Below, one piece after another: positions 1-64,000 of a DNA stretch of 64,000 nucleotides. The notes beneath the pieces were generated by a model. It did not search any database, had not been told where the DNA came from, and saw only the letters and a list, made by a program, of their open reading frames with translations. Numbering within the stretch: the stretch's first letter is position 1; every line of letters starts with the position of its first letter. A program made the translations under genes and the position numbers. The stretch is from Alphaproteobacteria bacterium. Its GTDB lineage: Bacteria; Pseudomonadota; Alphaproteobacteria; Caulobacterales; Parvularculaceae. The DNA is taken from positions 1 through 64,000 of the forward strand of contig JAUIMC010000013.1 of the NCBI GenBank assembly GCA_030433215.1, written 5' to 3'.

Positions 1-263
1 GACAGATAGTGGCTGATATAGTCTTCCGGGAAGCGCGAGATCCGAAAGCCCTTTTCGCGCGAGACCCGCCTGAAGCCTTCGGCGAGATAGTGATAGGCGA
101 TGAGGTCGAAACCGAAGGGGGCGACGAAATTGATAAAATAGCGCTTCAGCGCTCCGGTATCATGGATAGCGAGCGTGTCGCGGATGAAGGCGTCGATATG
201 GTCGCGCAAGGCCCGGTCCCCCTGAAATTGTTCAGTTCGGCTCTGCGGCGCCCCCCGTCTCAT
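1..263 (-). CDS. LuxR-family regulator, autoinducer-binding domain (partial, C-terminus off window)
   Basis: Reading leftward from an ATG at 261-263 there is an open frame of 87 codons with no stop before the window edge. A good ribosome site (CAGGGAG) lies just upstream of this ATG. The protein reads like the start of a LuxR-type autoinducer-binding domain: a helix around residues 20-47, then FGFDLIAYHYL (50-60) and RFPEDYISHYL (77-87). Family members bind acyl-homoserine lactones, or in LuxR solos other ligands, and activate transcription through a C-terminal helix-turn-helix that would lie outside the window. The position that is usually the conserved Trp of TraR/LuxR (W57) appears to be Tyr82, which may point to a solo or altered ligand; this is inference. 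No luxI-type synthase is in the window. It is divergent from mutL. Confidence 0.7.
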   Translation of the reverse strand, partial: MRRGAPQSRTEQFQGDRALRDHIDAFIRDTLAIHDTGALKRYFINFVAPFGFDLIAYHYLAEGFRRVSREKGFRISRFPEDYISHYL

Positions 264-416
264 GAACTCCCTGCGGCTACAAAACGCTGAAGCGGCGGGC
301 CCTGTAATGTAGGGAAGGAAAAGCCCTGCGCGCAATGAAAATCGGCCTCACAACCCTGTGCAAAACCCGGCTTTCGGCGCTGTTTGCGAGCCTCTTGCAA
401 CTTGCCATAATCGGGC

Positions 417-2312
417 ATGGCGAATCGCGCGCATCAGGCCCTTGAGGGCTCCTCCCTTATCCAGCGGCTGCCCCCCGGGGCGGTGAACCGCATTGCGGCG
501 GGCGAGGTCATCGAACGGCCCGCGGCGGTCGTCAAAGAGATCGTTGAAAATGCAATTGATGCGGGCGCGACCCGCATCGACATCGAGATCGAGCATGGCG
601 GCAAGTCGCGCATCTGCGTCACCGACGACGGCTGCGGCATGGGCCCGGACGACCTGACGCTCGCGGTGGAGCGCCATGCGACGTCGAAACTCGCGCCCGG
701 CGCCGACGGCGATTACGACCTCATGAACATCGCGACCATGGGCTTTCGCGGCGAGGCGCTGCCCTCGATCGGCGCGGTCGCAAGATTGTCGATCACCTCG
801 CGCGCCAAAGACGGCGCCGACGCCTGGACGCTGTCGGTGGAGGGCGGCGTTCAGAAGGGACCGTCGCCGGCCGCGTTTGGCGGACACGGAACCCGCATCG
901 AGGTCCGCGATCTTTTTTACGCGACGCCGGCGCGGCTGAAATTTCTGAAATCCGATCAGGCCGAAACGACAGCGGTGGGCGAGACCGTGCGCCGTCTCGC
1001 CATGGCGCGCCACGAGATTGCCTTCACGCTTTCCTCGTCGGGCCGCAAGATGCTGAACCTCGCGGCGGAGGCGCCGGGCGAGGACGGGCGCCTGCGCCGC
1101 CTGGCGGCGATTATGGGCCGGGAGTTCGGCGATAATGCGCTCGCCATCAGGGCCGAGCGCGACGAGGCGAGGGTGTCGGGTTTTGCGGGGTTGCCGACCT
1201 ATAATCGCGGCCTGCCGGACAAGCAGTTTTTGTTCGTGAACGGACGGCCGGTGCGCGACAAGCTGATTGTCGGGGCGGTGCGCGGCGCCTATGCGGATTT
1301 TCTCGCCCGCGACCGGCATCCGGCGGTGGCGCTGTTTCTCGATCTCCCGGCGGAAATGGTGGACGTCAATGTCCATCCGGCGAAAACCGAAGTGCGGTTC
1401 CGCGACGCTGGCGGGGTGCGCGGGCTTCTCATCGGCGCGTTGCGCCATGCGCTTGCGGAAGCTGGCCATCGCGCCTCGACCACGGTGAGCGCCTATGCGC
1501 TCGGCAAGATGGCGCCGCAATCGTCTGGTCCGGTGACGCCGATGCGGGGTGGTTATCGCGCGCCCGCGCCGAACCCCTATGCGCGCGACTGGCAGGCGCC
1601 GCTTGGCGGCGAAGCCGGGCTTGGCGACCGGCCGCGCGGCTTCGAGGGCGGCTTTGACGGCGGAGGCGGCGTCGGCGCGCCCAGCGCGCGCACGGAACCG
1701 GAAAGCCCGGCGCCTCAGGGCGAAACGCAAAACCATCCGTTAGGCGCGGCGCGGGCCCAGCTTCACGAAACCTATGTGGTCGCGCAGACGCAGGACGGGC
1801 TCGTCATCGTCGATCAGCACGCGGCCCATGAGCGCCTCGTCTATGAAAAGATGAAAGCCGCCCTGGAAGGCGGCAAGGTCCCGAGCCAGGGGCTCTTGCT
1901 GCCGGAAGTGGTTGATCTGACGACGGACGAGGTCGACCGGCTGGCGCTGCGCCTCGACGAGTTCGCCGCGCTCGGTCTCGTCATGGAGCGGTTCGGCGAA
2001 GATGCGGTGATGGTGCGCGAAACCCCGGCCATGCTCGGCGAGGTCGACATCAAGGGCCTCGTCCAGTCCCTCGCCGACGATCTTTCCGCGCTGGGCGAAA
2101 GCCTCGCCTTGAAAGAACGGCTGGAAGAGGTCTGCTCCTCCATGGCCTGTCACGGCTCGATCCGCTCCGGACGGCGCATGACCGGCGAGGAAATGAATGC
2201 GCTCCTGCGCCAGATGGAGGCGACGCCCCATTCCGGCCAGTGCAATCACGGCCGGCCCACTTACGTGGAATTGAAGCTCGCCGACATCGAGCGGCTCTTC
2301 GGGCGGCGTTAG
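417..2312 (+). CDS. mutL: DNA mismatch repair protein MutL (endonuclease type)
   Basis: 631 residues, the usual length. MutL couples mismatch recognition by MutS to strand incision. The N-terminal GHKL ATPase is clear (ENAIDAG near residue 42, [13 protein letters not shown]), followed by the transducer domain with [12 protein letters not shown] near residue 318. A Gly/Pro-rich linker covers about residues 370-440. The C-terminal dimerisation domain carries the metal-dependent endonuclease motif DQHA-x2-E-x4-E beginning at D466, with supporting ACHGS and QCNHGRPT motifs near the end. This is the nicking type of MutL found in bacteria without MutH. The ATG at 417 has only a weak ribosome site; no better in-frame start precedes the conserved [10 protein letters not shown] segment. 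The next gene starts immediately after its stop codon. Confidence 0.97.
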
Positions 2313-2888
2313 GTGGCTGATCTCATTGAGCGGTTGAGATTGTTGAAAGCGGCTGGCGGCTTGAAGGCAGACAGTAAATTTTCCAACATTTTATTTCCTC
2401 CGCTTTCAACAAATGAAATACTTGCTGCTGAAGAAGCGTTGGGGTTTCAGCTTACGCCTGTTTTGCGTCGTATTTATACTGAGACCGCCAATGGGGGCTT
2501 TGGGCCCTCATATGGGTTGCTCGGCGTATGCGGCGGCATGCTGAACGAAGATGGTAATGACGCGACGCGTCAATACACACAGTACCGAGAATTAGACCCT
2601 AATGACGCCCATTGGTTTTGGCCCGAAGGGGTTCTGCCTCTCGGTCATCTCGGCTGTGCGATGTACCTTTGTGTCGATTGTTCTCGGCAAGACGGGCCAG
2701 TAATTTGGTTTGAACCGAATGCCCATTTGGATGGGGAAACCTGGAAAACGTCTTTTGTTCCTTTTGCGCATAGCACTGAAGAGTGGCTTGCAGCGTGGCT
2801 GGATGGAAACGATATTTTTGACGCAAAAGCGGAGGGCCTTCTTTCGAAGCATTTGAGCAGCTTTGACTGTGCCGGCGGTCAGCATTGA
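2313..2888 (+). CDS. SMI1/KNR4 (SUKH)-family protein
   Basis: 191 residues. A GTG start abuts the mutL TAG with no gap, so it is probably translated by coupling or read-through of ribosomes. The pattern LSTNEILAAEEALGFQL, then RRIYTETANGGFGP and YGLLGV, is the SUKH fold signature (acidic helix, LG, then NGG and G). SUKH proteins commonly neutralise toxins of contact-dependent or polymorphic toxin systems, though many have unknown roles. No toxin gene is adjacent. Base composition is visibly lower in GC than mutL or the next gene, with A/T-ending codons, which suggests transfer into this position. The immunity function is inference from the family. Confidence 0.75.
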   Translation: MADLIERLRLLKAAGGLKADSKFSNILFPPLSTNEILAAEEALGFQLTPVLRRIYTETANGGFGPSYGLLGVCGGMLNEDGNDATRQYTQYRELDPNDAHWFWPEGVLPLGHLGCAMYLCVDCSRQDGPVIWFEPNAHLDGETWKTSFVPFAHSTEEWLAAWLDGNDIFDAKAEGLLSKHLSSFDCAGGQH

Positions 2889-2940
2889 TTGCTGTGACTC
2901 AATATATAACCATAAAGTAGATAAACCGGGAGGAGCACTG

Positions 2941-3546
2941 ATGAAGCACAGCCTGATGGCGGCGGCGATCGCCGCCCTTCTGATGTTGGGCGGGCCTGCT
3001 TTCGCCGCCGACAAGGCGGAGGCCTATGAGCCCATGGCGCCCTTCGCCAAGCTCGCCGGCAAGGCCTGGCGGGGCGAGGGCGTCGGCCCCAATGGTCAGC
3101 CCGTGGTCGATATTGCGCGCTATGAATTCATTCTCGGCGGGCGCGCCTTTCAGTCCACCCATCGCCTGGAGAACGGAAGCTATGGCGGGCGCACCATCAT
3201 CTTCTATGACGAGGGCGCGAAGAAACACATCTTCCATTATTTCACGACTGCGGGCTTTCACACCACCGGCGAAATCACGCCGAGCGAAGACGGCTTCACC
3301 GCAGTGGAGAAAGTTGAGGGCCATGACGCCTTCGCCGAAGTGCATTCAAAAGCCGTCTATGGCGACGGGACGATCCGCATCGTTTCCTCTCATGTGACGC
3401 ATGACGGCGTGAAGTCCGAAGGCGAAGGTCTTCTCTATCGTGAAATCGACGATCCGGGCCCCTTGTTCTTCGACGAAGCGGACGCGCTTTTCGGCAAGCG
3501 CACGGACGTCAAGGACGCGCATGACCGTTACTCGGACAAGGACTGA
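2941..3546 (+). CDS. secreted protein, DUF1579-like (tentative)
   Basis: 201 residues from an ATG preceded by a strong GGGAGGAG ribosome site; an upstream in-frame start at 2863 is not needed. A signal peptide covers residues 1-22 ([13 protein letters not shown], cleavage after AFA). The mature part is beta-rich, with [20 protein letters not shown] and [10 protein letters not shown], resembling DUF1579/lipocalin-like barrels that begin with a short weight/scaffold strand and a LGGR turn. Assignment to DUF1579 is from memory of the pattern only. The stop codon overlaps the start of the nitroreductase gene by one base (TGATG), so the two are likely one operon. The function is unknown. Confidence 0.8.
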
Positions 3547-4229
3547 TGGCTGACCCGACCTTCACGGCGCTTGCCGATCTTGGCGATCATATCGCGCGGT
3601 CCGATGAGGACATGCAGACGCGCGCCGCGGCGTTTTTCGAGGAAATGAAGCGCCGCCATACGGTGCGTGACTTTTCCGACAAGCCCGTGCCGCAGGCCGT
3701 GATGGAGGCCTGCATCGCGGCGGCCGGCCGCGCGCCGTCGGGCGCCAACCATCAGCCCTGGTTCTTTGGCCTTGTGGGCGATCCCGCCGTGAAGCGCGAG
3801 ATAAGGCTGGCCGCGGAGGAGGAAGAACGCGCCTTTTACGCAGGCCGCGCCGGCGAGGAATGGCTCGATGCGCTCGAGCCCATCGGCACCGACGCGCAAA
3901 AGCCGTTCCTTGAAACCGCGCCCTGGCTTATCGCCGTATTCGCCCAGCGCCGGGGCGGCGTCGAGGCCGGCATGGACAGGAAAAATTACTACATCAATGA
4001 AAGCGTCGGCATCGCCTGCGGCTTTCTCATCGCCGCGCTACACCATGCGGGGCTCGCCGTCCTGACGCATACCCCCAATCCCATGAGTTTTCTTAATATG
4101 AAACTCGGCCGTCCGGCTACGGAGAAACCCTATCTCCTGATCGTCGCGGGCCATCCCGCGCCGGATGCGAAGGTTCCCGATCATGCGCTGATCAAGAAGC
4201 CCTTATCGGACATCATGAAAGTCTATTGA
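3546..4229 (+). CDS. nitroreductase family protein
   Basis: 227 residues. FMN-dependent nitroreductase fold: [14 protein letters not shown] near residue 35 (flavin-binding Arg), then [13 protein letters not shown] near residue 60 (Ser/Asn contacts and entry helix), and a C-terminal [10 protein letters not shown]-type strand ([12 protein letters not shown]) before the end. This arrangement is closest to the subgroup that includes iodotyrosine-deiodinase-like and BluB-like enzymes. The substrate is not predictable from sequence. It would act in the cytosol as a homodimer using NAD(P)H. Its start overlaps the stop of the upstream secreted protein by one base. Confidence 0.9.
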
Positions 4230-4383
4230 GGCTTTCCTGCGTTTCCCGATCCGATAGCGCTTCGGCTTTTCAGCTTTGCGCGAATCGCAAATCAGACTAA
4301 GCGTCCTAAATGCTGATTCGGCGCGGGGGAGAGCGCGCCGGACGCGCCTGCAAGGCGGAGCGTTCGCGAAGAGGGAGATTGCA

Positions 4384-4797
4384 ATGGGCATGATCAAGGA
4401 GTTTCAGGAGTTCGCCGTCAAGGGCAATGTCGTCGACATGGCCGTCGGCATCATCATCGGCGGCGCCTTCGGCACCATCGTCAAATCGCTTGTGGACGAT
4501 GTCATCATGCCGCCCATCGGGCTTCTTCTCGGCGGCATCGATTTTTCCAACATCGTCATCACGCTGAAAGAGGCGACCGCCGACGCCGAAGCGGTGACCA
4601 TGAATATCGGCATGTTCATCAACAATGTGATTTCCTTCCTGATCGTCGCCTGGGCGGTGTTCCTGCTGGTGAAAGGCATGAACAGCCTGAAGAAAAAAGC
4701 CGAGGCCGAACCGGAAGCGGCGCCGACGCCGGTCGAGCCGCCGAAGGAGCAGGTGCTGCTCGCCGAAATTCGCGATTTGTTAAAGGCGCGCGCCTAA
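4384..4797 (+). CDS. mscL: large-conductance mechanosensitive channel MscL
   Basis: 137 residues, the normal MscL length. MscL is an inner-membrane pentamer that opens under membrane tension to release solutes on hypo-osmotic shock. The N-terminal amphipathic helix ([19 protein letters not shown]) leads into TM1 ([24 protein letters not shown]), a periplasmic loop, TM2 (about residues 77-98) and a cytoplasmic C-terminal helix ([12 protein letters not shown]). The start at 4384 follows a GAGGGAG ribosome site; a longer upstream frame is not part of the family. It is followed by a clear intrinsic terminator. Confidence 0.97.
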
Positions 4798-4830
4798 GAC
4801 CAACACAGAACTACCCCACCCAGTGAGAAG

Positions 4831-4867
4831 AAACCCGGCCCTTGAGCGATCAGGGGCCGGGTTTTTC
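4831..4867 (+). terminator. rho-independent terminator after mscL
   Basis: Ten-base-pair GC-rich stem (AACCCGGCCC pairing with GGGCCGGGTT across a short loop near 4841-4853) followed by a T run at 4862-4866. It lies about 34 bases after the mscL stop codon. Confidence 0.85.
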
Positions 4868-4940
4868 TATTTAAACAAGAAACTGACACGGCGATTATTT
4901 TTCCTTGACTTGGCAGGTTCCCCCTTCAACTATTTTGCCC

Positions 4941-5093
4941 ATGCGGGGATTCTTGAAATATTGTGTTGTCGCGGTTGTGTTGTTGGGCGTTGGGTCATGC
5001 ACCGATGATTCCGGGCGTTCCGCGCGAAGCCAGCAAGCCATAACGTGGGATTCCGCCCTCACGGGCTGGGACAAGAGCAGGTGGGGCGAGTAA
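4941..5093 (+). CDS. small putative lipoprotein
   Basis: 50 residues from the ATG at 4941. A short charged N-terminus (MRGFLKY) is followed by a hydrophobic stretch (CVVAVVLLGVGS) and Cys19, giving a lipobox-like VGSC, then a polar 30-residue tail with WDSALTGWDKSRW. Cleavage would leave a tiny lipidated peptide. The stop codon overlaps the start of the next gene (TAATG), indicating translational coupling. An upstream in-frame ATG at 4905 would place unrelated residues before the signal and is less likely. No known family recognised. Confidence 0.5.
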   Translation: MRGFLKYCVVAVVLLGVGSCTDDSGRSARSQQAITWDSALTGWDKSRWGE

Positions 5094-5629
5094 TGAAAGT
5101 TGACCTTAAGTCCGCTATCGCCGGCATGATGGTCGGGGCCGTGGGCGTGTCGCTCGCTTTGGCGGAGCAAATTTCCGTTCCCCATGAGTTCACGGCCGGG
5201 ACGACAGCGCGCGCCAGCGAGGTGAATGAGAATTTCTCTGTCTTACAAGAGGAGTCCAACGCCCAGGATATCCGCATTTCTGAACTTTCGGACGCGGTGG
5301 AGGGCCTTGGGGGCGCAGAGCAACTATATTGCATCAGGGATTTTCGAAGCACGGCGACGGTTGGGGACGGCCACGGGAGCGAGGTCGATGACGGCTTTCC
5401 CGTTCCGCGCATTACCCATTTGCCTGACACCACCATTGTGGCGCTGACGCCGACCGGCGCAATCTGTTTCGCTCCGTCCGATCCAAACGCTTTTATCGTA
5501 ACGGACCTAGCGACCCTTACCGATGAGGGCTGGCGGCTGCTTAATCTTTATCCAAGCCATGTCCCCAGATACTCCACCAAACGAGTCCCCCCAGAAGAGT
5601 TGGAAGATCTCTACGTCTTCGGGCGCTGA
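5093..5629 (+). CDS. exported protein with ARASEVNENF segment
   Basis: 178 residues. The start overlaps the stop of the small lipoprotein gene; GGTGGGGCGAG upstream serves as ribosome site. A signal peptide covers residues 1-24 (cleavage near LALA). It is followed by FTAGTTARASEVNENFSVL, a short segment recurring near the N-terminus of many bacterial surface proteins and phage tail proteins, usually just before a coiled coil. A heptad-like helix (about residues 45-75) follows. The rest is a small domain with two Cys (about residues 82 and 127). Function unknown. Together with the upstream lipoprotein it forms an isolated two-gene unit between the mscL terminator and lepA. Confidence 0.7.
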   Translation: MKVDLKSAIAGMMVGAVGVSLALAEQISVPHEFTAGTTARASEVNENFSVLQEESNAQDIRISELSDAVEGLGGAEQLYCIRDFRSTATVGDGHGSEVDDGFPVPRITHLPDTTIVALTPTGAICFAPSDPNAFIVTDLATLTDEGWRLLNLYPSHVPRYSTKRVPPEELEDLYVFGR

Positions 5630-5724
5630 GGGGGTATGACCCCAAGGCCGGTTTGTTCATTCTCCAGCCCTGCAACATGAATTTGCGGATTGTTCTGTAC
5701 TGAGCCTTCGCCTATATCCGCGCG

Positions 5725-7524
5725 ATGACCCCGCTCAAGAATATCCGCAATTTCTCGATCGTCGCCCATATCGACCACGGCAAGTCGACGCTGGCCGACC
5801 GCCTGATTCAGGTGACCGGCGGGCTGACGGACCGCGAGATGAAGGAGCAGGTGCTCGATTCCATGGATCTGGAGCGCGAGCGGGGCATCACCATCAAGGC
5901 CCAGACCGTCCGCCTCAAATACCAGGCGAAGGACGGCGAGGACTATATTCTGAACCTCATCGACACGCCGGGCCATGTGGACTTCACCTATGAGGTTTCG
6001 CGCTCGCTCTATGCCTGCGAGGGCGCGCTCCTGGTGGTGGACGCCAGCCAGGGCGTCGAGGCCCAGACGCTCGCCAATGTCTATCAGGCGATCGACGTCA
6101 ATCTCGAGATCGTGCCGGTCCTGAACAAGGTCGACCTGCCCGCCGCCGACACCGAACGGGTGAAAGCGCAAATCGAGGACGTCATCGGCATCGACGCCTC
6201 CGAGGCGCTGGAAATTTCCGCCAAGACCGGCATGGGCGTGCCGGACGTCCTTGAAGCGATCATTGCGCGCCTGCCCGCGCCGCAAGGCGACGAGACCGCG
6301 CCCCTGAAAGCGCTCCTCGTTGACTCATGGTACGATCCCTATCTCGGCGTCGTCGTTCTCGTGCGCGTCTATGACGGCGTCATGAAAAAGGGCATGCGCG
6401 TGCGCATGATGGGCGCCAAGGCGACCTACACGCTCGAACAGGTGGGCGTCTCGACGCCGAAGAAAACGCCCGTCGACGAACTCGGCCCCGGCGAGATCGG
6501 CTATTTCACCGCCTCCATCAAGGAAGTCGCCGAGACGGCGGTGGGCGACACCATCACCGAGGAAAAGCGCCCCTGCGAAAAGGCGCTGCCGGGCTTTAAA
6601 CCGTCCGTGCCCGTGGTTTTCTGCGGCATCTTTCCCGTCGACGCCGGGGACTTTGAGGATCTGCGCGACGCCATGGGCAAGCTCAGGCTTAACGATGCGA
6701 GCTTCGAGTTTGAGATGGAGACCTCGGCGGCGCTCGGCTTCGGTTTCCGCTGCGGGTTTCTAGGGCTCCTGCATCTTGAGATTATCCGCGAGCGCCTCGA
6801 GCGGGAGTTCAATCTCGATCTCATCACCACGGCGCCGAGCGTCGTTTACGACCTCCATCTCACCGACGGGACGAAGATCGAACTGCATAACCCGGCGGAC
6901 ATGCCGGACCCGGTCAAGATCGATCATATCGAAGAGCCATGGATCAAGGCGACGATCATGGCGCCCGACGACTATCTCGGGGCGATCCTGAAACTCTGCG
7001 AGGAACGCCGCGGCGTGCAGAAGGACCTTACCTATGCGGGCTCGCGCGCCATGGTGGTTTACGAGCTGCCCTTGAACGAGGTGGTGTTCGACTTTTATGA
7101 CCGGCTGAAATCGGTGTCGAAAGGCTATGCGAGTTTCGACTATCAGATTACGGAACATCGCACCGGAAGTCTCGTGAAGATGCAAATCCTCGTCAATGAC
7201 GAGCCGGTGGACGCGCTGTCGATCATCGTTCACCGCGACAAGGCCGAAGCGCGCGGGCGCGCCATGTGCGAAAAGCTGAAAGACCTGATCCCTCGCCACC
7301 AGTTCAAAATTCCGGTGCAGGCGGCGATCGGCGGGCGCGTGATCGCGCGTGAAACTATTGCGGCCTTGCGCAAGGACGTCACCGCGAAATGTTATGGTGG
7401 CGACGCGACGCGCAAACGCAAACTTCTGGAAAAACAAAAAGAGGGCAAGAAGAAGATGCGCCAGTTCGGGCGCGTCGAAATCCCTCAGGAAGCGTTCATC
7501 AAGGCGCTGAAAATCGACAGTTAA
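5725..7524 (+). CDS. lepA: elongation factor 4 (LepA)
   Basis: 599 residues, full length. LepA is a ribosome-associated GTPase that affects translation initiation and back-translocation. The G domain is at the N-terminus: AHIDHGKST (G1), ERERGITI (switch I), DTPGH (G3), NKVD (G4) and SAKTG (G5). Domain II follows, then the EF-G-like domains and the LepA-specific C-terminal tail rich in Lys ([15 protein letters not shown], near residue 570), which reaches into the ribosome. The usual lepB partner is not adjacent; the gene appears monocistronic. Confidence 0.98.
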
Positions 7525-7600
7525 AGACGTCTTTCCGCTTGCTTGCCTCTCTTGCGCGGACCCCTTAGGCTGTCCGCGATCAGGGTAAGGCGGGGCGATC

Positions 7601-8620
7601 ATGAAGTATTCTATTGGATTATTTGCGGCTTTTCTGGCGGCGGGCGCTGCGTTCGCGCAGGAAGAAACGCCGGCCGAGCCGACCCTTAGAACTTCTCCGG
7701 CCTATCCTGCGGCCTGCCGGCAGGCGCTCGGCGAGAACGCGCCGCCCCAGCATGTGTCGGTCATGTTCGACGTATCGAAAGACGGCGAAACGGAAAATGT
7801 GCGCGTGCGCGAAATCCCTCATGACTGTTTTACTGACTCCGTTATCGCTGCGGTTCGCGATTGGGTTTATGAACCGCGCCGCGTTGATGACCGGCGCGCA
7901 ACTGAAGAAGACCTCGAGGTCACTTTCACTTTTGTCCTTGAAGAGCCAACGCAAGCCGAGGAATTCGACGTCAAGCCGCTGCTTCGTCAGCCGCCGGTCT
8001 ATCCCGTGGGATGCATGCGCAAAGCCGATGAGTTGGAGAGGGTGCTTGTCGAGTTTGACGTCGATGTGGACGGGGAGACCGAAAACATATCGGTAGTGGA
8101 CACGACCAACAGCTGTTTGAACAACTCGGCTGTTGTTTCGATTGAGGAGTGGAAATACAGGCCCAAAATTTTTGAAGGAAAAGCCGTTCCCCGGGAAAAT
8201 GTGCAGACGATAATCACCTATCACCTATCCGACGAGCGGCGTGGGTCTCGTCCAGGCGTTGCGAAGAAACTCATGCGCGCGCAAAAGCGCGTTGCGAAAG
8301 ATAAAGATGCTGGCGCGGCCTTCGCGATCCTGGATGAGGTTGAGGAGAGATTTGGCGAGAACTTTTCCGTTGAGGAGCTTTCCGCCTTCCACCAGGTGCG
8401 CGGCATGGCGCTCTTGCAGACAGGGGACTATGCCGGCGCGCTCGATGATTTTCGCATTGTCAAACGCTTGGGTGTGAACGACACAGACACATCTCAGGTC
8501 ATCAACGAGATGATCCTGAAACTGGAGGCGGAGTTGGGGATCGCTTCGGCGTTGCTCGGTCCTGATCAGCAACCGGAAAGCGGCGGCGAAGAAACAGAAG
8601 GCGCTCCGCCGTCGGAATAA
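7601..8620 (+). CDS. secreted protein with two TonB C-terminal-type domains and TPR-like tail
   Basis: 339 residues with a signal peptide (cleavage after AFA near residue 19) rather than the N-terminal membrane anchor of a true TonB. Two successive copies of the TonB-C motif are visible: TLRTSPAYPAAC ... VSVMFDVSKDGETENV ... VRDWVYEPR (about 28-100), and LLRQPPVYPVGC ... VLVEFDVDVDGETENI ... IEEWKYRPK (about 127-200). Each copy has a Cys after YPxx and another near its middle (PHDC, TNSC), suggesting an intradomain disulfide. About residues 230-310 look helical and repeat-like, ending in an acidic tail. Such proteins are common in Hyphomonadaceae-like genomes; the partner is unknown. A GGGGCG ribosome site precedes the ATG. 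Confidence 0.8.
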   Translation: MKYSIGLFAAFLAAGAAFAQEETPAEPTLRTSPAYPAACRQALGENAPPQHVSVMFDVSKDGETENVRVREIPHDCFTDSVIAAVRDWVYEPRRVDDRRATEEDLEVTFTFVLEEPTQAEEFDVKPLLRQPPVYPVGCMRKADELERVLVEFDVDVDGETENISVVDTTNSCLNNSAVVSIEEWKYRPKIFEGKAVPRENVQTIITYHLSDERRGSRPGVAKKLMRAQKRVAKDKDAGAAFAILDEVEERFGENFSVEELSAFHQVRGMALLQTGDYAGALDDFRIVKRLGVNDTDTSQVINEMILKLEAELGIASALLGPDQQPESGGEETEGAPPSE

Positions 8621-8668
8621 GCGTTTTCAAGGCGCTTTGCCGCCGGAAACCGCTTTTGCCGGCTGGCC

Positions 8669-9340
8669 TTAAAACCTAACCGTAAGACCGAGACTCAAGA
8701 CGGGGTGAAACGGAAAGTCGTCGAGATCGTCGGCGAGCCTTTGCGCCTCTTCATCAAGATCGTCCTGAAACGCCGGATCGCTGGCGAGAAGGCCGCCGGT
8801 CGCCTCAAGCGTCACATCCGGGTCGCCGATATAGGCGGCGCCCAGCATCGCCTGGAAGCCGAAGCGTTTTATCGCGTTCAGTCCGTTATTGAAGCCGACG
8901 CCAAGAAACGGCGCGGCGTTGTTCCAGTCCGATGTGCCGGTGAGCATGCCGACTTCCTGCGGCGTATAGGTGCGGTCGCCGATTTCCACGGGCCGGGACG
9001 GCGTCGCGCCAAGATCGATGGACCGGCCGGAAAAATAGGCGCCGCCGGAAACGCGGAAGCCGTTCGCGAAGGGGTGGATGTCAAGCGCCGTTAGGCCGGC
9101 GGTGAAACCGACATCGAGATCGTAGCTGACATCGTCGATGGTTTCGGAAAGCGAGAGGTCGGCGTAGCGGAACCCGGCGCGCGCCGCGACGAAGGGGCTG
9201 ACCTTGTAAAGCGCGTCCGCGCCGATCCCGTCCGTTCCGACCGAGGGGCCGACCGAAAAGCCGGTGGTCTGCGCCAGGGCGGCGCCCGGCGCGCAAAGAA
9301 GCGCGCTCGCCGCCGCAAGGATGTGCAGAATGTTGCGCAT
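8669..9340 (-). CDS. outer-membrane beta-barrel protein
   Basis: 223 residues. A signal peptide (residues 1-23, cleavage after ALA) is followed by alternating amphipathic strands typical of small 8-stranded barrels, such as FVAARAGFRYADLSL and FRVSGGAYFSGRSIDL. The protein ends in LSLGLTVRF, the aromatic C-terminal residue used by the BAM machinery. A helical acidic stretch near residues 185-210 probably forms a surface or periplasmic loop. The barrel fold is inferred from strand pattern; no specific porin family is recognised. Confidence 0.8.
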   Translation of the reverse strand: MRNILHILAAASALLCAPGAALAQTTGFSVGPSVGTDGIGADALYKVSPFVAARAGFRYADLSLSETIDDVSYDLDVGFTAGLTALDIHPFANGFRVSGGAYFSGRSIDLGATPSRPVEIGDRTYTPQEVGMLTGTSDWNNAAPFLGVGFNNGLNAIKRFGFQAMLGAAYIGDPDVTLEATGGLLASDPAFQDDLDEEAQRLADDLDDFPFHPVLSLGLTVRF

Positions 9341-9435
9341 GGGGTCCTCGTGAAATCCGCTTCGGAGTTGACGGGGACGCTAGCGGCCGAAGGTAAAGGC
9401 GGCGGCAAGAGGGACGATAAAATGCTTGTTTCTGC

Positions 9436-10305
9436 TCAGGCCGGGGGCTGAACAGGTTTGTCCGCCGGGGCCGCGGCGCTTGGCGGAGCCTGCGCCGGCC
9501 GGGGGCGGGCGGCGTCTTTGGTCTTGCGGAACGGATCGAGCGCGAGATTGCCGAAAGTGTCGGCCTCCATGGCCTCCGGGCCTTCGACCCCGAAGCGTTC
9601 GTCTTCGCGCAAATGCTCCGCGCCGGAAAAGGTGCCGAAGATCTGGTCCCAGATCGTGAAGGCGGTGCCGTAATTCAAGCGCTGCCGTTCTTCATCCGTG
9701 GAATGGTGCTGGCGGTGAACGGCGGGGGTTGTGATGATCCGCGAGAGAATGATGTCGGCCTTGCGCGGCAGGGCGATATTGGCGTGGGTGAAGGCGTTGG
9801 CGACGACATGGATCAGATAGATCAGCAGGATGCCTTCCGGCGGCACGCCAACGGTCACGACAACGGCGACTTCGATCAGCGCCCGGAACAAGGTTTCCAG
9901 GGGATGGAAGCGCAGGGAGGTGCTCGCGTCGATCTCGGCGTCGGTGTGATGCGTGCGGTGCGCGCGCCACAGGAAATACCAGTGATGCAGCATGCGGTGC
10001 TGCCCATAGGCCATCAGGTCGAGAACCAGAACCGCCGCGATCAGCCGCGCGGCGAACGGAATGTCGAGCTGGTTCATCAGCCCGAAACCGTTCGCTTCGG
10101 CCGCCGCGGCCGCGCCGAAGGCCGCGATGGCGGGAATGGCGCTCAACAGGATCGCGCCGTAAACGGACATGGAGGCGTTGCGCAGCCAGCGCGCCGGATC
10201 GATCCTGAGGCCCTTGCGCCAGGGCAGGAGGCGCTCGGCCAGCGCCGCCGCGCCGAGCACGATGATGAGGTAATAAACCCCGCCGAGGCCTTTGACGAAT
10301 TCCAT
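9436..10305 (-). CDS. sterol desaturase / fatty acid hydroxylase family protein
   Basis: 289 residues from the ATG at 10303-10305, which has a strong GAGAGGGAG ribosome site; a longer frame upstream lacks support. Di-iron membrane hydroxylase: His clusters HRMLHH, HRTHH and HRQHH are arranged on both sides of hydrophobic segments, with additional His at HVVANAFTH. Several transmembrane helices occupy about residues 7-110. Members hydroxylate or desaturate sterols, fatty acids, carotenoids or hopanoid lipids; the substrate here cannot be told. The C-terminus is Pro/Ala-rich. It diverges from the VPEMD-CTERM genes. Confidence 0.9.
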   Translation of the reverse strand: MEFVKGLGGVYYLIIVLGAAALAERLLPWRKGLRIDPARWLRNASMSVYGAILLSAIPAIAAFGAAAAAEANGFGLMNQLDIPFAARLIAAVLVLDLMAYGQHRMLHHWYFLWRAHRTHHTDAEIDASTSLRFHPLETLFRALIEVAVVVTVGVPPEGILLIYLIHVVANAFTHANIALPRKADIILSRIITTPAVHRQHHSTDEERQRLNYGTAFTIWDQIFGTFSGAEHLREDERFGVEGPEAMEADTFGNLALDPFRKTKDAARPRPAQAPPSAAAPADKPVQPPA

Positions 10306-10436
10306 GGCTCCCTCTCGCCGGCGAGTTTCGGGAATTGCAGGCCGCCTTGCAAGCCGCCCGCCATGCGGGATTCCGGTCTTTTGCGCCCGTTTGCCTTGCG
10401 GGACGGACGCGCGGCGCAGCCTCAAGCTGTGCGCTC

Positions 10437-10465
10437 TTGTGAAAGGTTACCGTCCGTTTTACCAT
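10437..10465 (+). promoter_or_regulatory. candidate sigma-70 promoter for the VPEMD-CTERM genes
   Basis: TTGTGA and TACCAT are separated by 17 bases, each matching 4 of 6 consensus positions. Transcription would start near 10472, about 27 bases before the first VPEMD gene. Confidence 0.35.
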
Positions 10466-10498
10466 GAAACTACTGATGGGACGGAGGGAGATTAGGTC

Positions 10499-10663
10499 AT
10501 GAGACTAACAGCACTCGTCGCCGGCATGGTTCTTCTGGCGCAGCCTGCCTTCGCGACGGCGCCGACGTCGGTGCCGGAAATGGATGTCGGCGCCGGGTTC
10601 GCCGCCATCGCGCTTCTCGCCGGGGCCGCCGCGCTCATTCGCGAACGCGGCCGGCGCAAGTAA
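10499..10663 (+). CDS. VPEID-type (VPEMD) CTERM sorting-signal protein 1
   Basis: 54 residues, found by reading the frame directly. The ATG follows a GGAGGGAG ribosome site. It has an N-terminal signal peptide (MRLTALVAGMVLLAQPAFA), then only TAPTS, then VPEMD at residues 25-29, a hydrophobic helix (AAIALLAGAAALI) and an Arg/Lys-rich end (RERGRRK). This tripartite end (short motif, membrane helix, basic cluster) is the hallmark of exosortase substrates. VPEMD matches the VPEID-CTERM class, whose dedicated enzyme is exosortase E, encoded 340 bases downstream. After both cleavages almost nothing would remain, which is unusual. A paralogue follows after 34 bases. Confidence 0.85.
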   Translation: MRLTALVAGMVLLAQPAFATAPTSVPEMDVGAGFAAIALLAGAAALIRERGRRK

Positions 10664-10697
10664 ATCGACCACATTAGCGACCAAGGGGGTACGACCT

Positions 10698-10859
10698 ATG
10701 AAGAAAGTTCTTTTGACTGCAGCCGTGACCTTGATGGCGAGCCCGGCTTTCGCCGGAACGGCTTACAAGGTTCCGGAAATGGACGCCGGCGCCGGCGTTG
10801 CAGCCGTGGCGCTGCTTGTCGGGATCGGCGCGATCCTGCGCGAAAAGATGAAAAAGTAA
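10698..10859 (+). CDS. VPEID-type (VPEMD) CTERM sorting-signal protein 2
   Basis: 53 residues. Signal peptide MKKVLLTAAVTLMASPAFA, then GTAYK, VPEMD (residues 25-29), a hydrophobic helix (AAVALLVGIGAIL) and a basic end (REKMKK). It is a tandem paralogue of the preceding gene: the same layout and the same spacing between signal peptide and motif. The mature stretch differs (GTAYK against TAPTS), so the two may give different peptides or simply be redundant. It is followed by a strong terminator, so it ends a two-gene transcript separate from, or partly read through into, the exosortase gene. Confidence 0.85.
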   Translation: MKKVLLTAAVTLMASPAFAGTAYKVPEMDAGAGVAAVALLVGIGAILREKMKK

Positions 10860-10880
10860 CCGGCCTTTCCGCTGGGAACG

Positions 10881-10912
10881 AAAAAGCCGGCCTTGTCAGG
10901 CCGGCTTTTTTT
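10881..10912 (+). terminator. rho-independent terminator between VPEMD genes and exosortase E
   Basis: AAAAAGCCGGCC and GGCCGGCTTTTTTT flank a TTGTCA loop, giving a near-perfect stem with a T run on the + side and an A run on the other. It lies 22 bases after the second VPEMD gene and 91 bases before the exosortase start. Confidence 0.9.
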
Positions 10913-11002
10913 GTCCGTTGTTTTTCAAGGAAGGTTACGGCGCAAGGCTTGCGCGCCATTGACCTTCGCGCGCTGTAACGGGACTTTAGGGCGAGGAGAG
11001 GG

Positions 11003-12655
11003 ATGAAGCAGGCGCCGACAGTCGAAAGCGAGATGCCGGCGGCGGGGCGAGATTCCGGGCCGCTTGTGTGGCGCGCGGGGCTTCTCGGCTGTCTTGCGGC
11101 TCTCGAACTTCCCTTTGTCGCTTTTCTTTACGACCCGACGGCGATCAGCGCGGCCCCGGCCTGGCGCGAGGCGCAGATGGCGCTGCGCGAGGCGGTGCCT
11201 TTCACGCTGTTTTTCCTTGCCGCGCTTGCGCTCCTCCTGACGCCGCGGCGGATCGCGGTCTGGCGCGATTGGGCCGGCGCGGCGCGGGCCCATGCCTGGC
11301 GCCCGGCGCTTGCGCTCAATCTCGTCCTGATCGCAGGGCTTGCGGCTGCGACCCTTATCTTCAACGGCTATGACGGCGACGCGCATGGCCCGCCCTGGGG
11401 GCTTTTTGCGGCGTGGACACTGGCGGCGCTCGCCGCCTACGCCGCCCTGGCGCTCGCCGCTGCGCCGCTCGGCTTCTGGCGCGGCTTTTTCGACCGCGAA
11501 CGCGCTTGCATCGCGCTCGCCGCCGGCGCCGCGATGATGATCGAGGCGGCGGCGATCCTTTCGCGCCAGTCCTGGAGCCTTCTGTCCGACGCGACCTTTC
11601 ATTTTTCCGCGGCCCTCTTGCGCCTTTATGAAAGCGACGTCGTCACGGCTCCCGACGCCCGCGTCATCGGCGTCGACGGGTTCAAGGTCAACATCGCGGC
11701 CGCCTGCTCCGGCTATGAGGGGATCGGCCTCGTCGTGACTTTTCTCGCGATCTATTTCTGGGTGTTCCGGCGCAGCCTGAAATTTCCGAATGTGTTCATC
11801 ATGCTGCCGGCGGGCGTCGCTGCGATCTGGATTCTGAATTGCGTGCGCATCGCCATGCTGGTCAGCCTCGGCGCGCATGTCTCGCCGGAAGTCGCCGTCA
11901 CCGGCTTTCACAGCCAGGCCGGCTGGATGATGTTCCTTGTAGTGACGATCGCCGTCATGGCCGTGACGCACCGCCTTTCGTTTTTTCACCGGCTGGAGGC
12001 GAAACGCGAAACCGGCGTCTCTTCGGCGGCGAAACTGGCGGCGGCGCTGCTGGCGCCGTTTCTCGCTATGACCGCGGCGACGATCCTCGGCGCGGCGTTT
12101 TCCGCCGACGGCCATTACTGGGTTTACGGGCTTCGCGTCGCGGCGCTGTTGCTCGCGTTTTTTGCGTTCTGGCGCGTTTACAAGGCGATGGACTGGCGGG
12201 CCGGGGTGGAGCCGGTTCTGTTCGGCGTGCTGGTGGGCGCGGTCTGGATCGCGACGGACCCGTCGCGCGCGGAGGCGAGCCCGCTTGGAGACTGGCTTGC
12301 AGGCCTTCCCCCGCTTTTGCTGGCGCTGTGGCTCGGTCTGCGGCTGTTGGGAACCGTGCTCCTTGTTCCGCTGGCGGAGGAACTCGCCTTTCGCGGCTAT
12401 GTGCACAGGAAACTGATTGCCGAGAAGTTCGAGGCCGTCGCCGAAAGCGCTTTCACATGGAAAGCCTTTCTCATCAGTTCAGGCCTGTTCGCGCTTCTTC
12501 ATGAACGCTGGCTGGCCGGCGCCTTTGCCGGCGCTGTGTTCGCGCTCGCCATGTACCGATCGGGCAAGCTTTCGGGCGCTGTCGTCGCCCATATTGCGGC
12601 GAACGCCGTGATCGCCCTGTGGGCCGTCGTCTTCAAACAATGGACGCTGTTGTAA
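11003..12655 (+). CDS. xrtE: exosortase E fused to CPBP (CAAX-type) intramembrane protease
   Basis: 550 residues. The N-terminal half is an exosortase: multiple membrane helices and the catalytic triad Cys235 (in AACSGYEGIG), Arg282 (LNCVRIAML) and His303 (GFHSQAGW). The C-terminal half is a CPBP/Abi-type protease with E459-E460-LAFRG (Arg464), His500 (LFALLHERW) and H530-x3-N534. This fusion is the architecture described as exosortase E/protease of the VPEID-CTERM system. It is expected to cleave substrates at the VPEMD motif in the inner membrane and perhaps transfer them to an acceptor; what the second protease does is not known. A GAGGAGAGGG ribosome site precedes the ATG. The two cognate substrates lie just upstream, behind a terminator. 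Confidence 0.93.
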   Translation: MKQAPTVESEMPAAGRDSGPLVWRAGLLGCLAALELPFVAFLYDPTAISAAPAWREAQMALREAVPFTLFFLAALALLLTPRRIAVWRDWAGAARAHAWRPALALNLVLIAGLAAATLIFNGYDGDAHGPPWGLFAAWTLAALAAYAALALAAAPLGFWRGFFDRERACIALAAGAAMMIEAAAILSRQSWSLLSDATFHFSAALLRLYESDVVTAPDARVIGVDGFKVNIAAACSGYEGIGLVVTFLAIYFWVFRRSLKFPNVFIMLPAGVAAIWILNCVRIAMLVSLGAHVSPEVAVTGFHSQAGWMMFLVVTIAVMAVTHRLSFFHRLEAKRETGVSSAAKLAAALLAPFLAMTAATILGAAFSADGHYWVYGLRVAALLLAFFAFWRVYKAMDWRAGVEPVLFGVLVGAVWIATDPSRAEASPLGDWLAGLPPLLLALWLGLRLLGTVLLVPLAEELAFRGYVHRKLIAEKFEAVAESAFTWKAFLISSGLFALLHERWLAGAFAGAVFALAMYRSGKLSGAVVAHIAANAVIALWAVVFKQWTLL

Positions 12656-12658
12656 GCG

Positions 12659-13222
12659 CTAGTCCGCGCGCTTGACGTATTCCATCGTCTCGGTGTTGAC
12701 GATGATCTTTTCGCCCGTGGTCATGTAGGGCGGGATCATGATGCGCAGCCCATTGTCGGCGATGGCGGGCTTGTAGGAAGAAGACGCCGTCTGGCCTTTG
12801 ACGGTCGGTTCGGTCTCGACCACTTCCAGCGTCACATGCTCCGGCAATTGAACGCCGATGGGGCGGCCTTCATGGCTTTCCACGACGACGGCCATGCCGT
12901 CCTGAAGAAACGCGACGCGCTCGCCGATCATGTCCTTGTGGATGTTGATCTGCTCATAGCTCTCGGCGTCCATGAACACCAGCATGTCGCCTTCGGCGTA
13001 AAGATAGGTGTGGTCTTTTTGCTCAAGGCGCACGCGCTCGACCGTTTCGGCGGCGCGGAAGCGTTCGTTCAGCTTGCGCCCGTCTTCGAGGTTTTTGAGC
13101 TCGACCTGCGCATAGGCCGGGCCCTTTCCGGGCTTCACCGCATTGACCTTGACCGCGGCCCACAGGCCCCCCTGATGCTCGATGACATTGCCGGGACGGA
13201 TTTCGTTGCCGTTGATTTTCAT
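12659..13222 (-). CDS. efp: elongation factor P
   Basis: 187 residues. EF-P enters the ribosomal E site and relieves stalling at proline runs. Three beta-barrel domains are recognisable: the N-terminal KOW-like domain with the loop KPGKGPAY, whose Lys33 is the residue modified (beta-lysylation) in many bacteria, then two OB domains ending with the family signature near [13 protein letters not shown] and [15 protein letters not shown]. No epmA/epmB modification genes are in the window. The stop lies 3 bases from the convergent exosortase stop. Confidence 0.97.
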
Positions 13223-13317
13223 GGCTCTTGCCTTGTTCTTGGGAGCTTTTTGTCCATTGGGAAGCCGCGCCTTTATCAGCCCCGGAGAATGCTGGCAAGC
13301 GGCGCGGCGCCGCCCGG

Positions 13318-15531
13318 CTACATCCGGAAGGTGTGGCCGAGCCGCAAGGCCAGGCCCGAGCGCCGGGACATGAAATCGCGGGGAAAGTCCGTGCGCTCGA
13401 TCAGGGCCGTATGGCCGAAAGACAGGAATATCTCCCGCTCCGGGATCGGCTCCCAGCTAAAGCGCGAAAAAAAAGTGAAGGCCTCGGAAATGTTGTCGTA
13501 CTGGACTTCCGTCTTGATGGTCATGTCCGGCGTGAAGGCGATGATGGAATTCAGCGACGCGATGTGAACCCCGATCTGGCCTGAGGGCAGGTCGAAATCG
13601 GAATATTCATAGCCAGCGGCGAGTTCGAAATAGCGGCTTGGGCGCAGGCTTAATTCGCCGATGAGCTGGAGATAGTCGCCGCCATAGATGCCGCCCCAGC
13701 GCGCCTTGGTTCTCGCGCCGACCGTGCGCGCATTGGTGGCGGCGGCTTCAACCGAATACTGGTTCCAGCGATACTCGCCCGGGGCCACCGGGACTTCTCC
13801 TGCGACGGAGAAGGGGTCGACGATGTCGACGAAGCCATGTTCATAGCGCAGCCAGAACTCGTCGCCGGGATTGTTGGAGCCGCCGACCCAGGCGCCGAAA
13901 AAGCGGTCGAGGTCGCGCCCGTGGCGGTCGGTGATGATGTTGACGTAGCCGCCCGTCTCCGCCTCGCGGATGAAACTGTTCGACGGCCGGTAAGTGCGCC
14001 AGCCATTGACGTTGTAGCGCCTGATGCCGGGGCGGTTCACGAAGCCGAGCCGCGGGGCGTAATTCTCGCCGATATCGCGGAAGCGGAAGGTGCCGTTCCA
14101 TTTCTGGCTGCGATAGGCGGTTTCATGGGCGATCATGTGATCGCTCTCGCCGCCGGTGAAGCTTTGCATATAGGCGGTGTCGGCGAAGAGCGTGCCGTCG
14201 CCGAAGAGGTTCAGTTTCTTGTACTGGAAATCGGCGCCCGCGACGGTGCTGTTGTCCTCGCCGGTTGGATCGCCGTTTGTGAAGACAAGCCCCAGTTTCG
14301 AGGCGGAAAGAACGGGTACGGACAAGCGCGCCGAGGACAGGAACTGGCCGTCGACGCCGGCTTCGTCCGAGGCGCCCGTGCGCGCCGAGATCGCGCCGAT
14401 ATTGGCCGGGCCGAGCTTGCCGCTCAGCTTCGCGCCCGCCACGAGATCCACGGGCTGCCCGCGGACGATGCCGATATTGCGGGAAAAGAACGGCAGGCCG
14501 TTGTAATATTCCTGAAAGATCCGCCCGCCGAATTCGAAAACCTGCGCGTCTTGCAGGAAGAAATCTCGGGTTTCGGGATAGAACAGCGAAAAGCGCCCCG
14601 TATTGACCTGGCGGTCATCGAGTTGGGTGTCGGAGAAATCCGTATTGACCGTGAGCGAGCCGGTGAGCGAGGGCGTGATCTTGTAAAAGGCGTTGCCGCT
14701 CGGATTGAACTCGTAATCCTTCTCGTCGGTTGTCCAGTCATAGCTGGCCGAGCCCGTCGCATAGGCCTGAAGTTCCAGGCCGATGCCGCTTTCGACCTCG
14801 CGCACCCCGGACAGGCGCCCGGGATTGGTCATGTCGATGCGCCCGCGGGTGCGGTCCACATTCGACCAGCGGATTTCCTCGTTGTTGCGCCGGATATTGC
14901 GGACGATCTGGAAGTTCCATTCTTCCAGCGTCGAATCGAAAGAGATGGACTGAAAGGGAATGACGATTTCCGTCACCCAGCCATCCTCGACGAGCTGCGA
15001 TTTCGCGCGCCAGATGGTGTTCCACTGGTTCTGATAGTTGGAGTTGTTTTCGATCAGCGCGTCGGCGCGCGCGCCATTGGCGTTGACGCCGAAGAAATAG
15101 GCGTCGCGGAAAGAGCCGAAGGTGTCGAGATAGACGCGCACGGCGTCATCGTCGCGCAGGATGAAGTCGCGCTGCATCTGGGAGCGCCGGATCAGATGGG
15201 GCTGGCTGTCGTAATTATAGATGCCGATATAAAGATTGCGCTCGTCGAAGAGGATATAGGCCTTGGTGGGCTCCGAGGGCGGAGCGCCCTCGACCGGTTC
15301 GACCTGATAAAACTCCTCGATGGGCTGGGCGCGCCGCCAGACCGGATCGGAAAGGTCGCCGTCGATGATCGGCGCGTCCTCATGGGCGATGCGGACGGCT
15401 TCGACGCAAGGCACGAAATTCGAGAAATCGCGATCGAGGGCGCGCCTTCCAGTTCCGTCCTGCGCGGCTCCGGCTGGCGCGGCGGCGCAAAGCGCGGCCA
15501 GGGCGGCGAGCCATAATCCCGGTCGGCGCAT
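13318..15531 (-). CDS. DUF5916 outer-membrane protein with CBM9-like N-terminus
   Basis: 737 residues with a signal peptide (cleavage after GAAQ or nearby, about residue 23). About residues 45-230 form a CBM9-like beta-sandwich: [18 protein letters not shown], then [28 protein letters not shown] and [12 protein letters not shown]. The remainder matches DUF5916, a large beta-barrel-like domain with the conserved [19 protein letters not shown] segment near residue 310 and an aromatic/Met C-terminus (LRLGHTFRM). Such proteins are common in marine Bacteroidetes and alphaproteobacteria near polymer-degrading genes, but no such neighbours are present here. The actual substrate is unknown. Inverted repeats occur upstream of its start. 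Confidence 0.88.
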
Positions 15532-15614
15532 AAAATCCCCTCATTCGCCGCGCCTTCCCCGAGCGGCTCTGTTGCGCAATGCGGCTTACGAAAGCCCTGT
15601 CGCCAGGCCGGCGA

Positions 15615-15655
15615 CACACGCGCGCAACGATTGCGCACACAGTTTACATGACTGT
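15615..15655 (-). promoter_or_regulatory. two adjacent inverted repeats upstream of the DUF5916 gene
   Basis: GCGCAA (15622-15627) and TTGCGC (15631-15636) form a tight palindrome extended on both sides by CACAC/ACACA-like bases. ACAGT (15639-15643) and ACTGT (15651-15655) form a second one. Both lie 90-125 bases upstream of the DUF5916 start and could be operators; no regulator gene is adjacent. Confidence 0.3.
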
Positions 15656-15734
15656 CCGCCGCCGGGAACAGGCTATCGTTGAGACGGGATTGTTTTTTCG
15701 CCGCACCCCGATCATGGGAGCGCGGATGACAGGA

Positions 15735-16481
15735 TCAGACGGCGAGACGCTCCATCTCCTCGTCGGAGATCTCGAAATTTGAGTAGACGTTCTGCACGTC
15801 GTCATTGTCTTCGAGCGCATCGATCAGCTTCATCAGCGTCGCCGCCTTGTCGCCGTCGACGTCAATGGTGTTCTGCGGGCGCCAGAAGGGTTTAGCAGAT
15901 GTCGCTTCCCCGAACTTTTCTTCCAAGGCTGCGCTAACATCGGCTAGCTGGTCGAAGGCGCAGTAGATTTCATGGGTTTCCTCCGAAGACTGAACGTCCT
16001 CGGCGCCGGCTTCGATGGCCGCTTCCAGCATTTCCTCTTCCGAACCCTTGTCCGCCGGATATTCGATATAGCCGACGAGATCGAACATGAAGGAGACGGA
16101 GCCCGTCTCGCCCATATTGCCGCCGTTTTTCGAGAAGATGGCGCGAATGTCGCTGGCCGCGCGGTTGCGGTTGTCGGTCAGGGCTTCGACGATGACGCCG
16201 ACGCCCGCCGGGCCGAAGCCCTCATAGCGGATTTCCTCGAAGTTCGCTTCGTCCGCGCTCGTGGATTTCTTGATCGCCCGGTCGATATTGTCCTTGGGCA
16301 TGGACTGGGCTTTCGCGGCCTGGATGGCGAGGCGAAGACGCGGATTGAACTCCGGGTCCGGCGCGCCCATTTTCGCGGCGACGGTGATTTCTTTCGACAG
16401 TTTGGAGAACATCTTGGAACGCTTGGCGTCCTGGCGCCCTTTGCGGTGCTGAATGTTCGCCCATTTGCTGTGCCCGGCCAT
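15735..16481 (-). CDS. YebC/PmpR family protein (TACO1-like)
   Basis: 248 residues, starting with the near-invariant [21 protein letters not shown]. The family was described as transcriptional regulators, and more recently some members were shown to act at the ribosome to relieve stalling; mitochondrial TACO1 is a homologue. Conserved blocks [29 protein letters not shown] and [22 protein letters not shown] are all intact. The start at 16481 has an AGAGGA ribosome site; the much longer open frame upstream is non-coding. It is divergent from the SDR gene by 81 bases. Confidence 0.96.
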
Positions 16482-16562
16482 GGGGTGTCCTCTTGGCTGA
16501 AAAGGGGTTGATTTTCCGCCCGTTATGGCGCGGGCTCGCAAAAATTCAAGAGTGGAGGAGTT

Positions 16563-17318
16563 ATGGCCGGTCCAATCGGTGATCTGAACGGAAAAACGCT
16601 GCTGGTGACGGGCGCCTCGCGGGGCATCGGCGCGGCGGCCGCCAAGACCGCCCACGAGGCGGGGGCGCGCGTTCTCCTCCATGCCTCGGGACCGGGCGAG
16701 GCCGCGGACAAGGCCGCGGCGGCGGCCGGGGGCGAGATGATCTTTGAAGACCTCTCCCGGCCGGGGGCGGGAACCCGGCTCATGGCCGAGGCCGTGAAGC
16801 AGGCGGGCCGCCTCGACGCCGTCGTCAACAATGCCGGGATTTTCATGCCTTCGCCCATCGACGGCAGCGACGAGGGCTGGGCCGAGGGCTGGGCGCAGAC
16901 CATGGCCGTCAACGTCCACGCCCCGGCCGATATCTGCCGCGCCGCGATCCATCATTTCCGGGACAAGGGCGGCGGGATCGTCGTCAATGTGGCGAGCCGC
17001 GCCGGCCATCGCGGCGACGGACCGGATCATGCCGCCTATGCCGCCTCGAAGGGGGCCGTGCTCGCGATGACCAAGACCTTCGCGCGGGCTTATTCCGGCG
17101 AGGACATCCTTTTCTATGCGATCGCGCCCGGCTGGGTCGAAACCCGCATGGCGCCCCAGGACATCGAGAACCGCAAGAACGCGCTGAAGGATATTCCTCT
17201 CGGCCGCGTCGCCTCGCCGGAGGAAGTCGCGGCGATGATCCTTTTCTGCGCGTCGGGCGCGTGCCCTTCCGCGACGGGGGCGACCTTCGACGTCAACGGC
17301 GCCAGCTACGTGCGCTGA
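16563..17318 (+). CDS. SDR family oxidoreductase
   Basis: 251 residues with a classical short-chain dehydrogenase fold. [10 protein letters not shown] (about residues 17-26) binds the dinucleotide; NNAG lies near residue 90; the catalytic Tyr and Lys are in YAASK near residue 160, with Ser in [16 protein letters not shown] follows near residue 190. An adenine-ribose Ser/Arg rather than an acidic residue after the second strand would allow NADP, but this is uncertain. GGAGGAG precedes the ATG. The substrate cannot be inferred. Confidence 0.95.
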
Positions 17319-17413
17319 CGCCGGCTAAGCTTTTTAGCAATTGCGTTTAGACGATTTTTTAAATCCTCGCGGCCTATGGTGAATGAAAATCAACCATGGT
17401 CGTCGGGGTTTCG

Positions 17414-17917
17414 ATGCATATTTCGAATGTCTCTTCCTATGCGGGCGTCGCGGCGCTGCAAGGGAAACAACACGCTGAAAGCACGCAAGGCGCGGACTTT
17501 ATTCTCGACGTGGAAGAGGCGCGCGATCCCGTCGCGGCGGTGATGGCGGCTTACGATCTGCGCGCTATCGCGCCCGCCGAGATCGACCAACTCGTCGACG
17601 AATTACGCGCGGCGGGTCATCCCATGGATGAAAACCTTCTCATGCTGTCTTCGCGCGGCGCGGCGTTCCGGTCCCATCTCGCGGACATGGTCGGCGGCGT
17701 TTATGACCCCCATCAGCGCGTCGATCTCGTGGCGCAGGCCGAAGACCAGCTTGCCCTGGAGCGCCGCTTTGAAGATCCGACGGACTCGATCGAGCGGTTT
17801 CTCGATTTCCTGCTCGCGCATGATCAGGGTGAAGCCCCGGACGCTGGCGCCCTGCAACAACGTCTTTTGCATGAAAGCATGATGCGCCAGATGATCGGCG
17901 CCAATCCCGCCTCTTAA
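17414..17917 (+). CDS. conserved hypothetical protein
   Basis: 167 residues from the ATG at 17414 (an in-frame ATG at 17396 is possible and would add six residues). Soluble, helical and acidic, with no membrane segment. It contains DPVAAVMAAYDLRAIAPAEIDQLVDELR and MDENLLMLSSRGAAFRSHLADM. No family recognised. It has normal codon use and third-position GC for this window, which supports it being real. Confidence 0.65.
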   Translation: MHISNVSSYAGVAALQGKQHAESTQGADFILDVEEARDPVAAVMAAYDLRAIAPAEIDQLVDELRAAGHPMDENLLMLSSRGAAFRSHLADMVGGVYDPHQRVDLVAQAEDQLALERRFEDPTDSIERFLDFLLAHDQGEAPDAGALQQRLLHESMMRQMIGANPAS

Positions 17918-17953
17918 GGCGAGGGTCAGCCGGCCTTATTCAGCCTGTCTGGC

Positions 17954-18250
17954 TCAGCCTGTCTGGGCGAGCGGCTTTTCGGCGTTTACGGGCGCCGCGA
18001 GGCGCACGGCCCTGCCGGTGGGGAACACCGCTTCCATCGGGCGCACGCGCGTGACTTTCGGCAAGAAGGATTTGAACTCGCGCAACAGGCGGTCGGCAAG
18101 GCTTTGATCGCCGGGCTCTTTCATTTTGCGGTCATGATCGTTGGCGGCCGTGTCATGAGAGACTCTGGCGCTCTCGGGCGTATCGGTGAACAGATACGCC
18201 ATGTCGTCGGGTCCCATGACGATGAATTGTTTCTGGCCGAGCCTCTCCAT
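17954..18250 (-). CDS. hypothetical protein
   Basis: 98 residues from an ATG with a clear CGGAGG ribosome site; the longer frame upstream lacks one. Basic, with QFIVMGPDDMAYLF near the start and DRLLREFKSFLPKVTRV in the middle. No family recognised. Its last codons fall in a 14-base tandem duplication (TCAGCCTGTCTGGC twice, about 17941-17967), which may have set the present stop position. Confidence 0.55.
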   Translation of the reverse strand: MERLGQKQFIVMGPDDMAYLFTDTPESARVSHDTAANDHDRKMKEPGDQSLADRLLREFKSFLPKVTRVRPMEAVFPTGRAVRLAAPVNAEKPLAQTG

Positions 18251-18427
18251 GGCGCGCCTCCGTGATCTGCCTATGGGGTCAAAACACGGGCGCGCGCGCA
18301 AATGTTCCGCCTCAGAGACGGGCGGCGGGCGTCAGGGGTAAAGGATTGATGTGCCTGGAAAAAGATTGGGCCGGGGGCGGGGCGAGGTGAGCATGGCGCG
18401 CTGTCTGCGTACGGCGCCGCTCCGTCC

Positions 18428-18637
18428 TTACTCGCCGGATGAGGAATGCCGGTCGCGCCAGCGTTTGAAGTGCGATGCGGCCGCCGCCTCGTTTTCCTTG
18501 CGCAGCTTGCGCAATTTTCGCGTCTGCTCGCGCTTGTGTTCGGCCTGCGCGTCGAGTTCGTCTAACGCAGCCGCCTGCGCGCGCTCTTGCAAGGCGCGGC
18601 GGAAAGCGACCGATTGACTTGTCAGGGGCTTGGCCAT
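18428..18637 (-). CDS. small charged hypothetical protein
   Basis: 69 residues, almost entirely Ala, Arg, Lys, Glu and Gln and predicted as one long helix or coiled coil (RRALQERAQAAALDELDAQ ... KREQTRKLRKLRKENEA). The ATG has a weak AAGGCG site. Composition could arise by chance in a high-GC frame, so it is only moderately supported. It lies downstream of the cold-shock gene on the same strand, beyond a strong hairpin. Confidence 0.45.
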   Translation of the reverse strand: MAKPLTSQSVAFRRALQERAQAAALDELDAQAEHKREQTRKLRKLRKENEAAAASHFKRWRDRHSSSGE

Positions 18638-18661
18638 GAGGCGCCTTATTCGCGGTTGGGG

Positions 18662-18690
18662 GGCATAGAGCGCGCCAAGCGCTCTATGCC
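18662..18690 (-). other. perfect 12-bp stem-loop downstream of the cold-shock gene
   Basis: GGCATAGAGCGC (18662-18673) and GCGCTCTATGCC (18679-18690) are exact complements around a five-base loop. The stem begins 10 bases after the csp stop codon. There is no T run on either side, so it may be a rho-assisted 3-prime end or an mRNA-stabilising hairpin. Confidence 0.6.
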
Positions 18691-18699
18691 GGGTAGGGT

Positions 18700-18906
18700 C
18701 TAGCTTTTGAGGCTGAGCTGACCGGCGGAGGTTTTGCCGCGATCAATCTGCGTCTCGTAGCTGACTTTCTGGCCGTCATCGAGGCCGCGAAGGCCGGCTG
18801 CTTCCAGCGCGGTTGCGTGGACGAAAACGTCCTTGCCGCCGTCGTCAGGCGCGATGAAACCATAACCTTTTTGTGAATTGTACCATTTCACTGTACCAGT
18901 CGCCAT
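18700..18906 (-). CDS. cold-shock protein (CspA family)
   Basis: 68 residues, the standard size. Single OB-fold nucleic-acid-binding domain with RNP1 ([10 protein letters not shown]) and RNP2 (DVFVHATAL). It acts as an RNA chaperone. GAAAGGA lies just before the ATG. About 150 bases of leader-like non-coding sequence precede the gene (18907-19060), as is common for cold-inducible csp mRNAs, but cold regulation is inference. Confidence 0.96.
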
Positions 18907-19144
18907 GTCGTTAATCCTTTCAAACAGGCTGAAGCGCCCGGAAATATTCCGAGCGCGGATTGGCTGCCGATGTTTGGAGGAGAATAAGAAGCTTGCTTCC
19001 GCGGCCTAATAGACGGCCTTCAATCATGGCATAGCCACTCATATGCGCTGTATAGGCCAAAAATGCAAGTTCCCTCCTGAGGAAACGGAGACTGGCCACG
19101 AAAACCGGGGCTTAGGCCGGGCGCGGGATTTTCTTCCGTGCACG

Positions 19145-19172
19145 AAAAAAGGGCCGGCTCCCCCGCCGGCCC
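19145..19172 (-). terminator. rho-independent terminator after the PhoX-like gene
   Basis: On the minus strand GGGCCGGC, a GC-rich loop and GCCGGCCC are followed by TTTTTT (the A run at 19145-19150 on the + strand). It lies about 35 bases past the stop of the PhoX-like gene. Confidence 0.85.
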
Positions 19173-19206
19173 TTCTTACGCTACGCAACAATACAAAGCG
19201 TGACGC

Positions 19207-20727
19207 CTAGAGCGCGCCTTTGCGCCATGGTCCGCGAATGGCGAAGGTGACGCCCGGCGACTGGACGTTGGCGAACAGCCAGTCGTCGAAGAAGCAGGCG
19301 CCGCACCATTCCTGGCTCGAGAAATTGCGCACCGGATCGTCCCAGAAATTGTCCGCGACGCCGGGGAAAAAGGCGTTGATCTTGTCGAGATCGCCTTCCT
19401 TGAGATCGATGATGTTCTCGGCGAAGGGGAAGATGTCGCCCTCCGTCGTCAGGCCGATGAGGCGTTTCGGATTGGAGCCGCCGTCCTCGCACAGGATGAT
19501 GCCCCCGCGCGGCGACACCGCGATATTGTCGGGCCCGTCCACGTCATCGGCGTTCGCCGATTCATAAACGAGGGTGACGGTTTCCTTGCGCGGGTCGTAG
19601 ACCCAGACCTGGCCGAGACCGGCGGCGCCGCCGTCGGTGGAGATGAAGTAGATCTTGCCGCCGTCTTCCCAGCAGCCTTCGCCGCGAGAGAAGATCGCCG
19701 CATCCGGCGCCGAATCGAAGGCCCGGCCTTCCTTGCCTTCGGGGTCTTCGACTTTCTGCCAGCTCACCTTGAACGTATCGCCCGGCGTGTAGCCGAGGCT
19801 GAGATCCTTGCGGGACTCGCCTTCAACGACCATCGCGAACAGCTCGCCGCCGTCGCGCAAGGGGCCGCGCTGGCGCCAGCCGCCCCAGCCGAAACCGCCA
19901 TGGCCGTAACCATGTCCGCGGCCATGATCATGACCGTAGCCGCGACCGCGGCCCCAGCCGCAGGAGGCGTCATGGGCGCCCGGCTGCACATATTTGTAGA
20001 AAGCGGATGTGCCCGCATCTTCGGTCTCGTAAACGACGCCCGTCCACGGGTCGACGGCGACAGCCTCGTGCGAGAAGCGGCCGGCGGCCTTGACCGGCTG
20101 GCCGGTGGAGGTTCCGAAAGCCGGCACGTCGAAGACATAGCCGTGATTGAACCCGTCCGCGCGGTTGTCCCAGCTATGGAAAGTTTCCTCGCAGGAGATC
20201 CAGGAGTTCCACGGCGTCGGGCCGCCCGCGCAATTGCGGATGGTGCCGCCGAGGCTGGTGTAGTGGCGCACGAAGCGGCCGCGGCGAAGGTCGAAGACGA
20301 GGTTCGTCGTGCCGCCATATTCGTTCGGATTGTACATGCCGCCGGGCACGAGGCACTGATTGCTTTCGCCGGTCGAGAGTTCGTGGTTGCGCACCAGCGC
20401 GATGTGATGGCCGAACTGCGCGCAGACCGCCATGCCGTCATGGTCGGTCGGGGTCGGGCGGCCGTCATCCATGATCTGGCCGGTCCAGCCGAAAGACATG
20501 TATTCAAAGCCCTTCGGCAGCGAGAGCAGTTTCAGCCCGGTGACGAGATCTTCTTTCGGCTCGAGCGGGCCGTAATCCGGCGAGAAGTCCCAGCGGCGGC
20601 CTCTGCGGCCATGGGCGCTGGCGGAAGACAGCGCCGAAAAGGCGAGACCGGCGGCGCCGGCGGCGGACGCGCCTTTCAGGAGATTACGACGGTCGACGGT
20701 TGGCGATTCACTGTTTGATTGCGACAT
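19207..20727 (-). CDS. PhoX-like (DUF839) Tat-exported protein
   Basis: 506 residues. The N-terminus carries a twin-arginine signal (DRRNLLKG, Arg13-Arg14, then a hydrophobic stretch to about residue 41), so export in folded form is expected. The body matches the PhoX/DUF839 family: DHDGMAVCAQFGHHIALVRNHEL, GGTTNLVF, GGPTPWNSWISCEET and EAVAVDPWTGVVYETED, the calcium/iron-liganding beta-propeller of alkaline phosphatase PhoX. An unusual Gly/His/Arg/Trp-rich insertion occupies about residues 252-289. Phosphatase activity is inferred from the family, several members of which are not phosphatases. A strong terminator follows. Confidence 0.87.
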   Translation of the reverse strand: MSQSNSESPTVDRRNLLKGASAAGAAGLAFSALSSASAHGRRGRRWDFSPDYGPLEPKEDLVTGLKLLSLPKGFEYMSFGWTGQIMDDGRPTPTDHDGMAVCAQFGHHIALVRNHELSTGESNQCLVPGGMYNPNEYGGTTNLVFDLRRGRFVRHYTSLGGTIRNCAGGPTPWNSWISCEETFHSWDNRADGFNHGYVFDVPAFGTSTGQPVKAAGRFSHEAVAVDPWTGVVYETEDAGTSAFYKYVQPGAHDASCGWGRGRGYGHDHGRGHGYGHGGFGWGGWRQRGPLRDGGELFAMVVEGESRKDLSLGYTPGDTFKVSWQKVEDPEGKEGRAFDSAPDAAIFSRGEGCWEDGGKIYFISTDGGAAGLGQVWVYDPRKETVTLVYESANADDVDGPDNIAVSPRGGIILCEDGGSNPKRLIGLTTEGDIFPFAENIIDLKEGDLDKINAFFPGVADNFWDDPVRNFSSQEWCGACFFDDWLFANVQSPGVTFAIRGPWRKGAL

Positions 20728-21071
20728 CAGCGGATTCCTCAGCTTTGAATGTGCAGGGACTGCCGCGCATAAAAGATCGTGACGAGAGCCGCGCCGGCGT
20801 TCGCTTTTCAAATACGTCCTTACGCGCCGCCCCTGGGTCAGGACGAATGGGAAATCGCTCTCCCTTGCCGGGGCGAACGATGTGCTTCACGCGCGAAGGT
20901 TTGAACGCAACCGCCGCGCCTTGATCATCCTTACCCGGATGATGCGGCGGACCGTAGGGCGATTTTCTGACATGAATGTCTCAGAAAGATAACGGCTCCA
21001 TGACATTCACGGAGCCGCGACGGCGATCTTTCCACATGAGGCGCGCTCGATGCGCCTTTGCCGAATGAAGC
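20728..21071 (-). other. intergenic region between CoA-transferase and PhoX-like genes
   Basis: 344 bases without a convincing gene. It holds an imperfect palindrome (TTCTGACATGAATGTCTCAGAA, reduced here to its arms TTCTGA at about 20966 and TCAGAA at about 20982) and a hairpin CGGCTCC ... GGAGCCG at about 20992-21015. The hairpin may end the CoA-transferase transcript; the palindrome may be an operator for the PhoX-like gene. Confidence 0.35.
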
Positions 21072-22283
21072 TTACCAGAGTTGGGGTTTGGGCGGCTGTT
21101 TTACGCGTTTGCGTTTTTCTTCATGAGGGCGGGAAAGCTCTTTCATGACGTCGGCGCGCGCTTCATCGAGATTGGGCGCGGGCGGGCGCGTCGGCGATTG
21201 CGCATAGCCGGAAATCTTGAATGCGCTGCCCGCCATGTTGAGCTTGCCCATTTCCGCGTCGTCGACTTCGACGAACATATTGCGCGCTTTCAATTGCGGA
21301 TCGTTGATCACTTCGGCCATGGAATGAACCGGCGCTACGGGAATGCCGAGCGGGCGCAGTTTTTCGACCCAGCCGGCGACCGTGTCGGCGGCGAGAACTT
21401 TTTCAAGTTCGGCTTTCAGCGCCGGCTGATTGGCGTAGCGCGCGAACAGCGTTTCGTAATGCGGATCGCCTTTCAGATCGGGCGCGCCGATGGCGTCGCA
21501 AAGCTCGTTGAAAAGGTGATCATTGGCGCAGGCGACGGCGATGGGGCCGTCTTTCGCCTGAAAGACGTCGAAAGGCGTGATCACCGGATGGCGCGAGCCC
21601 GTGGGGCCTTGCGTTTCGCCGGTGGCGAACTGGCGCACCAGCGCGCTTTCAAGGAGCATGGTCTGCACGTCGAGCATGGCGATGTCGATGTAACGGCCCT
21701 CGCCGGAAGCGCGGCGTTCGTAAAGCGCCGATGAGATCGCCAGCGCCGCAAAGGTCCCGGCTGCGAGATCGCCCAGCGAAATACCGAGGCGGTAACCGCT
21801 CGAGCCTTCCGGCCCGTTGATGGAGATCATGCCGCCCAGCGCCTGCACGATGAGGTCATAGGCGGGGAGGTCGCGATAGGGGCCGGTGTCGCCGAAGCCT
21901 GAAATCGCCGCGTAAATGACGTCGGGAAATTTTTCCTTCACCGCCTCATAGCCGTAGCCGAGGCGCTCCATGGTGCCGGGGCGGAAATTCTCCACCAGCA
22001 CGTCCGAGCGTTCCAGCAGCGCTTCGAAGGTCTTGCGGTCTTCCTCGTTTTTCAGATCGAGGGCGAGGGAGCGTTTGCCGCGATTGATGCTGGCGAAATA
22101 AACGCTTTCGCCGTTTTGGAACGGCGGAAAGGCGCGGGTGTCGTCGCCATGGCCGGGCATCTCGACTTTCAGGACATCGGCGCCGAGCTCCCATAAAAGC
22201 GTGGTGCAGTAAGGCCCGGCGAGAACGCGCGTCAGGTCGAGAATACGAACGCCCGATAAGGGTCCGCGCGGCGTGTCGGTCAT
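21072..22283 (-). CDS. CaiB/BaiF family CoA-transferase
   Basis: 403 residues, typical of class III CoA-transferases such as formyl-CoA transferase. Opening PLSGVRILDLTRVLAGPYCTTLL, the CoA-binding NRGKRSLALDLK segment and ENFRPGTMERLGYGYE are intact. The catalytic Asp is Asp143 in LPAYDLIVQALGG. It moves CoA between carboxylic acids by an enzyme-anhydride mechanism; the acids cannot be told from sequence. The C-terminus is Lys/Pro-rich. No pathway partners are adjacent. Confidence 0.95.
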   Translation of the reverse strand: MTDTPRGPLSGVRILDLTRVLAGPYCTTLLWELGADVLKVEMPGHGDDTRAFPPFQNGESVYFASINRGKRSLALDLKNEEDRKTFEALLERSDVLVENFRPGTMERLGYGYEAVKEKFPDVIYAAISGFGDTGPYRDLPAYDLIVQALGGMISINGPEGSSGYRLGISLGDLAAGTFAALAISSALYERRASGEGRYIDIAMLDVQTMLLESALVRQFATGETQGPTGSRHPVITPFDVFQAKDGPIAVACANDHLFNELCDAIGAPDLKGDPHYETLFARYANQPALKAELEKVLAADTVAGWVEKLRPLGIPVAPVHSMAEVINDPQLKARNMFVEVDDAEMGKLNMAGSAFKISGYAQSPTRPPAPNLDEARADVMKELSRPHEEKRKRVKQPPKPQLW

Positions 22284-22533
22284 AGAGGGCCTCCTCTTCA
22301 GATGCGGGGAGAAGCGTAAGCCCTATGAAAGGGTCGGACAACGCGGCCAAACGACTGGAATGAGGGCTTGCCCGGCGCGGCGCCGGGGCTTAAGAATGCG
22401 CCTTCTGGAGAAACTATGTCCGAGCTTGTCACCCGCTAGACCGTTTTAACGGCGCATCCTGAAAGAACGCCGGCGCATGCCGTGCGTCTTCCTTGTTGCG
22501 TCCGGTTTGGCTTTTTACTCGGACTTTCTATCC

Positions 22534-22794
22534 ATGAACATTTCGAAAGCGGAGCAGAGAACGCTCCACGTCCTCGCGCGCGGCGGGGCGATCCTCTTTG
22601 AAAAAGACGGCAAGGGAAAAATCGTCGAGATCAATTGCGCCAGTCCCGAAGGCTGGACTCTGGCGGACTGCACCCTCGACATTTTTGCAAAGCTGAGGCG
22701 GCGGCGTCTTATCGCCTCCTCCAATGGCGGTCCTTACCGGATCACTCAACTCGGGCGCCGTTCGGTGCGCGGGCAGCTCGACAACCGCGCATAG
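22534..22794 (+). CDS. YjhX-family protein (UPF0386)
   Basis: 86 residues from the ATG at 22534, where the family signature MNISKAEQRTLHVLARGG begins; an upstream in-frame start would add an unrelated hydrophobic stretch. Further conserved blocks are WTLADCTLDIFAKLRRRRLI and GPYRITQLGRRSVRGQLDNR. E. coli YjhX is listed as the toxin of a YjhX/YjhQ pair; the paired acetyltransferase YjhQ is absent here. Alphaproteobacterial genomes often carry it alone, so a toxin role should not be assumed. Confidence 0.88.
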   Translation: MNISKAEQRTLHVLARGGAILFEKDGKGKIVEINCASPEGWTLADCTLDIFAKLRRRRLIASSNGGPYRITQLGRRSVRGQLDNRA

Positions 22795-22862
22795 AGCGTT
22801 GCTCTAATACTTGGGGAAAAGGCGCATTGTCTGTTAGGCTCAAACGCCTAAGGGAGAAAACA

Positions 22863-24815
22863 ATGCGCCTTTCCTTGCCTGTCGCGTTCTTCGCCGCCCT
22901 CTTCACTCTGGCCGGATCGGTCATGGCGCAGGACATCGAGCCGCCCGACGCGGCGCCGTCGACTTCTGTTTCCACGGTCGAGCTTATGCCTTTCGAGCCG
23001 ACCCGCGAAGAGGCGGTGCTTGAAGGCTATGTGGACGGCGTCGTCGCCGCCCATCGGCGCGAGCATGACGCCCCGGCGGTCGCGGTCAGCGTTGTCCGGA
23101 ACGGGCGCATCCTTTTCGCGAAAGCCTATGGCGAGGCCGACATGGAAGCGGGCGTCGCGGCGAGCGGAACCGACTCCCTGTTCCGCATCGGCTCGGTCTC
23201 GAAGACATTTGTCTGGACGTCGGTGATGATGCTCTCCGAGCGCGGGCTTATCGATCTCGACGAAGACGTGAACCGCTATCTCAAGGGCATGCAGATTCCC
23301 GACGCTTTCGATGCGCCGGTGACCATGAACGATCTGATGGCGCATCGCGCCGGTTTCGAGGACACGCTCAAAGTCTTCACGGTCAGCGATGCGGATGAGC
23401 GCAGCCTGACGCAAGTGCTGGCTGAACACATCCCGGCGCGGGTTTATCCGCCGGGCGCGCGCACCTCTTATTCGAATTGGGGCTCGGCGCTGGCTGCGAA
23501 AATCATCGAGGACGTGTCGGGCGTTTCCTATGAGCAGTTTCTCGAAGACGAAATCCTGACGCCGCTCGCCATGACCCACACCACGTTGAAGGCGCCGGCG
23601 CTGATGGATGAAGCGGACCGGGCCGCGCTCGCCAAGGGCTATGCCTTGTCGGCGGGCGCCTATGAAGCGGCGGATTATATGGAGATCGGGCCGTACGCCC
23701 CGGCGGGGGCCATGGCCTCCACGGCGAACGACATGGCGCAATGGATGCTCGTCCATCTCGGCCGCGGCGAACATGACGGCGTGCGGCTGATGCGCGGCGC
23801 AACGCATGAACTCATGTGGTCGCGCGCCTTCGAAGATCGGCCTGCGGGCGCCGATCTCGCCCATGGCTTCATGAACCGGCATTATCGCGGCCTCGAGACC
23901 TTTGGTCATGGCGGCGCGACCGCCGCCTATTACACGGACATGACTATGGTGCCCGAGCTCGGGGTCGGGGTTTTCGTGTCGCAAAGCGCCAGCACCGACC
24001 GGGGGCTGGTGGGCGATCTTCCCTGGCTGGTGATCGATCATCTTCTCGATCGGCCTGTAGACGGTCCCGGCGGCGAGTTCGGCTCTGATCAGGCGGCGGC
24101 GGAATTCGCCGGCGCCTATCTCTCCAACCGCCGCTCTTTTACGACGTTTGAAAAACTCTTCGCGGCGAGCAGCACTGCCGCGGTGGCGCCCGCGAAAGGC
24201 GGGCTGACGCTGACCGCCGCCGGCGAAGCGTCTCATTACCGGCCGGTCCCCGGCGCATCGGACAGTTTCGAAAACCGCCATGGCGCGCGTCTGGTCTTCG
24301 GGCGCGATGAGAGCGGGCGCATCACCCATTTCACGGACGGCTCCGGCGTTCACTCCTATGAGCGCGTCGGCTTCGGGACCAACCCCGTCTATCTGAATCT
24401 CGCACTCGGTCTGGCGGTCCTCTTCAGCCTCACGACGATTATCGGCGCCTGGCGCCGTCAGGGCCGGGTGCGCGTCGCGAACGCACCGGGGCTCATGCTC
24501 AGCATCGGCGCCCTTGTCGCCGCGGCGCTGGTCTTCGCCTTCGCCGGGGCGCTGGGCTGGACCATGGCGGTGCTGATGAACGCCGACGCCGCGATGATGC
24601 AGGCCTATCCGCCTGCGGCGGTGGTGGCGGTGCGCATTGCGGGGCTCGGCGTTGTGGCCGCGGCCGCCGCCGGGCTGGTCAGCCTGTGGCCGGTCTGGTT
24701 CGGGTCCGGCTGGCGCATGTGGCGCCAGGTCCATCACACGTTCTTTGCGCTGGCGCTCGCCTTTTGCGCGCTGATGCTGGTTCTGTGGAACGTTGTCTTT
24801 GCAGGGACGGCGTAA
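22863..24815 (+). CDS. serine hydrolase, beta-lactamase class C / PBP4*-like, with C-terminal membrane helices
   Basis: 650 residues from an ATG with an AAGGGAG ribosome site. A signal peptide covers residues 1-22 (cleavage after VMA). The penicillin-binding fold has Ser111-V-S-Lys114 (SxxK), Tyr203-S-N205 (YxN) and H349-G-G (third motif). This group includes D-aminopeptidases, esterases and beta-lactamase-like enzymes; true beta-lactamase activity is not implied. After a linker domain (about 420-500) three to four membrane helices occupy about residues 520-650, giving an inner-membrane anchor with the catalytic part in the periplasm. Confidence 0.9.
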   Translation: MRLSLPVAFFAALFTLAGSVMAQDIEPPDAAPSTSVSTVELMPFEPTREEAVLEGYVDGVVAAHRREHDAPAVAVSVVRNGRILFAKAYGEADMEAGVAASGTDSLFRIGSVSKTFVWTSVMMLSERGLIDLDEDVNRYLKGMQIPDAFDAPVTMNDLMAHRAGFEDTLKVFTVSDADERSLTQVLAEHIPARVYPPGARTSYSNWGSALAAKIIEDVSGVSYEQFLEDEILTPLAMTHTTLKAPALMDEADRAALAKGYALSAGAYEAADYMEIGPYAPAGAMASTANDMAQWMLVHLGRGEHDGVRLMRGATHELMWSRAFEDRPAGADLAHGFMNRHYRGLETFGHGGATAAYYTDMTMVPELGVGVFVSQSASTDRGLVGDLPWLVIDHLLDRPVDGPGGEFGSDQAAAEFAGAYLSNRRSFTTFEKLFAASSTAAVAPAKGGLTLTAAGEASHYRPVPGASDSFENRHGARLVFGRDESGRITHFTDGSGVHSYERVGFGTNPVYLNLALGLAVLFSLTTIIGAWRRQGRVRVANAPGLMLSIGALVAAALVFAFAGALGWTMAVLMNADAAMMQAYPPAAVVAVRIAGLGVVAAAAAGLVSLWPVWFGSGWRMWRQVHHTFFALALAFCALMLVLWNVVFAGTA

Positions 24816-24822
24816 AGCCGCA

Positions 24823-25635
24823 TCAATCCGGCATCGCCCGGCGCAGGCGCCCGTCGACGCGGATCGGGTCGATGGTTTTCGCAAGTCCCGTCGCCGGATC
24901 GGTTTCGATCATCACGCCGCAGATCGTCGCCGGACCGTTCGCCGGCGCAAAGCGCCCGCTGTTCATTTTCGTGGTGAAGCGGCGCAGGGGCTCCGACTTC
25001 TCCATACCGATGACGCTGTCATAATCGCCGCACATGCCGAGATCGGTGATGTAGCCGGTGCCGCGCGGCAGGATCTGATCGTCCGCCGTCGGAATATGGG
25101 TGTGGGTGCCCACCACCAGGCTGGCGCGCCCGTCAAGGAAATGACCCATGGCGCATTTTTCGGATGTCGCCTCGGCGTGAAAGTCGACGACGATCGCATC
25201 GATGTCCTTGCCGAGCACGGCGCCGGTGATTTCACGCTCGACCGCGGCGAAGGGATCGTCGCAAGGGTGCATGCCGATCTGGCCCTGGGCATGGACGACA
25301 AGAACGCTGGCGCCGTTCTTCGCTTCAAAGACGCCGCTGCCGCGTCCGGGATTGGACGGCGGAAAGTTCACCGGGCGCAACAGCCGGTCCTCGCGGTCGA
25401 AAATGTCGATCTCTTCGCGCTGGTCATAGGCGTGGTTGCCGGTGGTCATCACGTCGGCGCCGGCTTCCAGCACCGCGTCGGCGATGTCGCCGGTGACGCC
25501 GAAACCGCCCGCCGCGTTCTCCACATTCACGACGATGAAATCGAGGCTGAGTTTCTTCTTCAGGCCCGGCAGCCGGTCGAGCAGCGCATTGCGCCCGCTC
25601 CTGCCCATGATGTCGCCGAAAACCGCAATCCGCAA
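24823..25635 (-). CDS. YmdB/TIGR00282-family metallophosphoesterase
   Basis: 270 residues with a TTG start followed by RIAVFGDIMGRSGR; a GGGAAGAGG ribosome site precedes it. Metal-ligand motifs are intact: FGDIMG, VNVENAAGG, TTGNHAYD, VVDFHAEATSEK and VGTHTHIPTAD. Homologues such as Bacillus YmdB hydrolyse cyclic nucleotides and affect RNA turnover and multicellular behaviour. Downstream partner of the 5-formyl-THF cyclo-ligase gene, 19 bases away on the same strand, so likely one transcript. Confidence 0.94.
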   Translation of the reverse strand: MRIAVFGDIMGRSGRNALLDRLPGLKKKLSLDFIVVNVENAAGGFGVTGDIADAVLEAGADVMTTGNHAYDQREEIDIFDREDRLLRPVNFPPSNPGRGSGVFEAKNGASVLVVHAQGQIGMHPCDDPFAAVEREITGAVLGKDIDAIVVDFHAEATSEKCAMGHFLDGRASLVVGTHTHIPTADDQILPRGTGYITDLGMCGDYDSVIGMEKSEPLRRFTTKMNSGRFAPANGPATICGVMIETDPATGLAKTIDPIRVDGRLRRAMPD

Positions 25636-25654
25636 AACGCGCCTCTTCCCGTCC

Positions 25655-26245
25655 TTAACCCGAACACCGGGTCGCGCCGCGCTCGGTGACGATCCAGTCC
25701 AGCGGCTGATCTAGGGGCGAGAGCGGCAGCGCGTCAACTTCCTGGGCGCCGAAGGCGTAGCCGACAGCCAGCGGCGCGCCCGTCTCGCGCAGTTTTTCAA
25801 GCGTGCGGTCGTAATAGCCGCCGCCATAGCCGAGCCGTCCGCCTTCGGGCGTGAAGGCGAGCAGCGGGATGACGAGAATGGTCGGGGTCAGCGCGGGCGC
25901 CGTCTCCGCCGGCACAAGCTCCCCATAGGAGCCGTCCACGAGATCGTCGCCGGGCTCATAGGCGCGGAAGACGAGGGGCGCCTTTTTCTTCTCGACGATG
26001 GGCAGCGCGACCTGCGTCCCCTCCTCGATGAGGGCGGCCACAAGCGGCTCGGTGTCGAGTTCTTCGCGCATCGGGAAATAGACGGAAACGACCGCGCCTT
26101 GCGGGCGCTCGATGGCGCTCATGAAATTCGCAGCGGCATGAACGCCGGCGTCGGGACGGGCTTTCGCTGCGGCGCGCCGCTCGCCCTTCATGCGTTCGCG
26201 CAGAATCTTTTTCGGGGAGGGAAAGGCGGCGATGGGCGGCAGCAT
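25655..26245 (-). CDS. 5-formyltetrahydrofolate cyclo-ligase
   Basis: 196 residues. Converts 5-formyl-THF to 5,10-methenyl-THF with ATP. The signature near the C-terminus (RLGYGGGYYDRTL) and the N-terminal basic segment (LRERMKGERRAAA) are present, with VYFPMREELDTEPLV between. The gene lies immediately downstream of the 6S RNA gene on the same strand, the arrangement seen for ssrS-ygfA in many proteobacteria. Confidence 0.95.
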   Translation of the reverse strand: MLPPIAAFPSPKKILRERMKGERRAAAKARPDAGVHAAANFMSAIERPQGAVVSVYFPMREELDTEPLVAALIEEGTQVALPIVEKKKAPLVFRAYEPGDDLVDGSYGELVPAETAPALTPTILVIPLLAFTPEGGRLGYGGGYYDRTLEKLRETGAPLAVGYAFGAQEVDALPLSPLDQPLDWIVTERGATRCSG

Positions 26246-26286
26246 GAAAGCGGCTCTCCGCTTTTTTCTTCAAAACGGGGTCTTCA

Positions 26287-26462
26287 ATAAGGAGCCGCCC
26301 TGGCCGTCGGACTTTTATTCGCCCTGGACCCAAAGGACCAGGTGGGCGCCGCGGTAATAGGGACCAAGGGTCCCAGTCAGAGGCAGCTCCCATTCTATGA
26401 GATAAGGCCCCGGGGAATGTCGTCCAGACGGGCCGGGCAGCCCGCTACAGATAAGGCTCGCG
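26287..26462 (-). ncRNA. ssrS: 6S RNA (SsrS)
   Basis: About 175 nt directly upstream of the 5-formyl-THF cyclo-ligase gene. Complementary arms are visible on the minus strand: GAGCC (from 26459) with GGCTC (to 26291), and CGTC-T-GGAC (from 26430) with GTCCGACG (to 26305), enclosing a large internal bubble. The bubble side contains CATTC ... GAATG, GGGACC-CTT-GGTCCC (26360-26374) and a hairpin CCTGG ... CCAGG (26323-26342). A long rod with a central open bubble is the 6S shape that mimics an open promoter and sequesters housekeeping RNA polymerase. Ends are approximate. No coding frame in this stretch looks real. Confidence 0.78.
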
Positions 26463-26480
26463 AGCGGCTTCGTAAAGGGA

Positions 26481-26774
26481 TTAGCTGGCGGTGTTTTCGC
26501 TGTGCTTGGCGTCGGCTTTCTTGGGATCGCCGGAATTCATGGTGCGCCAGCTCGGATAGAGAAGGCAGCCGAGGACGGAAAAGGACGCGGCCACAAGCAG
26601 AACGAGGGCGAAGATGCCGCCGCCCGCTTCCCCCAGCCAGTTTGCGACGAGGCAGGTGCACGCGATGATGAGATACGGATAAACCGGCGGGTCCTGCGTC
26701 ATGTAGCGTTTGACGAACAGGCCCATGGAAACCAGCAAGAGCACCAGCGAATAAACGTCGAAAATCGTGAACAT
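26481..26774 (-). CDS. small membrane protein resembling XrtV sorting-system accessory proteins
   Basis: 97 residues: three hydrophobic segments (about 7-22, 31-46, 50-70) and a charged soluble tail. The opening FTIFDVYSLVLLLVSMGLF, then P-x-Y-P and the block CLVANWLGEAG resemble, from memory, the short proteins annotated as XrtV sorting system accessory protein (typically a TVYDW-type start and C-AVANYLGN-x-G). No XrtV exosortase is in the window, though an exosortase E is 15 kb away. A perfect CtrA-type box lies 48-62 bases upstream of the start. Its stop is about 20 bases before the 6S RNA. Confidence 0.75.
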   Translation of the reverse strand: MFTIFDVYSLVLLLVSMGLFVKRYMTQDPPVYPYLIIACTCLVANWLGEAGGGIFALVLLVAASFSVLGCLLYPSWRTMNSGDPKKADAKHSENTAS

Positions 26775-26821
26775 GGAGGTCCCCTAAATCACGCAACCGT
26801 TTCGACTGTAAGCATCTGAAG

Positions 26822-26836
26822 TTAAACCGGGCTTAA
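26822..26836 (-). promoter_or_regulatory. CtrA-type box upstream of small membrane protein gene
   Basis: Exact TTAA-N7-TTAA (TTAAACCGGGCTTAA). A second near match, TTAA-N7-TTTT, lies at about 26853. CtrA is the cell-cycle and motility response regulator of alphaproteobacteria and binds this motif near promoters. Confidence 0.6.
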
Positions 26837-26920
26837 CCGAGAAAAAGACGTGGTTAACGCACGCTTTTGTTGGGCTTTGTTTTCTAAAGGGTTGAAGCAA
26901 AGCCGCTTTTCACCCGCGCA

Positions 26921-27484
26921 TTACCCCGTATAGCGGTAAATGCCGATCTGCGTGTCCCCGTAAATCCGGCGGTCCTCTTCCGTAAAGCCTTCCGCCGCCG
27001 CCGGGGTTTCGTCTTTGGCCTGTTCCACGACCGCGACCGCGCCGGGCGCTAGCCAGGCGCCGTCATGGAGCGCTTTCAGGGCCGGCTCGCACAGCGCCTT
27101 GCGATAGGGCGGGTCGAGAAAGGCGAGGGTGAATTGCGGGCCGACGCCGGCGGGTTTGGGGCCGAGATCCGTCGCCGAACGCCGGTGGATGCGCGTGACG
27201 CCGAACAGGGAGAGGGCTTCGGCGTTGTCGCGAATGGCGCCGCGCGCGCCGGCGTCCGTCTCCACGAAAAGACACCATGCGCCGCCGCGCGACATCGCCT
27301 CGAACCCGAGCGCGCCGGACCCCGCGAAAAGATCGATAATGCGCGCGCCGTCGAATTCGACATCCTCGCGGGCGCTCAGGATATTGAATAGGGACTCGCG
27401 GGTGCGGTCCGTGGTGGGGCGCGCCGTCAAGCCTTTCGGCGCGACAAGCCGTCTGCCGCTGAAGCTGCCGCCGATGACGCGCAT
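26921..27484 (-). CDS. rsmD: 16S rRNA (guanine(966)-N(2))-methyltransferase RsmD
   Basis: 187 residues, normal size. MRVIGGSFSGRRL at the start, RPTTDRTRESLFNIL (substrate-binding), the SAM loop IDLFAGSGALGFEA and the catalytic motif LDPPY near residue 125 are all intact. It methylates G966 in the small subunit. The ATG at 27484 begins the conserved N-terminus. It lies 37 bases downstream of the RND pump stop on the same strand. Confidence 0.96.
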   Translation of the reverse strand: MRVIGGSFSGRRLVAPKGLTARPTTDRTRESLFNILSAREDVEFDGARIIDLFAGSGALGFEAMSRGGAWCLFVETDAGARGAIRDNAEALSLFGVTRIHRRSATDLGPKPAGVGPQFTLAFLDPPYRKALCEPALKALHDGAWLAPGAVAVVEQAKDETPAAAEGFTEEDRRIYGDTQIGIYRYTG

Positions 27485-27521
27485 GGAATCTTCCGTTCCT
27501 GAAATGGACGATCCCTATCCG

Positions 27522-30500
27522 CTAGCGCAGGACGGAGGCTTTCGCCAGTTCTTCCTCGACTTTTGCGCCTTCCGCCGCGCGCGGCTTCGAGAGCCGGGCG
27601 AACAGCAGGAAGGAAACCGGCGTCAGGAACAGCGTGAAGACCGTCGCGAAGCCGAGGCCGCCGAAAATCACCCAGCCCAGCGCCGCTCGCGCTTCCGACC
27701 CGGCGCCGCCGGCAAGGATCAGCGGCAGGCTGGCGAGCAGCGTCGACATGGCGGTCATGAGAACGGGGCGCAGGCGCGTCATCGCCGCATGTTCGATGGC
27801 GTCGCGGATATCCTCGCCCCGGTCGCGCAGCTGGTTGGCGAATTCGACGATGAGAATGCCGTTCTTGGCCATGATGCCGATCAGGAGAACGAGGCCGATC
27901 TGGCTGAAATAGTTGATCGACCCGCCGGTCAGGAGAATGGCGTAAACCGCCGCCGCGAGCCCGAACGGCACGGTCACCATGATGATCAGGGAGCTGACGA
28001 AACTTTCGAATTGCGCGGCCAGCACGAGGAAGACGATCATCGCCGCGAAGCCGAAGACCAGAAGCGTCGTCCGGTTCGACTCTTGCAGGATTTTCGCTTC
28101 GCCCAGAAGCGTGATCGACTGCGAGCCGGTCAAAACCTCCGGCGAAACCTGCCGCAATTCGCGGATCGCTTCGCCGATGCGCACGCCTTCCGCGAGATTG
28201 GCGGAAATCGGCACGGCGCGGCGGCGCTGTTCGCGCGAGAGATTGGCGGACACCGCCTCTTCGCGGATGGTGGCGACCGAAGACAGGGGCACGAAATCGC
28301 CGCTCGCGGTGCGCACGTAAAGATTGGCGAGATCGATGGGATCGTTCACCGGGTCGCCGCCGGACGACACCACGATGTCGACGGCGTCGTCGCCGATAAA
28401 GACTTGCGTGGCGCGAAACTCGTCGGCCATGGCCTGTACGGTCGTCGTGACGACATTGACGGGCACGCCGAGCGCCGCCGCCGCTTCGCGGTCGACGTCG
28501 ATGGAGACCTGCGGCTGCGAGGTCTGGTAGTCGAGCCGCGCGTCGGAAAAGAGCGGGCTTTCCTGAAGGCGGGTGACGAGCGCTTCAGCGGTGTCGCCCG
28601 CGGCCTCGTAATTGTCGCCGGTGACGGCGAATTGCAGGCCCTCGCCGCCGCCGCGGATATTGAGCGAATTGCCGCCGCTCAGAAAGGCCGAGACGCCGGG
28701 AATGTCCGCCACAAGGCCGCGAATTTCGGCTTCATACTCCTGTTGCGTCTTGTCGCGCTCCGACCAGTCTTTGAGGCGAAGCAACAGGAACGAGGCGTTG
28801 CCGCCCCGCACGCCGTTCATGGTCACCATGAAGGGCGCGTCGCCGTCTTCCACATAATGACTGAGCCGTCTTTCGATCTCGAGCGCCTTGGAGTCGAGAT
28901 AGTTGAAGCTCGCGCCTTCCTGGGCGCGGATGAACATGAAGATGCGGCCGCGGTCTTCTTCCGGCGTCAACTCGCGCGGCGTCAGGTTGAACGCCGTGTA
29001 GGCGCCGGCGGCGAATATCACCGACAAAATAGCCGGGATGACGGGGCGGTTGAGACAAAAGCGGATTGCCGGCCCGTAAATCGCGGCGAGCGGGCCTTCG
29101 GGTTTTTTCGACCGCTGCTTCGGATCGTCGGTGTCCACGAACGCCATCTCTTCGCGGAACTCGCGTCCGAGCCGCACCGTCAGCACCGGGCACAAGGTCA
29201 GGGCGACGAAGGACGACACCATCACCGCGAAAGCGAGGACAAAGCCGAATTCCGAAAACAGCTTGCCCGCCTGACCCGGCAGGAAGGAGATCGGGATGAA
29301 GACGGCGACCAGGGTCGCGGTGGTGGCGAGCACGGCGAAGATGATCTCGCGCGTGCCGAGCACGGCGGCGGCGCGCTTGCCCGCGCCCATGGCGCGCCAG
29401 CGCTGAATGTTCTCGGTAACCACGATCGCGTCGTCGACAACCAGACCGGTGGCCATGACGAGGGCGAGCAGCGTGATGATGTTGATGGAAAAACCCGCAA
29501 GCCACAGGGCCGCGATGGTGCCGAGCAGCGACACAGGAATGGTCACGGCCGGGATCAGGGTCGCGCGCAGAGACCGCAGGAACAGGAAAATCACGAGAAC
29601 GACGATCCCGGTGGCGAGCAGCAGGCTGCGGAACACTTCTTCGATCGCCGCATTGATGAAGACGGAATCGTCGACCGTGACGATGACCTTGACATTCGGC
29701 GGCAGCGAGCGGTTCAGTTCCGCCACGGCGGCCTGAATGTCCTGAGAAACCTTGACCGTATTGGACTGCGCCTGGCGCACGATGCCGATGCCGATGCCCG
29801 CCGCGCCATTGACGCGCGCTGTTGTGGTTTCGTCTTCATAGCCCCATTCGACAATGGCGACGTCGGACAGGCGGGTTTCGTCGTCGAGGCGCAGATCGCC
29901 CACCTGTTCGGGGGTTCTGGCGGAGGACTCGGCGCGAATGAGCAATTGCTGGGTGTCGTTGCGCAAGCGGCCGCTGGGCGCGCTCAAGGTGGCGTTGCGC
30001 AAGACGTTCGAGACATCCACCACCGTAAAGCCGCGCGCGGCGAGCGAGACCGGCATCACCCGCACGCGGATAAGCCGGTTCTTGACGCCATAGGCGTCAG
30101 CCTGAGCGACGCCCTGAACGCCCTGCAGGCGCGGGACGATCACGTCGTCCACAAGATCGGCGAGATCGCCCGGATCCATGTTTTCGGCGGCGACGGACAG
30201 ACGCATGATCGGCGAGGAATCGGTGTCGGCCTTGACGACCTGCGGGTCTTCCACGTCTTCGGGCAGTTCATCGGTGATCCCCGACACGGCGTTCTTCACA
30301 TCCGTGGCGGCGACATTGATGTCCACATTGGAGGCGAACTCGGCAGTGATGCGGCTGCGCGCGAAACTCGACGAGGAGGAAATCGACTGCACGCCGTCGA
30401 CCTGGGAAACGGCGCCTTCGAGAATGGCCGTCACTTCCGCGTCGATGGATTCCGGCGTGGCGCCCGGATAGTTCGCGCGGATGGAGACGACGGGCCGGTC

Positions 30501-30656
30501 CACATCGGGCAATTCGCGCACTTCGACGCCGTTCAGCGCCGCGAGGCCGGCGATCAGCACCAGCATGTTGATCACGGCGGCGAGGATCGGGCGTTGAATG
30601 AAGGTGCCGACAAAACCGGCGCTTTTGGCGGGATCGGCGGGGGGCTTGGTGCTCAT
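27522..30656 (-). CDS. RND efflux pump inner-membrane permease (HAE1/AcrB family)
   Basis: 1044 residues from the ATG at 30656, where the family N-terminus (FIQRPILAAVINMLVLIAG) follows a short soluble stretch. Proton-antiport subunit of a tripartite pump: 12 membrane helices with two large periplasmic loops; paired Asp in GLVVDDAIVVTENIQRWR (TM4, proton relay); LPDVDRPVVSIRANYPGA after TM1. The subgroup looks like the MexK/MdtB-style HAE1 pumps. It starts 7 bases after the adaptor gene ends, so the pair is one operon. No dedicated outer-membrane factor is adjacent. Confidence 0.96.
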   Translation of the reverse strand: MSTKPPADPAKSAGFVGTFIQRPILAAVINMLVLIAGLAALNGVEVRELPDVDRPVVSIRANYPGATPESIDAEVTAILEGAVSQVDGVQSISSSSSFARSRITAEFASNVDINVAATDVKNAVSGITDELPEDVEDPQVVKADTDSSPIMRLSVAAENMDPGDLADLVDDVIVPRLQGVQGVAQADAYGVKNRLIRVRVMPVSLAARGFTVVDVSNVLRNATLSAPSGRLRNDTQQLLIRAESSARTPEQVGDLRLDDETRLSDVAIVEWGYEDETTTARVNGAAGIGIGIVRQAQSNTVKVSQDIQAAVAELNRSLPPNVKVIVTVDDSVFINAAIEEVFRSLLLATGIVVLVIFLFLRSLRATLIPAVTIPVSLLGTIAALWLAGFSINIITLLALVMATGLVVDDAIVVTENIQRWRAMGAGKRAAAVLGTREIIFAVLATTATLVAVFIPISFLPGQAGKLFSEFGFVLAFAVMVSSFVALTLCPVLTVRLGREFREEMAFVDTDDPKQRSKKPEGPLAAIYGPAIRFCLNRPVIPAILSVIFAAGAYTAFNLTPRELTPEEDRGRIFMFIRAQEGASFNYLDSKALEIERRLSHYVEDGDAPFMVTMNGVRGGNASFLLLRLKDWSERDKTQQEYEAEIRGLVADIPGVSAFLSGGNSLNIRGGGEGLQFAVTGDNYEAAGDTAEALVTRLQESPLFSDARLDYQTSQPQVSIDVDREAAAALGVPVNVVTTTVQAMADEFRATQVFIGDDAVDIVVSSGGDPVNDPIDLANLYVRTASGDFVPLSSVATIREEAVSANLSREQRRRAVPISANLAEGVRIGEAIRELRQVSPEVLTGSQSITLLGEAKILQESNRTTLLVFGFAAMIVFLVLAAQFESFVSSLIIMVTVPFGLAAAVYAILLTGGSINYFSQIGLVLLIGIMAKNGILIVEFANQLRDRGEDIRDAIEHAAMTRLRPVLMTAMSTLLASLPLILAGGAGSEARAALGWVIFGGLGFATVFTLFLTPVSFLLFARLSKPRAAEGAKVEEELAKASVLR

Positions 30657-30663
30657 GCGGCGG

Positions 30664-31842
30664 TCACTTGCCGCCGCCGCCGGCCGACGCGCTCGCGCCG
30701 CCGGAGCCGAGCGCGGACGTGCTTTGGCCGGGTTTTTCCCGTGCGGGCGGGGCCGGCAGCGCAAAGCCGGCGCGCACCCTGTCAGAGCCTTCAAAGACGA
30801 TCATGTCGCCGGTTTTCACCTCGCCCCTGACGAGCACGATGTCGTCGGTGCGCTGAAGAATGGAGACGGACGCGCGTTCGGCGCGGCCGTCTTCTCCGCG
30901 CTTCCAGACAAAGGGGCCCGCGCGATCCCATTGCAGCGCGAGGCCCGGCACGGAAACGGCGGGTTCGCCCTTGCTTGTGGTGCTGATCGCGAACACTGCG
31001 CCCGGCAGCATGGCGGCGTCTTCGTTCTCGAAGGTCGCCTCGATCTTCAGGGTGCGCGTTTCAGGGTCGACGCGGCTGTCGATGGCGGTGACGCGGCCGT
31101 CATAGGTTTCGCCGCCGGAGGCGAGCTGCGCAGACACCGTCTGGCCGATGTCGACGGCGCGGGCCGCTTCCTGCGGGACGGCGAATTCGACAACGATGGA
31201 AGACGTGTCGTCGAGGGTGGTGACCTGATCGCCGGCGCGCAGATAATCGCCCGGCTCGATTTCGGTAAGGCCGATGACGCCGTCGAAGGGCGCGCGGATG
31301 GTGCGCTGTTGCACCGCGTATTGGGCGGCGAGGAGGTCCGCTTCGGTGGTCTTGTATTCGTTATAGGCGGCCTCGGCCTCCAGGGCAGAGGCGGCTTCGG
31401 TCTCTTTCAGATCCGCATAACGGTCGGCGTTTTCCTTGGCGATTGGATATTGCGCCCGGGCGCGTTCCAGCGCGATGCGTTGCTGCTGATCGTCGAGCCG
31501 CAAGAGCACATCGCCCTCGGAGACTTTTTCGCCGGGCGCGATATTCACCTCCGCGACGATGCCGGTCGCTTCGGAGGTCAGCGCGACGCTTTTCAGCGCG
31601 CGGCCTTCGCCGATGACATTGAGGGTCCGTCCGACGGATGCTTCCTCGGCCGCGACCAGATTGACGGCCGGCATGAAGCCGCCGCGTCCGCCGCCCGGGC
31701 CGCCGCCGCCCGGTCCTGGTCCGCGTCCGGCTAGTGAAGCGTCCGGGGCGGGCCCGCGCGTGGTCAGGACGACCGCCGTCGCCGCCGCGCCGATAACAAG
31801 GCCCACAAGGGCGCCTGTAACAAGCGTGCCAGGCCTTTTCAT
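30664..31842 (-). CDS. RND efflux periplasmic adaptor subunit
   Basis: 392 residues. Membrane fusion protein: N-terminal signal anchor (about 7-28), a Gly/Pro-rich linker, then a lipoyl/barrel-sandwich half (GIVAEVNIAPGEKVSEGDVLLRLDD), an alpha-hairpin (about 125-185), the second lipoyl half (RTIRAPFDGVIGLTEIEPGDYL) and a beta-barrel domain. The C-terminus is Gly/Ser/Ala-rich. First gene of the adaptor-permease operon; inverted repeats lie 74-134 bases upstream and are candidate operators. Confidence 0.95.
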   Translation of the reverse strand: MKRPGTLVTGALVGLVIGAAATAVVLTTRGPAPDASLAGRGPGPGGGGPGGGRGGFMPAVNLVAAEEASVGRTLNVIGEGRALKSVALTSEATGIVAEVNIAPGEKVSEGDVLLRLDDQQQRIALERARAQYPIAKENADRYADLKETEAASALEAEAAYNEYKTTEADLLAAQYAVQQRTIRAPFDGVIGLTEIEPGDYLRAGDQVTTLDDTSSIVVEFAVPQEAARAVDIGQTVSAQLASGGETYDGRVTAIDSRVDPETRTLKIEATFENEDAAMLPGAVFAISTTSKGEPAVSVPGLALQWDRAGPFVWKRGEDGRAERASVSILQRTDDIVLVRGEVKTGDMIVFEGSDRVRAGFALPAPPAREKPGQSTSALGSGGASASAGGGGK

Positions 31843-31915
31843 GTCTGAACTACTCCCAACCGGCCGCCTTCCGACCGACTTCCTGCCGCCGGCGGCGACA
31901 GGCCTTAAAGATAGT

Positions 31916-31975
31916 AACGTATGAAGCTTTACGTTCCGTCGCCGAGAATTGCGATTTCTTTCGGCGACGCAACGT
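31916..31975 (-). promoter_or_regulatory. inverted repeats upstream of RND pump operon
   Basis: AACGTA (31916-31921) and TACGTT (31930-31935) form an 8-base-spaced palindrome. Overlapping it, ACGTTccGTCGCCGA (31931-31945) and TCGGCGACgcAACGT (31961-31975) are inverted 15-base arms with two unmatched bases. This is the sort of arrangement recognised by TetR/AcrR-type repressors; no regulator gene is nearby. The rest of 31843-32065 shows nothing else. Confidence 0.45.
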
Positions 31976-32065
31976 AGTCTAACGCGTTGTATTGGTTAGA
32001 AAAATAACCCCTAAACCAATGGGCGCGCAGACTTTTTCATGTATTACACAGCCTAAATCTATCTT

Positions 32066-32185
32066 ATGGCTGTTAAAAATTCCAATCCCCTCCGGAAAAA
32101 AGCGCCGCATCACGCCGATTTGAAGCGGAAATCCGCCTTGGGGGACCGCAAGAAACGGGCGGCGGCGCGCCTGACAAGCGCCTAA
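32066..32185 (+). CDS. possible small basic protein
   Basis: 39 residues (MAVKNSNPLRKKAPHHADL, then a Lys/Arg-rich end). The frame is open from ATG to TAA, with no strong ribosome site. It is very basic, as small nucleic-acid-associated proteins can be. It ends 44 bases before the next gene. No family recognised, and chance cannot be excluded. Confidence 0.25.
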   Translation: MAVKNSNPLRKKAPHHADLKRKSALGDRKKRAAARLTSA

Positions 32186-32229
32186 GCGAAAAGCATGACA
32201 GAGTCGATCCTGTTCAGCGGAGGCCAATA

Positions 32230-33048
32230 ATGACCGACCCTCAATCCGGCGCCTTTCGCGCCCTTCATCAGCCGGGCGCGCCTTTCGTAATGCCGAACCC
32301 CTGGGACGCCGGGTCGGCGCGCATCCTCGAAGGGCTCGGCTTCAAGGCGCTGGCGACGACCAGTTCCGGGTTCGCCATGACTCTCGGGCGGCGCGATTAC
32401 GGCGTTACGCGCGAGGAAGCGATCACGCATGGCGCGGCGATCGCGGACGCTGTTGCTGTACCGGTGAGCGCCGATCTTGAAAACGGGTTCGGCCCTGACC
32501 CTGAAGACGCCGCCGAAACCATCCGTCTCGCTTGCGCGACCGGTCTTGCCGGCGGATCTATCGAGGACTCCACCGGCGACAAGGCAAAGCCGGTCATCGA
32601 GGACGAAGCGCGCGCCGCCGCGCGTATCGAAGCTGCTGTCGAGGCGCGCAACAAAGCCGGACGCGATTTCGTTCTCACCGCCCGCGCCGAAGCGTTTCTT
32701 TACGGCCTTGGCGAGATCGACAGGGTGATCGCGCGCCTCAACGCTTTTGCGGAGGCGGGCGCGGATGTTCTGTTTGCGCCGGGGCTTCCGGACCTCGGCG
32801 CCGTGCGCGCTGTCTGCAAGGGCGTTTCAAAGCCCGTGAATGTGCTCATTCTCGGGTCGCTGGCGCAGCATTCGGTGGAGGACTTCGCTGAGGCGGGGGC
32901 GGCGCGCCTTTCCATTGGCGGCGGGCTCGCCTGGAGCGCCTATGCGACGCTTGCCTCTGCGCAAACCATCCTGAGCGAAGGCCATTTCGCGATGCTCGGC
33001 GCCAATCGCGACGGCGCGAAAATCATCGCGCCCTTCTTGAAGGGGTGA
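32230..33048 (+). CDS. isocitrate lyase/PEP mutase superfamily protein
   Basis: 272 residues with a CGGAGG ribosome site. TIM-barrel enzyme of the PEP-mutase/isocitrate-lyase family: PNPWDAGSARILEGLGFKA near residue 22, TTSSGFAMTLGRRD, PVSADLENGFGP (metal-binding Asp/Glu), GGSIEDSTG (Glu-Asp pair) and LTARAEAFLYG. The flexible KKCGH catalytic loop of isocitrate lyase is absent, so it is closer to the oxaloacetate decarboxylase or phosphonomutase-like branch of unknown substrate. Single gene. Confidence 0.93.
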   Translation: MTDPQSGAFRALHQPGAPFVMPNPWDAGSARILEGLGFKALATTSSGFAMTLGRRDYGVTREEAITHGAAIADAVAVPVSADLENGFGPDPEDAAETIRLACATGLAGGSIEDSTGDKAKPVIEDEARAAARIEAAVEARNKAGRDFVLTARAEAFLYGLGEIDRVIARLNAFAEAGADVLFAPGLPDLGAVRAVCKGVSKPVNVLILGSLAQHSVEDFAEAGAARLSIGGGLAWSAYATLASAQTILSEGHFAMLGANRDGAKIIAPFLKG

Positions 33049-33157
33049 CCTTTTTGCAACCCTCACGGCGAAGTGCTCCGCCGTGTCTTTCTCCCCTTGG
33101 CCGGACCCGCTAAAGACGGCTCGAGCGCGCCCCCCGACGCGCTGAGTGTTGCAAACC

Positions 33158-34537
33158 ATGACGATGAATGAGGCATTGGCGCCGGCCCCGCCGCAAGGGG
33201 CCTGGCGGCGCGAGTTTTTCGCGCTGATGGCCATCGGCTTGCCGATGGGCCTGACGCAGGTCGTGCAGTTTTCCATCAACACCGTTGACGTCGTGATGAT
33301 CGGCCAGCTCGGCCCCGAACCGCTCGCGGCGGGCGCCCTTGGCCTCGTCATGTTCTACCTGCTTTATGTCGCCGGCATGGGGCCGGCCATGGCGGTCTCG
33401 CCCATGGTTTCGCAGGCGCTGGGCGCCGACGCCGACGATGTGCGCGACGTGCGCCGCTCGGTGCGCATGGGGCTGTGGCTGGTCGGCATCGGCGCGCCGG
33501 TGCTGTCGGTGGTTTATCTGTTCTCGGAGGAATTCGCGCTCCTGACCGGCCAGCCGCCGCAGGTCGCCGCCCTCGCCGAACCTTATGTGCTGGCGCTCGT
33601 GCCGGGGCTTCCTTTCGCGCTCGGCGTCATCGTGCTGAGAAATTTTCTCGCCGCCATCGAGCGCGCGCGGGCGCCGCTTTACATCATCGTTCTGACGACG
33701 GCGGTGAATGCGTTCCTCAATTATTTGCTGATCTATGGCAATTGGGGGTTCCCCCGGCTTGAGCTTGTGGGGGCGGGGCTCGCCTCGTCGCTGTCCCACG
33801 CCATCGGCTTCTTCGCGCTCGTCGCCTATATCTTCTGGGAAAAGCGCGCGAAGCGTTTCGAGCTGTTTCACAATTTCCAGCGTTCGGACTGGCCGCGCTT
33901 TTTCGAAGTCGCGCGCCTCGGCTGGCCCATCACCATCACCATCGGGTTCGAAGTGTTGCTGTTCAACGCCGCGGTCTTTCTCATGGGGCGTATCGGCGTC
34001 AATGAAATGGCGGCCTATCAGGTGGCGCTCAATGTCGCCGCGCTCGCCTTCATGATGCCGCTCGGGATCTCCATGGCGGGCGGGGTGCGCGTTGGCTTGA
34101 TGCAGGGCGCGAAGAACAAGCCGGGCGTGCGCCGCGCTGCGGCCATGGCGATTTTGTGCAGCATCGGCGCGATCATGCTGGTCGCCGTGCCGGTGATGCT
34201 CTGGCCCATGGAGATCGCCGGGTTCTATCTGGAGCCGGGCGATGACAACGCCGCTGTCCTGGAGCTGGTCGCCTCTTTCCTGCCCATCGCTGCGGCCTTC
34301 GCGCTCTTTGATGCAACGCAGGTTTCGGCAGGGCAGGCGTTGCGCGGCCTCAAGGATGTCCGTGTGCCGATGATTCTGACCGGCGTCAGCTACTGGATGA
34401 TCGGCTTTCCCATCGCCGCCGGGCTGGGGCTCGCCACGCCGCTCGCCGCGATCGGCGTGTGGTGGGGGCTTCTGGCGAGCCTTGTGGCGGCGGCGGTGTT
34501 TCTCGGCCTGCGGCTTTGGCTGATTACGCGGGACTAA
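33158..34537 (+). CDS. MATE family efflux transporter
   Basis: 459 residues from ATG at 33158 (a GTG at 33146 is also in frame; neither has a good ribosome site). Twelve membrane helices in two homologous halves, beginning with EFFALMAIGLPMGLTQVVQF and IDVVMIGQLG-like NTVDVVMIGQLGPEPLAAGA. NorM-type MATE transporters export cationic drugs and metabolites in exchange for Na+ or H+. The stop overlaps the convergent DinB gene stop by four bases. Confidence 0.95.
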   Translation: MTMNEALAPAPPQGAWRREFFALMAIGLPMGLTQVVQFSINTVDVVMIGQLGPEPLAAGALGLVMFYLLYVAGMGPAMAVSPMVSQALGADADDVRDVRRSVRMGLWLVGIGAPVLSVVYLFSEEFALLTGQPPQVAALAEPYVLALVPGLPFALGVIVLRNFLAAIERARAPLYIIVLTTAVNAFLNYLLIYGNWGFPRLELVGAGLASSLSHAIGFFALVAYIFWEKRAKRFELFHNFQRSDWPRFFEVARLGWPITITIGFEVLLFNAAVFLMGRIGVNEMAAYQVALNVAALAFMMPLGISMAGGVRVGLMQGAKNKPGVRRAAAMAILCSIGAIMLVAVPVMLWPMEIAGFYLEPGDDNAAVLELVASFLPIAAAFALFDATQVSAGQALRGLKDVRVPMILTGVSYWMIGFPIAAGLGLATPLAAIGVWWGLLASLVAAAVFLGLRLWLITRD

Positions 34538-35049
34538 AGAACGCTCTCGATATCGGGCATGAAGGGAATGTCCGTATCGTCGGGCTTCGCGCCGGCGGCG
34601 GTCAGCATGGCGTGCACCTGTCCCCGGTGGTGGGTCTGGTGATTGAAGAAATGGGTCACCAGCATCCAGCGCGGCATGGTGAACTCGCGCTTTGCCGCGG
34701 CTGAAACCCAGGTGAGATCCTGTTCGAGCCAGCCTCCGCTCACGGCGTCGGCCCAGGCGAGGATCTGCGCGTCGGTCTTGTCGCGTTCGGCGCGCAGGAT
34801 TTCCCAGTCGTCGATCATCGAGGCGGATTCGCCGATGGCCTCGTCCGGCGCCGGGGAATCCGTAAAGCGGCTGAGCCAGGCGCGGTCGCCCCACAGGACG
34901 TGGGAAAGCGTGCCGTGAATGGAGGCGAAGAAAGCCCCGCGGTCCTTGCGGCGTTCGTCATCGCTCAAGGAAGAGGCGGCGGCGTAAAGGCTGTGGTTCT
35001 GCCATTCATTATAGGCCGCCATCAATTTCATATAGGCAGGCGTGATCAT
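34534..35049 (-). CDS. DinB family protein
   Basis: 171 residues with a good AGGAAAT ribosome site. Four-helix bundle of the DinB/YfiT type: LMAAYNEWQNHSLY at the start, THGTLSHVLWGDRAWLSRF-like IHGTLSHVLWGDRAWLSRF in helix 2 (metal His), and THFFNHQTHHRGQVH in helix 4 (two further metal His). The fold is a metal-binding transferase-like scaffold used in thiol transfer or stress functions; the specific role is unknown. Confidence 0.94.
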   Translation of the reverse strand: MITPAYMKLMAAYNEWQNHSLYAAASSLSDDERRKDRGAFFASIHGTLSHVLWGDRAWLSRFTDSPAPDEAIGESASMIDDWEILRAERDKTDAQILAWADAVSGGWLEQDLTWVSAAAKREFTMPRWMLVTHFFNHQTHHRGQVHAMLTAAGAKPDDTDIPFMPDIESVL

Positions 35050-35145
35050 GGGAATTTCCTTTGCGGGAGCCGCCGGGCGCGGCGCGTCATTATCGCCGAG
35101 AGCCGGAAAAACGCCAAGCGCCTAAGCTTTCACGCTAGCAGGCGG

Positions 35146-35457
35146 TCAGTTCGCGAACTGTTTGCGGCGCTGGTCGACGACGTCCTTCGACTCTTTCAGG
35201 CCCTTGCCCGTATTTTCGCGCACGACCTTAACAGCGTCGATGACTTTCTTATCCGCGAGCAGCCGGTCCACATCGGCCTGAACTGACGGAGACAGAGACG
35301 CGAATGTGTCTTCGGCCGCCTGCTCCTCCTGCATCCGGCGCATTTCCCGTTCGCCGGCGCTTTCGCTCTTGCCGGCGCTCATGCGCCCGATCCTGAAAGC
35401 GACAAAGGCGACCGCCGCCAGCACCAGCCATCCGCCCGTAGGGTCGAAATCAAACAT
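35146..35457 (-). CDS. membrane-anchored protein with ribosomal L7/L12 C-terminal-like domain
   Basis: 103 residues. One N-terminal membrane helix (WLVLAAVAFVAFRIG), a charged linker (about 28-50), then a short segment DADVDRLLADKKVIDAVKVV-like (VDRLLADKKVIDAVKVVREN) and TGKGLKESKDVVD at the end. The last 30 residues repeat the hallmark of the L7/L12 C-terminal domain, in which V-K-x-V-R-x-x-T-G-x-G-L-K-E-A-K-x-x-V forms the factor-binding helices. It is not the ribosomal protein itself. Function unknown. Confidence 0.8.
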   Translation of the reverse strand: MFDFDPTGGWLVLAAVAFVAFRIGRMSAGKSESAGEREMRRMQEEQAAEDTFASLSPSVQADVDRLLADKKVIDAVKVVRENTGKGLKESKDVVDQRRKQFAN

Positions 35458-35522
35458 GGAACGCGCCCTCCCTCTTTCACGCTGGGCGAAAGACTAGGCG
35501 CGTTCGTCCTTTGGGTAAAATA

Positions 35523-35954
35523 TCAGTAGGGGGCTGTTCGCGTCCGTGGCTGGCGGCGCTCTTCGATCCTGTCGTAATGCTCTCGCAGCAGCTCAGCGTT
35601 TCTGAGATTGGCCTTGAAGGCGAAGTCGAAGATGTCGCCGAAAAGCGGCACGGCGCCGAGGATCATGTCCATGACGGCGTTATAGATCATGCGGATCATC
35701 AGGCCGAGGCCGGCCCCGGCGCGATGGGCTTCCCAGATCAGGTAGACCGACAGGGCGCCCCCGGCCGCGTCGCCGACGCCCGGAATGAGGCCGATGATGC
35801 TGTCCCAGCCGAAGCGGTAGCCGAGGATGGGCAGTTTGAACCGCGAGTCGAGAAAGCGCGACAGCCGCTCGACACGCGCCCGGGCCGCCGCATGGGGATG
35901 GGTCTCCAGCGGCGCGCCGGTATCGGGATCGGTGACGATGGTCTGGTCGCTCAT
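35523..35954 (-). CDS. DUF4112 domain-containing membrane protein
   Basis: 143 residues with AAGGAC before the ATG. Conserved DUF4112 features: RLSRFLDSRFKLPILGYRFGWDSIIGLIPG, then VGDAAGG and the second block MDMILGAVPLFGDIFDFAFKAN. Two membrane-associated hydrophobic segments lie between. No function is known for the family. Confidence 0.92.
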   Translation of the reverse strand: MSDQTIVTDPDTGAPLETHPHAAARARVERLSRFLDSRFKLPILGYRFGWDSIIGLIPGVGDAAGGALSVYLIWEAHRAGAGLGLMIRMIYNAVMDMILGAVPLFGDIFDFAFKANLRNAELLREHYDRIEERRQPRTRTAPY

Positions 35955-36007
35955 GTCCTTGCGAACACGCCCCGGGCGCGTTGCGTTCCGGCGAGACGGC
36001 GGGCGGG

Positions 36008-36424
36008 CTAGACCGCGAAGAGGGCGATGAGGTTGCGCGCCGCGATGATCATCAGGAGGAGCGAGCCGGCGGCGAAAAGATAAAACCGCAAGGCCACCTG
36101 GCGCAGCACGATCTGGACGAGGGAATGGGCGACCCGCGCCGCGACATAGCCCCAGGCGAGCCAGACATTCAACGGGTCGCCGACGCCCACGAGAAAGGAA
36201 TAGATCGCCAGCGCATAGAAGATTGTCGGCTGTTCGTGCAGGTGGTTGTAATTGTCGGAAACGGCGCGGACTTCCGACGGCAGCGTGTTGAGAGAGCCCG
36301 GATGAATGGCTTTTTGCGGATGGATCTTCGCCTTCTGCATGGCGGGAATGCGGGTCGCGTACATCCAGATCCAGATGATCATGGTCCAGACGATTAGCGC
36401 GAGGACGGGGGTGAGCATGGTCAT
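36008..36424 (-). CDS. MAPEG family membrane protein
   Basis: 138 residues from the ATG preceded by AGGGAGG. Four membrane helices (about 5-23, 63-80, 82-100, 113-135) with the MAPEG-type motif after helix 1 (RIPAMQKAKI) and N-NHLHEQPTIFYAL (glutathione/lipid contact region) before helix 2. MAPEG proteins handle eicosanoid-like lipids and glutathione conjugates in eukaryotes; bacterial roles are mostly unknown. Confidence 0.9.
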   Translation of the reverse strand: MTMLTPVLALIVWTMIIWIWMYATRIPAMQKAKIHPQKAIHPGSLNTLPSEVRAVSDNYNHLHEQPTIFYALAIYSFLVGVGDPLNVWLAWGYVAARVAHSLVQIVLRQVALRFYLFAAGSLLLMIIAARNLIALFAV

Positions 36425-36488
36425 GTGAAGGCCTCCCTTTTTGTCGTTTCTTAGCACACGTCGCCGGAAAGCCTACGCTGAAGCGCAG

Positions 36489-37421
36489 TCAGGAAGCGTT
36501 TGCGGCGCGCGTGCTGGCTTTCGGGTTGGAAAGCAGCATGACGCCGGAGACGGTCAGGACGAGGGCCAGCGCATGGGTGAGGCCGAAGGGCTCGTTGAGG
36601 ATGAGCGCGGCGGCGAGCGCTGTCGCGGCGGGCCCGATCCCGCCGGTGGCGCTGGTCAGGCCCGGTCCGATCCGCGCGATGGCTTCCGCGATCATCAGCG
36701 CCGGGAAGACGGTGCAGGGAATGGCGAGGAAAACCCCCGTCGCGAGGATCGCCGGGGTCAGCGGCGCAGCGTCAAAGGCCGATATCGCGAAAGCGTGAAT
36801 GACGATAGGCACGGCGGCGGCGCTCATGGCGATACTGATGAAGAGCGGCGAGCCGAGTTTGCCGATCACCGGTTTGCTCGCCGTCACGTAAAAGGCGAAG
36901 AGGACGGCGGTGGCGAACACGATGCCCGCGCCCAGCATGGCGTCGCTGCCCGCTTCGCCGAACTCCCGCAAGGCGAGCAGCGTCACCCCGCCATAGGAGA
37001 GGACGAGCGCGACCGCATGACGCCATGTGACTTTGTGGCCATAAGCGATCCAGGCGAAGAGCGCGACAATGGTCGGATAGAGAAAAAGGATCAGCCGTTC
37101 GAGCTGCGCGGAGATGAATTTCAGCCCCGTGAAATCGAGCCATGTGCAGACATAATAGCTGAGGATCCCAAGCGCGGCGGCGATTGCGATCAGCCGCTTT
37201 GTGGGTTTCTCCTCGCGCCGCCGCGCCGACCGCCAGCCGATGAGGAGAAAGAAGGGCAGGGCGATGACCATGCGCAGGGTCATCATCTGTTCGACCCCGG
37301 CGCCGAGCCCGAAGGCGACCTTCATCGCGACGCCCTTCAGCGAGAAAAGCGCGGCCCCGAAGGCGGCGAGCGCCAGACCGGACGTGTGGCGGCCGAGAGG
37401 GTTGCGAAAAGCGGATGACAT
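36489..37421 (-). CDS. EamA/DMT-superfamily transporter
   Basis: 310 residues with ten predicted membrane helices in two EamA repeats (about 15-145 and 165-300). LVLSYGGVTLLAL closes the first repeat and the last helices contain GPAATALAAALILNEPFGLTHALALVLTVSG, the typical second-repeat E-P-x-T/G motif. It exports or takes up small metabolites; substrate unknown. Confidence 0.92.
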   Translation of the reverse strand: MSSAFRNPLGRHTSGLALAAFGAALFSLKGVAMKVAFGLGAGVEQMMTLRMVIALPFFLLIGWRSARRREEKPTKRLIAIAAALGILSYYVCTWLDFTGLKFISAQLERLILFLYPTIVALFAWIAYGHKVTWRHAVALVLSYGGVTLLALREFGEAGSDAMLGAGIVFATAVLFAFYVTASKPVIGKLGSPLFISIAMSAAAVPIVIHAFAISAFDAAPLTPAILATGVFLAIPCTVFPALMIAEAIARIGPGLTSATGGIGPAATALAAALILNEPFGLTHALALVLTVSGVMLLSNPKASTRAANAS

Positions 37422-37480
37422 GCGGGGCGGCTTATCGGCTTTTTATGGGCGCCGCAATCGCCGCTGCCGTCCGTTCCGCC

Positions 37481-38704
37481 TTACGCTTTGTTCGAATGTT
37501 TCTTGAATTCGATGCGCGAGATGGCGCGGCAGTGAACTTCGTCGGGCCCGTCGGCGAGGCGCAGGGTGCGGATGCCGGCATAAATCTGCGCGAGGCCGAA
37601 GTCTGTGGTGACGCCGGCGCCGCCATGGGCCTGGATCGCGTCGTCGATGACTTTCAGCGCCATGCGCGGGGCGGCGACCTTGATCATGGCGATTTCCTGC
37701 TGCGCGGCCTTGTTGCCCACAGTGTCCATCATCCAGGCGGCTTTCAGGGTCAGAAGCCGCGCCATCTCGATGTCGATGCGCGCTTCGGCGACCCGCTGTT
37801 CCCAGATCGAATGTTTGAAGATCGGCTTGCCGAACGCCTCGCGCGTCAAAAGGCGCTTCACCATTTTTTCCAGCGCCACTTCCGCCGCGCCGATGGTGCG
37901 CATGCAGTGATGGATGCGGCCCGGCCCGAGGCGGCCTTGCGCGATTTCAAAACCGCGCCCCTCGCCGAGAATGAGATTTTCCTTCGGCACGCGGACATTG
38001 TCGAGCTGGACTTCCATATGGCCGTGGGGCGCGTCGTCATAACCGAAGACGGCAAGATGGCGCAGGATCTTGACGCCCGGCGCGTCGGCGGGAACGAGGA
38101 TCTGCGACTGCTGCACATGGCGGTCGGCGGTCTTGTCGGTCTTGCCCATGACGATGAAGATCTTGCAGCGCGGGTCGCCCGCGCCCGACGACCACCATTT
38201 GCGCCCGTTGATGACATAGTCATCGCCGTCGCGGGTAATGTCGGTTTCGATATTGGTGGCGTCGGAAGAGGCGACGGCGGGTTCGGTCATCAGGAAGGCG
38301 GAGCGGATCTTGCCGTCGAGAAGCGGGACCAGCCATTCTTCCTGCTGCTGCGGGCTGCCGTATTTCATAAGGACTTCCATATTGCCGGTGTCCGGCGCGG
38401 CGCAGTTGAACACCTCCGGCGCGATGGGGCAGCGGCCCATCTGCTCGGCGAGCGGCGCATAGTCGGCGTTGGAAAGCCCGGGCCCCCATTTCGTGTCCGG
38501 GTGGAAGAGATTCCACAACCCTTCCGCTTTCGCCTTGTCCTTCAACGTATCGATGATCGGTGGGATTTTCCAGCGGCCTTCGCCTGGGCCGAATTCCGCA
38601 TGCTGAGTTTCGTAGATTTCGTTCCCTTCATAGACATGCTTGTCCATGAAGTCGGTGACGCGTTTCAGATAGTCCTTGCAGCGGTCGGAATAGGCGAATT
38701 CCAT
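37481..38704 (-). CDS. acyl-CoA dehydrogenase family protein
   Basis: 407 residues, close to the ACAD10/ACAD11-like group often found with phosphotransferase partners (none here). FAD-dependent alpha-beta dehydrogenation of acyl-Co[19 protein letters not shown] (flavin-binding strand), [16 protein letters not shown], the C-terminal four-helix bundle with [16 protein letters not shown] and REAFGKPI, and [13 protein letters not shown] near the end (FAD contact) are clear. The catalytic Glu is not identifiable with certainty by eye. Confidence 0.95.
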
Positions 38705-38856
38705 CGGGGAGCTCCTTTATTGGCGCGCATCATGGGGAAAAGCCGGCGGAAAGAAAAGCGCCGAATGCAGTGGCGCTTGCGGCAAAAAATGCGCCCATGG
38801 CGGCGCGCGGCGAACGGGATATAGTCGCTCTCGCCATAACGAAGGGGAGAGCGATC

Positions 38857-39671
38857 ATGGCCAAAATTCTGTCTTTCCTGTCCTGGAATGTGGAGCATTT
38901 CAGCAACAGCCAGTCCCGCGTCGATCTCGTGGTCGAGGCGATCGCGGAAAAGAAACCCGACGTCTTTGCGATCTATGAAGTGAAGGGAAAGAGCGTCTTT
39001 TCCGCCATGCAGGCGAAGATGCCGAACTACAATATTTCCATCACCGAAAGCGAAAGCGTTGTGGAAATTCTGGTCGGGGTTCGAAACAATCTGTCGAGCT
39101 TCGTCACCCAGCGCAACGAGTTGCAGTCGAAAACCCCGACCTTGCGCCCCGGGGCGCTCGCCACCATCACCAAGAACGACGAGATTTACAGTTTCCTGTT
39201 CCTGCATCTGAAAAGTTTCGCTGATCCCCGAGACTGGGGCCTGCGCGACGACATGCTGCAACATGTGTGCAGCCTGAAACGCAAGATAGAGAGCACGCTC
39301 GGTGACGACGAGAAGGCGAACTTCGTGGCGCTCGGGGATCTCAACACCATGGGCATGAGCGCGGCTTACAACAACGACATGGACATCGACGGCTCGAAAG
39401 AGCTCGACTATATCGACAACCGCCTGACCGCCAGCGTCAACGGGATGCGGCGCCTGCCGAAAACCCATGAAGAGACATGGTGGAACGGCAAGCCGAATTG
39501 GGCGCCGTCAAATCTCGATCATGTCCTCGCCGCCGATCATCTGAAATTCAAAAAGTTCGGCGGCGCGGAAGTCGAAGTCTCGGGCTGGGTCGACAAGACC
39601 ACGACAGCCGCGAAGAAAAGCTGGATCGCCAAACACTCCGACCATTGCCTGCTCTATGGCGAGATCAGGAG

Positions 39672-39675
<4 letters not shown>
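38857..39675 (+). CDS. endonuclease/exonuclease/phosphatase family protein
   Basis: 272 residues from an ATG with GAAGGGGAG. EEP fold: FLSWNVEHF (Asn11) at the start, YEVKG (Glu41 metal ligand), FLHLKSF, FVALGDLNTMGM (catalytic Asp/Asn) and AKHSDHCLLYGEI (Asp-His) at the end. It could cleave nucleic acid or a phosphoester. No signal peptide, so cytosolic. The stop overlaps the convergent tadA stop by four bases. Confidence 0.92.
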
Positions 39676-40130
<455 letters not shown>

Positions 40131-40141
40131 GGGAAAGGCTT

Positions 40142-40909
40142 TTACGCCGCCGCTTTCGGTTGCGCCAGCGTTACGGGCTCGGCCGGCTTTTCGGCGAGAC
40201 AGAAAGCGGAGACGCCAGCGACCCGGTTGAGGGGGAACAGCGCGTAGCGCTCAACGTCGTGAACGGCGATGAGCGCATTGTTCAGCCAGTCCGGCGCCGG
40301 CTTCAGCTGGCTCGCCTGGGGCGGGCCGTCGGGCTTTTTTTCCGCCATGCGCAGGGCCGCGACGGCGGGAAAGAGAAGCCCGAAGAAATAACGCATTTTG
40401 AGGGGGGCGAGCCCAGCCTCTTCCACAGCGCGCTCAAGGCTCGCCAGCGTGTAGCGGCGGCGGTGCTCGAGAAACTCGTCATGGGACGACCAGAGAAACT
40501 GGAAGGCGGGAACCGAAATCAGGAAGCGCGTGCCCGGCGCGGCCTTGTCGGCGTAGTCGCGGATCAGGGCGACATCGTCGTCCACATGCTCGATGACGTC
40601 GATCATCAGGACGGTGTCGGCCTCGACCTTGTCGACGGCGCGCACAAAGGAAATGTTGTCCGTGCGCCGGCGGCCGAGAAAATCGTCGGCGTAATTGGGG
40701 TCGACGCAGACGGCGCTGTCGGCGACGCCGTCGGCCACGAACATTTTGGAGAAAACGCCCGAGCCCGCGCCCACATCGAGGATCGTGGCGCCCGATTTGC
40801 GGCCCAGAAGCCCCTTCAGCGCCCGGCCCTTGGCGATATAATACCAGTGCGCGCCGGGATCGCCGCCAATCGCCTTTTCCTCTTTGAGGTCCATTGTGCT
40901 ATCGCCCAT
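40142..40909 (-). CDS. class I SAM-dependent methyltransferase
   Basis: 255 residues from the ATG at 40909 (an internal ATG at 40894 is possible). SAM loop ILDVGAGSGVFSKMF near residue 45, acidic ribose contact at VCVDPNY, and VLMIDVIEHVDDD (motif IV). LISVPAFQFLWSSHDEFLEHRRRYTL is the segment characteristic of the Methyltransf_11/23 group often found with lipid or sugar biosynthesis. Substrate unknown. It diverges from the pseudouridine synthase gene. Confidence 0.92.
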   Translation of the reverse strand: MGDSTMDLKEEKAIGGDPGAHWYYIAKGRALKGLLGRKSGATILDVGAGSGVFSKMFVADGVADSAVCVDPNYADDFLGRRRTDNISFVRAVDKVEADTVLMIDVIEHVDDDVALIRDYADKAAPGTRFLISVPAFQFLWSSHDEFLEHRRRYTLASLERAVEEAGLAPLKMRYFFGLLFPAVAALRMAEKKPDGPPQASQLKPAPDWLNNALIAVHDVERYALFPLNRVAGVSAFCLAEKPAEPVTLAQPKAAA

Positions 40910-40956
40910 GCCTGCGGCCGGTATCAAAGGCCGATGGTTTTAAGGACTGCTTAACG

Positions 40957-41742
40957 ATGACGGAAAAGGACGGCCCGGAAAAGTCCGGCGGCGCCAAACT
41001 CGAAGGAGAAGGCGAGCGCATCGCGAAATTCCTGGCGCGCGCAGGCGTCGCCTCGCGCCGGGACGCCGAAAAGCTGATCGAGCAGGGGATCGTCACCGTG
41101 GACGGCAAGATCCTGACGACGCCGGCCTTTAAGGTGACCCCGGACATGGAGATCCGCATTGACGGCACCCGGGTCGGCAAGCCGGACGCCCCGCGGCTCT
41201 GGCGCTATCACAAGCCCGACGGCCTTGTGACCACCCATAAGGACCCGCAAGGGCGCCGGACGGTTTTTGAGGCGCTGGCCGGCCGCCTGCCGCGGGTGAT
41301 TTCCGTGGGCCGTCTCGACCTCACGACCGAGGGGCTTTTGCTGCTCACCAATTCCGGCGCGCTCGCCCGGCGGCTCGAACTGCCGTCGACGGGCTGGACC
41401 CGGCGCTACCGGGTGCGCGCCTATGGCCGGGTGACGCAAGGCCAGCTCGATGCCTTGAAAGACGGTGTCGAGATCGACGGCGTTCAATACGGCCCCGTGC
41501 GCGCGACGCTCGACCAGACGCAAGGCGGCAATGTCTGGATCACGCTCTCCATCAATGAAGGCAAGAACCGCGAGGTGCGCAATCTCATGCGCCATCTCGA
41601 TCTACAGGTGAACCGGCTCATTCGCACCGCCTACGGACCGTTTCAGCTCGGCAAGCTGGCGAAGGATGCGGTGGAGGAAGTCTCCGGCAAGCAGTTGAAG
41701 GAACAGCTCGGCAAGAAGATCTGCGCGGAGATCGGGCTGTGA
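40957..41742 (+). CDS. RsuA/RluB/RluE/RluF-family pseudouridine synthase
   Basis: 261 residues from ATG at 40957; a longer open frame upstream is unrelated. N-terminal S4 RNA-binding domain (ERIAKFLARAGVASRRDAEKL) and catalytic domain with Asp121 in GRLDLTTEGLLLLT. RLWRYHKPDGLVTT and NEGKNREVRNLMRHL are further family blocks. The size and S4 domain fit RluB, which modifies 23S rRNA U2605, but the exact target is inference. The GTG of the next gene overlaps its stop. Confidence 0.94.
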   Translation: MTEKDGPEKSGGAKLEGEGERIAKFLARAGVASRRDAEKLIEQGIVTVDGKILTTPAFKVTPDMEIRIDGTRVGKPDAPRLWRYHKPDGLVTTHKDPQGRRTVFEALAGRLPRVISVGRLDLTTEGLLLLTNSGALARRLELPSTGWTRRYRVRAYGRVTQGQLDALKDGVEIDGVQYGPVRATLDQTQGGNVWITLSINEGKNREVRNLMRHLDLQVNRLIRTAYGPFQLGKLAKDAVEEVSGKQLKEQLGKKICAEIGL

Positions 41743-41933
41743 CCGACATCGTCAACCTCAATGCGTTCCGCAAAAAGAAGGCCCGCGCCGAAAAGGAAAA
41801 ACAGGCCGAACAAAACCGCGTGAAGCACGGCCGCACGAAAGCGGAGAAAGAAGCCTCTAAAGCGGAGGAAGAGCGCGTCCGGCGGCGCCTGGACGGCCAT
41901 AGGGCGGAAGACGAAGGAAACGAGCCCGCCTGA
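41739..41933 (+). CDS. DUF4169 family protein
   Basis: 64 residues. GTGA overlap with the upstream pseudouridine synthase, so co-translated. It opens with TDIVNLNAFRKKKAR, the conserved DUF4169 start, and is otherwise a Lys/Glu-rich helix. Found widely in alphaproteobacteria; function unknown. Confidence 0.9.
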   Translation: MTDIVNLNAFRKKKARAEKEKQAEQNRVKHGRTKAEKEASKAEEERVRRRLDGHRAEDEGNEPA

Positions 41934-41982
41934 CCCGAACCTTTTCGCACCCGCTATTGTTTTCAATAGATGGAGGGCCCGC

Positions 41983-42927
41983 GTGGAAAAAGGGGAGACC
42001 CATGACGGCGAGACAAGCGCGGCCAGGAAGAGGCCGCCCGCTTACGCGATGCTGACTTTTCGTCACTGGATGCGCCTGCCGGGCCGGGTTTTCGCCCAGG
42101 TCAACAATGACCGCCTCGCGTTGACGGCGGCGGGCATCGCCTTCTATGCGCTTCTGGCGATCTTTCCCGGCATCGCCGTGGTGGTTTCGATCTGGGGGCT
42201 CGTCGCGGACCCGTTGACCATTTCGCAGCAGATTTCCGGCTTCTCTCCGATCCTGCCGAGCGATGTTGTGCTGGCGCTTCGCGAGCAGGCCATAGAGGTG
42301 GCGGCGAGCGACGATCGCGCGGTCGGCGCCGCGCTCGGGCTTTCTCTCTTCATCACGATTTTCAGCGCGTCGCGCGCCCTCAAATCGATCATGCAGGCGC
42401 TCAACATCGTCTATGACGAAAAAGAGACGCGCAACATTCTCATATTCAATGTGCAGGCGCTGGCGATGACGGCGGCGGTGGCGGTGGGCTTCATCGCCGC
42501 GCTCGCCGCCGTGGCGGTCATGCCGATCATCCTGGGCTTTGTGGGCCTCGGCTCGGTGCTGGAGCCGATCATCGGTTTCATTCGCTGGCCGATCCTGTTT
42601 GTGGGCGCCTGGTTCGGCATCGCCGCGCTCTATAAATTCGCGCCGGCGCGCGAAAGCCCGCAATGGCAATGGATCAGTCCTGGCGCCGGCGCGGCGGTGG
42701 TGCTGTGGATCGTCGCGTCGGTCCTGTTCTCGGTCTATGTCCAGAACTTCGCCAATTACAACGAAACCTACGGCTCCATCGGCGCCGTCGTCGTGTTGAT
42801 GATGTGGTTCTGGGTGTCGGCTTTCGTGTTTCTCGTGGGCGCCGAGATCGATTCCGAGATCGAACAGCAGGCGCATTTGCGCCCGAAGCGCGACATACCG
42901 GAAGAAGGCGAGCCGCCGAACGCATAA
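41983..42927 (+). CDS. YihY/BrkB family membrane protein
   Basis: 314 residues from GTG at 41983 with GGAGGG upstream; a nearby ATG is out of frame. Six membrane helices, with LTAAGIAFYALLAIFPGIAV in the first, FSASRALKSIMQALNIVYD in the middle and a last helix pair ending in GAEIDSEIEQQ. The family was once thought to be RNase BN; its role is now unknown. It ends 18 bases from the convergent sulfotransferase. Confidence 0.95.
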   Translation: MEKGETHDGETSAARKRPPAYAMLTFRHWMRLPGRVFAQVNNDRLALTAAGIAFYALLAIFPGIAVVVSIWGLVADPLTISQQISGFSPILPSDVVLALREQAIEVAASDDRAVGAALGLSLFITIFSASRALKSIMQALNIVYDEKETRNILIFNVQALAMTAAVAVGFIAALAAVAVMPIILGFVGLGSVLEPIIGFIRWPILFVGAWFGIAALYKFAPARESPQWQWISPGAGAAVVLWIVASVLFSVYVQNFANYNETYGSIGAVVVLMMWFWVSAFVFLVGAEIDSEIEQQAHLRPKRDIPEEGEPPNA

Positions 42928-42945
42928 TGGCGGGGCTTTTTGCTT

Positions 42946-43557
42946 TTACGGCGCTGAGCGGTTCTGCACGAGGCGTCTTCCCACATTGTAGGCGTAGCGC
43001 AGCGGATTGACGGTTTTGCGCGCCCTTGCATTGGCGCGGGGGACGGGCGCGCCCGACGCCTCGCAGCCGAGAAACGCCGCGAGCCGGTCGAGGTCTTTTT
43101 CCTCTTCCCAGCAGATTTCGATGAAATCGTTTCGCCTGTCCGCAAAATAGGCGCGCGCTTGCGTGAGGTGGCGATCATAGTACGCGAGAAACGCGGCTTC
43201 GCGGCCATGAGGAAACTGAAATCCGTAGACGATCTTGTGCGTCTGCGTCGAAATGCTGGCGCGCATCGCATGGGCCTTGAGGGATCGAAGCCAGGCTTCG
43301 GGCGTGATGCGCCGGGTGAGGACGAATTTCGACCCCGGATAAGTATCGTCCAATTCCTCGTAGAGAAGCGGGTAGGGAAAGTCGTCAAACAGATCGAAGG
43401 CGTCGACGGCCTCGCGCAGTTTCTCGCGCCGGCCCTCCACCATGGTTTCGTGAAACAGGGCGCGGTCCCAGCTTTTCGTACGCAAGCCGAAGAGCCTGCC
43501 CGCCTCGCCAAGCGTCGTCGTGCCGGTCTTGTTGAGGCCGATGCCGAATATTTTCAC
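42946..43557 (-). CDS. sulfotransferase family protein
   Basis: 203 residues from a GTG at 43557 that opens VKIFGIGLNKTGTTTLGEA; GGGGAGG lies about 11 bases upstream. A much longer frame upstream is a shadow. GLNKTGTTTLGE is the PAPS phosphosulfate loop and FVLTRRITPEAWLRSL the second PAPS contact of the Sulfotransfer_4-like group. It would move sulfate from PAPS to a hydroxyl group of a surface glycan or lipid. Its neighbour, divergent by 80 bases, is an O-antigen-ligase-like gene, consistent with surface glycan modification. Confidence 0.85.
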   Translation of the reverse strand: MKIFGIGLNKTGTTTLGEAGRLFGLRTKSWDRALFHETMVEGRREKLREAVDAFDLFDDFPYPLLYEELDDTYPGSKFVLTRRITPEAWLRSLKAHAMRASISTQTHKIVYGFQFPHGREAAFLAYYDRHLTQARAYFADRRNDFIEICWEEEKDLDRLAAFLGCEASGAPVPRANARARKTVNPLRYAYNVGRRLVQNRSAP

Positions 43558-43637
43558 GAGGGCCGCAGCCTCCCCTTGGCGAGCGATATCGAATAGACAC
43601 AAAGGTCTGATTCTTTGCAAATCCGCTTGGGGCGCCG

Positions 43638-44939
43638 ATGCCTTCGCCGACAGAAAATGAAAATAAGCCTGCCGCGCCCGGCGGGCGGGCGCCGGGGATT
43701 CATGACCGCGCGATCCTGACGGCGATGATGGTGCTGGCGGGCCTGCTGCCCTTTGCGGTCGTGTTCTCTCATCGCGCCGTCGCGCCGATTCTCCTCGCCA
43801 TGGGGCTCGCCGTCGCCAGCCGCGCCGAAATCTGGCGTGCTGGCGTTCCCTATTTTCTCCTGAAGCCGGACCTTTCCTTACCGCTTGTCCGCCTGGGGCT
43901 GTTTTTCGTTTTCTTTTGCGTCTGGGCGGCGCTTTCAGGGATTTGGGCGCCGCGCGCCGACGGGCCGTTGCTGGCCTTTTATGTGATGACGCCCGCGCTG
44001 GCCGGCGGCGCCGTCGTCTGGGAAACCTCGCGGCTTTCGTCATCGGCACTATCGCGTCTGTCGCGCGTTCTTGTCTGGGCGGGCGTGGCGGCGCTGGGGC
44101 TGCTGGTTGTTGAGGCTGCGACCGGCGGCGCGTTGCGCGCCCTGGCGCCGCCCGGCGACGCTTCGCCCGGCCGCTCGAACGACTGGACCGAATTGGCGCG
44201 CGGCGCGACGGTGATGACCATGCTGAGCTTCGGCCTGTTGCGGCTGCTCTGGCTGGCGGCCTCAAGCCGCGCGCTTGTGGCGCTTGTCTATGCGGGGCTG
44301 CTGGCGGCGGCGTTGCGGTTCGGCGTCTTTTCCAATGTCGCCGCGCTGATGCTGGGCGGGGGCGTTTTCCTGATTGCGATGGCGGCGCCGCGCCGGACGA
44401 TCGTGATGCTCGGCGCCGGGTTTGTCGCGGCGATGCTGCTTGCGCCGCTTGCGGCGTTCATTCCCCTTGAACGCGTCTATGCCGATCTTGGCGGCGCCTT
44501 GCCGGCCTCCTGGCTGCATCGCGTCGCGATCTGGCGTCTTGCGGGAGAAGAGGCTGTCGCCTGTCTGCCTTTCGGCTGCGGCCTCGATTACGCGCGGGCG
44601 ATACGCGACATGGGGCTTCGCATCGACGTGCCGGGCGCGCCGGCGCCGCTGTCATGGATGCCGGTTCATCCGCACAATCTGTTTTTGCAGGTCTGGCTCG
44701 AGATGGGGCTTGTCGGCGCGGCGGCGTTTTGCGGCATGATCGCCAGCGGGGTGCAGGCGCTTCTGGCCGCGCGTCTTTCCAGGGCCGACAAAGCCGCGAT
44801 CACCGCCACGGCCGGCGCGTTTTTGGTTTCGGCGCTGGTGGAGGCGAGCCTCTGGCAGGTCTGGCGCCTGGCCGTTCTGGGGCTCGCCGGTCTTTATATC
44901 GCCGCGGCGGCGCGGCGGCGCGCGTTACGCGCCCTGTAG
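43638..44939 (+). CDS. O-antigen ligase / Wzy-like membrane protein
   Basis: 433 residues, about 11-12 membrane helices. The Wzy_C/O-antigen ligase signature is the periplasmic loop PVHPHNLFLQVWLEMGLVG near residue 345, with a conserved Arg/His cluster. It joins polysaccharide to lipid A or polymerises repeat units in the periplasm. No glycosyltransferases adjoin. Its 3-prime end overlaps the rpoH 3-prime end by 15 bases. Confidence 0.88.
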   Translation: MPSPTENENKPAAPGGRAPGIHDRAILTAMMVLAGLLPFAVVFSHRAVAPILLAMGLAVASRAEIWRAGVPYFLLKPDLSLPLVRLGLFFVFFCVWAALSGIWAPRADGPLLAFYVMTPALAGGAVVWETSRLSSSALSRLSRVLVWAGVAALGLLVVEAATGGALRALAPPGDASPGRSNDWTELARGATVMTMLSFGLLRLLWLAASSRALVALVYAGLLAAALRFGVFSNVAALMLGGGVFLIAMAAPRRTIVMLGAGFVAAMLLAPLAAFIPLERVYADLGGALPASWLHRVAIWRLAGEEAVACLPFGCGLDYARAIRDMGLRIDVPGAPAPLSWMPVHPHNLFLQVWLEMGLVGAAAFCGMIASGVQALLAARLSRADKAAITATAGAFLVSALVEASLWQVWRLAVLGLAGLYIAAAARRRALRAL

Positions 44940-45854
44940 TTCGTTCGCCGCGTCCGCCGTCTGCTGGCGCGCATCCTTGTCCATGCGCTTCATGGCTTTT
45001 TGCAGCTTTTCAAACGCGCGCACTTCGATCTGGCGCACGCGCTCGCGGGAGACGCCGTATTCCTGGCTGAGTTCTTCCAGCGTCGCCGGATTGTCCTTCA
45101 GGCGGCGTTCGGTGAGAATGTGCTGCTCGCGTTCGTTCAATGTCGCCAGCGCCTGTTCGAGCAGGCCCATGCGCATGTCGTATTCGTCTTCATTGGCGAG
45201 CTTCATTTCCGGATTGACGGCGTTTTCATCGACCAGCCAGTCCTGCCATTCGCCGCCGCCCTCGGCGTCCTTGCTCATGGGCGCGTTGAGCGAGGCTTCG
45301 CCGCCCGACATGCGCCGGTTCATGGAGATCACGTCTTCGTTGGTGACCCCCAGCTTGGTGGCGATATGTTCGACCTGTTCGGCGTTCAGATCGCCTTCGT
45401 CGACGGCGTCGATCTGACCTTTCAGCTTGCGCAGATTGAAGAAGAGTTTTTTCTGCGCGGCGGTGGTGCCGATTTTCACCAGCGACCACGAACGCAGGAT
45501 ATATTCCTGGATCGACGCGCGGATCCACCACATCGCATAGGTGGCGAGGCGAAAGCCCTTGTCCGGGTCGAAGCGCTTGACGGCCTGCATCAGACCCACA
45601 TTGCCTTCGGAAATCACTTCGCCGATGGGCAGGCCATAGCCGCGATAGCCCATGGCGATCTTGGCGACGAGCCGCAAATGCGAGGTGATCAGCTTCTGCG
45701 CCGCATCCGCGTCCTCATGCTCGGCGAAGCGTTTCGCGAGCATGTATTCCTCGTCCTTTTCCAGCATCGGGAATTTGCGGATCTCGGCGAGGTAGCGCGA
45801 CAGGCTGCCTTCCGGCGTCAGCGCGCCCGCGGTGGTGGTCAAAGCGTTGCTCAT
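44925..45854 (-). CDS. rpoH: RNA polymerase sigma factor RpoH (sigma-32)
   Basis: 309 residues from the ATG with GGAGAGA upstream (a TTG five codons earlier is less likely). Directs heat-shock transcription. Regions 1.2 and 2 (LSRYLAEIRKFPMLEKDEEY, GNVGLMQAVKRFDPDKGFRLATYAMWWI reduced here to its core RFDPDKGFRLATYAMWWI) and region 4 (TLEELSQEYGVSRERVRQIE) are intact. The RpoH box near residue 132 reads QKKLFFNLRK, with Lys where QRKLFFNLR is usual. rluD follows downstream of its start in the usual alphaproteobacterial pairing. Confidence 0.96.
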   Translation of the reverse strand: MSNALTTTAGALTPEGSLSRYLAEIRKFPMLEKDEEYMLAKRFAEHEDADAAQKLITSHLRLVAKIAMGYRGYGLPIGEVISEGNVGLMQAVKRFDPDKGFRLATYAMWWIRASIQEYILRSWSLVKIGTTAAQKKLFFNLRKLKGQIDAVDEGDLNAEQVEHIATKLGVTNEDVISMNRRMSGGEASLNAPMSKDAEGGGEWQDWLVDENAVNPEMKLANEDEYDMRMGLLEQALATLNEREQHILTERRLKDNPATLEELSQEYGVSRERVRQIEVRAFEKLQKAMKRMDKDARQQTADAANELQGA

Positions 45855-46285
45855 AGCGCATCTCTCCAATACGCCCCGCCCGAAAGCGTCAGACTAAACG
45901 CCAGCTATGGCGTCAGACACGGGGTAGGCGCGTCTCAATAACAGGTCCCTATAAGGGTGTCGCGGTCAGGAAGTCCCCAAGAAGAGCGCCTCTCCGGGCG
46001 CTTCGTGATCCTCATATAGGAACGCCAGCCGCAAGCCCCAAGGGCCCGCCTTCTATCCTGCTGGAATAACACGGATTTTTGGCGAAAATCCGGCCGCGAT
46101 CCAGTCAATTTCCCGTGACGGGCGCGCGTCCGGATATGGCCCCCCGCGGCTCGGCCATGGCGAGTTTATACAATCCGCCGCCTCCCTGTGTTGATAAGCC
46201 CTCGGCGCAAGACATCAGGGGGAGGGCCCGGAGGCGGGAGCCGGGTCGTCTTGTTTGCGCTAGGGGCGCTCGGGCGTGAGAACGC
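45855..46285 (-). other. intergenic region between rpoH and rluD
   Basis: 431 bases without a supported gene. A candidate rpoH promoter on the minus strand has TTGGGG (about 46036-46041) and TATATG (46013-46018) 17 bases apart. A heat-shock-type promoter was not recognised. An open frame at 46079-46279 has atypical composition and is not called. Confidence 0.4.
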
Positions 46286-46296
46286 CTAGAGCGCCC
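46264..46296 (-). other. stem-loop at the rluD stop codon
   Basis: GGGCGCTC pairs with GAGCGCCC, and inside it GGCGT pairs with ACGCC around a four- to five-base loop. The structure overlaps the last codons of rluD. Without a T run it is either a rho-aided end or an mRNA 3-prime hairpin. Confidence 0.4.
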
Positions 46297-47383
46297 TTAA
46301 TGCTTTCAGGAGCGCCTGAAAATCGTCCGGGGCCTCGCGCTCGAAGCGCATGGCCTCGCCCGTCATCGGATGCGTGAACCCCAGCACTTTCGCATGCAGC
46401 GCCTGCCGCTTGAAGCTGCGGATCGTCTCGATGGCTTCATCGGCGGCGGGAACGCCGGGTTTGAGGCCGGAAAGCCCGGGCCCGCGCCCGTAGCTCTGGT
46501 CCCCGATCAGCGGGCAGCCGATGGAGCCGAGATGAACCCGGATCTGGTGCGTGCGCCCGGTCTCCAGCGTGCATTCGATCAGCGAGGCGAGGGCGTCGCC
46601 TCTCAGCTTGGCGCGGTCCCGCCCGAAGGCTTCGATCACCTTGTAATGCGTGACGGCGTGACGCGCGCCGTGTTTGGGCACGTAGTCGTCTTCGTCGTCG
46701 TCCCACACCATCGCGTCGACAACAGTCATTTTCGTGCGGTCCTGGGGCTTGCGGCCGATCGGCGCGTCGATGGTTCCGATCCCGGGGCGCGGGGCGCCGA
46801 CGGCGATCGCCTCATAGACGCGCTCGATGTCGTGGCTTGAAAACAGCGCCGAGAGGCCCTGATGCGCCGCGTCGTGCTTGGCGACGACGAGCAGTCCCGA
46901 GGTGTCCTTGTCGATGCGGTGGACGACGCCGGGCCGGCGCGCGCCGCCGATGCCCGACAGGGTGTCGCCGCAATGATGGAGAAGCGCGTTGACCAGGGTC
47001 CCGCTCCACGCCCCGGGCGCGGGATGGACGACCATGCCCGCCGGCTTGTTGACGACGATGAGATCGTCATCCTCGTAAACCACGTCGAGGGGGATCGCTT
47101 CCGGCTTCGGTGCGGGTTCGACCAGCGGCGGCGGGACGAGGCGATAGCTTTCGCCTTCGCGCAGCTTCCAGGACGGGTCGGTGAACGCCTCGCCGGATTT
47201 GGCGAGCGCGCCTTCCTCGATCAGGGCCTTGATGCGCGTGCGCGTTAACGCTGCGATATTGTCAGACAGCCATTTGTCGAGGCGCGCGCCGGCGGCCCCG
47301 GCGTCCACGGTGAACGCATAGGCGCCGGTTTCATCAGGCGTTAAGGGCCCGGCGGGCTTGAGGGTTTCGTCATCTGCGGTCAT
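46286..47383 (-). CDS. rluD: RluD-family 23S rRNA pseudouridine synthase
   Basis: 365 residues. N-terminal S4 domain (GARLDKWLSDNIAALTRTRIK) and catalytic HRIDKDTSGLL with Asp158. VNKPAGMVVHPAPG, GRTHQIRVHLGSIGCPLIGD and RQALHAKVLGFTHP are conserved. RluD modifies U1911, U1915 and U1917 in 23S rRNA helix 69. Positioned next to rpoH as in many alphaproteobacteria, and divergent from a DUF6476-like gene as in Rhodobacterales. Confidence 0.95.
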   Translation of the reverse strand: MTADDETLKPAGPLTPDETGAYAFTVDAGAAGARLDKWLSDNIAALTRTRIKALIEEGALAKSGEAFTDPSWKLREGESYRLVPPPLVEPAPKPEAIPLDVVYEDDDLIVVNKPAGMVVHPAPGAWSGTLVNALLHHCGDTLSGIGGARRPGVVHRIDKDTSGLLVVAKHDAAHQGLSALFSSHDIERVYEAIAVGAPRPGIGTIDAPIGRKPQDRTKMTVVDAMVWDDDEDDYVPKHGARHAVTHYKVIEAFGRDRAKLRGDALASLIECTLETGRTHQIRVHLGSIGCPLIGDQSYGRGPGLSGLKPGVPAADEAIETIRSFKRQALHAKVLGFTHPMTGEAMRFEREAPDDFQALLKALRAL

Positions 47384-47475
47384 AGAGAGGGCGGTTTAGC
47401 GGGCTTGCGTCCCGCCCGCCAGCCCGGCGGACGAGAAGGCCCGGCCCGGCGGCCGATTTCAGGAGCGATTCCCCC

Positions 47476-47874
47476 TTGAGCGAACAGGAAACCAGCGATC
47501 AGCAAGCGCCCCCCGCGACGGGATTCGCCGGGCTCGCCGAATCCATCGGCACGCGCAATCTGTGGATCATCATCCTCGCCATGCCGGCGGTGTTTCTCGT
47601 CATTATCGCGGCGATCATCATGATGTTCGGCAAGCCGGGCGATGAGGAAGCTGCGGCGGCGCCTGTGATCGAGGAGAGCGCTGTTGCGGCGCCGGTTCCG
47701 GAAACGCTGCCCGCCGAGATCGCCATTCCGGCGGGCGCGGCGCCCGGCGCCATTGCGCTCGACGGCGACCGGCTTGCTGTGCGTCTCGACGGACACGACG
47801 GCGTCGAAGTGGTGATCTACGATCTTGCGAAAGGCGAGGTTGTCGCGCGCGTGCCGTTCAGGACGCAAGACTGA
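47476..47874 (+). CDS. DUF6476-like membrane protein
   Basis: 132 residues from a TTG with AGGAGCG upstream. One membrane helix (LWIIILAMPAVFLVIIAAIIMMF, about residues 29-51), an acidic linker, and a small beta domain LPAEIAIPAGAAPGAI ... VVIYDLAKGEVVARV. This layout and its place beside rluD match, from memory, the DUF6476 family. Function unknown. Confidence 0.7.
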   Translation: MSEQETSDQQAPPATGFAGLAESIGTRNLWIIILAMPAVFLVIIAAIIMMFGKPGDEEAAAAPVIEESAVAAPVPETLPAEIAIPAGAAPGAIALDGDRLAVRLDGHDGVEVVIYDLAKGEVVARVPFRTQD

Positions 47875-47901
47875 TTGCTCCGCCCCCGTATTTTCGGCGC
47901 T

Positions 47902-48186
47902 TTATTTCCGCGAGGATAAAAGCCGCGCTACCAGCCAGATCGGGATGACGATGCCCGCGCCGATCAGGAGATAGGTGAGAACCGTCAGGGCGATTTCGCC
48001 GAAGCTTTCGCCGAGCATCCCGACAACGTCTTTCACATTGTCGAACACGCCGCTCCAGAATTCGCGTACGCCGATGCCGAGGAACGAAAAGATCGCGCCG
48101 ACAATGATCGAGGCGATGACGAGTTTGAGGACGGTGCGGCCTGCGCCGCCCTGCGTCAGCCGGTCCTTGATGCTTTGCCGGGTCAT
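47902..48186 (-). CDS. DUF6460-like membrane protein
   Basis: 94 residues. Two membrane helices (TVLKLVIASIIVGAIFSFLGI and LTYLLIGAGIVIPIWLVARLL) joined by an amphipathic stretch. The ending VIPIWLVARLLS and the opening RTVLKLV match the DUF6460 pattern as I remember it. Function unknown. Confidence 0.75.
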   Translation of the reverse strand: MTRQSIKDRLTQGGAGRTVLKLVIASIIVGAIFSFLGIGVREFWSGVFDNVKDVVGMLGESFGEIALTVLTYLLIGAGIVIPIWLVARLLSSRK

Positions 48187-48300
48187 AGTTCCTGCTTTCG
48201 ACGGCGCCCCTTGCCGGGCGCTAATTTAGGCGTGAACCGGCTCGCGTTCAATAAGCGCCACGCAGGGGGAAATCCGGCGCGGCGCTGTTCAGGCGGGCGG

Positions 48301-49176
48301 TCAGGCCGCCTCGTTTTCCATATAGACCGAGCGGCAGGGGAAGGGGATGGTGACGCCCTCGGCGTCAAAGCGCTGTTTCACCGCCTTGGTCAGCGCCCAT
48401 TTGACGGCGAAATAGTCGGCGCGGTTCACCCAGGGGCGGCAGATGATGTCCACGGAGGAATCCCCCAGATTGTCGACCTCGATTACCGGCGCCGGGTCCG
48501 ACTTGATGCGCTCTTCCTTGTCGAGCTCCGACTTGATCAGCGCCATCGCCTTGTCGATGTCGTCGCCATAGGAAATGCCGAAGACCATATCGAGCCGGCG
48601 CGTGTCGTAGCCGGCGTAATTGGTGATGACGTCGTCGAAGATCTTGCCGTTCGGGACGATGATCTTCTTATTGTCGGGCGTCGCCATTTCCGTGGTGAAA
48701 AGGCCGATGCTTTTCACTGTGCCCGCGACGCCGGCCGCCTCCACATAGTCGCCCACATCGAAGGGCCGGAAGCCGAGCATCATCACGCCCGAGGCCACAT
48801 GGCCGAGCGTGCCCTGTAGCGCCAGGCCGATGGCGAGGCCGGCGGCGCCGATGATCGCCGCGAAGCTGGTGGTGGGCACGCCGAAGATGCCGAGCGTCGT
48901 GATCAGGACAAGAGCGATAAGGCCGTAATGGATAAGGCTCGACAGGAAGCCGGCGAGGGTTTCGTCGATCCGGCCGGTGCGCGTCATGGCCTTGCCGGTA
49001 ATTTTCTTGATGCGCCCCGCGACCCACAGGCCGACGATGAGGACGATCAGCGCGCCGACGACGCTCGGCAGGAAGGCCGCGGCTTTTTCGGCCAAACCTT
49101 GCAGGAAGGTCACCGCCATGGTGACGCTGGGTTCTGCGGCTTGCGCGGATTCAGTCGGTGTCGTTGTGTCTTGCAT
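48301..49176 (-). CDS. MscS-family small-conductance mechanosensitive channel
   Basis: 291 residues from an ATG with CGGAGAG. Three membrane helices, of which TM3 (FAAIIGAAGLAIGLALQGTLGHVASGVMM, here cited by its core AAGLAIGLALQG) lines the pore. The following beta domain (FRPFDVGDYVEAAGVAGTV) and PNGKIFDDVITNYAGY are MscS hallmarks. It opens on osmotic downshock, alongside MscL encoded earlier in the window. Confidence 0.96.
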   Translation of the reverse strand: MQDTTTPTESAQAAEPSVTMAVTFLQGLAEKAAAFLPSVVGALIVLIVGLWVAGRIKKITGKAMTRTGRIDETLAGFLSSLIHYGLIALVLITTLGIFGVPTTSFAAIIGAAGLAIGLALQGTLGHVASGVMMLGFRPFDVGDYVEAAGVAGTVKSIGLFTTEMATPDNKKIIVPNGKIFDDVITNYAGYDTRRLDMVFGISYGDDIDKAMALIKSELDKEERIKSDPAPVIEVDNLGDSSVDIICRPWVNRADYFAVKWALTKAVKQRFDAEGVTIPFPCRSVYMENEAA

Positions 49177-49394
49177 GGCCCTCTCCGTATCGCTTTCGGG
49201 GGGTATAGGGCGTTCTGTCCGGCATGCAAAATTTCGCGCGCCCATAGGTTGAGCGGGCTTCGTGAAAATACATCCTATGTGATGAATTCTTCGCTGAATC
49301 CCGCATTCGGTGCGTAGTTATCCACGGGCGCCCGGGCCGGTCTTATGATCTGCGGGCTGTTGAATTTTGCTTACCGCCCGGAGATTGAGACGTC

Positions 49395-50825
49395 ATGGAG
49401 CAATCGCCCCGCCTGTTTTTTTCCTATGTGGCGCCGAACCAGGCGCAAAAACACGTAACTGTGAACGAAGGCCTGCGCCGGCTCGACGCGCTCGTGCAGG
49501 CGGCGGTCCTGTCGCGCACCCTGGCGACTGAGCCCGCCTCTCCGGCGGAAGGCGACGCCTATATTCTGCCCGGCGGCGCGAGCGGCGATGCCTGGGACGC
49601 TTTCGACGCCGGCGATCTCGCCGCGTTTCAGGACGGCGCCTGGGCGCGCATCGTCCCGGCCGAAGGGTTTCGCGTCTGGGTCTGCGACGATGACGAATTC
49701 GTCCTTTACGACGGCGCCGGCTGGGGCGCGCTCTCCGGCGGCGGGGCCGGCGGCGCGGAGACGGCGGCCAAATTCGGGATCAATACGAGCGCCGATGCGA
49801 CCAACAGGCTGGCCGTCAAATCCGACGCCGTCCTGTTCAGCCATGACGATGTGACGCCGGGCTCCGGCGACGCGCAGGTGAAGGTCAACAAGGCGGCGTC
49901 CGGGGATACGGCCTCGCATCTTTTCCAGACGAATTTTTCCGGCCGCGCGGAGTTCGGCCTCACCGGCGACGATGATTTCCACGTCAAGGTTTCGGCCAAC
50001 GGTTCGAGCTGGACCGACGCGCTGCTGATCGACAAGGACAACGGCTATGTCGGGGTCGGATCGCTTGCGCCGAAACGCGCGCTGCATGTCAAAGCCACGG
50101 AGCCGGGGCTTGTTTTGGAAGATTCAGATCACGCGGTCGCGGACGAAAAGCAGTGGCGGTTTTTCGGCGTTAACGGCGATTTTGCGATCGACGGCATTAA
50201 CGACGCCTTTGTTTCAGCCTCGCGCGCCTACAAGATTTCGCGGGGCGGCGTGTTTCCCACCAGCCATGAATGGACCACAAGCGCCGTCGTCAAAATGACG
50301 CTGGCGAGCGGGCTTGTGGTCGGCGCGCCGACGGGCGGCGACAAAGGCGCGGGCACAATCAATGCGGAAGCGGTCTATGTCGATGACGTGCTGCTATCCT
50401 GCTATGTCTTCGATCAGGCGCTTGATGGCGGCGTCGACATGGCCAAATGGGACGCAAAGGCCCCGGATCGCCGCCTGCCTGCCGAAAAGAGTCTTCGGGA
50501 AAATCCGGAAACGCGGAAAATGGAGGAAGTCATCGTGACGCCGGCGCGGACCGAACCGCGCCGGCATGAGCCTGCGCGCCGGTTCGTCGCCCGCGCGGGA
50601 ACCCAATATGATCCGCTGACGCTCGACGGCTATGCAAAACACTGGCGGGAAAAACGCCATCTGTCGTCGATGCCGGACGAGACGACCTATGATCCCGAGC
50701 ATGGACAACTGACGGCGGGCGAGTGGATACAGCGCCTTGTGGAAACCGTCGAAATTCAGGCGATCCTGATCGAACAGCTGAATGCGCGCGTCAAGACACT
50801 GGCGCCGCCGGGGCGCTTGTCATGA
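49395..50825 (+). CDS. DUF2793 domain protein with tail-fibre-like region
   Basis: 476 residues. Residues 1-115 match DUF2793 (APNQAQKHVTVNEGLRRLDALVQAAV, core QAQKHVTVNEGLRRLD; and AEGDAYILP, then WARIVPAEGFRVWVCDDD). This domain occurs in prophages and gene-transfer-agent-like tails. The middle (about 200-280) has YVGVGSLAPKRALHVKATEPG and repeats of the VGVG-x-x-x-P pattern common in tail spikes carrying intramolecular chaperones. The C-terminal 100 residues are helical. No other phage genes adjoin, so it is a lone domesticated or relic gene. Confidence 0.75.
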   Translation: MEQSPRLFFSYVAPNQAQKHVTVNEGLRRLDALVQAAVLSRTLATEPASPAEGDAYILPGGASGDAWDAFDAGDLAAFQDGAWARIVPAEGFRVWVCDDDEFVLYDGAGWGALSGGGAGGAETAAKFGINTSADATNRLAVKSDAVLFSHDDVTPGSGDAQVKVNKAASGDTASHLFQTNFSGRAEFGLTGDDDFHVKVSANGSSWTDALLIDKDNGYVGVGSLAPKRALHVKATEPGLVLEDSDHAVADEKQWRFFGVNGDFAIDGINDAFVSASRAYKISRGGVFPTSHEWTTSAVVKMTLASGLVVGAPTGGDKGAGTINAEAVYVDDVLLSCYVFDQALDGGVDMAKWDAKAPDRRLPAEKSLRENPETRKMEEVIVTPARTEPRRHEPARRFVARAGTQYDPLTLDGYAKHWREKRHLSSMPDETTYDPEHGQLTAGEWIQRLVETVEIQAILIEQLNARVKTLAPPGRLS

Positions 50826-50836
50826 GAGCTAGCGCG

Positions 50837-51346
50837 TCAGGCCGGCTTGAAGGTCAGCGCCACGCCGTTATTGCAATACCGAAGGCCTGTGGGCTCCGGC
50901 CCGTCCTTGAAGACATGGCCTTGATGGCCGCCGCAGCGCGCGCAATGATATTCCGTGCGCGGCAGGATCAGCTTCAAATCGGTCTTGGTGCCGAGCGCGC
51001 CGGGGATGTAGTCCCAGAAGGACGGCCAGCCGGTGCCGCTTTCGAATTTGGTCTCGGACTTGAAAAGGTCGTAGCCGCAGCCGGCGCAGGCGAAAATGCC
51101 GTCGCGCTTTTCCTCATTCAGCGGGCTCGTTCCGGCGCGCTCCGTGGCTTCCTTGCGGAGCACCGCATAGGCTTCCGGCGGAAGCCGCTCTTTCCACTCC
51201 TCATTCGACAATTGCCATTTGTCGTAATCGGGGATCGAGGCGGGATCGGGATCTTTGGCCATGGCTTTTTCCTGTGTCTGCACGCCGCAGCCGGCGGCTG
51301 CGCCGAGAATGCCGAGAGTGAGATGGCGTCGCGTCAAGAAGGCCAT
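50837..51346 (-). CDS. msrB: peptide-methionine (R)-S-oxide reductase MsrB, exported
   Basis: 169 residues. Reduces methionine-R-sulfoxide. An N-terminal export signal is present: RRHLTLGILGAAAGC, a twin-arginine pair and a Cys at residue 20 in a lipobox-like AAGC, so probably a Tat-exported lipoprotein. Zinc site CAGC and CARC pairs, GTGWPSFWDYI and the catalytic RYCNNGVALTF near the end. The last motif has RYCNNG where RYCxNS is usual; the nucleophilic Cys is kept. AGGA lies upstream of the ATG. Confidence 0.93.
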   Translation of the reverse strand: MAFLTRRHLTLGILGAAAGCGVQTQEKAMAKDPDPASIPDYDKWQLSNEEWKERLPPEAYAVLRKEATERAGTSPLNEEKRDGIFACAGCGYDLFKSETKFESGTGWPSFWDYIPGALGTKTDLKLILPRTEYHCARCGGHQGHVFKDGPEPTGLRYCNNGVALTFKPA

Positions 51347-51405
51347 TGGAGCATTCCTTATGCCGGGCTTTGTAATCAAGGCCTCATATCTAGCGCGCAC
51401 GGGTG

Positions 51406-52344
51406 TTAAAGAGAACGAACAAGCACTTCACAAAGCGGCGAGAGCAAGAGCAACAGCCCTGCGTCCCGGTTCGATTTGAACAGGGACAAGCAGATGTGAT
51501 TGTCGTGAATGTCGAGATGTTTCAGTTGCCACACGAAATGCGCCGCTCCGGGGAGAAGCGCGAGATAATAGGCCCAGTGCGCGTGGATGAGCGTTCCGGC
51601 GAGCGCGAACAAGACCAGCGTCATCACGAAGAAAAAGCCAAGCGCGGGTCTGGTCTTTTCACCGAGCCGCAGCGCCGTCGACTTGACGCCGATGAGCGCG
51701 TCATCCTCCGTGTCCTGATGGGCGTAAATGGTGTCGTAGAAGAGCGTCCAGAAAATCCCGGCGGCGTAGAGCGCGAAGGCGGTCGCGTCGAGTTTTCCGG
51801 CCGCGGCGGCGTAGCCGACGAGGGCGCCCCAGTTGAAGGTGAGCCCGAGCCAGGCTTGCGGCCACCAGGTGATGCGCTTCATGAAGGGATAGGCGGCGAC
51901 GAGCGCCAGCGAGGCGAGGCCGACGAGGATTGCGGTCCGGTTGAATTGCAGCAGCACGGCAAGGCCGATGAAGGAAAGCAGGACGAGAAAGCCCCAGGCC
52001 TGTTTCACGCTGATCTGCCCGGCGGGAATGGGGCGCAGCGCCGTGCGTTGGACTTGCGCGTCGAAGTCACGGTCGACAATGTCGTTATAGGCGCAGCCCG
52101 CCCCGCGCATCACATAGGCGCCGATGCTCATCAGCGCGGCGTAGCCGAGAAGATGCAGCCCGCCGTAACCAGCCGCGGCGGCGAGGGCGAGGCCCCAGTA
52201 ACAGGGAATGAGCAGGAGCCATGTACCCACCGGCCGGTCGGCGCGCATCAGCCGCAGATAAGGCCGCGCGAAGCCGGGCGCGCGTGCGACCCAGTTGCCG
52301 GGAACGGCGTCGGGCGTCGCGGCGGAGGGGGCGGGGCTTGTCAT
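51406..52344 (-). CDS. ubiA: 4-hydroxybenzoate polyprenyltransferase UbiA
   Basis: 312 residues with eight to nine membrane helices. Prenylates 4-hydroxybenzoate in ubiquinone synthesis. First Asp-rich motif N87-D88-x2-D91-x3-D95 in YNDIVDRDFDAQV and second motif DTIYAHQDTEDDALIG near residue 214. PYLRLMRADRPVGTWLLLIP opens the conserved part. The GC-rich N-terminal 20 residues are variable in the family. Confidence 0.95.
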   Translation of the reverse strand: MTSPAPSAATPDAVPGNWVARAPGFARPYLRLMRADRPVGTWLLLIPCYWGLALAAAAGYGGLHLLGYAALMSIGAYVMRGAGCAYNDIVDRDFDAQVQRTALRPIPAGQISVKQAWGFLVLLSFIGLAVLLQFNRTAILVGLASLALVAAYPFMKRITWWPQAWLGLTFNWGALVGYAAAAGKLDATAFALYAAGIFWTLFYDTIYAHQDTEDDALIGVKSTALRLGEKTRPALGFFFVMTLVLFALAGTLIHAHWAYYLALLPGAAHFVWQLKHLDIHDNHICLSLFKSNRDAGLLLLLSPLCEVLVRSL

Positions 52345-52412
52345 GGGGGAGGTTTAGCGCTCTCGCCAGGGAGTTGCAAAGCGACTTTTACCCTCAGGCG
52401 AACACCCATCCT

Positions 52413-52520
52413 CCGCTCATTCCCGCGCAGGCGGGAATCCATGAAACTGCAAGACTGCTTTATGGTTGGAGAGCATGCGAAGTTTTGTTCTGGATCCCTG
52501 CCTGCGCGGGGATGAGCGGG
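52413..52520. repeat. paired palindromic repeat, copy 1
   Basis: Left unit CCGCTCATTCCCGCGCAG... (52413-52443) and right unit TGGATCCCTGCCTGCGCGG... (52491-52520) are inverted copies of one another around a 47-base spacer. Each unit itself contains the small palindrome CCCGC..GCGGG. The transcript would fold into a long hairpin. Same unit pair as the repeat after the GIY-YIG gene. Confidence 0.8.
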
Positions 52521-52528
52521 GAGAGGGC

Positions 52529-52816
52529 ATGGCTTTTTATGTTTATATATTAGCCAGCAGGAAAAACGGCACGCTCTATATCGGCATAACCGACGATCTG
52601 GAGAGGCGAATATGGGAGCACAAGGAGAAAGTTCTTAAAGGCTTCACAGCGAAATATGACGTCACTCAACTCGTCTGGTATGAGATGCACGATACACGCG
52701 AGAGCGCTTTCGCCCGCGAAAGGGCGATGAAGAAATGGAATCGCCAGTGGAAGATCAATCTGATTGCAAAAGAAAACCCTGATTGGGAAGACCTTTCGGA
52801 AACATGGAACAGCTAA
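52529..52816 (+). CDS. GIY-YIG nuclease family protein
   Basis: 95 residues from the ATG at 52529 with GGGGAGAGG upstream. MAFYVYILASRKNGTLYIGITDDLERRIWEHK is the GIY-YIG core (YVYIL ... LYIGI, Arg in DLERRI, Glu-His), followed by a Lys-rich helical half. The single-domain YhbQ/UPF0213-like type has no added DNA-binding domain. It is bracketed by two copies of the same paired palindrome, and its base composition is lower in GC than its flanks. A role in spreading those repeats is inference. Confidence 0.9.
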   Translation: MAFYVYILASRKNGTLYIGITDDLERRIWEHKEKVLKGFTAKYDVTQLVWYEMHDTRESAFARERAMKKWNRQWKINLIAKENPDWEDLSETWNS

Positions 52817-52822
52817 CCTCGG

Positions 52823-52905
52823 CCGCTCATTCCCGCGCAAGCGGGAATCCATGGTGGTCAGCAGCAAGCTTGCATGGATCCCCGCCTGCGCGGGGATGAG
52901 CGGGA
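52823..52905. repeat. paired palindromic repeat, copy 2
   Basis: Left unit CCGCTCATTCCCGCGCAA... (52823-52843) and right unit TGGATCCCCGCCTGCGCGG... (52875-52905) form a second inverted pair around a 31-base spacer. The units match copy 1 with single-base differences (GCAA for GCAG in the left unit). It begins 7 bases after the GIY-YIG stop. Confidence 0.8.
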
Positions 52906-52931
52906 ACTAAGAGATATAGAGATAAGAAACG

Positions 52932-53702
52932 ATGATCCCACGCCTTTACATTGACGGCCCTTTACATGCCGGCCTGCCAGCGCCGCTGACAGGCGACCAG
53001 GTTCATTACCTCAAAAACGTCCTGCGCCGTCAGGAAGGCGACGAGGTGCGCCTGTTCAACGGCAAGGACGGCGAATTCGCCGCGCGCATCGCCGAGCTCA
53101 AAAAGAAAACCGGCGCCGTTCAGGTCGGCGAAAAGACTCGCGAACAGGAAGACGAACCGGATCTCGTCCTCTATTTCGCGCCGGTGAAACGCGGGGCTCT
53201 TGAAATCATCGTCCAGAAGGCGGTGGAGGTCGGCGCCGCGCGGCTCATGCCGGTCATCACCGAGCGCACCGTCGCGCCAAAACTCAACATCGACCGTTTG
53301 CAGGCGATTGCGACGGAAGCTGCGGAGCAATGCGGCCGGCTCACTGTTCCGTCCGTAGGCGAACCGATGAAATTCGCCGCGCTGCTCGAAGACTGGCCCG
53401 ACGGCCGCCGGCTTCTGTTCTGCGACGAGGCTGGCGACGACGAAGCGGAAGAATGGGGCGGCCGGGAAGGCCGCGCCGCGCCGGTTTTAGAAGCGCTAAA
53501 GACTGGCGATAGCAAATCTCCAGCATGGGGCGTGATAACCGGGCCCGAAGGCGGTTTTTCCCCCGGCGAGCGACATGATCTCAGAGCGAAGTCATATGTG
53601 ACCGCCGCGACGCTGGGCCCCCGCATTTTGCGCGCCGATACGGCGGCGATCGCCGCGCTGGTCCTCTGGCAGGCGGCGCTCGGCGATTGGAGACGGCGTT
53701 AA
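52932..53702 (+). CDS. rsmE: 16S rRNA (uracil(1498)-N(3))-methyltransferase RsmE
   Basis: 256 residues. Trefoil-knot methyltransferase of the SPOUT class. N-terminal PUA-like domain (QVHYLKNVLRRQEGDEVRLFNG), KAVEVGAARLMPVITERTV, then the knot with ITGPEGGFSPGE and LGPRILRADTAA near the C-terminus. It methylates U1498 in 16S rRNA. The segment DEAEEWGGREG is an acidic insertion in a surface loop. Confidence 0.96.
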   Translation: MIPRLYIDGPLHAGLPAPLTGDQVHYLKNVLRRQEGDEVRLFNGKDGEFAARIAELKKKTGAVQVGEKTREQEDEPDLVLYFAPVKRGALEIIVQKAVEVGAARLMPVITERTVAPKLNIDRLQAIATEAAEQCGRLTVPSVGEPMKFAALLEDWPDGRRLLFCDEAGDDEAEEWGGREGRAAPVLEALKTGDSKSPAWGVITGPEGGFSPGERHDLRAKSYVTAATLGPRILRADTAAIAALVLWQAALGDWRRR

Positions 53703-53796
53703 CGTCGCAATAGCGTGATGGTCTTAAGGCTTGGCGGATCGCCTTTCGCGGGATAGAGCGAAACCGCGGTTAGATGAAGACGGGCCGGAGAGAGAC

Positions 53797-55170
53797 GTGA
53801 CTACTGCAGCGGAACAGACCGGCCAGTCGCCGAAGATCGAATCCCTCGACCAGCTGACGGCGCATCTCGCCAGCGGCTGCAAGCCGAAGGATCAATGGCG
53901 CATCGGCACCGAGCACGAGAAATTCGTCTTCTGCCGGACGAGCCTCAAGCCTGTGCCTTATGAAGGCGAAACCGGCATCCGCGCGATCCTTGAAGCGCTC
54001 GCAACGGAAACCGGCTGGGAGGTGATCCGCGAAGGCGGCGACCCCATCGGGCTCAAGGGCGAGGGCGCGAGCGTCTCTCTGGAGCCCGGCGGCCAGTTCG
54101 AGCTTTCCGGCGCGCCGCTCGAAAACATTCACCTCACCTGCGACGAGGTGCACCGCCATCTCGATGCGGTGAAAAAGGTTTGCGATCCTATGGGCGTCGC
54201 TTTTCTGGGCATGGGCTTCACGCCGACCTGGACAAGGGCCGAAATGCCGCAAATGCCGAAGGCGCGTTATACGATCATGCGCAATTACATGCCCAAGGTC
54301 GGCGATCTCGGCCTCGACATGATGCACAGGACCTGCACCGTGCAGGTCAATCTCGATTTCGCGTCCGAAGCGGACATGGCGATGAAGTTCAAGACGTCGC
54401 TCGCCCTGCAGCCGATCGCGACGGCGCTGTTCGCCAATTCCGGCCTCTATGAAGGCAAGCAGTCGAGCTACGCCTCTTACCGCGCCCATATCTGGACGGA
54501 CACCGACGCTGACCGCACCGGCCTTTTGAATTTCGTGTTCGAGGATGGCTTCGGTTTCGAGCGCTATCGCGATTACATGCTCGACGTGCCGATGTATTTC
54601 GTGCGCCGGAATAACAAGTTCATCGACGCCGCCGGACAGTCCTTCCGCGATTTCCTGGCGGGCAAGCTGCCGGCGCTGCCGGGCGAGACGCCGACCATGG
54701 AAGACTGGGAGGATCATCTGTCCACGGCCTTTCCGGAAGTGCGGCTGAAGACCTTCCTTGAAATGCGCGGCGCCGATTCCGGGCCCTGGGCGCGCATTTG
54801 CGCCCTGCCGGCCTTCTGGGTCGGGCTTCTTTATGACGATGACGCGCTCGCCGCCGCCTGGGACGTGGCGAAAGACTGGACCACCGAGATGCGCGAGGCC
54901 CTACGCGACGACGCCGCAAGATTCGGGTTGCAGGCGAAAGTTGGGGATCGCACGGTGCAGGATGTGGCGCTGGAAGTTCTCGATATTTCCCGCGAAGGCC
55001 TCAGGAAACGCGCGCGCATGGGCAATCTGAAAGAAGACGAAACGACCTATCTCGATCCGCTCGTGAAGATCGCCAAAAGCGGCGTCACCATGGGCGAATT
55101 TACGGCGAACCGTTTTCTTGGCGAGCTCGACGGCGACGCGAAGAAACTGTTCGAAGAGTGCAAATACTGA
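53797..55170 (+). CDS. gshA: glutamate-cysteine ligase (plant/alphaproteobacterial type)
   Basis: 457 residues from a GTG at 53797 with GGAGAGA upstream; a TTG 22 codons earlier adds an unlikely N-terminus. First step of glutathione synthesis: ATP-dependent coupling of glutamate and cysteine. WRIGTEHEKFVF (ATP/glutamate site), SLEPGGQFELSGAP, PKARYTIMRNYMPKVG and HRTCTVQVNLDFASE are the family blocks. This is the GshA group shared with plants, not the E. coli type. It overlaps the glycosylase gene start by 13 bases. Confidence 0.95.
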   Translation: MTTAAEQTGQSPKIESLDQLTAHLASGCKPKDQWRIGTEHEKFVFCRTSLKPVPYEGETGIRAILEALATETGWEVIREGGDPIGLKGEGASVSLEPGGQFELSGAPLENIHLTCDEVHRHLDAVKKVCDPMGVAFLGMGFTPTWTRAEMPQMPKARYTIMRNYMPKVGDLGLDMMHRTCTVQVNLDFASEADMAMKFKTSLALQPIATALFANSGLYEGKQSSYASYRAHIWTDTDADRTGLLNFVFEDGFGFERYRDYMLDVPMYFVRRNNKFIDAAGQSFRDFLAGKLPALPGETPTMEDWEDHLSTAFPEVRLKTFLEMRGADSGPWARICALPAFWVGLLYDDDALAAAWDVAKDWTTEMREALRDDAARFGLQAKVGDRTVQDVALEVLDISREGLRKRARMGNLKEDETTYLDPLVKIAKSGVTMGEFTANRFLGELDGDAKKLFEECKY

Positions 55171-55805
55171 CCAACCGTCTCGATGTTTTCGGCGACACAT
55201 CCGAGCCTTGCGCGGCGCTCGCGAAAAAAGACGCCTGTCTCGCCCGCGCCCTCGACGCCATCGGCGAGCCGCATATCCGCCGCCGCCCCGGCGGGTTTGA
55301 GGCGCTTTTCCGCATCATTGTCGAACAGCAGGTTTCGGTGCCGAGCGCGCAGGCGATCTGGGCGCGCTGCCAGGCGGGGATGGACCCGTCCGATCCGGCC
55401 CATGCGCTCGATCACGGCGAGGAAGGCTTGCGCGGCTTCGGGCTCTCGACCCCGAAAGCGCGCTATGTAACGGCGCTCGCCGATCACTGGCGCTCAGGGG
55501 CCCTCAATGAGGAAACGCTTGCGCGCATGAGCGACGAAGAGGCCGCGAAAGCGCTTCAGGAGATCAAGGGCATCGGCCCCTGGACCGCGGCGATCTATCT
55601 CCTGTTCTGCGAGGGCCGGGTCGATATCTGGCCGCCAGGCGACGTGGCGCTGCTCGGCGCCTATCGCGCCGCAAGGCTGCGGGGGCCGGAGCCGGACATG
55701 AAATTTCTCGATTCACGGGCTCAGAAATGGCGGCCTTTTCGCGGGCTCGCGGCGCATATTCTCTGGACTTATTACGCGCATTTGCGCGGGCGGGCGCCGA
55801 TTTAG
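55158..55805 (+). CDS. DNA-3-methyladenine glycosylase, AlkA-like
   Basis: 215 residues from a GTG overlapping the gshA end. HhH-GPD superfamily: helix-hairpin-helix LQEIKGIGPWTAAIYLLF (about 133-150) followed by WPPGDVALL with catalytic Asp162. IIVEQQVSVPSAQAIW is the first helical block. It excises alkylated purines. It lacks the N-terminal domain of E. coli AlkA, like the short bacterial group. Confidence 0.94.
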   Translation: MQILTNRLDVFGDTSEPCAALAKKDACLARALDAIGEPHIRRRPGGFEALFRIIVEQQVSVPSAQAIWARCQAGMDPSDPAHALDHGEEGLRGFGLSTPKARYVTALADHWRSGALNEETLARMSDEEAAKALQEIKGIGPWTAAIYLLFCEGRVDIWPPGDVALLGAYRAARLRGPEPDMKFLDSRAQKWRPFRGLAAHILWTYYAHLRGRAPI

Positions 55806-55987
55806 GCGTTTTTATAGACTGTTGCGAAAATATCCCGATAATCTTCAAACTTCTGTCATGCAGAATCATATATAGCCATAAAGGCGTTGAGGCGTTTAAA
55901 CTAACCCGACAGCAGGGGAGTTCCCGCTTTCAAGAGTTCGAGTCAGCATTGTCGATTTGACTTTTTCGCTTCGCGGGAGCCGCGCTG

Positions 55988-56554
55988 ATGTCCGCTGCGC
56001 TTCGCTCTCCCGACGCCTGTCCCGCGCTTGTTCTGAATGCGGATTTTCGTCCCTTAAGCTATTTCCCGCTCTCGCTCTGGTCATGGCAGGACACGCTGAA
56101 AGCCGTGTTCCTCGATCGCGTCGACGTGGTCGCGCAATATGACACCCGCGTGCGCTCCGCGAAATTCGAAATGCGCCTGCCCTCGGTGGTTTCGCTCAGG
56201 AGCTATGTCAGCCATTCGCGCGCGCCGGCTTTCACGCGCTTCAACGTCTTCCTGCGCGACAGTTTCACCTGCCAATATTGCGGCTCCAATGCGCGCGATC
56301 ATCTGACCTTCGATCACGTCATTCCGCGCTCGCAAGGCGGGCGCACCACCTGGGAAAACATCGTTGCGGCCTGTTCCGGCTGCAACATCAGGAAAGGCGG
56401 GCGCACCCCGCGCGAGGCGAAAATGTTCCCGGACCGCGCGCCCAAGCGCCCGAGCATGTTCGAGCTCAATGAGCGCGGCCGCGCCTTTCCGCCCCACTAC
56501 CTGCATGAAAGCTGGCAGGATTTTCTCTATTGGGATTGCGAACTCGAGCCCTAA
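55988..56554 (+). CDS. HNH endonuclease family protein
   Basis: 188 residues. LVLNADFRPLSYFPLSLWSW at the start and an HNH core: FTCQYCGSNARDHLTFDHVIPRSQGG (two Cys, then Asp-His), ENIVAACSGCNIRKGGRTP (Asn, two further Cys). The two CxxC pairs hold zinc and HNH residues bind the catalytic metal. This single-domain protein is widespread and chromosomal in alphaproteobacteria; its biological target is unknown. Confidence 0.93.
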   Translation: MSAALRSPDACPALVLNADFRPLSYFPLSLWSWQDTLKAVFLDRVDVVAQYDTRVRSAKFEMRLPSVVSLRSYVSHSRAPAFTRFNVFLRDSFTCQYCGSNARDHLTFDHVIPRSQGGRTTWENIVAACSGCNIRKGGRTPREAKMFPDRAPKRPSMFELNERGRAFPPHYLHESWQDFLYWDCELEP

Positions 56555-56660
56555 GGGACTGTTATTCCTCGGGCTGTTCCGCTGTCGTTCGCGTTGAGGC
56601 GGCGGCGGCCTTGGCCTATGATCGATACGCATTCATTGAATTGGCGGGAGGACGCGTCCG

Positions 56661-57437
56661 ATGAAAACCCTGTTTCACTCTTTTCCGGCTGTGCTGAAGG
56701 CGGGCCTCGTTGCGGTCGGCGTTCTGGCCGCCGGCGCTTGCGCCTATAACGAGACCCTCGGGCGCAACCAGCTTCTTTTCGTGAGCCAGGGCCAGATGGC
56801 GGAGCTCGCCAGTTCCGCCTGGACGGATCTCAAAAAGCAGGAGCCGGTCACCAACGACCCGAAATATGTGAGCCGGGTCAATCGCGTCGCGCCCAAGATC
56901 ATCCAGGCCGCGGGTGAAAATCCCGCCGATTGGGAAGTCCAGGTCTTCAAGTCGGATCAGATCAACGCGTTTGCGCTGCCGGGCGGCAAGATCGGCATCT
57001 ATACCGGCATTCTCGATCTCATGGAAAACGACTCGCAGATCGCGGCGGTGATGGGCCACGAAGTCGCGCATGTGAAATTCAACCATTCCGGCGAACGCTA
57101 CAGCCAGACGGCGGCGGCGCAGACGGCGCTGAGCGCCGGCGGCGCGCTCGCCGGGGACAGCCAAGTCGGCTCGGCCGCGATTCAGGCGCTGGGCCTCGGC
57201 GCGCAATACGGCGTTTTGCTCCCCTTTTCGCGCAAGCACGAGCTTGAGGCCGACAAGTTCGGGCTGCGCTACATGAACCGGGCCGGCTACGACATGAACG
57301 AAGCCGTGCGTTTCTGGGAGAAGATGGCCGCCAGCAAGAACGGCGCGCCGCCGGAATTCATGTCGACCCACCCCTCGGACGCCACCCGCATCGCGCAGCT
57401 GAAACGTGAAATCCAGCTGATCCGGTCCGGCTCCTAA
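56661..57437 (+). CDS. M48 family lipoprotein metalloprotease
   Basis: 258 residues. A signal with Cys27 in AAGAC marks a lipoprotein, followed by a helical region and the zinc site His133-E134-V-A-His137 with the third ligand in KHELEADKFGLRYM near residue 195. LoiP/BepA-type proteases act in the periplasm on outer-membrane proteins. QVFKSDQINAFALPGGKIGIYTGIL is the substrate-cleft strand. The short form lacks TPRs, like LoiP. Confidence 0.94.
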   Translation: MKTLFHSFPAVLKAGLVAVGVLAAGACAYNETLGRNQLLFVSQGQMAELASSAWTDLKKQEPVTNDPKYVSRVNRVAPKIIQAAGENPADWEVQVFKSDQINAFALPGGKIGIYTGILDLMENDSQIAAVMGHEVAHVKFNHSGERYSQTAAAQTALSAGGALAGDSQVGSAAIQALGLGAQYGVLLPFSRKHELEADKFGLRYMNRAGYDMNEAVRFWEKMAASKNGAPPEFMSTHPSDATRIAQLKREIQLIRSGS

Positions 57438-57500
57438 GTCTTTGCGCGCGGGGGGCAAAATCCGGCCCAAAGTCCCGTTCAAAATCCGGTCGGGGCCCGC

Positions 57501-57529
57501 TTGAAATAGCGCCCGCCCGCGCGTAGGTT
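57501..57529 (+). promoter_or_regulatory. sigma-70 promoter of tRNA-His
   Basis: TTGAAA (57501-57506) and TAGGTT (57524-57529) are separated by 17 bases. The -10 box ends 19 bases before the tRNA, leaving a short leader. Confidence 0.6.
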
Positions 57530-57548
57530 CCGCGCCTCTCAGCAGAGG

Positions 57549-57625
57549 GCCGCCTTAGCTCAGTAGGTTAGAGCGCTAGATTGTGGATCTAGAGGTCCCC
57601 CGTTCGAACCGGGGAGGCGGTACCA
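57549..57625 (+). tRNA. tRNA-His (anticodon GTG)
   Basis: Cloverleaf reads by eye: acceptor GCCGCCT/AGGCGGT, D-arm GCTC..GAGC, anticodon stem CTAGA/TCTAG around TTGTGGA (anticodon GTG), T-arm CCCCG-TTCGAAC-CGGGG, then A73 and an encoded CCA. The first acceptor pair is G-U. Position 73 is A; the usual bacterial tRNA-His has C73 opposite G-1. A G is encoded at 57548 but would face A73. This matches a known alphaproteobacterial group. Confidence 0.95.
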
Positions 57626-57820
57626 TTTCAGGCGGGGGCGTCGCCGCTCCCGGGCGGCGGGGAGAGAAATCCGGATAATTTTCAATGGCTTGACCCGCAT
57701 TGGCGCGGGGCGTATGGCGACGCCGGCGCGCGCCGCAGCTTTAACAAATACTTTCGCAAAAGCGGCCATGATTGCGCGCTAATGTGTTAGCTGTCTTAAA
57801 ACTCTGGCGCCCCAAGACTC

Positions 57821-59041
57821 ATGCGAATTGCTTTCCTGACGCCTCTCTGGCCCGTGTCTCTGGCGCAAAACGGCATCGTCACCTATGTCGACGCCATGCG
57901 GCGCGCGCTTGCGGTGCGCGGCCATGACTGTCTCGTGCTGCCCATGCGGTCCTTGCATGAGCTTCACGAGCCAGGAGTGCATGCCGTTGTGAAACCGCAG
58001 CGCGGGTTTGTGGAAAAGCAGTTGAGCCGCGCCAGGGCCGCGCTCGACAGCCGCTTCTTCGACTATCGTTACGCGCAGCGCCGGGTGGCGCAGACGCTCG
58101 CCGAACTGCATCGGCAAAACCCAATCGATATTCTTGAGACGGAAGAAAGCTTCGGTCTGCCGCTCTTGGCCGCCGGCGCCACGCCGGCCCGGGTTGTGAT
58201 CCGGTCTCACGGGCCGTCTTTTCTGGTCAAGCAGCCGCCTCACGACCGCGTGGATGACTTGCGCATCCGGGAAGAAGGCCGCGCCTATGCAGCGGTCGAC
58301 GCCGCGTCCTTTCCCTCAAAAGCCCTGCGCGATGCAGTGCGCGCGCGCTACGGCCTTGATTTTCAGACGAGCGCGGCCTTTCCCAATCCTGTCGATATTC
58401 CGCCCGCCAGCGAGGGCTGGCGCCTCGAAGGCTGCGAGCGCAACCGCATCCTTTTTGTCGGCCGTTTCGACAGGCTGAAAGGCGCCGATATCGCCCTTGA
58501 GGCGTTTGACATGCTGCTGGAGCGGTTTCCCGAAGCGCGCCTCACCATCGCCGGCGGCGACGCGGGCGTCGCCGGGCCGGACGGCGCGCTACAGACCTTT
58601 GACGACTATGTCCGCGCGCATCTGTCGGACAAGGCGCGCGCGCAGATCGAATTTCTGGGGCGGGTGCCCCATGAAGAGATCGCGGGCCTGCGCCGAAAGG
58701 CGCTGATCAGCCTCTCCGCTTCGCGCTATGAGACATTCCCTTATGCAGTGACCGAAGCGTTGGCCATGGGCGCGCCGTCCGTGACCAGCGCGACGCCCGG
58801 CCTCGCGGAATATCTGACCGATGGCGAGGAGACCTTGTTTGCGCCGCCGGGCGATGCGGCGAGCCTCAGCCGCAATATCGAAATATGCCTCGCCGATCCG
58901 CAGCGCGCGGCGCAGATCGGGGCGGCGGGACGGCGCGTGGCCGAGCGGCTGTTGTCGCCGGAGGCGGTCGCGGCCGCCGCCGAAGGGTTTTATCGCGAGG
59001 TCCTGGAGACGGCGCCCGCGCGAAAGGCGGCGAGCGCATGA
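57821..59041 (+). CDS. glycosyltransferase family 4 protein
   Basis: 406 residues. GT-B fold. N-terminal MRIAFLTPLWPVSLAQNGIVTYV binds the acceptor; C-terminal FVGRFDRLKGADIALEAFD, LTIAGGD and YETFPYAVTEALAMGAPSV hold the nucleotide-sugar site (E-x7-E region). It is a retaining sugar transferase, probably acting on a surface polysaccharide in view of the Wzy- and Wzx-like genes that follow. ATGA overlap with the next gene. Confidence 0.94.
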   Translation: MRIAFLTPLWPVSLAQNGIVTYVDAMRRALAVRGHDCLVLPMRSLHELHEPGVHAVVKPQRGFVEKQLSRARAALDSRFFDYRYAQRRVAQTLAELHRQNPIDILETEESFGLPLLAAGATPARVVIRSHGPSFLVKQPPHDRVDDLRIREEGRAYAAVDAASFPSKALRDAVRARYGLDFQTSAAFPNPVDIPPASEGWRLEGCERNRILFVGRFDRLKGADIALEAFDMLLERFPEARLTIAGGDAGVAGPDGALQTFDDYVRAHLSDKARAQIEFLGRVPHEEIAGLRRKALISLSASRYETFPYAVTEALAMGAPSVTSATPGLAEYLTDGEETLFAPPGDAASLSRNIEICLADPQRAAQIGAAGRRVAERLLSPEAVAAAAEGFYREVLETAPARKAASA

Positions 59042-60621
59042 GCTTCACCCTTGTCGCCGTCATTTTCACAGGCATCGCCGCGTCTTTCGCGCTGATCGTG
59101 TCGAACCGGGAAGACCGGAGCATGGCGCTGATTATCGGCGCCGTCTGGGTGATCGCCGCCGCCATCGCGTTTCATCTGCCGCAGCGGTCGATCATTTTCG
59201 CCGCGCTGGGCCTTCTGCTCGCGATCGCCGGCGCGGCCAGTCCGCGCGGCGCAGTCATTCTCTATCTCGGCGTTCTGGCGGCGCTGCCCGTCACCATGAC
59301 CTACCAGTTGCCATTTCCCGGCCTGAATTATCTCATCGCGCTCGATTATGCGAAACTCGCCGCGCTGGTTTTGCTCGGCCCGGCCTTCATGCGGGGGATC
59401 TTCGAAAAGGCGCCGTCGGACTTTAAAAACGTCGAACGTCTCCTCTTGTTCTTCACGCTGCTGACCGGGGTGATGTCGCTGCGCGACCTGCCCTTTACGA
59501 GCATGATGCGAACCGTGGTCAACCAGCTGCTGCTGATTTACGTGCCCTTCGTCGCGATCAGCCGAACCCTGAAAACCAGGGAAGACGTCAATCATGCGCT
59601 GTCGGCGCTGTTCGCGTCCTTCGCCATTCTCGCGGTGATCGGCGCGATCAGCGCGTTGCGCGCCTGGAACTATTACGCCGCGCTTGCCGATTACACGACC
59701 GCCAAGCCTTATCTGGATTTCAGGAACGGCTTTATCAGGGCGGGCGCCACCATGCTGCCCTCGCTGCTTGCATTCACATGCGCCGCCGGTTTTCTGCTGG
59801 CGCTGCGCGCGCGCGTTCAGAAGTTGATGCCCGTCCACTTTCTGTTCGGCTGCATGGCGGTGTTCGGCTTCGCGGCCTTTGTGACGGGCGCGCGCGGCGG
59901 CTGGCTCGCCGCCATCATCTGCCTGCTGTCTTACTTTGTTTTTCTTCGCAGCAGCGCCGCCATGCGCAAGATTTTTTACGTTGCGGGCGTTGTCGCTGTC
60001 ATCGCCGGCTTTTTCGCGATCTTCAACGAAAGCAGCGTTTTAAACGACGAATACGGCACGGTGAGTTATCGGGCCGATCTGATCCGCACCAGCGTCGAAC
60101 AGATCAAGGACCGCCCTATTTTTGGGTCGAGCGATTTCATGCAGTCCGCGCGCTTTCAGCATTTGCGTCAGGGCGAAGGCATTATCGATCTCGTCAACGG
60201 ATATATCTACATCGTCCTTTTTTACGGACTCACGGGGCTTGGCGCGTTTCTGGGCGCGCATTTCCTGACAATGAAAAGCGGGCTGAAGGAATTGAGCCTG
60301 ATGCCCGAGATGAAGGCGGCCAGTCCCGAACAGCAGGATTTCCGGCGCGTGCAGGCTTTCCTGCTCACCCTTCAGGTCAGTTATCTCGGCCTGATCGCGA
60401 CCATCAGCATGGCCGGTCAGTTATCCCATTACGGCTATGTGATTCTGGCGGTGCTGATCGCGCATACGCGTGTGGCCGCAAGGGCCCGTCATGCGGACGC
60501 GGCGCAGGAGAACGGCGCACAAGAAGAAGCGCCGTCAGAGGCCGATGAGCCGCAGATCGAGACGTCGCCGCAACAGCCCGGCCGGGTTCCTTATGGAGCG
60601 AGATTTGTCCGCCGGTATTAG
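59038..60621 (+). CDS. O-antigen/EPS polymerase, Wzy-like
   Basis: 527 residues with about 11 membrane helices and a soluble C-terminal tail. The start overlaps the GT4 stop by four bases. VTGARGGWLAAIICLLSYF and SYRADLIRTSVEQIKDRPIFG are typical Wzy_C/O-antigen-ligase segments (conserved Arg in GARGG and in the periplasmic loop). It would polymerise or ligate repeat units in the periplasm. The tail is acidic and poorly conserved. Confidence 0.88.
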   Translation: MSFTLVAVIFTGIAASFALIVSNREDRSMALIIGAVWVIAAAIAFHLPQRSIIFAALGLLLAIAGAASPRGAVILYLGVLAALPVTMTYQLPFPGLNYLIALDYAKLAALVLLGPAFMRGIFEKAPSDFKNVERLLLFFTLLTGVMSLRDLPFTSMMRTVVNQLLLIYVPFVAISRTLKTREDVNHALSALFASFAILAVIGAISALRAWNYYAALADYTTAKPYLDFRNGFIRAGATMLPSLLAFTCAAGFLLALRARVQKLMPVHFLFGCMAVFGFAAFVTGARGGWLAAIICLLSYFVFLRSSAAMRKIFYVAGVVAVIAGFFAIFNESSVLNDEYGTVSYRADLIRTSVEQIKDRPIFGSSDFMQSARFQHLRQGEGIIDLVNGYIYIVLFYGLTGLGAFLGAHFLTMKSGLKELSLMPEMKAASPEQQDFRRVQAFLLTLQVSYLGLIATISMAGQLSHYGYVILAVLIAHTRVAARARHADAAQENGAQEEAPSEADEPQIETSPQQPGRVPYGARFVRRY

Positions 60622-61978
60622 GCTTCGCGCATTCGCCGACCGGATTCGTCCGGCGCTTGGAGACGGCTCGCAGGTGCTGATCGCCTCCCATGGGGCGCGC
60701 ATGGTGCTGCGCATCGGCAGCAGTCTGATCGTAACGCGCCTGCTCGCGCCGGAGGCTTATGGCGTCATCGGCATCGTGAATTCTATCGCCTATATCCTGA
60801 ACATGGTTTCGGATATGGGGCTGCGCGCCTATGTCATCCGTCATAAGACCGGCGACGATGCGGCGATGCAGACGGTCTGGACTGTGCGCCTCCTGCGCAA
60901 CATCGTCCTGTTTGCGATCATGTTTATCGGCGCGGGCTTTTTCGCCGATCTTTACAATTCGCCGAATGTCACCCTCGCCATTCGCGTTTGCGCCTTCCCG
61001 TTCCTGCTGGACGGCTTGTGCAGCCTTTCCGTTAACCTCACCGAGCGCAATCGCGGCGTCATCAGGCTGACGGCGATCGACTTCGCGAAATTTCTCGCGA
61101 TGACGCTCACTACCATTGTGGCGGCCTATTTCCTGCGCAGCTATTGGGCGATCGTGATCGCCATGTTTGTCAGCTCCGCCTTCGGTTTGGTGGCGAGCTA
61201 CACCCTCCTGAAAGGCCCGCCGGTTCGCTTTCGTCTCGAGCCGGAGCATGTCCGGGATCTGTGGAAGTTCTGGCGCATCATCATTCCCGCAAGCATGATT
61301 GCGATTGTGATGACCCAGGCGAACACGGTTGTCATGGCGCGGTATTTTCCCATGGCCGAGCTCGGAAAGTTCACCATCGCCTCGACGCTCGCCATGGCGG
61401 TGGGAATGTTGACGGGCGAATATGTCATGCGCGTCTTCATGCCTCGTTTCGCCGAGGCCGACCGCGAAGGTCCCGAAAAAGCCAAAAGCGTTTATTACGA
61501 CGCCAAACGCAACGTGATCCTGTTTTTCGCTTTCGGACTGGGCGGGCTTATCGGCGGCGGGGAATTGTTGGTGCGGATCCTCTATAATGACGAGTATCTC
61601 GGCGCGGGACTTTATCTGTCGCTTTTGTGTCTGCGCCCGCTCGGCCAGATTTGCGCCGCGCCTGCGGAACAGGCGGTGGTGACGAAAGGCTTCGTCAAGG
61701 TTGCGCTCTACAGCAATATCATCCGTCTTTGCTGGATGGGCGTGGCGGGCTCCGCAGCCTATTTTCTCGCTGGGCCGCTGGCTCTGGTGGCGGCGTTGTG
61801 TCTGGCGCAGCTCTCGGCTGTTCCGTTCCTGTTTTGGCACCTGCACCGCTTCGGCCTGTTGCGCCTGCGCGAGGAGGCGTTGATCGCCGTGACGGCGCTT
61901 GCGGGGGCCGCGATCGGGTTCGGGTGCTATGCCGGGGCCGAGGCGCTGATCGCCGCCGGGGCGATCCCGAATTTCTGA
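60593..61978 (+). CDS. polysaccharide flippase, MOP superfamily (Wzx-like)
   Basis: 461 residues from the ATG at 60593, overlapping the Wzy-like gene by 29 bases; a longer upstream frame is a shadow. 12-13 membrane helices, with SHGARMVLRIGSSLIVTRLLAPEAYG as the typical first helix of oligosaccharide flippases. It moves lipid-linked oligosaccharide across the inner membrane. Third gene of the GT4-Wzy-Wzx operon. Confidence 0.92.
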   Translation: MERDLSAGIRLRAFADRIRPALGDGSQVLIASHGARMVLRIGSSLIVTRLLAPEAYGVIGIVNSIAYILNMVSDMGLRAYVIRHKTGDDAAMQTVWTVRLLRNIVLFAIMFIGAGFFADLYNSPNVTLAIRVCAFPFLLDGLCSLSVNLTERNRGVIRLTAIDFAKFLAMTLTTIVAAYFLRSYWAIVIAMFVSSAFGLVASYTLLKGPPVRFRLEPEHVRDLWKFWRIIIPASMIAIVMTQANTVVMARYFPMAELGKFTIASTLAMAVGMLTGEYVMRVFMPRFAEADREGPEKAKSVYYDAKRNVILFFAFGLGGLIGGGELLVRILYNDEYLGAGLYLSLLCLRPLGQICAAPAEQAVVTKGFVKVALYSNIIRLCWMGVAGSAAYFLAGPLALVAALCLAQLSAVPFLFWHLHRFGLLRLREEALIAVTALAGAAIGFGCYAGAEALIAAGAIPNF

Positions 61979-62076
61979 CGGCGCAAGAAGCCGCCTGATT
62001 CGTTTCGGGGGCGAAGAAATGCTGATTTTTCGGCGTTTTCCGCAATGCGAGAGGCCGCGGCGGCTGTGGAAAGTAC

Positions 62077-62091
62077 TTAAAAACTATTTAA
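62077..62091 (+). promoter_or_regulatory. CtrA-type box upstream of the type I secretion operon
   Basis: Exact TTAA-N7-TTAA (TTAAAAACTATTTAA), 178-192 bases before the TolC-like start, in a markedly A/T-rich 290-base region (61979-62268). TTAACCTTAA nearby at about 62207-62217 is a partial match. The region otherwise holds no gene. Confidence 0.55.
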
Positions 62092-62268
62092 ATCCTGACC
62101 CTTGGAATTTTAAGAAACTTTCATTTCCCATCATATCTTCGCTCGTGCAGAAAATCCGCCGGTTAAGCCTTTCTCAGTGATCTCGCCCTATTTCAGGTTT
62201 TAGTTAACCTTAACGGGATCGCTGTCTTTTCCGGGAGAGCGGTTGACGTAGAGTCGCGGGTGCGTTCG

Positions 62269-63786
62269 ATGTTCAGGCTTCAGGCGATCTTACTATGTGG
62301 CGCTGCGTTCTGGGCGGTCGCCGCCCCGACCGCCGACGCCGCGACGCCGGCCGATCCCCAATATTACGGCTCCCTCTATCCAGAGGACATGGTCGAGCCG
62401 GTGCAGGATGAAACCGCGCAGTCCCCGCAGAGCGCACGGGCCGCGCCCTCCCGGCGGGTCGCCGCCGACCAGACTATCGTCAAGGCGCTCGGCGCCGCGG
62501 GCTATCTTGTTTCCACGAAATTTGCATCCGAGGACTTCGCCGCCGCGATCAAGCGCGCCATCGGGCGCCAGCCCTCCTATCATGCGCGCGCGAGCAACCT
62601 CGATGAAGCGAGCGCGCTCCGCCGTCAGGCGCGCTCCAGCCTTTACCCGCAACTGTCCGCGCAGTTCCGCGGCGATTACGCGATCAGCCGCGAATTCGAG
62701 GCGGACACCGACAATGTCGTGGAATCGCTGCGCCCGCGCGAGCAGTTCACGGCCGGCGTTTCCGCCTCGCAGCTGATCTTCGACGGCGGCGCCACGATCA
62801 ACCGCATCCGCAGCGCCCGCGCCGTCAGCGCCGAATACAAGAATGCGCTCAGCACACAGATCAATGATCTCGCCATGGCGGTGCTCACGGCCTATTACGA
62901 CGTCGCCGCCCACCAGGCGCTTACCGCCTTCAGCAAGAGCTTCATCACTCGCCAGGAGAAAATCCTCGAGGACGTGAAAGAGCGCGAAAGGCTGGGGGCC
63001 GGATCGCAGGCCGACGTCACCCGCGCCAGGGCTCGCCTCGCGGCGGCGCGCGCGCGTCTCGCCGACATCAACGAAAGCATGCGGCTGGCCGAAATCCGCT
63101 ATGAAGAGTTCTTCGGCGAAGCGCCGGCGCAGCTGCGCCGTCCGGCCATCGCGGAGCCGGCGCTGGCGAACCGCAATGAAAGCGTGGCTGAAGCCCTTGA
63201 AAGCAACCCGGAAGTCGCCGTGGCCGAAGCGCGCGCCGATGCGCGCAAGGCTGACTTCAAGGCCGCCCGCGCTTCGCGTCTGCCGGAAGTGCGCCTCTCC
63301 GTCGACGCCGTGAAATACGATGTCTTCCAGACCGGCGACGATTTCGATGTGCGGGCCGGGGTTGTGGTCAATTACGACATTTTCGGCGGCGGCGCGCGCG
63401 CCGCGGACATCGCGATCGCCCGGTCGCGCGCTAGGCGCGAGCGTTTTCAGGAAGAGCAGACGCGTCAGGACGTCGCGCGCGAGGCGGCTATGGCTTTCGA
63501 GCGCGTGCACGGCGCCGATGAGCGTCTCGATGCGCTTGGCGAAGCGCTTGTCGCCCATGACGTTACGCGCGATCTTGTGCTGGAGCGGTATAAATACTCC
63601 AGGGGCGATCTCATCGACGTGCTACAGGCGGAAAACGATTATTTCGAGGCGGGCGTGGAATTCGTCATCGCGCTGTCGGGGCGCGACATGGCGGGCTATG
63701 CGCTGATGGAGCAGACCGGCGATCTCATCGGCCTGTTTTCCCCACAGGCCGACTATGAGAATGAGCGGCTGGGAGGCGTGCAATGA
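62269..63786 (+). CDS. TolC-family outer-membrane efflux/secretion protein
   Basis: 505 residues from the ATG at 62269 (a GTG at 62260 is in frame; ribosome site weak in both cases). A signal peptide ends near ADA (residue 24). The mature part has the TolC repeat pattern: PSYHARASNLDEASALRRQARSSLYPQLSA (core RRQARSSLYPQLSA), SASQLIFDGGATINRIRSA, then the second repeat ASRLPEVRLSVDAVKYDV and LVLERYKYSRGDLIDVLQAE. A trimeric alpha-barrel channel for the type I secretion system whose ABC transporter follows, overlapping by ATGA. Confidence 0.93.
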   Translation: MFRLQAILLCGAAFWAVAAPTADAATPADPQYYGSLYPEDMVEPVQDETAQSPQSARAAPSRRVAADQTIVKALGAAGYLVSTKFASEDFAAAIKRAIGRQPSYHARASNLDEASALRRQARSSLYPQLSAQFRGDYAISREFEADTDNVVESLRPREQFTAGVSASQLIFDGGATINRIRSARAVSAEYKNALSTQINDLAMAVLTAYYDVAAHQALTAFSKSFITRQEKILEDVKERERLGAGSQADVTRARARLAAARARLADINESMRLAEIRYEEFFGEAPAQLRRPAIAEPALANRNESVAEALESNPEVAVAEARADARKADFKAARASRLPEVRLSVDAVKYDVFQTGDDFDVRAGVVVNYDIFGGGARAADIAIARSRARRERFQEEQTRQDVAREAAMAFERVHGADERLDALGEALVAHDVTRDLVLERYKYSRGDLIDVLQAENDYFEAGVEFVIALSGRDMAGYALMEQTGDLIGLFSPQADYENERLGGVQ

Positions 63787-64000
63787 AGAAGGCCTCCTTC
63801 CTCAAGGACATGATTCCGACCTCGCACTGGCTCTTCGGGCCGTTGCGCGACAATTCTAAAATCTATGGCCAGACCATTCTGGCCGCGAGCATCGTTAACC
63901 TCCTCGGGCTCGTCTCGTCGTTCTTCATCATGACGGTCTATGACCGCGTCCTGCCGAACCAGGCGATTGAATCGCTGATCGCGCTCACCATCGGCGTCGT
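63783..64000 (+). CDS. type I secretion system permease/ATPase (partial, C-terminus off window)
   Basis: Open for 72 codons to the window end. It starts by ATGA overlap with the TolC-like gene. HWLFGPLRDNSKIYGQ and LAASIVNLLGLVSSFFIMTVYDRVLPNQAIESL match the first membrane helix of LapB/HlyB-type ABC exporters, where F-x-M-x-VYDRV-x-PN is conserved. The usual N-terminal peptidase-like domain appears to be absent: the protein goes straight into the membrane part. ATPase domain and adaptor lie beyond the window. Confidence 0.85.
   Translation, partial: MKKASFLKDMIPTSHWLFGPLRDNSKIYGQTILAASIVNLLGLVSSFFIMTVYDRVLPNQAIESLIALTIGV

Follow-up and report, generated by a model that had tools for sequence, protein, structure and literature searches.

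Exosortases are membrane enzymes with a presumed role in directing proteins to the cell surface, and the tail of their substrates, a helix followed by a basic end, is normally discarded. To our knowledge, the attachment target of bacterial exosortase substrates is still unsettled. The locus described here is closest to the exosortase E/VPEID-CTERM system (TIGR04162 and TIGR04161, NCBIfam): by score and active-site residues its enzyme belongs fully to the family, and small tagged genes lie adjacent to it. It differs in its substrates, which fall under the TIGR04161 cut-off, are present in the genus as two to four tandem copies, are nearly devoid of cargo and have a hydroxylase gene linked to them. 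The enzyme family is already known. In the open literature searched, there is no paper on the hydroxylase link (none combines ‘exosortase’ with ‘sterol desaturase’ or ‘fatty acid hydroxylase’), and, with the 2012 archaeosortase/exosortase paper outside the scope of the search, none names ‘VPEID-CTERM’ or ‘exosortase E’.

PEP-CTERM bacteria have a median of eight tagged proteins per genome, together with exopolysaccharide genes (PMC1569441). These PEP-CTERM/EpsH systems (XrtA, XrtD) share with our locus a homologous PF09721 domain and a three-part substrate tail (motif, helix, basic end), whereas here there are only two, adjacent, tiny substrates. Substrates of archaeosortase A receive a lipid at the C-terminus after they have been processed (PMC9263693), which resembles the chemistry that we propose; a known target there is the S-layer glycoprotein, whereas here it is a predicted peptide of ~10 residues, and the lipid is only proposed. 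N-acyl amino acid synthase genes often adjoin PEP-CTERM/exosortase genes (Craig 2011, cited in PMC7293339), a comparable linkage of a lipid enzyme to exosortase-type genes, although our locus has an enzyme of another family, a PF04116 hydroxylase. Myxosortase MrtX is a CPBP protease that acts on tripartite C-terminal MYXO-CTERM tags (PMC11980579); it has no exosortase half, and its targets are larger proteins for which lipidation of a Cys has been proposed, in contrast to the exosortase-fused CPBP domain and the tags without such a Cys found here.

Exosortase E/protease and two tiny substrate genes

We analyzed a stretch of 64,000 nucleotides (the window), which contains the following features:

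9436-10305, minus strand: fatty-acid-hydroxylase-superfamily membrane enzyme (sterol-desaturase/OlsE-like, PF04116), divergent from S1
10306-10498: intergenic region of 193 bp between the divergent hydroxylase and S1 genes, read from the sequence
10499-10663, plus strand: substrate S1, open frame of 54 aa with ATG start; signal peptide to about residue 19, core TAPTS, VPEMD, helix, basic end RERGRRK
10698-10859, plus strand: substrate S2, open frame of 53 aa with ATG start; signal peptide, core GTAYK, VPEMD, helix, basic end REKMKK
10880-10911, plus strand: intrinsic terminator that separates S2 from the enzyme gene, a hairpin of 14 pairs followed by a T-run
11003-12655, plus strand: exosortase E/protease fusion of 550 aa, exosortase half followed by a CPBP/Rce1-like half

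The product of 11003-12655 is, with near certainty, an exosortase E/protease. It matches TIGR04162 with 266.6 bits over residues 56-549 (cut-off 150), PF09721 with 53.5 bits (above the cut-off) and PF02517 with 50.3 bits (cut-off 22.4), in agreement with the family assignment of the original prediction. The active-site residues named there also hold up: the predicted catalytic residues C235, R282 and H303 of the exosortase half, and E459, E460 and R464 (in EELAFRG), H500, H530 and N534 of the CPBP half, are invariant in an alignment of 67 sequences, comprising the window, 64 of the 78 relatives’ frames and two others. Relative L006, which was omitted from this alignment, does not have the Cys. 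An AlphaFold2 model of the enzyme reached a pLDDT of 92.1 and a pTM of 0.83, and an earlier model from 13 sequences was poorer (pTM 0.57). Neither a sequence search (one match, with an E-value of 0.12, is unrelated) nor Foldseek at E≤0.001 yielded a relative with a solved structure.

S1 and S2 have the anatomy of VPEID-CTERM proteins: a signal peptide (assigned by rule and predicted to end in AFA in both), the motif, a helix and a C-terminal basic end. The two tiny genes had been predicted with just this anatomy, and their helices and basic ends are retained upon realignment. Their assignment to the VPEID-CTERM family stands with respect to anatomy and co-occurrence with exosortase E, but not with respect to the curated TIGR04161 cut-off of 33 bits (30.8 bits for S1 and 19.2 bits for S2). 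Genome-wide, there are no further VPEMD-type ends: TIGR04161 at E≤10 matches S1 and S2 only, as does a profile of the genus substrates (E-values 2.3e-23 and 1.3e-26). Other contigs of the same genome encode two more exosortases, of the XrtD type (492.6 bits) and the XrtA type (215.8 bits).

The substrate pair lies upstream of the enzyme gene and, as predicted, a strong terminator separates them, with an MFE of -31.3 kcal/mol for the hairpin region (z -3.9). A similar hairpin is present between the last substrate and the enzyme in eight of the nine Marinicaulis-type loci, compared to 0.37 expected from shuffles. The terminator at 10880-10911 would yield more substrate than enzyme. A sigma-70-type consensus was not found in 9800-13500, which is little informative for an alphaproteobacterium. 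No exopolysaccharide genes were spotted by eye among the frames at 7000-17000, where the neighbours searched with HMMs were 9436-10305 and 8669-9340 only.

Pairing with exosortase E and substrate cargo

Co-occurrence indicates that the substrates and exosortase E are almost certainly a dedicated pair. Ten of the 28 genus genomes, each with exosortase E, together contain 37 substrates; 36 of these share a contig with the enzyme gene, and the remaining one is located at a contig end beside a hydroxylase gene. Among 100 genomes of an acidobacterial order, exosortase E is present in 23, mini-substrates in 24 and both in 22 (Fisher 8e-19); mini-substrates thus occur in 22 of the 23 genomes with the enzyme and in 2 of the 77 without it.

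The comparison covers 81 loci (9 Marinicaulis-type and 72 others) and draws on the best 80 of the relatives, of which 179 had been confirmed. VPEMD is present in both substrates of the window, as stated in the original prediction, but neither the motif nor the tandem pair is unusual: genus loci have two to four copies, a tandem VPEM pair is ordinary, and in all 36 genus substrates kept for analysis the residue after VPEM is D, S, G or E. Marinicaulis flavus, a culturable relative, has this locus too (L026), with three substrates. The distance from the cleavage site, predicted by simple rules and not by SignalP, to VPEM is 4-11 residues in 33 of the 36 and 25-26 in the other three, and the substrates are very probably almost free of cargo. 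Among the best 80 of the 179 relatives, 54 non-genus loci could be classified: in 22 of them, from several phyla, all detected substrates are likewise short (≤12 residues), and in the other 32 at least one is longer; the exosortase E family as a whole therefore does handle cargo. In 16 small-substrate genomes, the matches listed from a genome-wide search (E≤2e-8) are small stop-to-stop frames (≤175 codons), with the exception of a 291-codon frame that runs into a 61-aa substrate; for three of these genomes they come from the best 150 first-look candidates.

The cores are highly variable, with 34 distinct sequences among the 36 genus substrates and a mean identity of 0.19 (126 equal-length pairs) versus 0.79 for the tail. 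Pooled over 22 close equal-length pairs, which are not independent, omega is lowest for the tail including the motif (motif, helix, basic end; 0.03), intermediate for the signal peptide (0.15) and highest for the core (0.52). The tail is the most constrained part, which also fits a function in the tail. Positive selection on the cores was considered and rejected: their omega is not above 1 (0.52, or 0.51 with 37 pairs), and we therefore do not claim diversifying selection.

A neighbouring gene of the fatty-acid-hydroxylase superfamily

The near-absent cargo and the neighbouring hydroxylase gene go beyond what had been predicted for this locus, and are the more informative features. The product of 9436-10305 matches PF04116 with 101.8 bits (cut-off 31), and the histidine boxes HX3H, HX2HH and HX2HH are invariant among 10 aligned linked hydroxylases; against the OlsE model NF052566 it scores 89.2 bits, below the cut-off of 475. 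Among the best 80 of the 179 relatives, a hydroxylase gene is located near all nine Marinicaulis-type loci and 7 of the 72 others, and near 6 of the 22 cargo-free loci versus 1 of the 32 others (p 0.014). The flanks of the 72 non-genus loci contain eight PF04116 genes, where 0.43 are expected (p 2e-8) at 0.78 PF04116 per Mb, the density in the eight genomes carrying those genes, and 1.1 at 2 per Mb (p 2e-5).

In the 100 genomes of the acidobacterial order, 12 of 17 hydroxylases scoring ≥200 bits have a mini-substrate no more than 2 kb away (8 of 13 after omission of four previously met genomes), compared to 0 of 40 lower-scoring ones. Seven of the 37 substrate clusters in this order have a hydroxylase but no exosortase E within 2 kb; we inspected five of them (L170, L174, L186, L187 and L188), and the same arrangement is seen in L167, which comes from another genome. 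In locus L029, the genes are arranged as hydroxylase-SS-hydroxylase-SS-XrtE (S, substrate), and the two hydroxylases are 64% identical. Relative to the substrates, the hydroxylase gene is divergent, convergent or co-directional depending on the clade, so that adjacency has been maintained through rearrangement. Given this recurrent linkage, the hydroxylase is likely a functional partner of the exosortase E system.

The hydroxylase subfamily (E≤1e-55) is present in at least 118 of 398 genomes of the window’s order, and exosortase E in at least 18, and on this count we rejected a hydroxylase specific to exosortase E. In addition, 17 of the 22 clusters linked to exosortase E in the acidobacterial order have no hydroxylase within 2 kb. 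A single clade of all linked hydroxylases is absent from the free tree, and the AU test does not reject it (p 0.09); in the first hydroxylase tree the rows L110 and L134 were identical, most likely the same best hit from overlapping loci. Two other candidate partners were discarded: export-protein-like genes of exopolysaccharide type, a cluster named by eye, occur in 4 of 81 loci among the best 80 of the 179 relatives, and the glycosyltransferase-type neighbours in L169 and L171 have no mutual match, with only one of them matching Pfam.

Possible products of the locus

The identity of the enzyme, its dedicated pairing, the near absence of cargo and the recurrent hydroxylase linkage are read directly from the sequences; cleavage, transpeptidation, a lipid acceptor and the role of the CPBP half are what we infer. 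Since tags without cargo repeatedly adjoin a hydroxylase-family gene, the comparison suggests a short peptide as the product, with or without a lipid attached, and not a sorted protein. We tentatively hypothesize, at somewhat less than an even chance, that the exosortase E of this dedicated system links a short peptide, once exported, to a membrane lipid tailored by the hydroxylase. Each tiny protein would be exported by Sec and lose its leader to signal peptidase, which would leave a peptide of ~5 residues plus VPEM, anchored by the C-terminal helix on the outer side of the inner membrane. The exosortase half would cut at the motif via Cys235 and transfer the peptide to a membrane lipid that the neighbouring fatty-acid-hydroxylase-family enzyme makes or tailors, and the CPBP half would remove or trim the released helix. 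The result would be a short lipopeptide of ribosomal origin, or several related ones, each from one substrate copy; that the product is a lipid conjugate is possible, if doubtful. The substrates are precursor-like in anatomy only, as in ribosomally synthesised modified (lipo)peptide systems, and both the wide distribution of the hydroxylase subfamily and the many linked clusters without it count against a lipopeptide.

With substrates that are almost free of cargo and travel with a lipid hydroxylase, the system lends itself to mass spectrometry, the expected product being a peptide of ~10 residues, with or without lipid. Exosortase E also gains a candidate partner gene, the PF04116 hydroxylase. 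We speculate, though we consider it unlikely, that the two enzymes form a widespread ribosomal lipopeptide machine, in which the tag proteins are precursors, the core is the few residues before V/A-P-E, the exosortase is a core-lipid ligase and the hydroxylase tailors the lipid; such a machine would recur in Alphaproteobacteria, Gammaproteobacteria and Acidobacteriota.

A serious rival to the lipopeptide, if a rather improbable one, is a free peptide signal. Exosortase E would then hydrolyse the substrate and release the core with all or part of VPE as a pheromone-like peptide in the periplasm or outside, the CPBP half would clear the helix, and tandem copies would give several signals. Short cores that differ between copies would suit such signals, as would tandem genes with a terminator that permits high substrate expression, although the core omega falls short of 1 and the hydroxylase linkage is left unexplained. 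A signalling role also receives some support from a histidine kinase gene downstream of the enzyme in six of the nine genus loci, directly adjacent in L028, L029, L031 and L032 (HisKA and HATPase_c above cut-off in five of five genus kinases tested), but this kinase was not found within about 5 kb in the window, L026 and L058. Among the best 80 of the 179 relatives, the two-component cluster has a raw count of 14 of 81 loci; outside the genus (8 of 72) it consists of mixed proteins from commonly occurring genes, which counts against a free signal, and a kinase partner was set aside.

The strong constraint on the tail raises the less expected possibility, with a minor chance of being correct, that the tail itself is functional, the tiny proteins being membrane-spanning regulators or subunits of the hydroxylase and exosortase E, and the exported core a spacer. 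Substrate clusters with a hydroxylase but no nearby exosortase E would fit such a role, whereas the near-perfect co-occurrence of mini-substrates and enzyme points to processing, and alike tails within a genome are expected anyway when one enzyme is shared. Quite improbably, the locus would do no more than sort very small surface proteins in the usual exosortase E manner, with the hydroxylase as a general membrane-lipid neighbour that has no role in processing. The occurrence of the hydroxylase subfamily without exosortase E, the linked clusters that have no hydroxylase and the many exosortase E substrates that do bear cargo are in agreement with this explanation; the preferential adjacency of high-scoring hydroxylases to mini-substrates, and the excess of PF04116 genes in the flanks at either assumed density, are not.

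The exosortase E locus and its occurrence

The original prediction placed two small tandem genes, each encoding a signal peptide, VPEMD, a membrane helix and a basic end, in front of an exosortase E/protease, with a terminator in between. All of these elements are present in the window:

10499-10663: substrate S1; signal peptide ending AFA, VPEMD, hydrophobic stretch, basic end
10698-10859: substrate S2; signal peptide ending AFA, VPEMD, hydrophobic stretch, basic end
10880-10911: strong hairpin
11003-12655: enzyme gene XrtE; TIGR04162 266.6 bits (cut-off 150), with matches to exosortase and Rce1-like Pfam models

The predicted catalytic residues of XrtE (C235, R282, H303, E459, E460, R464, H500, H530 and N534) show no variation across 67 aligned sequences, which comprise the window, 64 of 78 complete frames and two from the order sample; L006, which lacks the Cys, was left out. 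S1 and S2 score 30.8 and 19.2 bits with TIGR04161, both under the cut-off of 33; their resemblance to VPEID-CTERM therefore lies in anatomy and pairing rather than in this score. The terminator was assessed in the 51 of 81 loci with an upstream substrate and a sufficiently long gap. A hairpin with a T-run separates the last substrate from the enzyme in eight of the nine Marinicaulis-type loci (the window and eight Marinicaulis loci; 0.37 expected from shuffles), the exception being L032, and in 8/42 other loci (1.4 expected), where a few may lie inside the enzyme frame. This recurrence supports the layout given in the original prediction.

The genome of the window (3.75 Mb, 37 contigs) encodes two more exosortases, XrtD-like and XrtA-like, and the closest named relative of its XrtE among the fetched loci is from Marinicaulis flavus (82% identity). 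Within the order, XrtE was detected at E<=1e-20 in 18 of 398 sampled genomes, 17 exceeding the cut-off; within the genus, 11 of 28 genomes are positive. According to record titles, the best 80 of 179 confirmed loci from a species-genome scan come from Proteobacteria, Planctomycetes, Acidobacteria, Myxococcales and others. The order sample's top score with TIGR04162 (316.6 bits) belongs to a protein in which Tyr replaces both the exosortase Cys and the equivalent of CPBP His500 (L006:1423-3129, G026); a small tail-like protein with an MPTES motif and no evident signal peptide adjoins it. Could this enzyme be a catalytically changed relative? In G207 (C4:169237-170557; L023, L025) the exosortase E match spreads over two consecutive frames, apparently split by a frameshift.

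Substrates with little or no cargo

Each genus locus carries two to four substrates. Searching with a profile of them (A3) gave 37 matches at E<1e-18, spread over 10 of the 28 genomes, all ten XrtE-positive, plus three weak ones (E 0.006 to 0.06). Thirty-six of the 37 share a contig with XrtE; the last (L133) is found at the end of a contig, next to a hydroxylase. The profile gave no substrate in the eleventh XrtE genome, whose locus sits at a contig start. Among 36 usable substrates (one was dropped), 4-11 residues separate the predicted leader cleavage from VPEM in 33, and 25-26 residues with a cysteine pair in three. Signal peptides share 0.41 identity on average, equal-length cores 0.19 and tails (motif, helix and basic end) 0.79; the corresponding pooled omega values, from 22 close pairs of equal length, are 0.15, 0.52 and 0.03. 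Thus, the part that is usually discarded is the most conserved, and the part that is usually delivered is nearly absent. The three longer cores, one substrate each in L027:4184-4411, L030:4508-4729 and L031:4577-4807, have a cysteine spacing of about C-x17-C that is conserved between species.

Of the best 80 of 179 loci, 72 are non-Marinicaulis, and a substrate could be recognised in 57 of these within the sequence retrieved, which reached up to 5 kb on either side. Every substrate has at most 12 residues of cargo in 22 of the 57, at least one has more in 32, and three lack a clear signal peptide; seven of the lengths were read by eye. Genome-wide searches of 16 genomes with cargo-free substrates returned, at E<=2e-8, small stop-to-stop frames of up to 175 codons, with the sole exception of a 291-codon frame that continues into a substrate of 61 aa; weak matches (E 0.03-0.045) numbered four, in frames of 113-661 codons. 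For three genomes these figures hold among the matches listed. Three of the 16 have extra substrate arrays on other contigs.

Several variants were observed. Hyphomonadaceae-type substrates (L037:4440-4703; L021, L023) have a hydrophobic stretch flanked by two cysteines, then a glycine-rich run before APEI[DN]. Proteins of 42 aa with a VPEFD tail and no recognisable signal peptide lie upstream of exosortase E (L034:71-196, L035:4678-4803). One mini-substrate directly follows a non-type-E exosortase (L177:1856-2818 and 2878-3060; TIGR02602 129 bits). Another lies upstream of a membrane protein resembling PMT_2-type glycosyltransferases (L171:4292-4483 and 4958-6436; 30.7 bits); the 9 kb retrieved there showed no exosortase E.

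Linkage to a gene of the fatty-acid-hydroxylase superfamily

Clustering the neighbours of all loci revealed a recurrent PF04116 protein, a member of the fatty-acid-hydroxylase superfamily (9436-10305, minus strand, in the window). A profile search places it close to the locus in the window, in 8/8 Marinicaulis loci and in 7/72 others; one more of the 72 has a more distant PF04116 protein. Against these eight non-genus neighbours, 0.43 would be expected at a density of 0.78 per Mb, as in the eight genomes holding those genes, or 1.1 at 2 per Mb. The hydroxylase is divergent from the substrates in genus loci; in three gammaproteobacterial loci (L052, L053, L060) it shares the enzyme's strand and starts no more than 30 bp after that gene. 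In L029, a genus locus, the order is hydroxylase, substrates, hydroxylase, substrates, XrtE, with the hydroxylases 64% identical, as if hydroxylase and substrates duplicated as a unit.

Within the genus, the subfamily (E<=1e-55) occurs in 10/11 XrtE-positive versus 2/17 XrtE-negative genomes (Fisher 5e-5, shared ancestry not removed). Its presence in 118 of 398 order genomes counts against specificity for the system. In a tree built from 20 linked hydroxylases and 11 selected unlinked ones, most of the linked ones group; a single linked clade is neither shown nor rejected (p-AU 0.09).

A second sample comprised 100 genomes from the order of G407 (L089, Bryobacterales). XrtE (at least 248 bits) was found in 23, mini-substrates (E<=1e-9) in 24 and both in 22; other enzyme-profile matches, at most 153 bits, span the CPBP half only. 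Of 57 hydroxylase matches at E<=1e-25, those within 2 kb of a mini-substrate number 12/17 at 200 bits or more, 0/6 at 150-200 and 0/34 lower; the profile was built from linked proteins, so high scores are to be expected for them, but the score takes no account of adjacency. Without four genomes already seen earlier in the analysis (G402, G406, G407, G413), 8/13 high-scoring hydroxylases are adjacent. The 37 substrate clusters have, within 2 kb, enzyme and hydroxylase in five cases, enzyme only in 17, hydroxylase only in seven (five inspected: L170, L174, L186, L187, L188) and neither in eight. In a further genome (L167), four substrates and a hydroxylase occur with no enzyme nearby.

In G501 (L182:1325-1801 and 3098-3934), a hydroxylase of this subfamily has an XrtH-type exosortase nearby (127.9 bits against a cut-off of 86); the linkage may thus not be confined to exosortase E. 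In the window, an outer-membrane beta-barrel-like protein (8669-9340, minus strand; CarO model 67.6 bits, cut-off 300) adjoins the hydroxylase gene.

Possible products of the system

The sequences support export by the signal peptide, recognition through the tail, dedicated pairing and two intact active sites, one thiol-type and one glutamate-type. We hypothesize that the substrate would be cut at the motif and a peptide of about ten residues transferred to a lipid, which the hydroxylase may tailor, while the CPBP half would dispose of the helix. The lipid is proposed because archaeosortase offers a precedent (PMC9263693), N-acyl amino acid synthase genes are reported to adjoin PEP-CTERM/exosortase genes (PMC7293339), and the hydroxylase is linked here. 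The exosortase E family and its name are already known. In the open-access literature searched, no paper mentions 'VPEID-CTERM' or 'exosortase E', none pairs 'exosortase' with 'sterol desaturase' or 'fatty acid hydroxylase', and one joins it to 'ornithine lipid' only via its reference list. What appears new against this literature is the pairing of exosortase E with substrates nearly free of cargo and with a candidate partner hydroxylase.

Besides a lipid-linked peptide, a function in the tail itself is possible, as is a free peptide as product. A histidine kinase in the genus leans towards a signalling role for the latter. By raw counts it lies downstream of the enzyme in six of nine genus loci, directly adjoining it on the opposite strand in four:

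L028:6659-7930
L029:6696-7901
L031:6832-8133
L032:6736-7992

In L027 and L030 an orthologue sits at a greater distance; the window, L026 and L058 showed none within about 5 kb. All five kinases tested contain HisKA and HATPase_c. Beyond the genus, 8/72 loci carry a mixture of two-component proteins (raw count).
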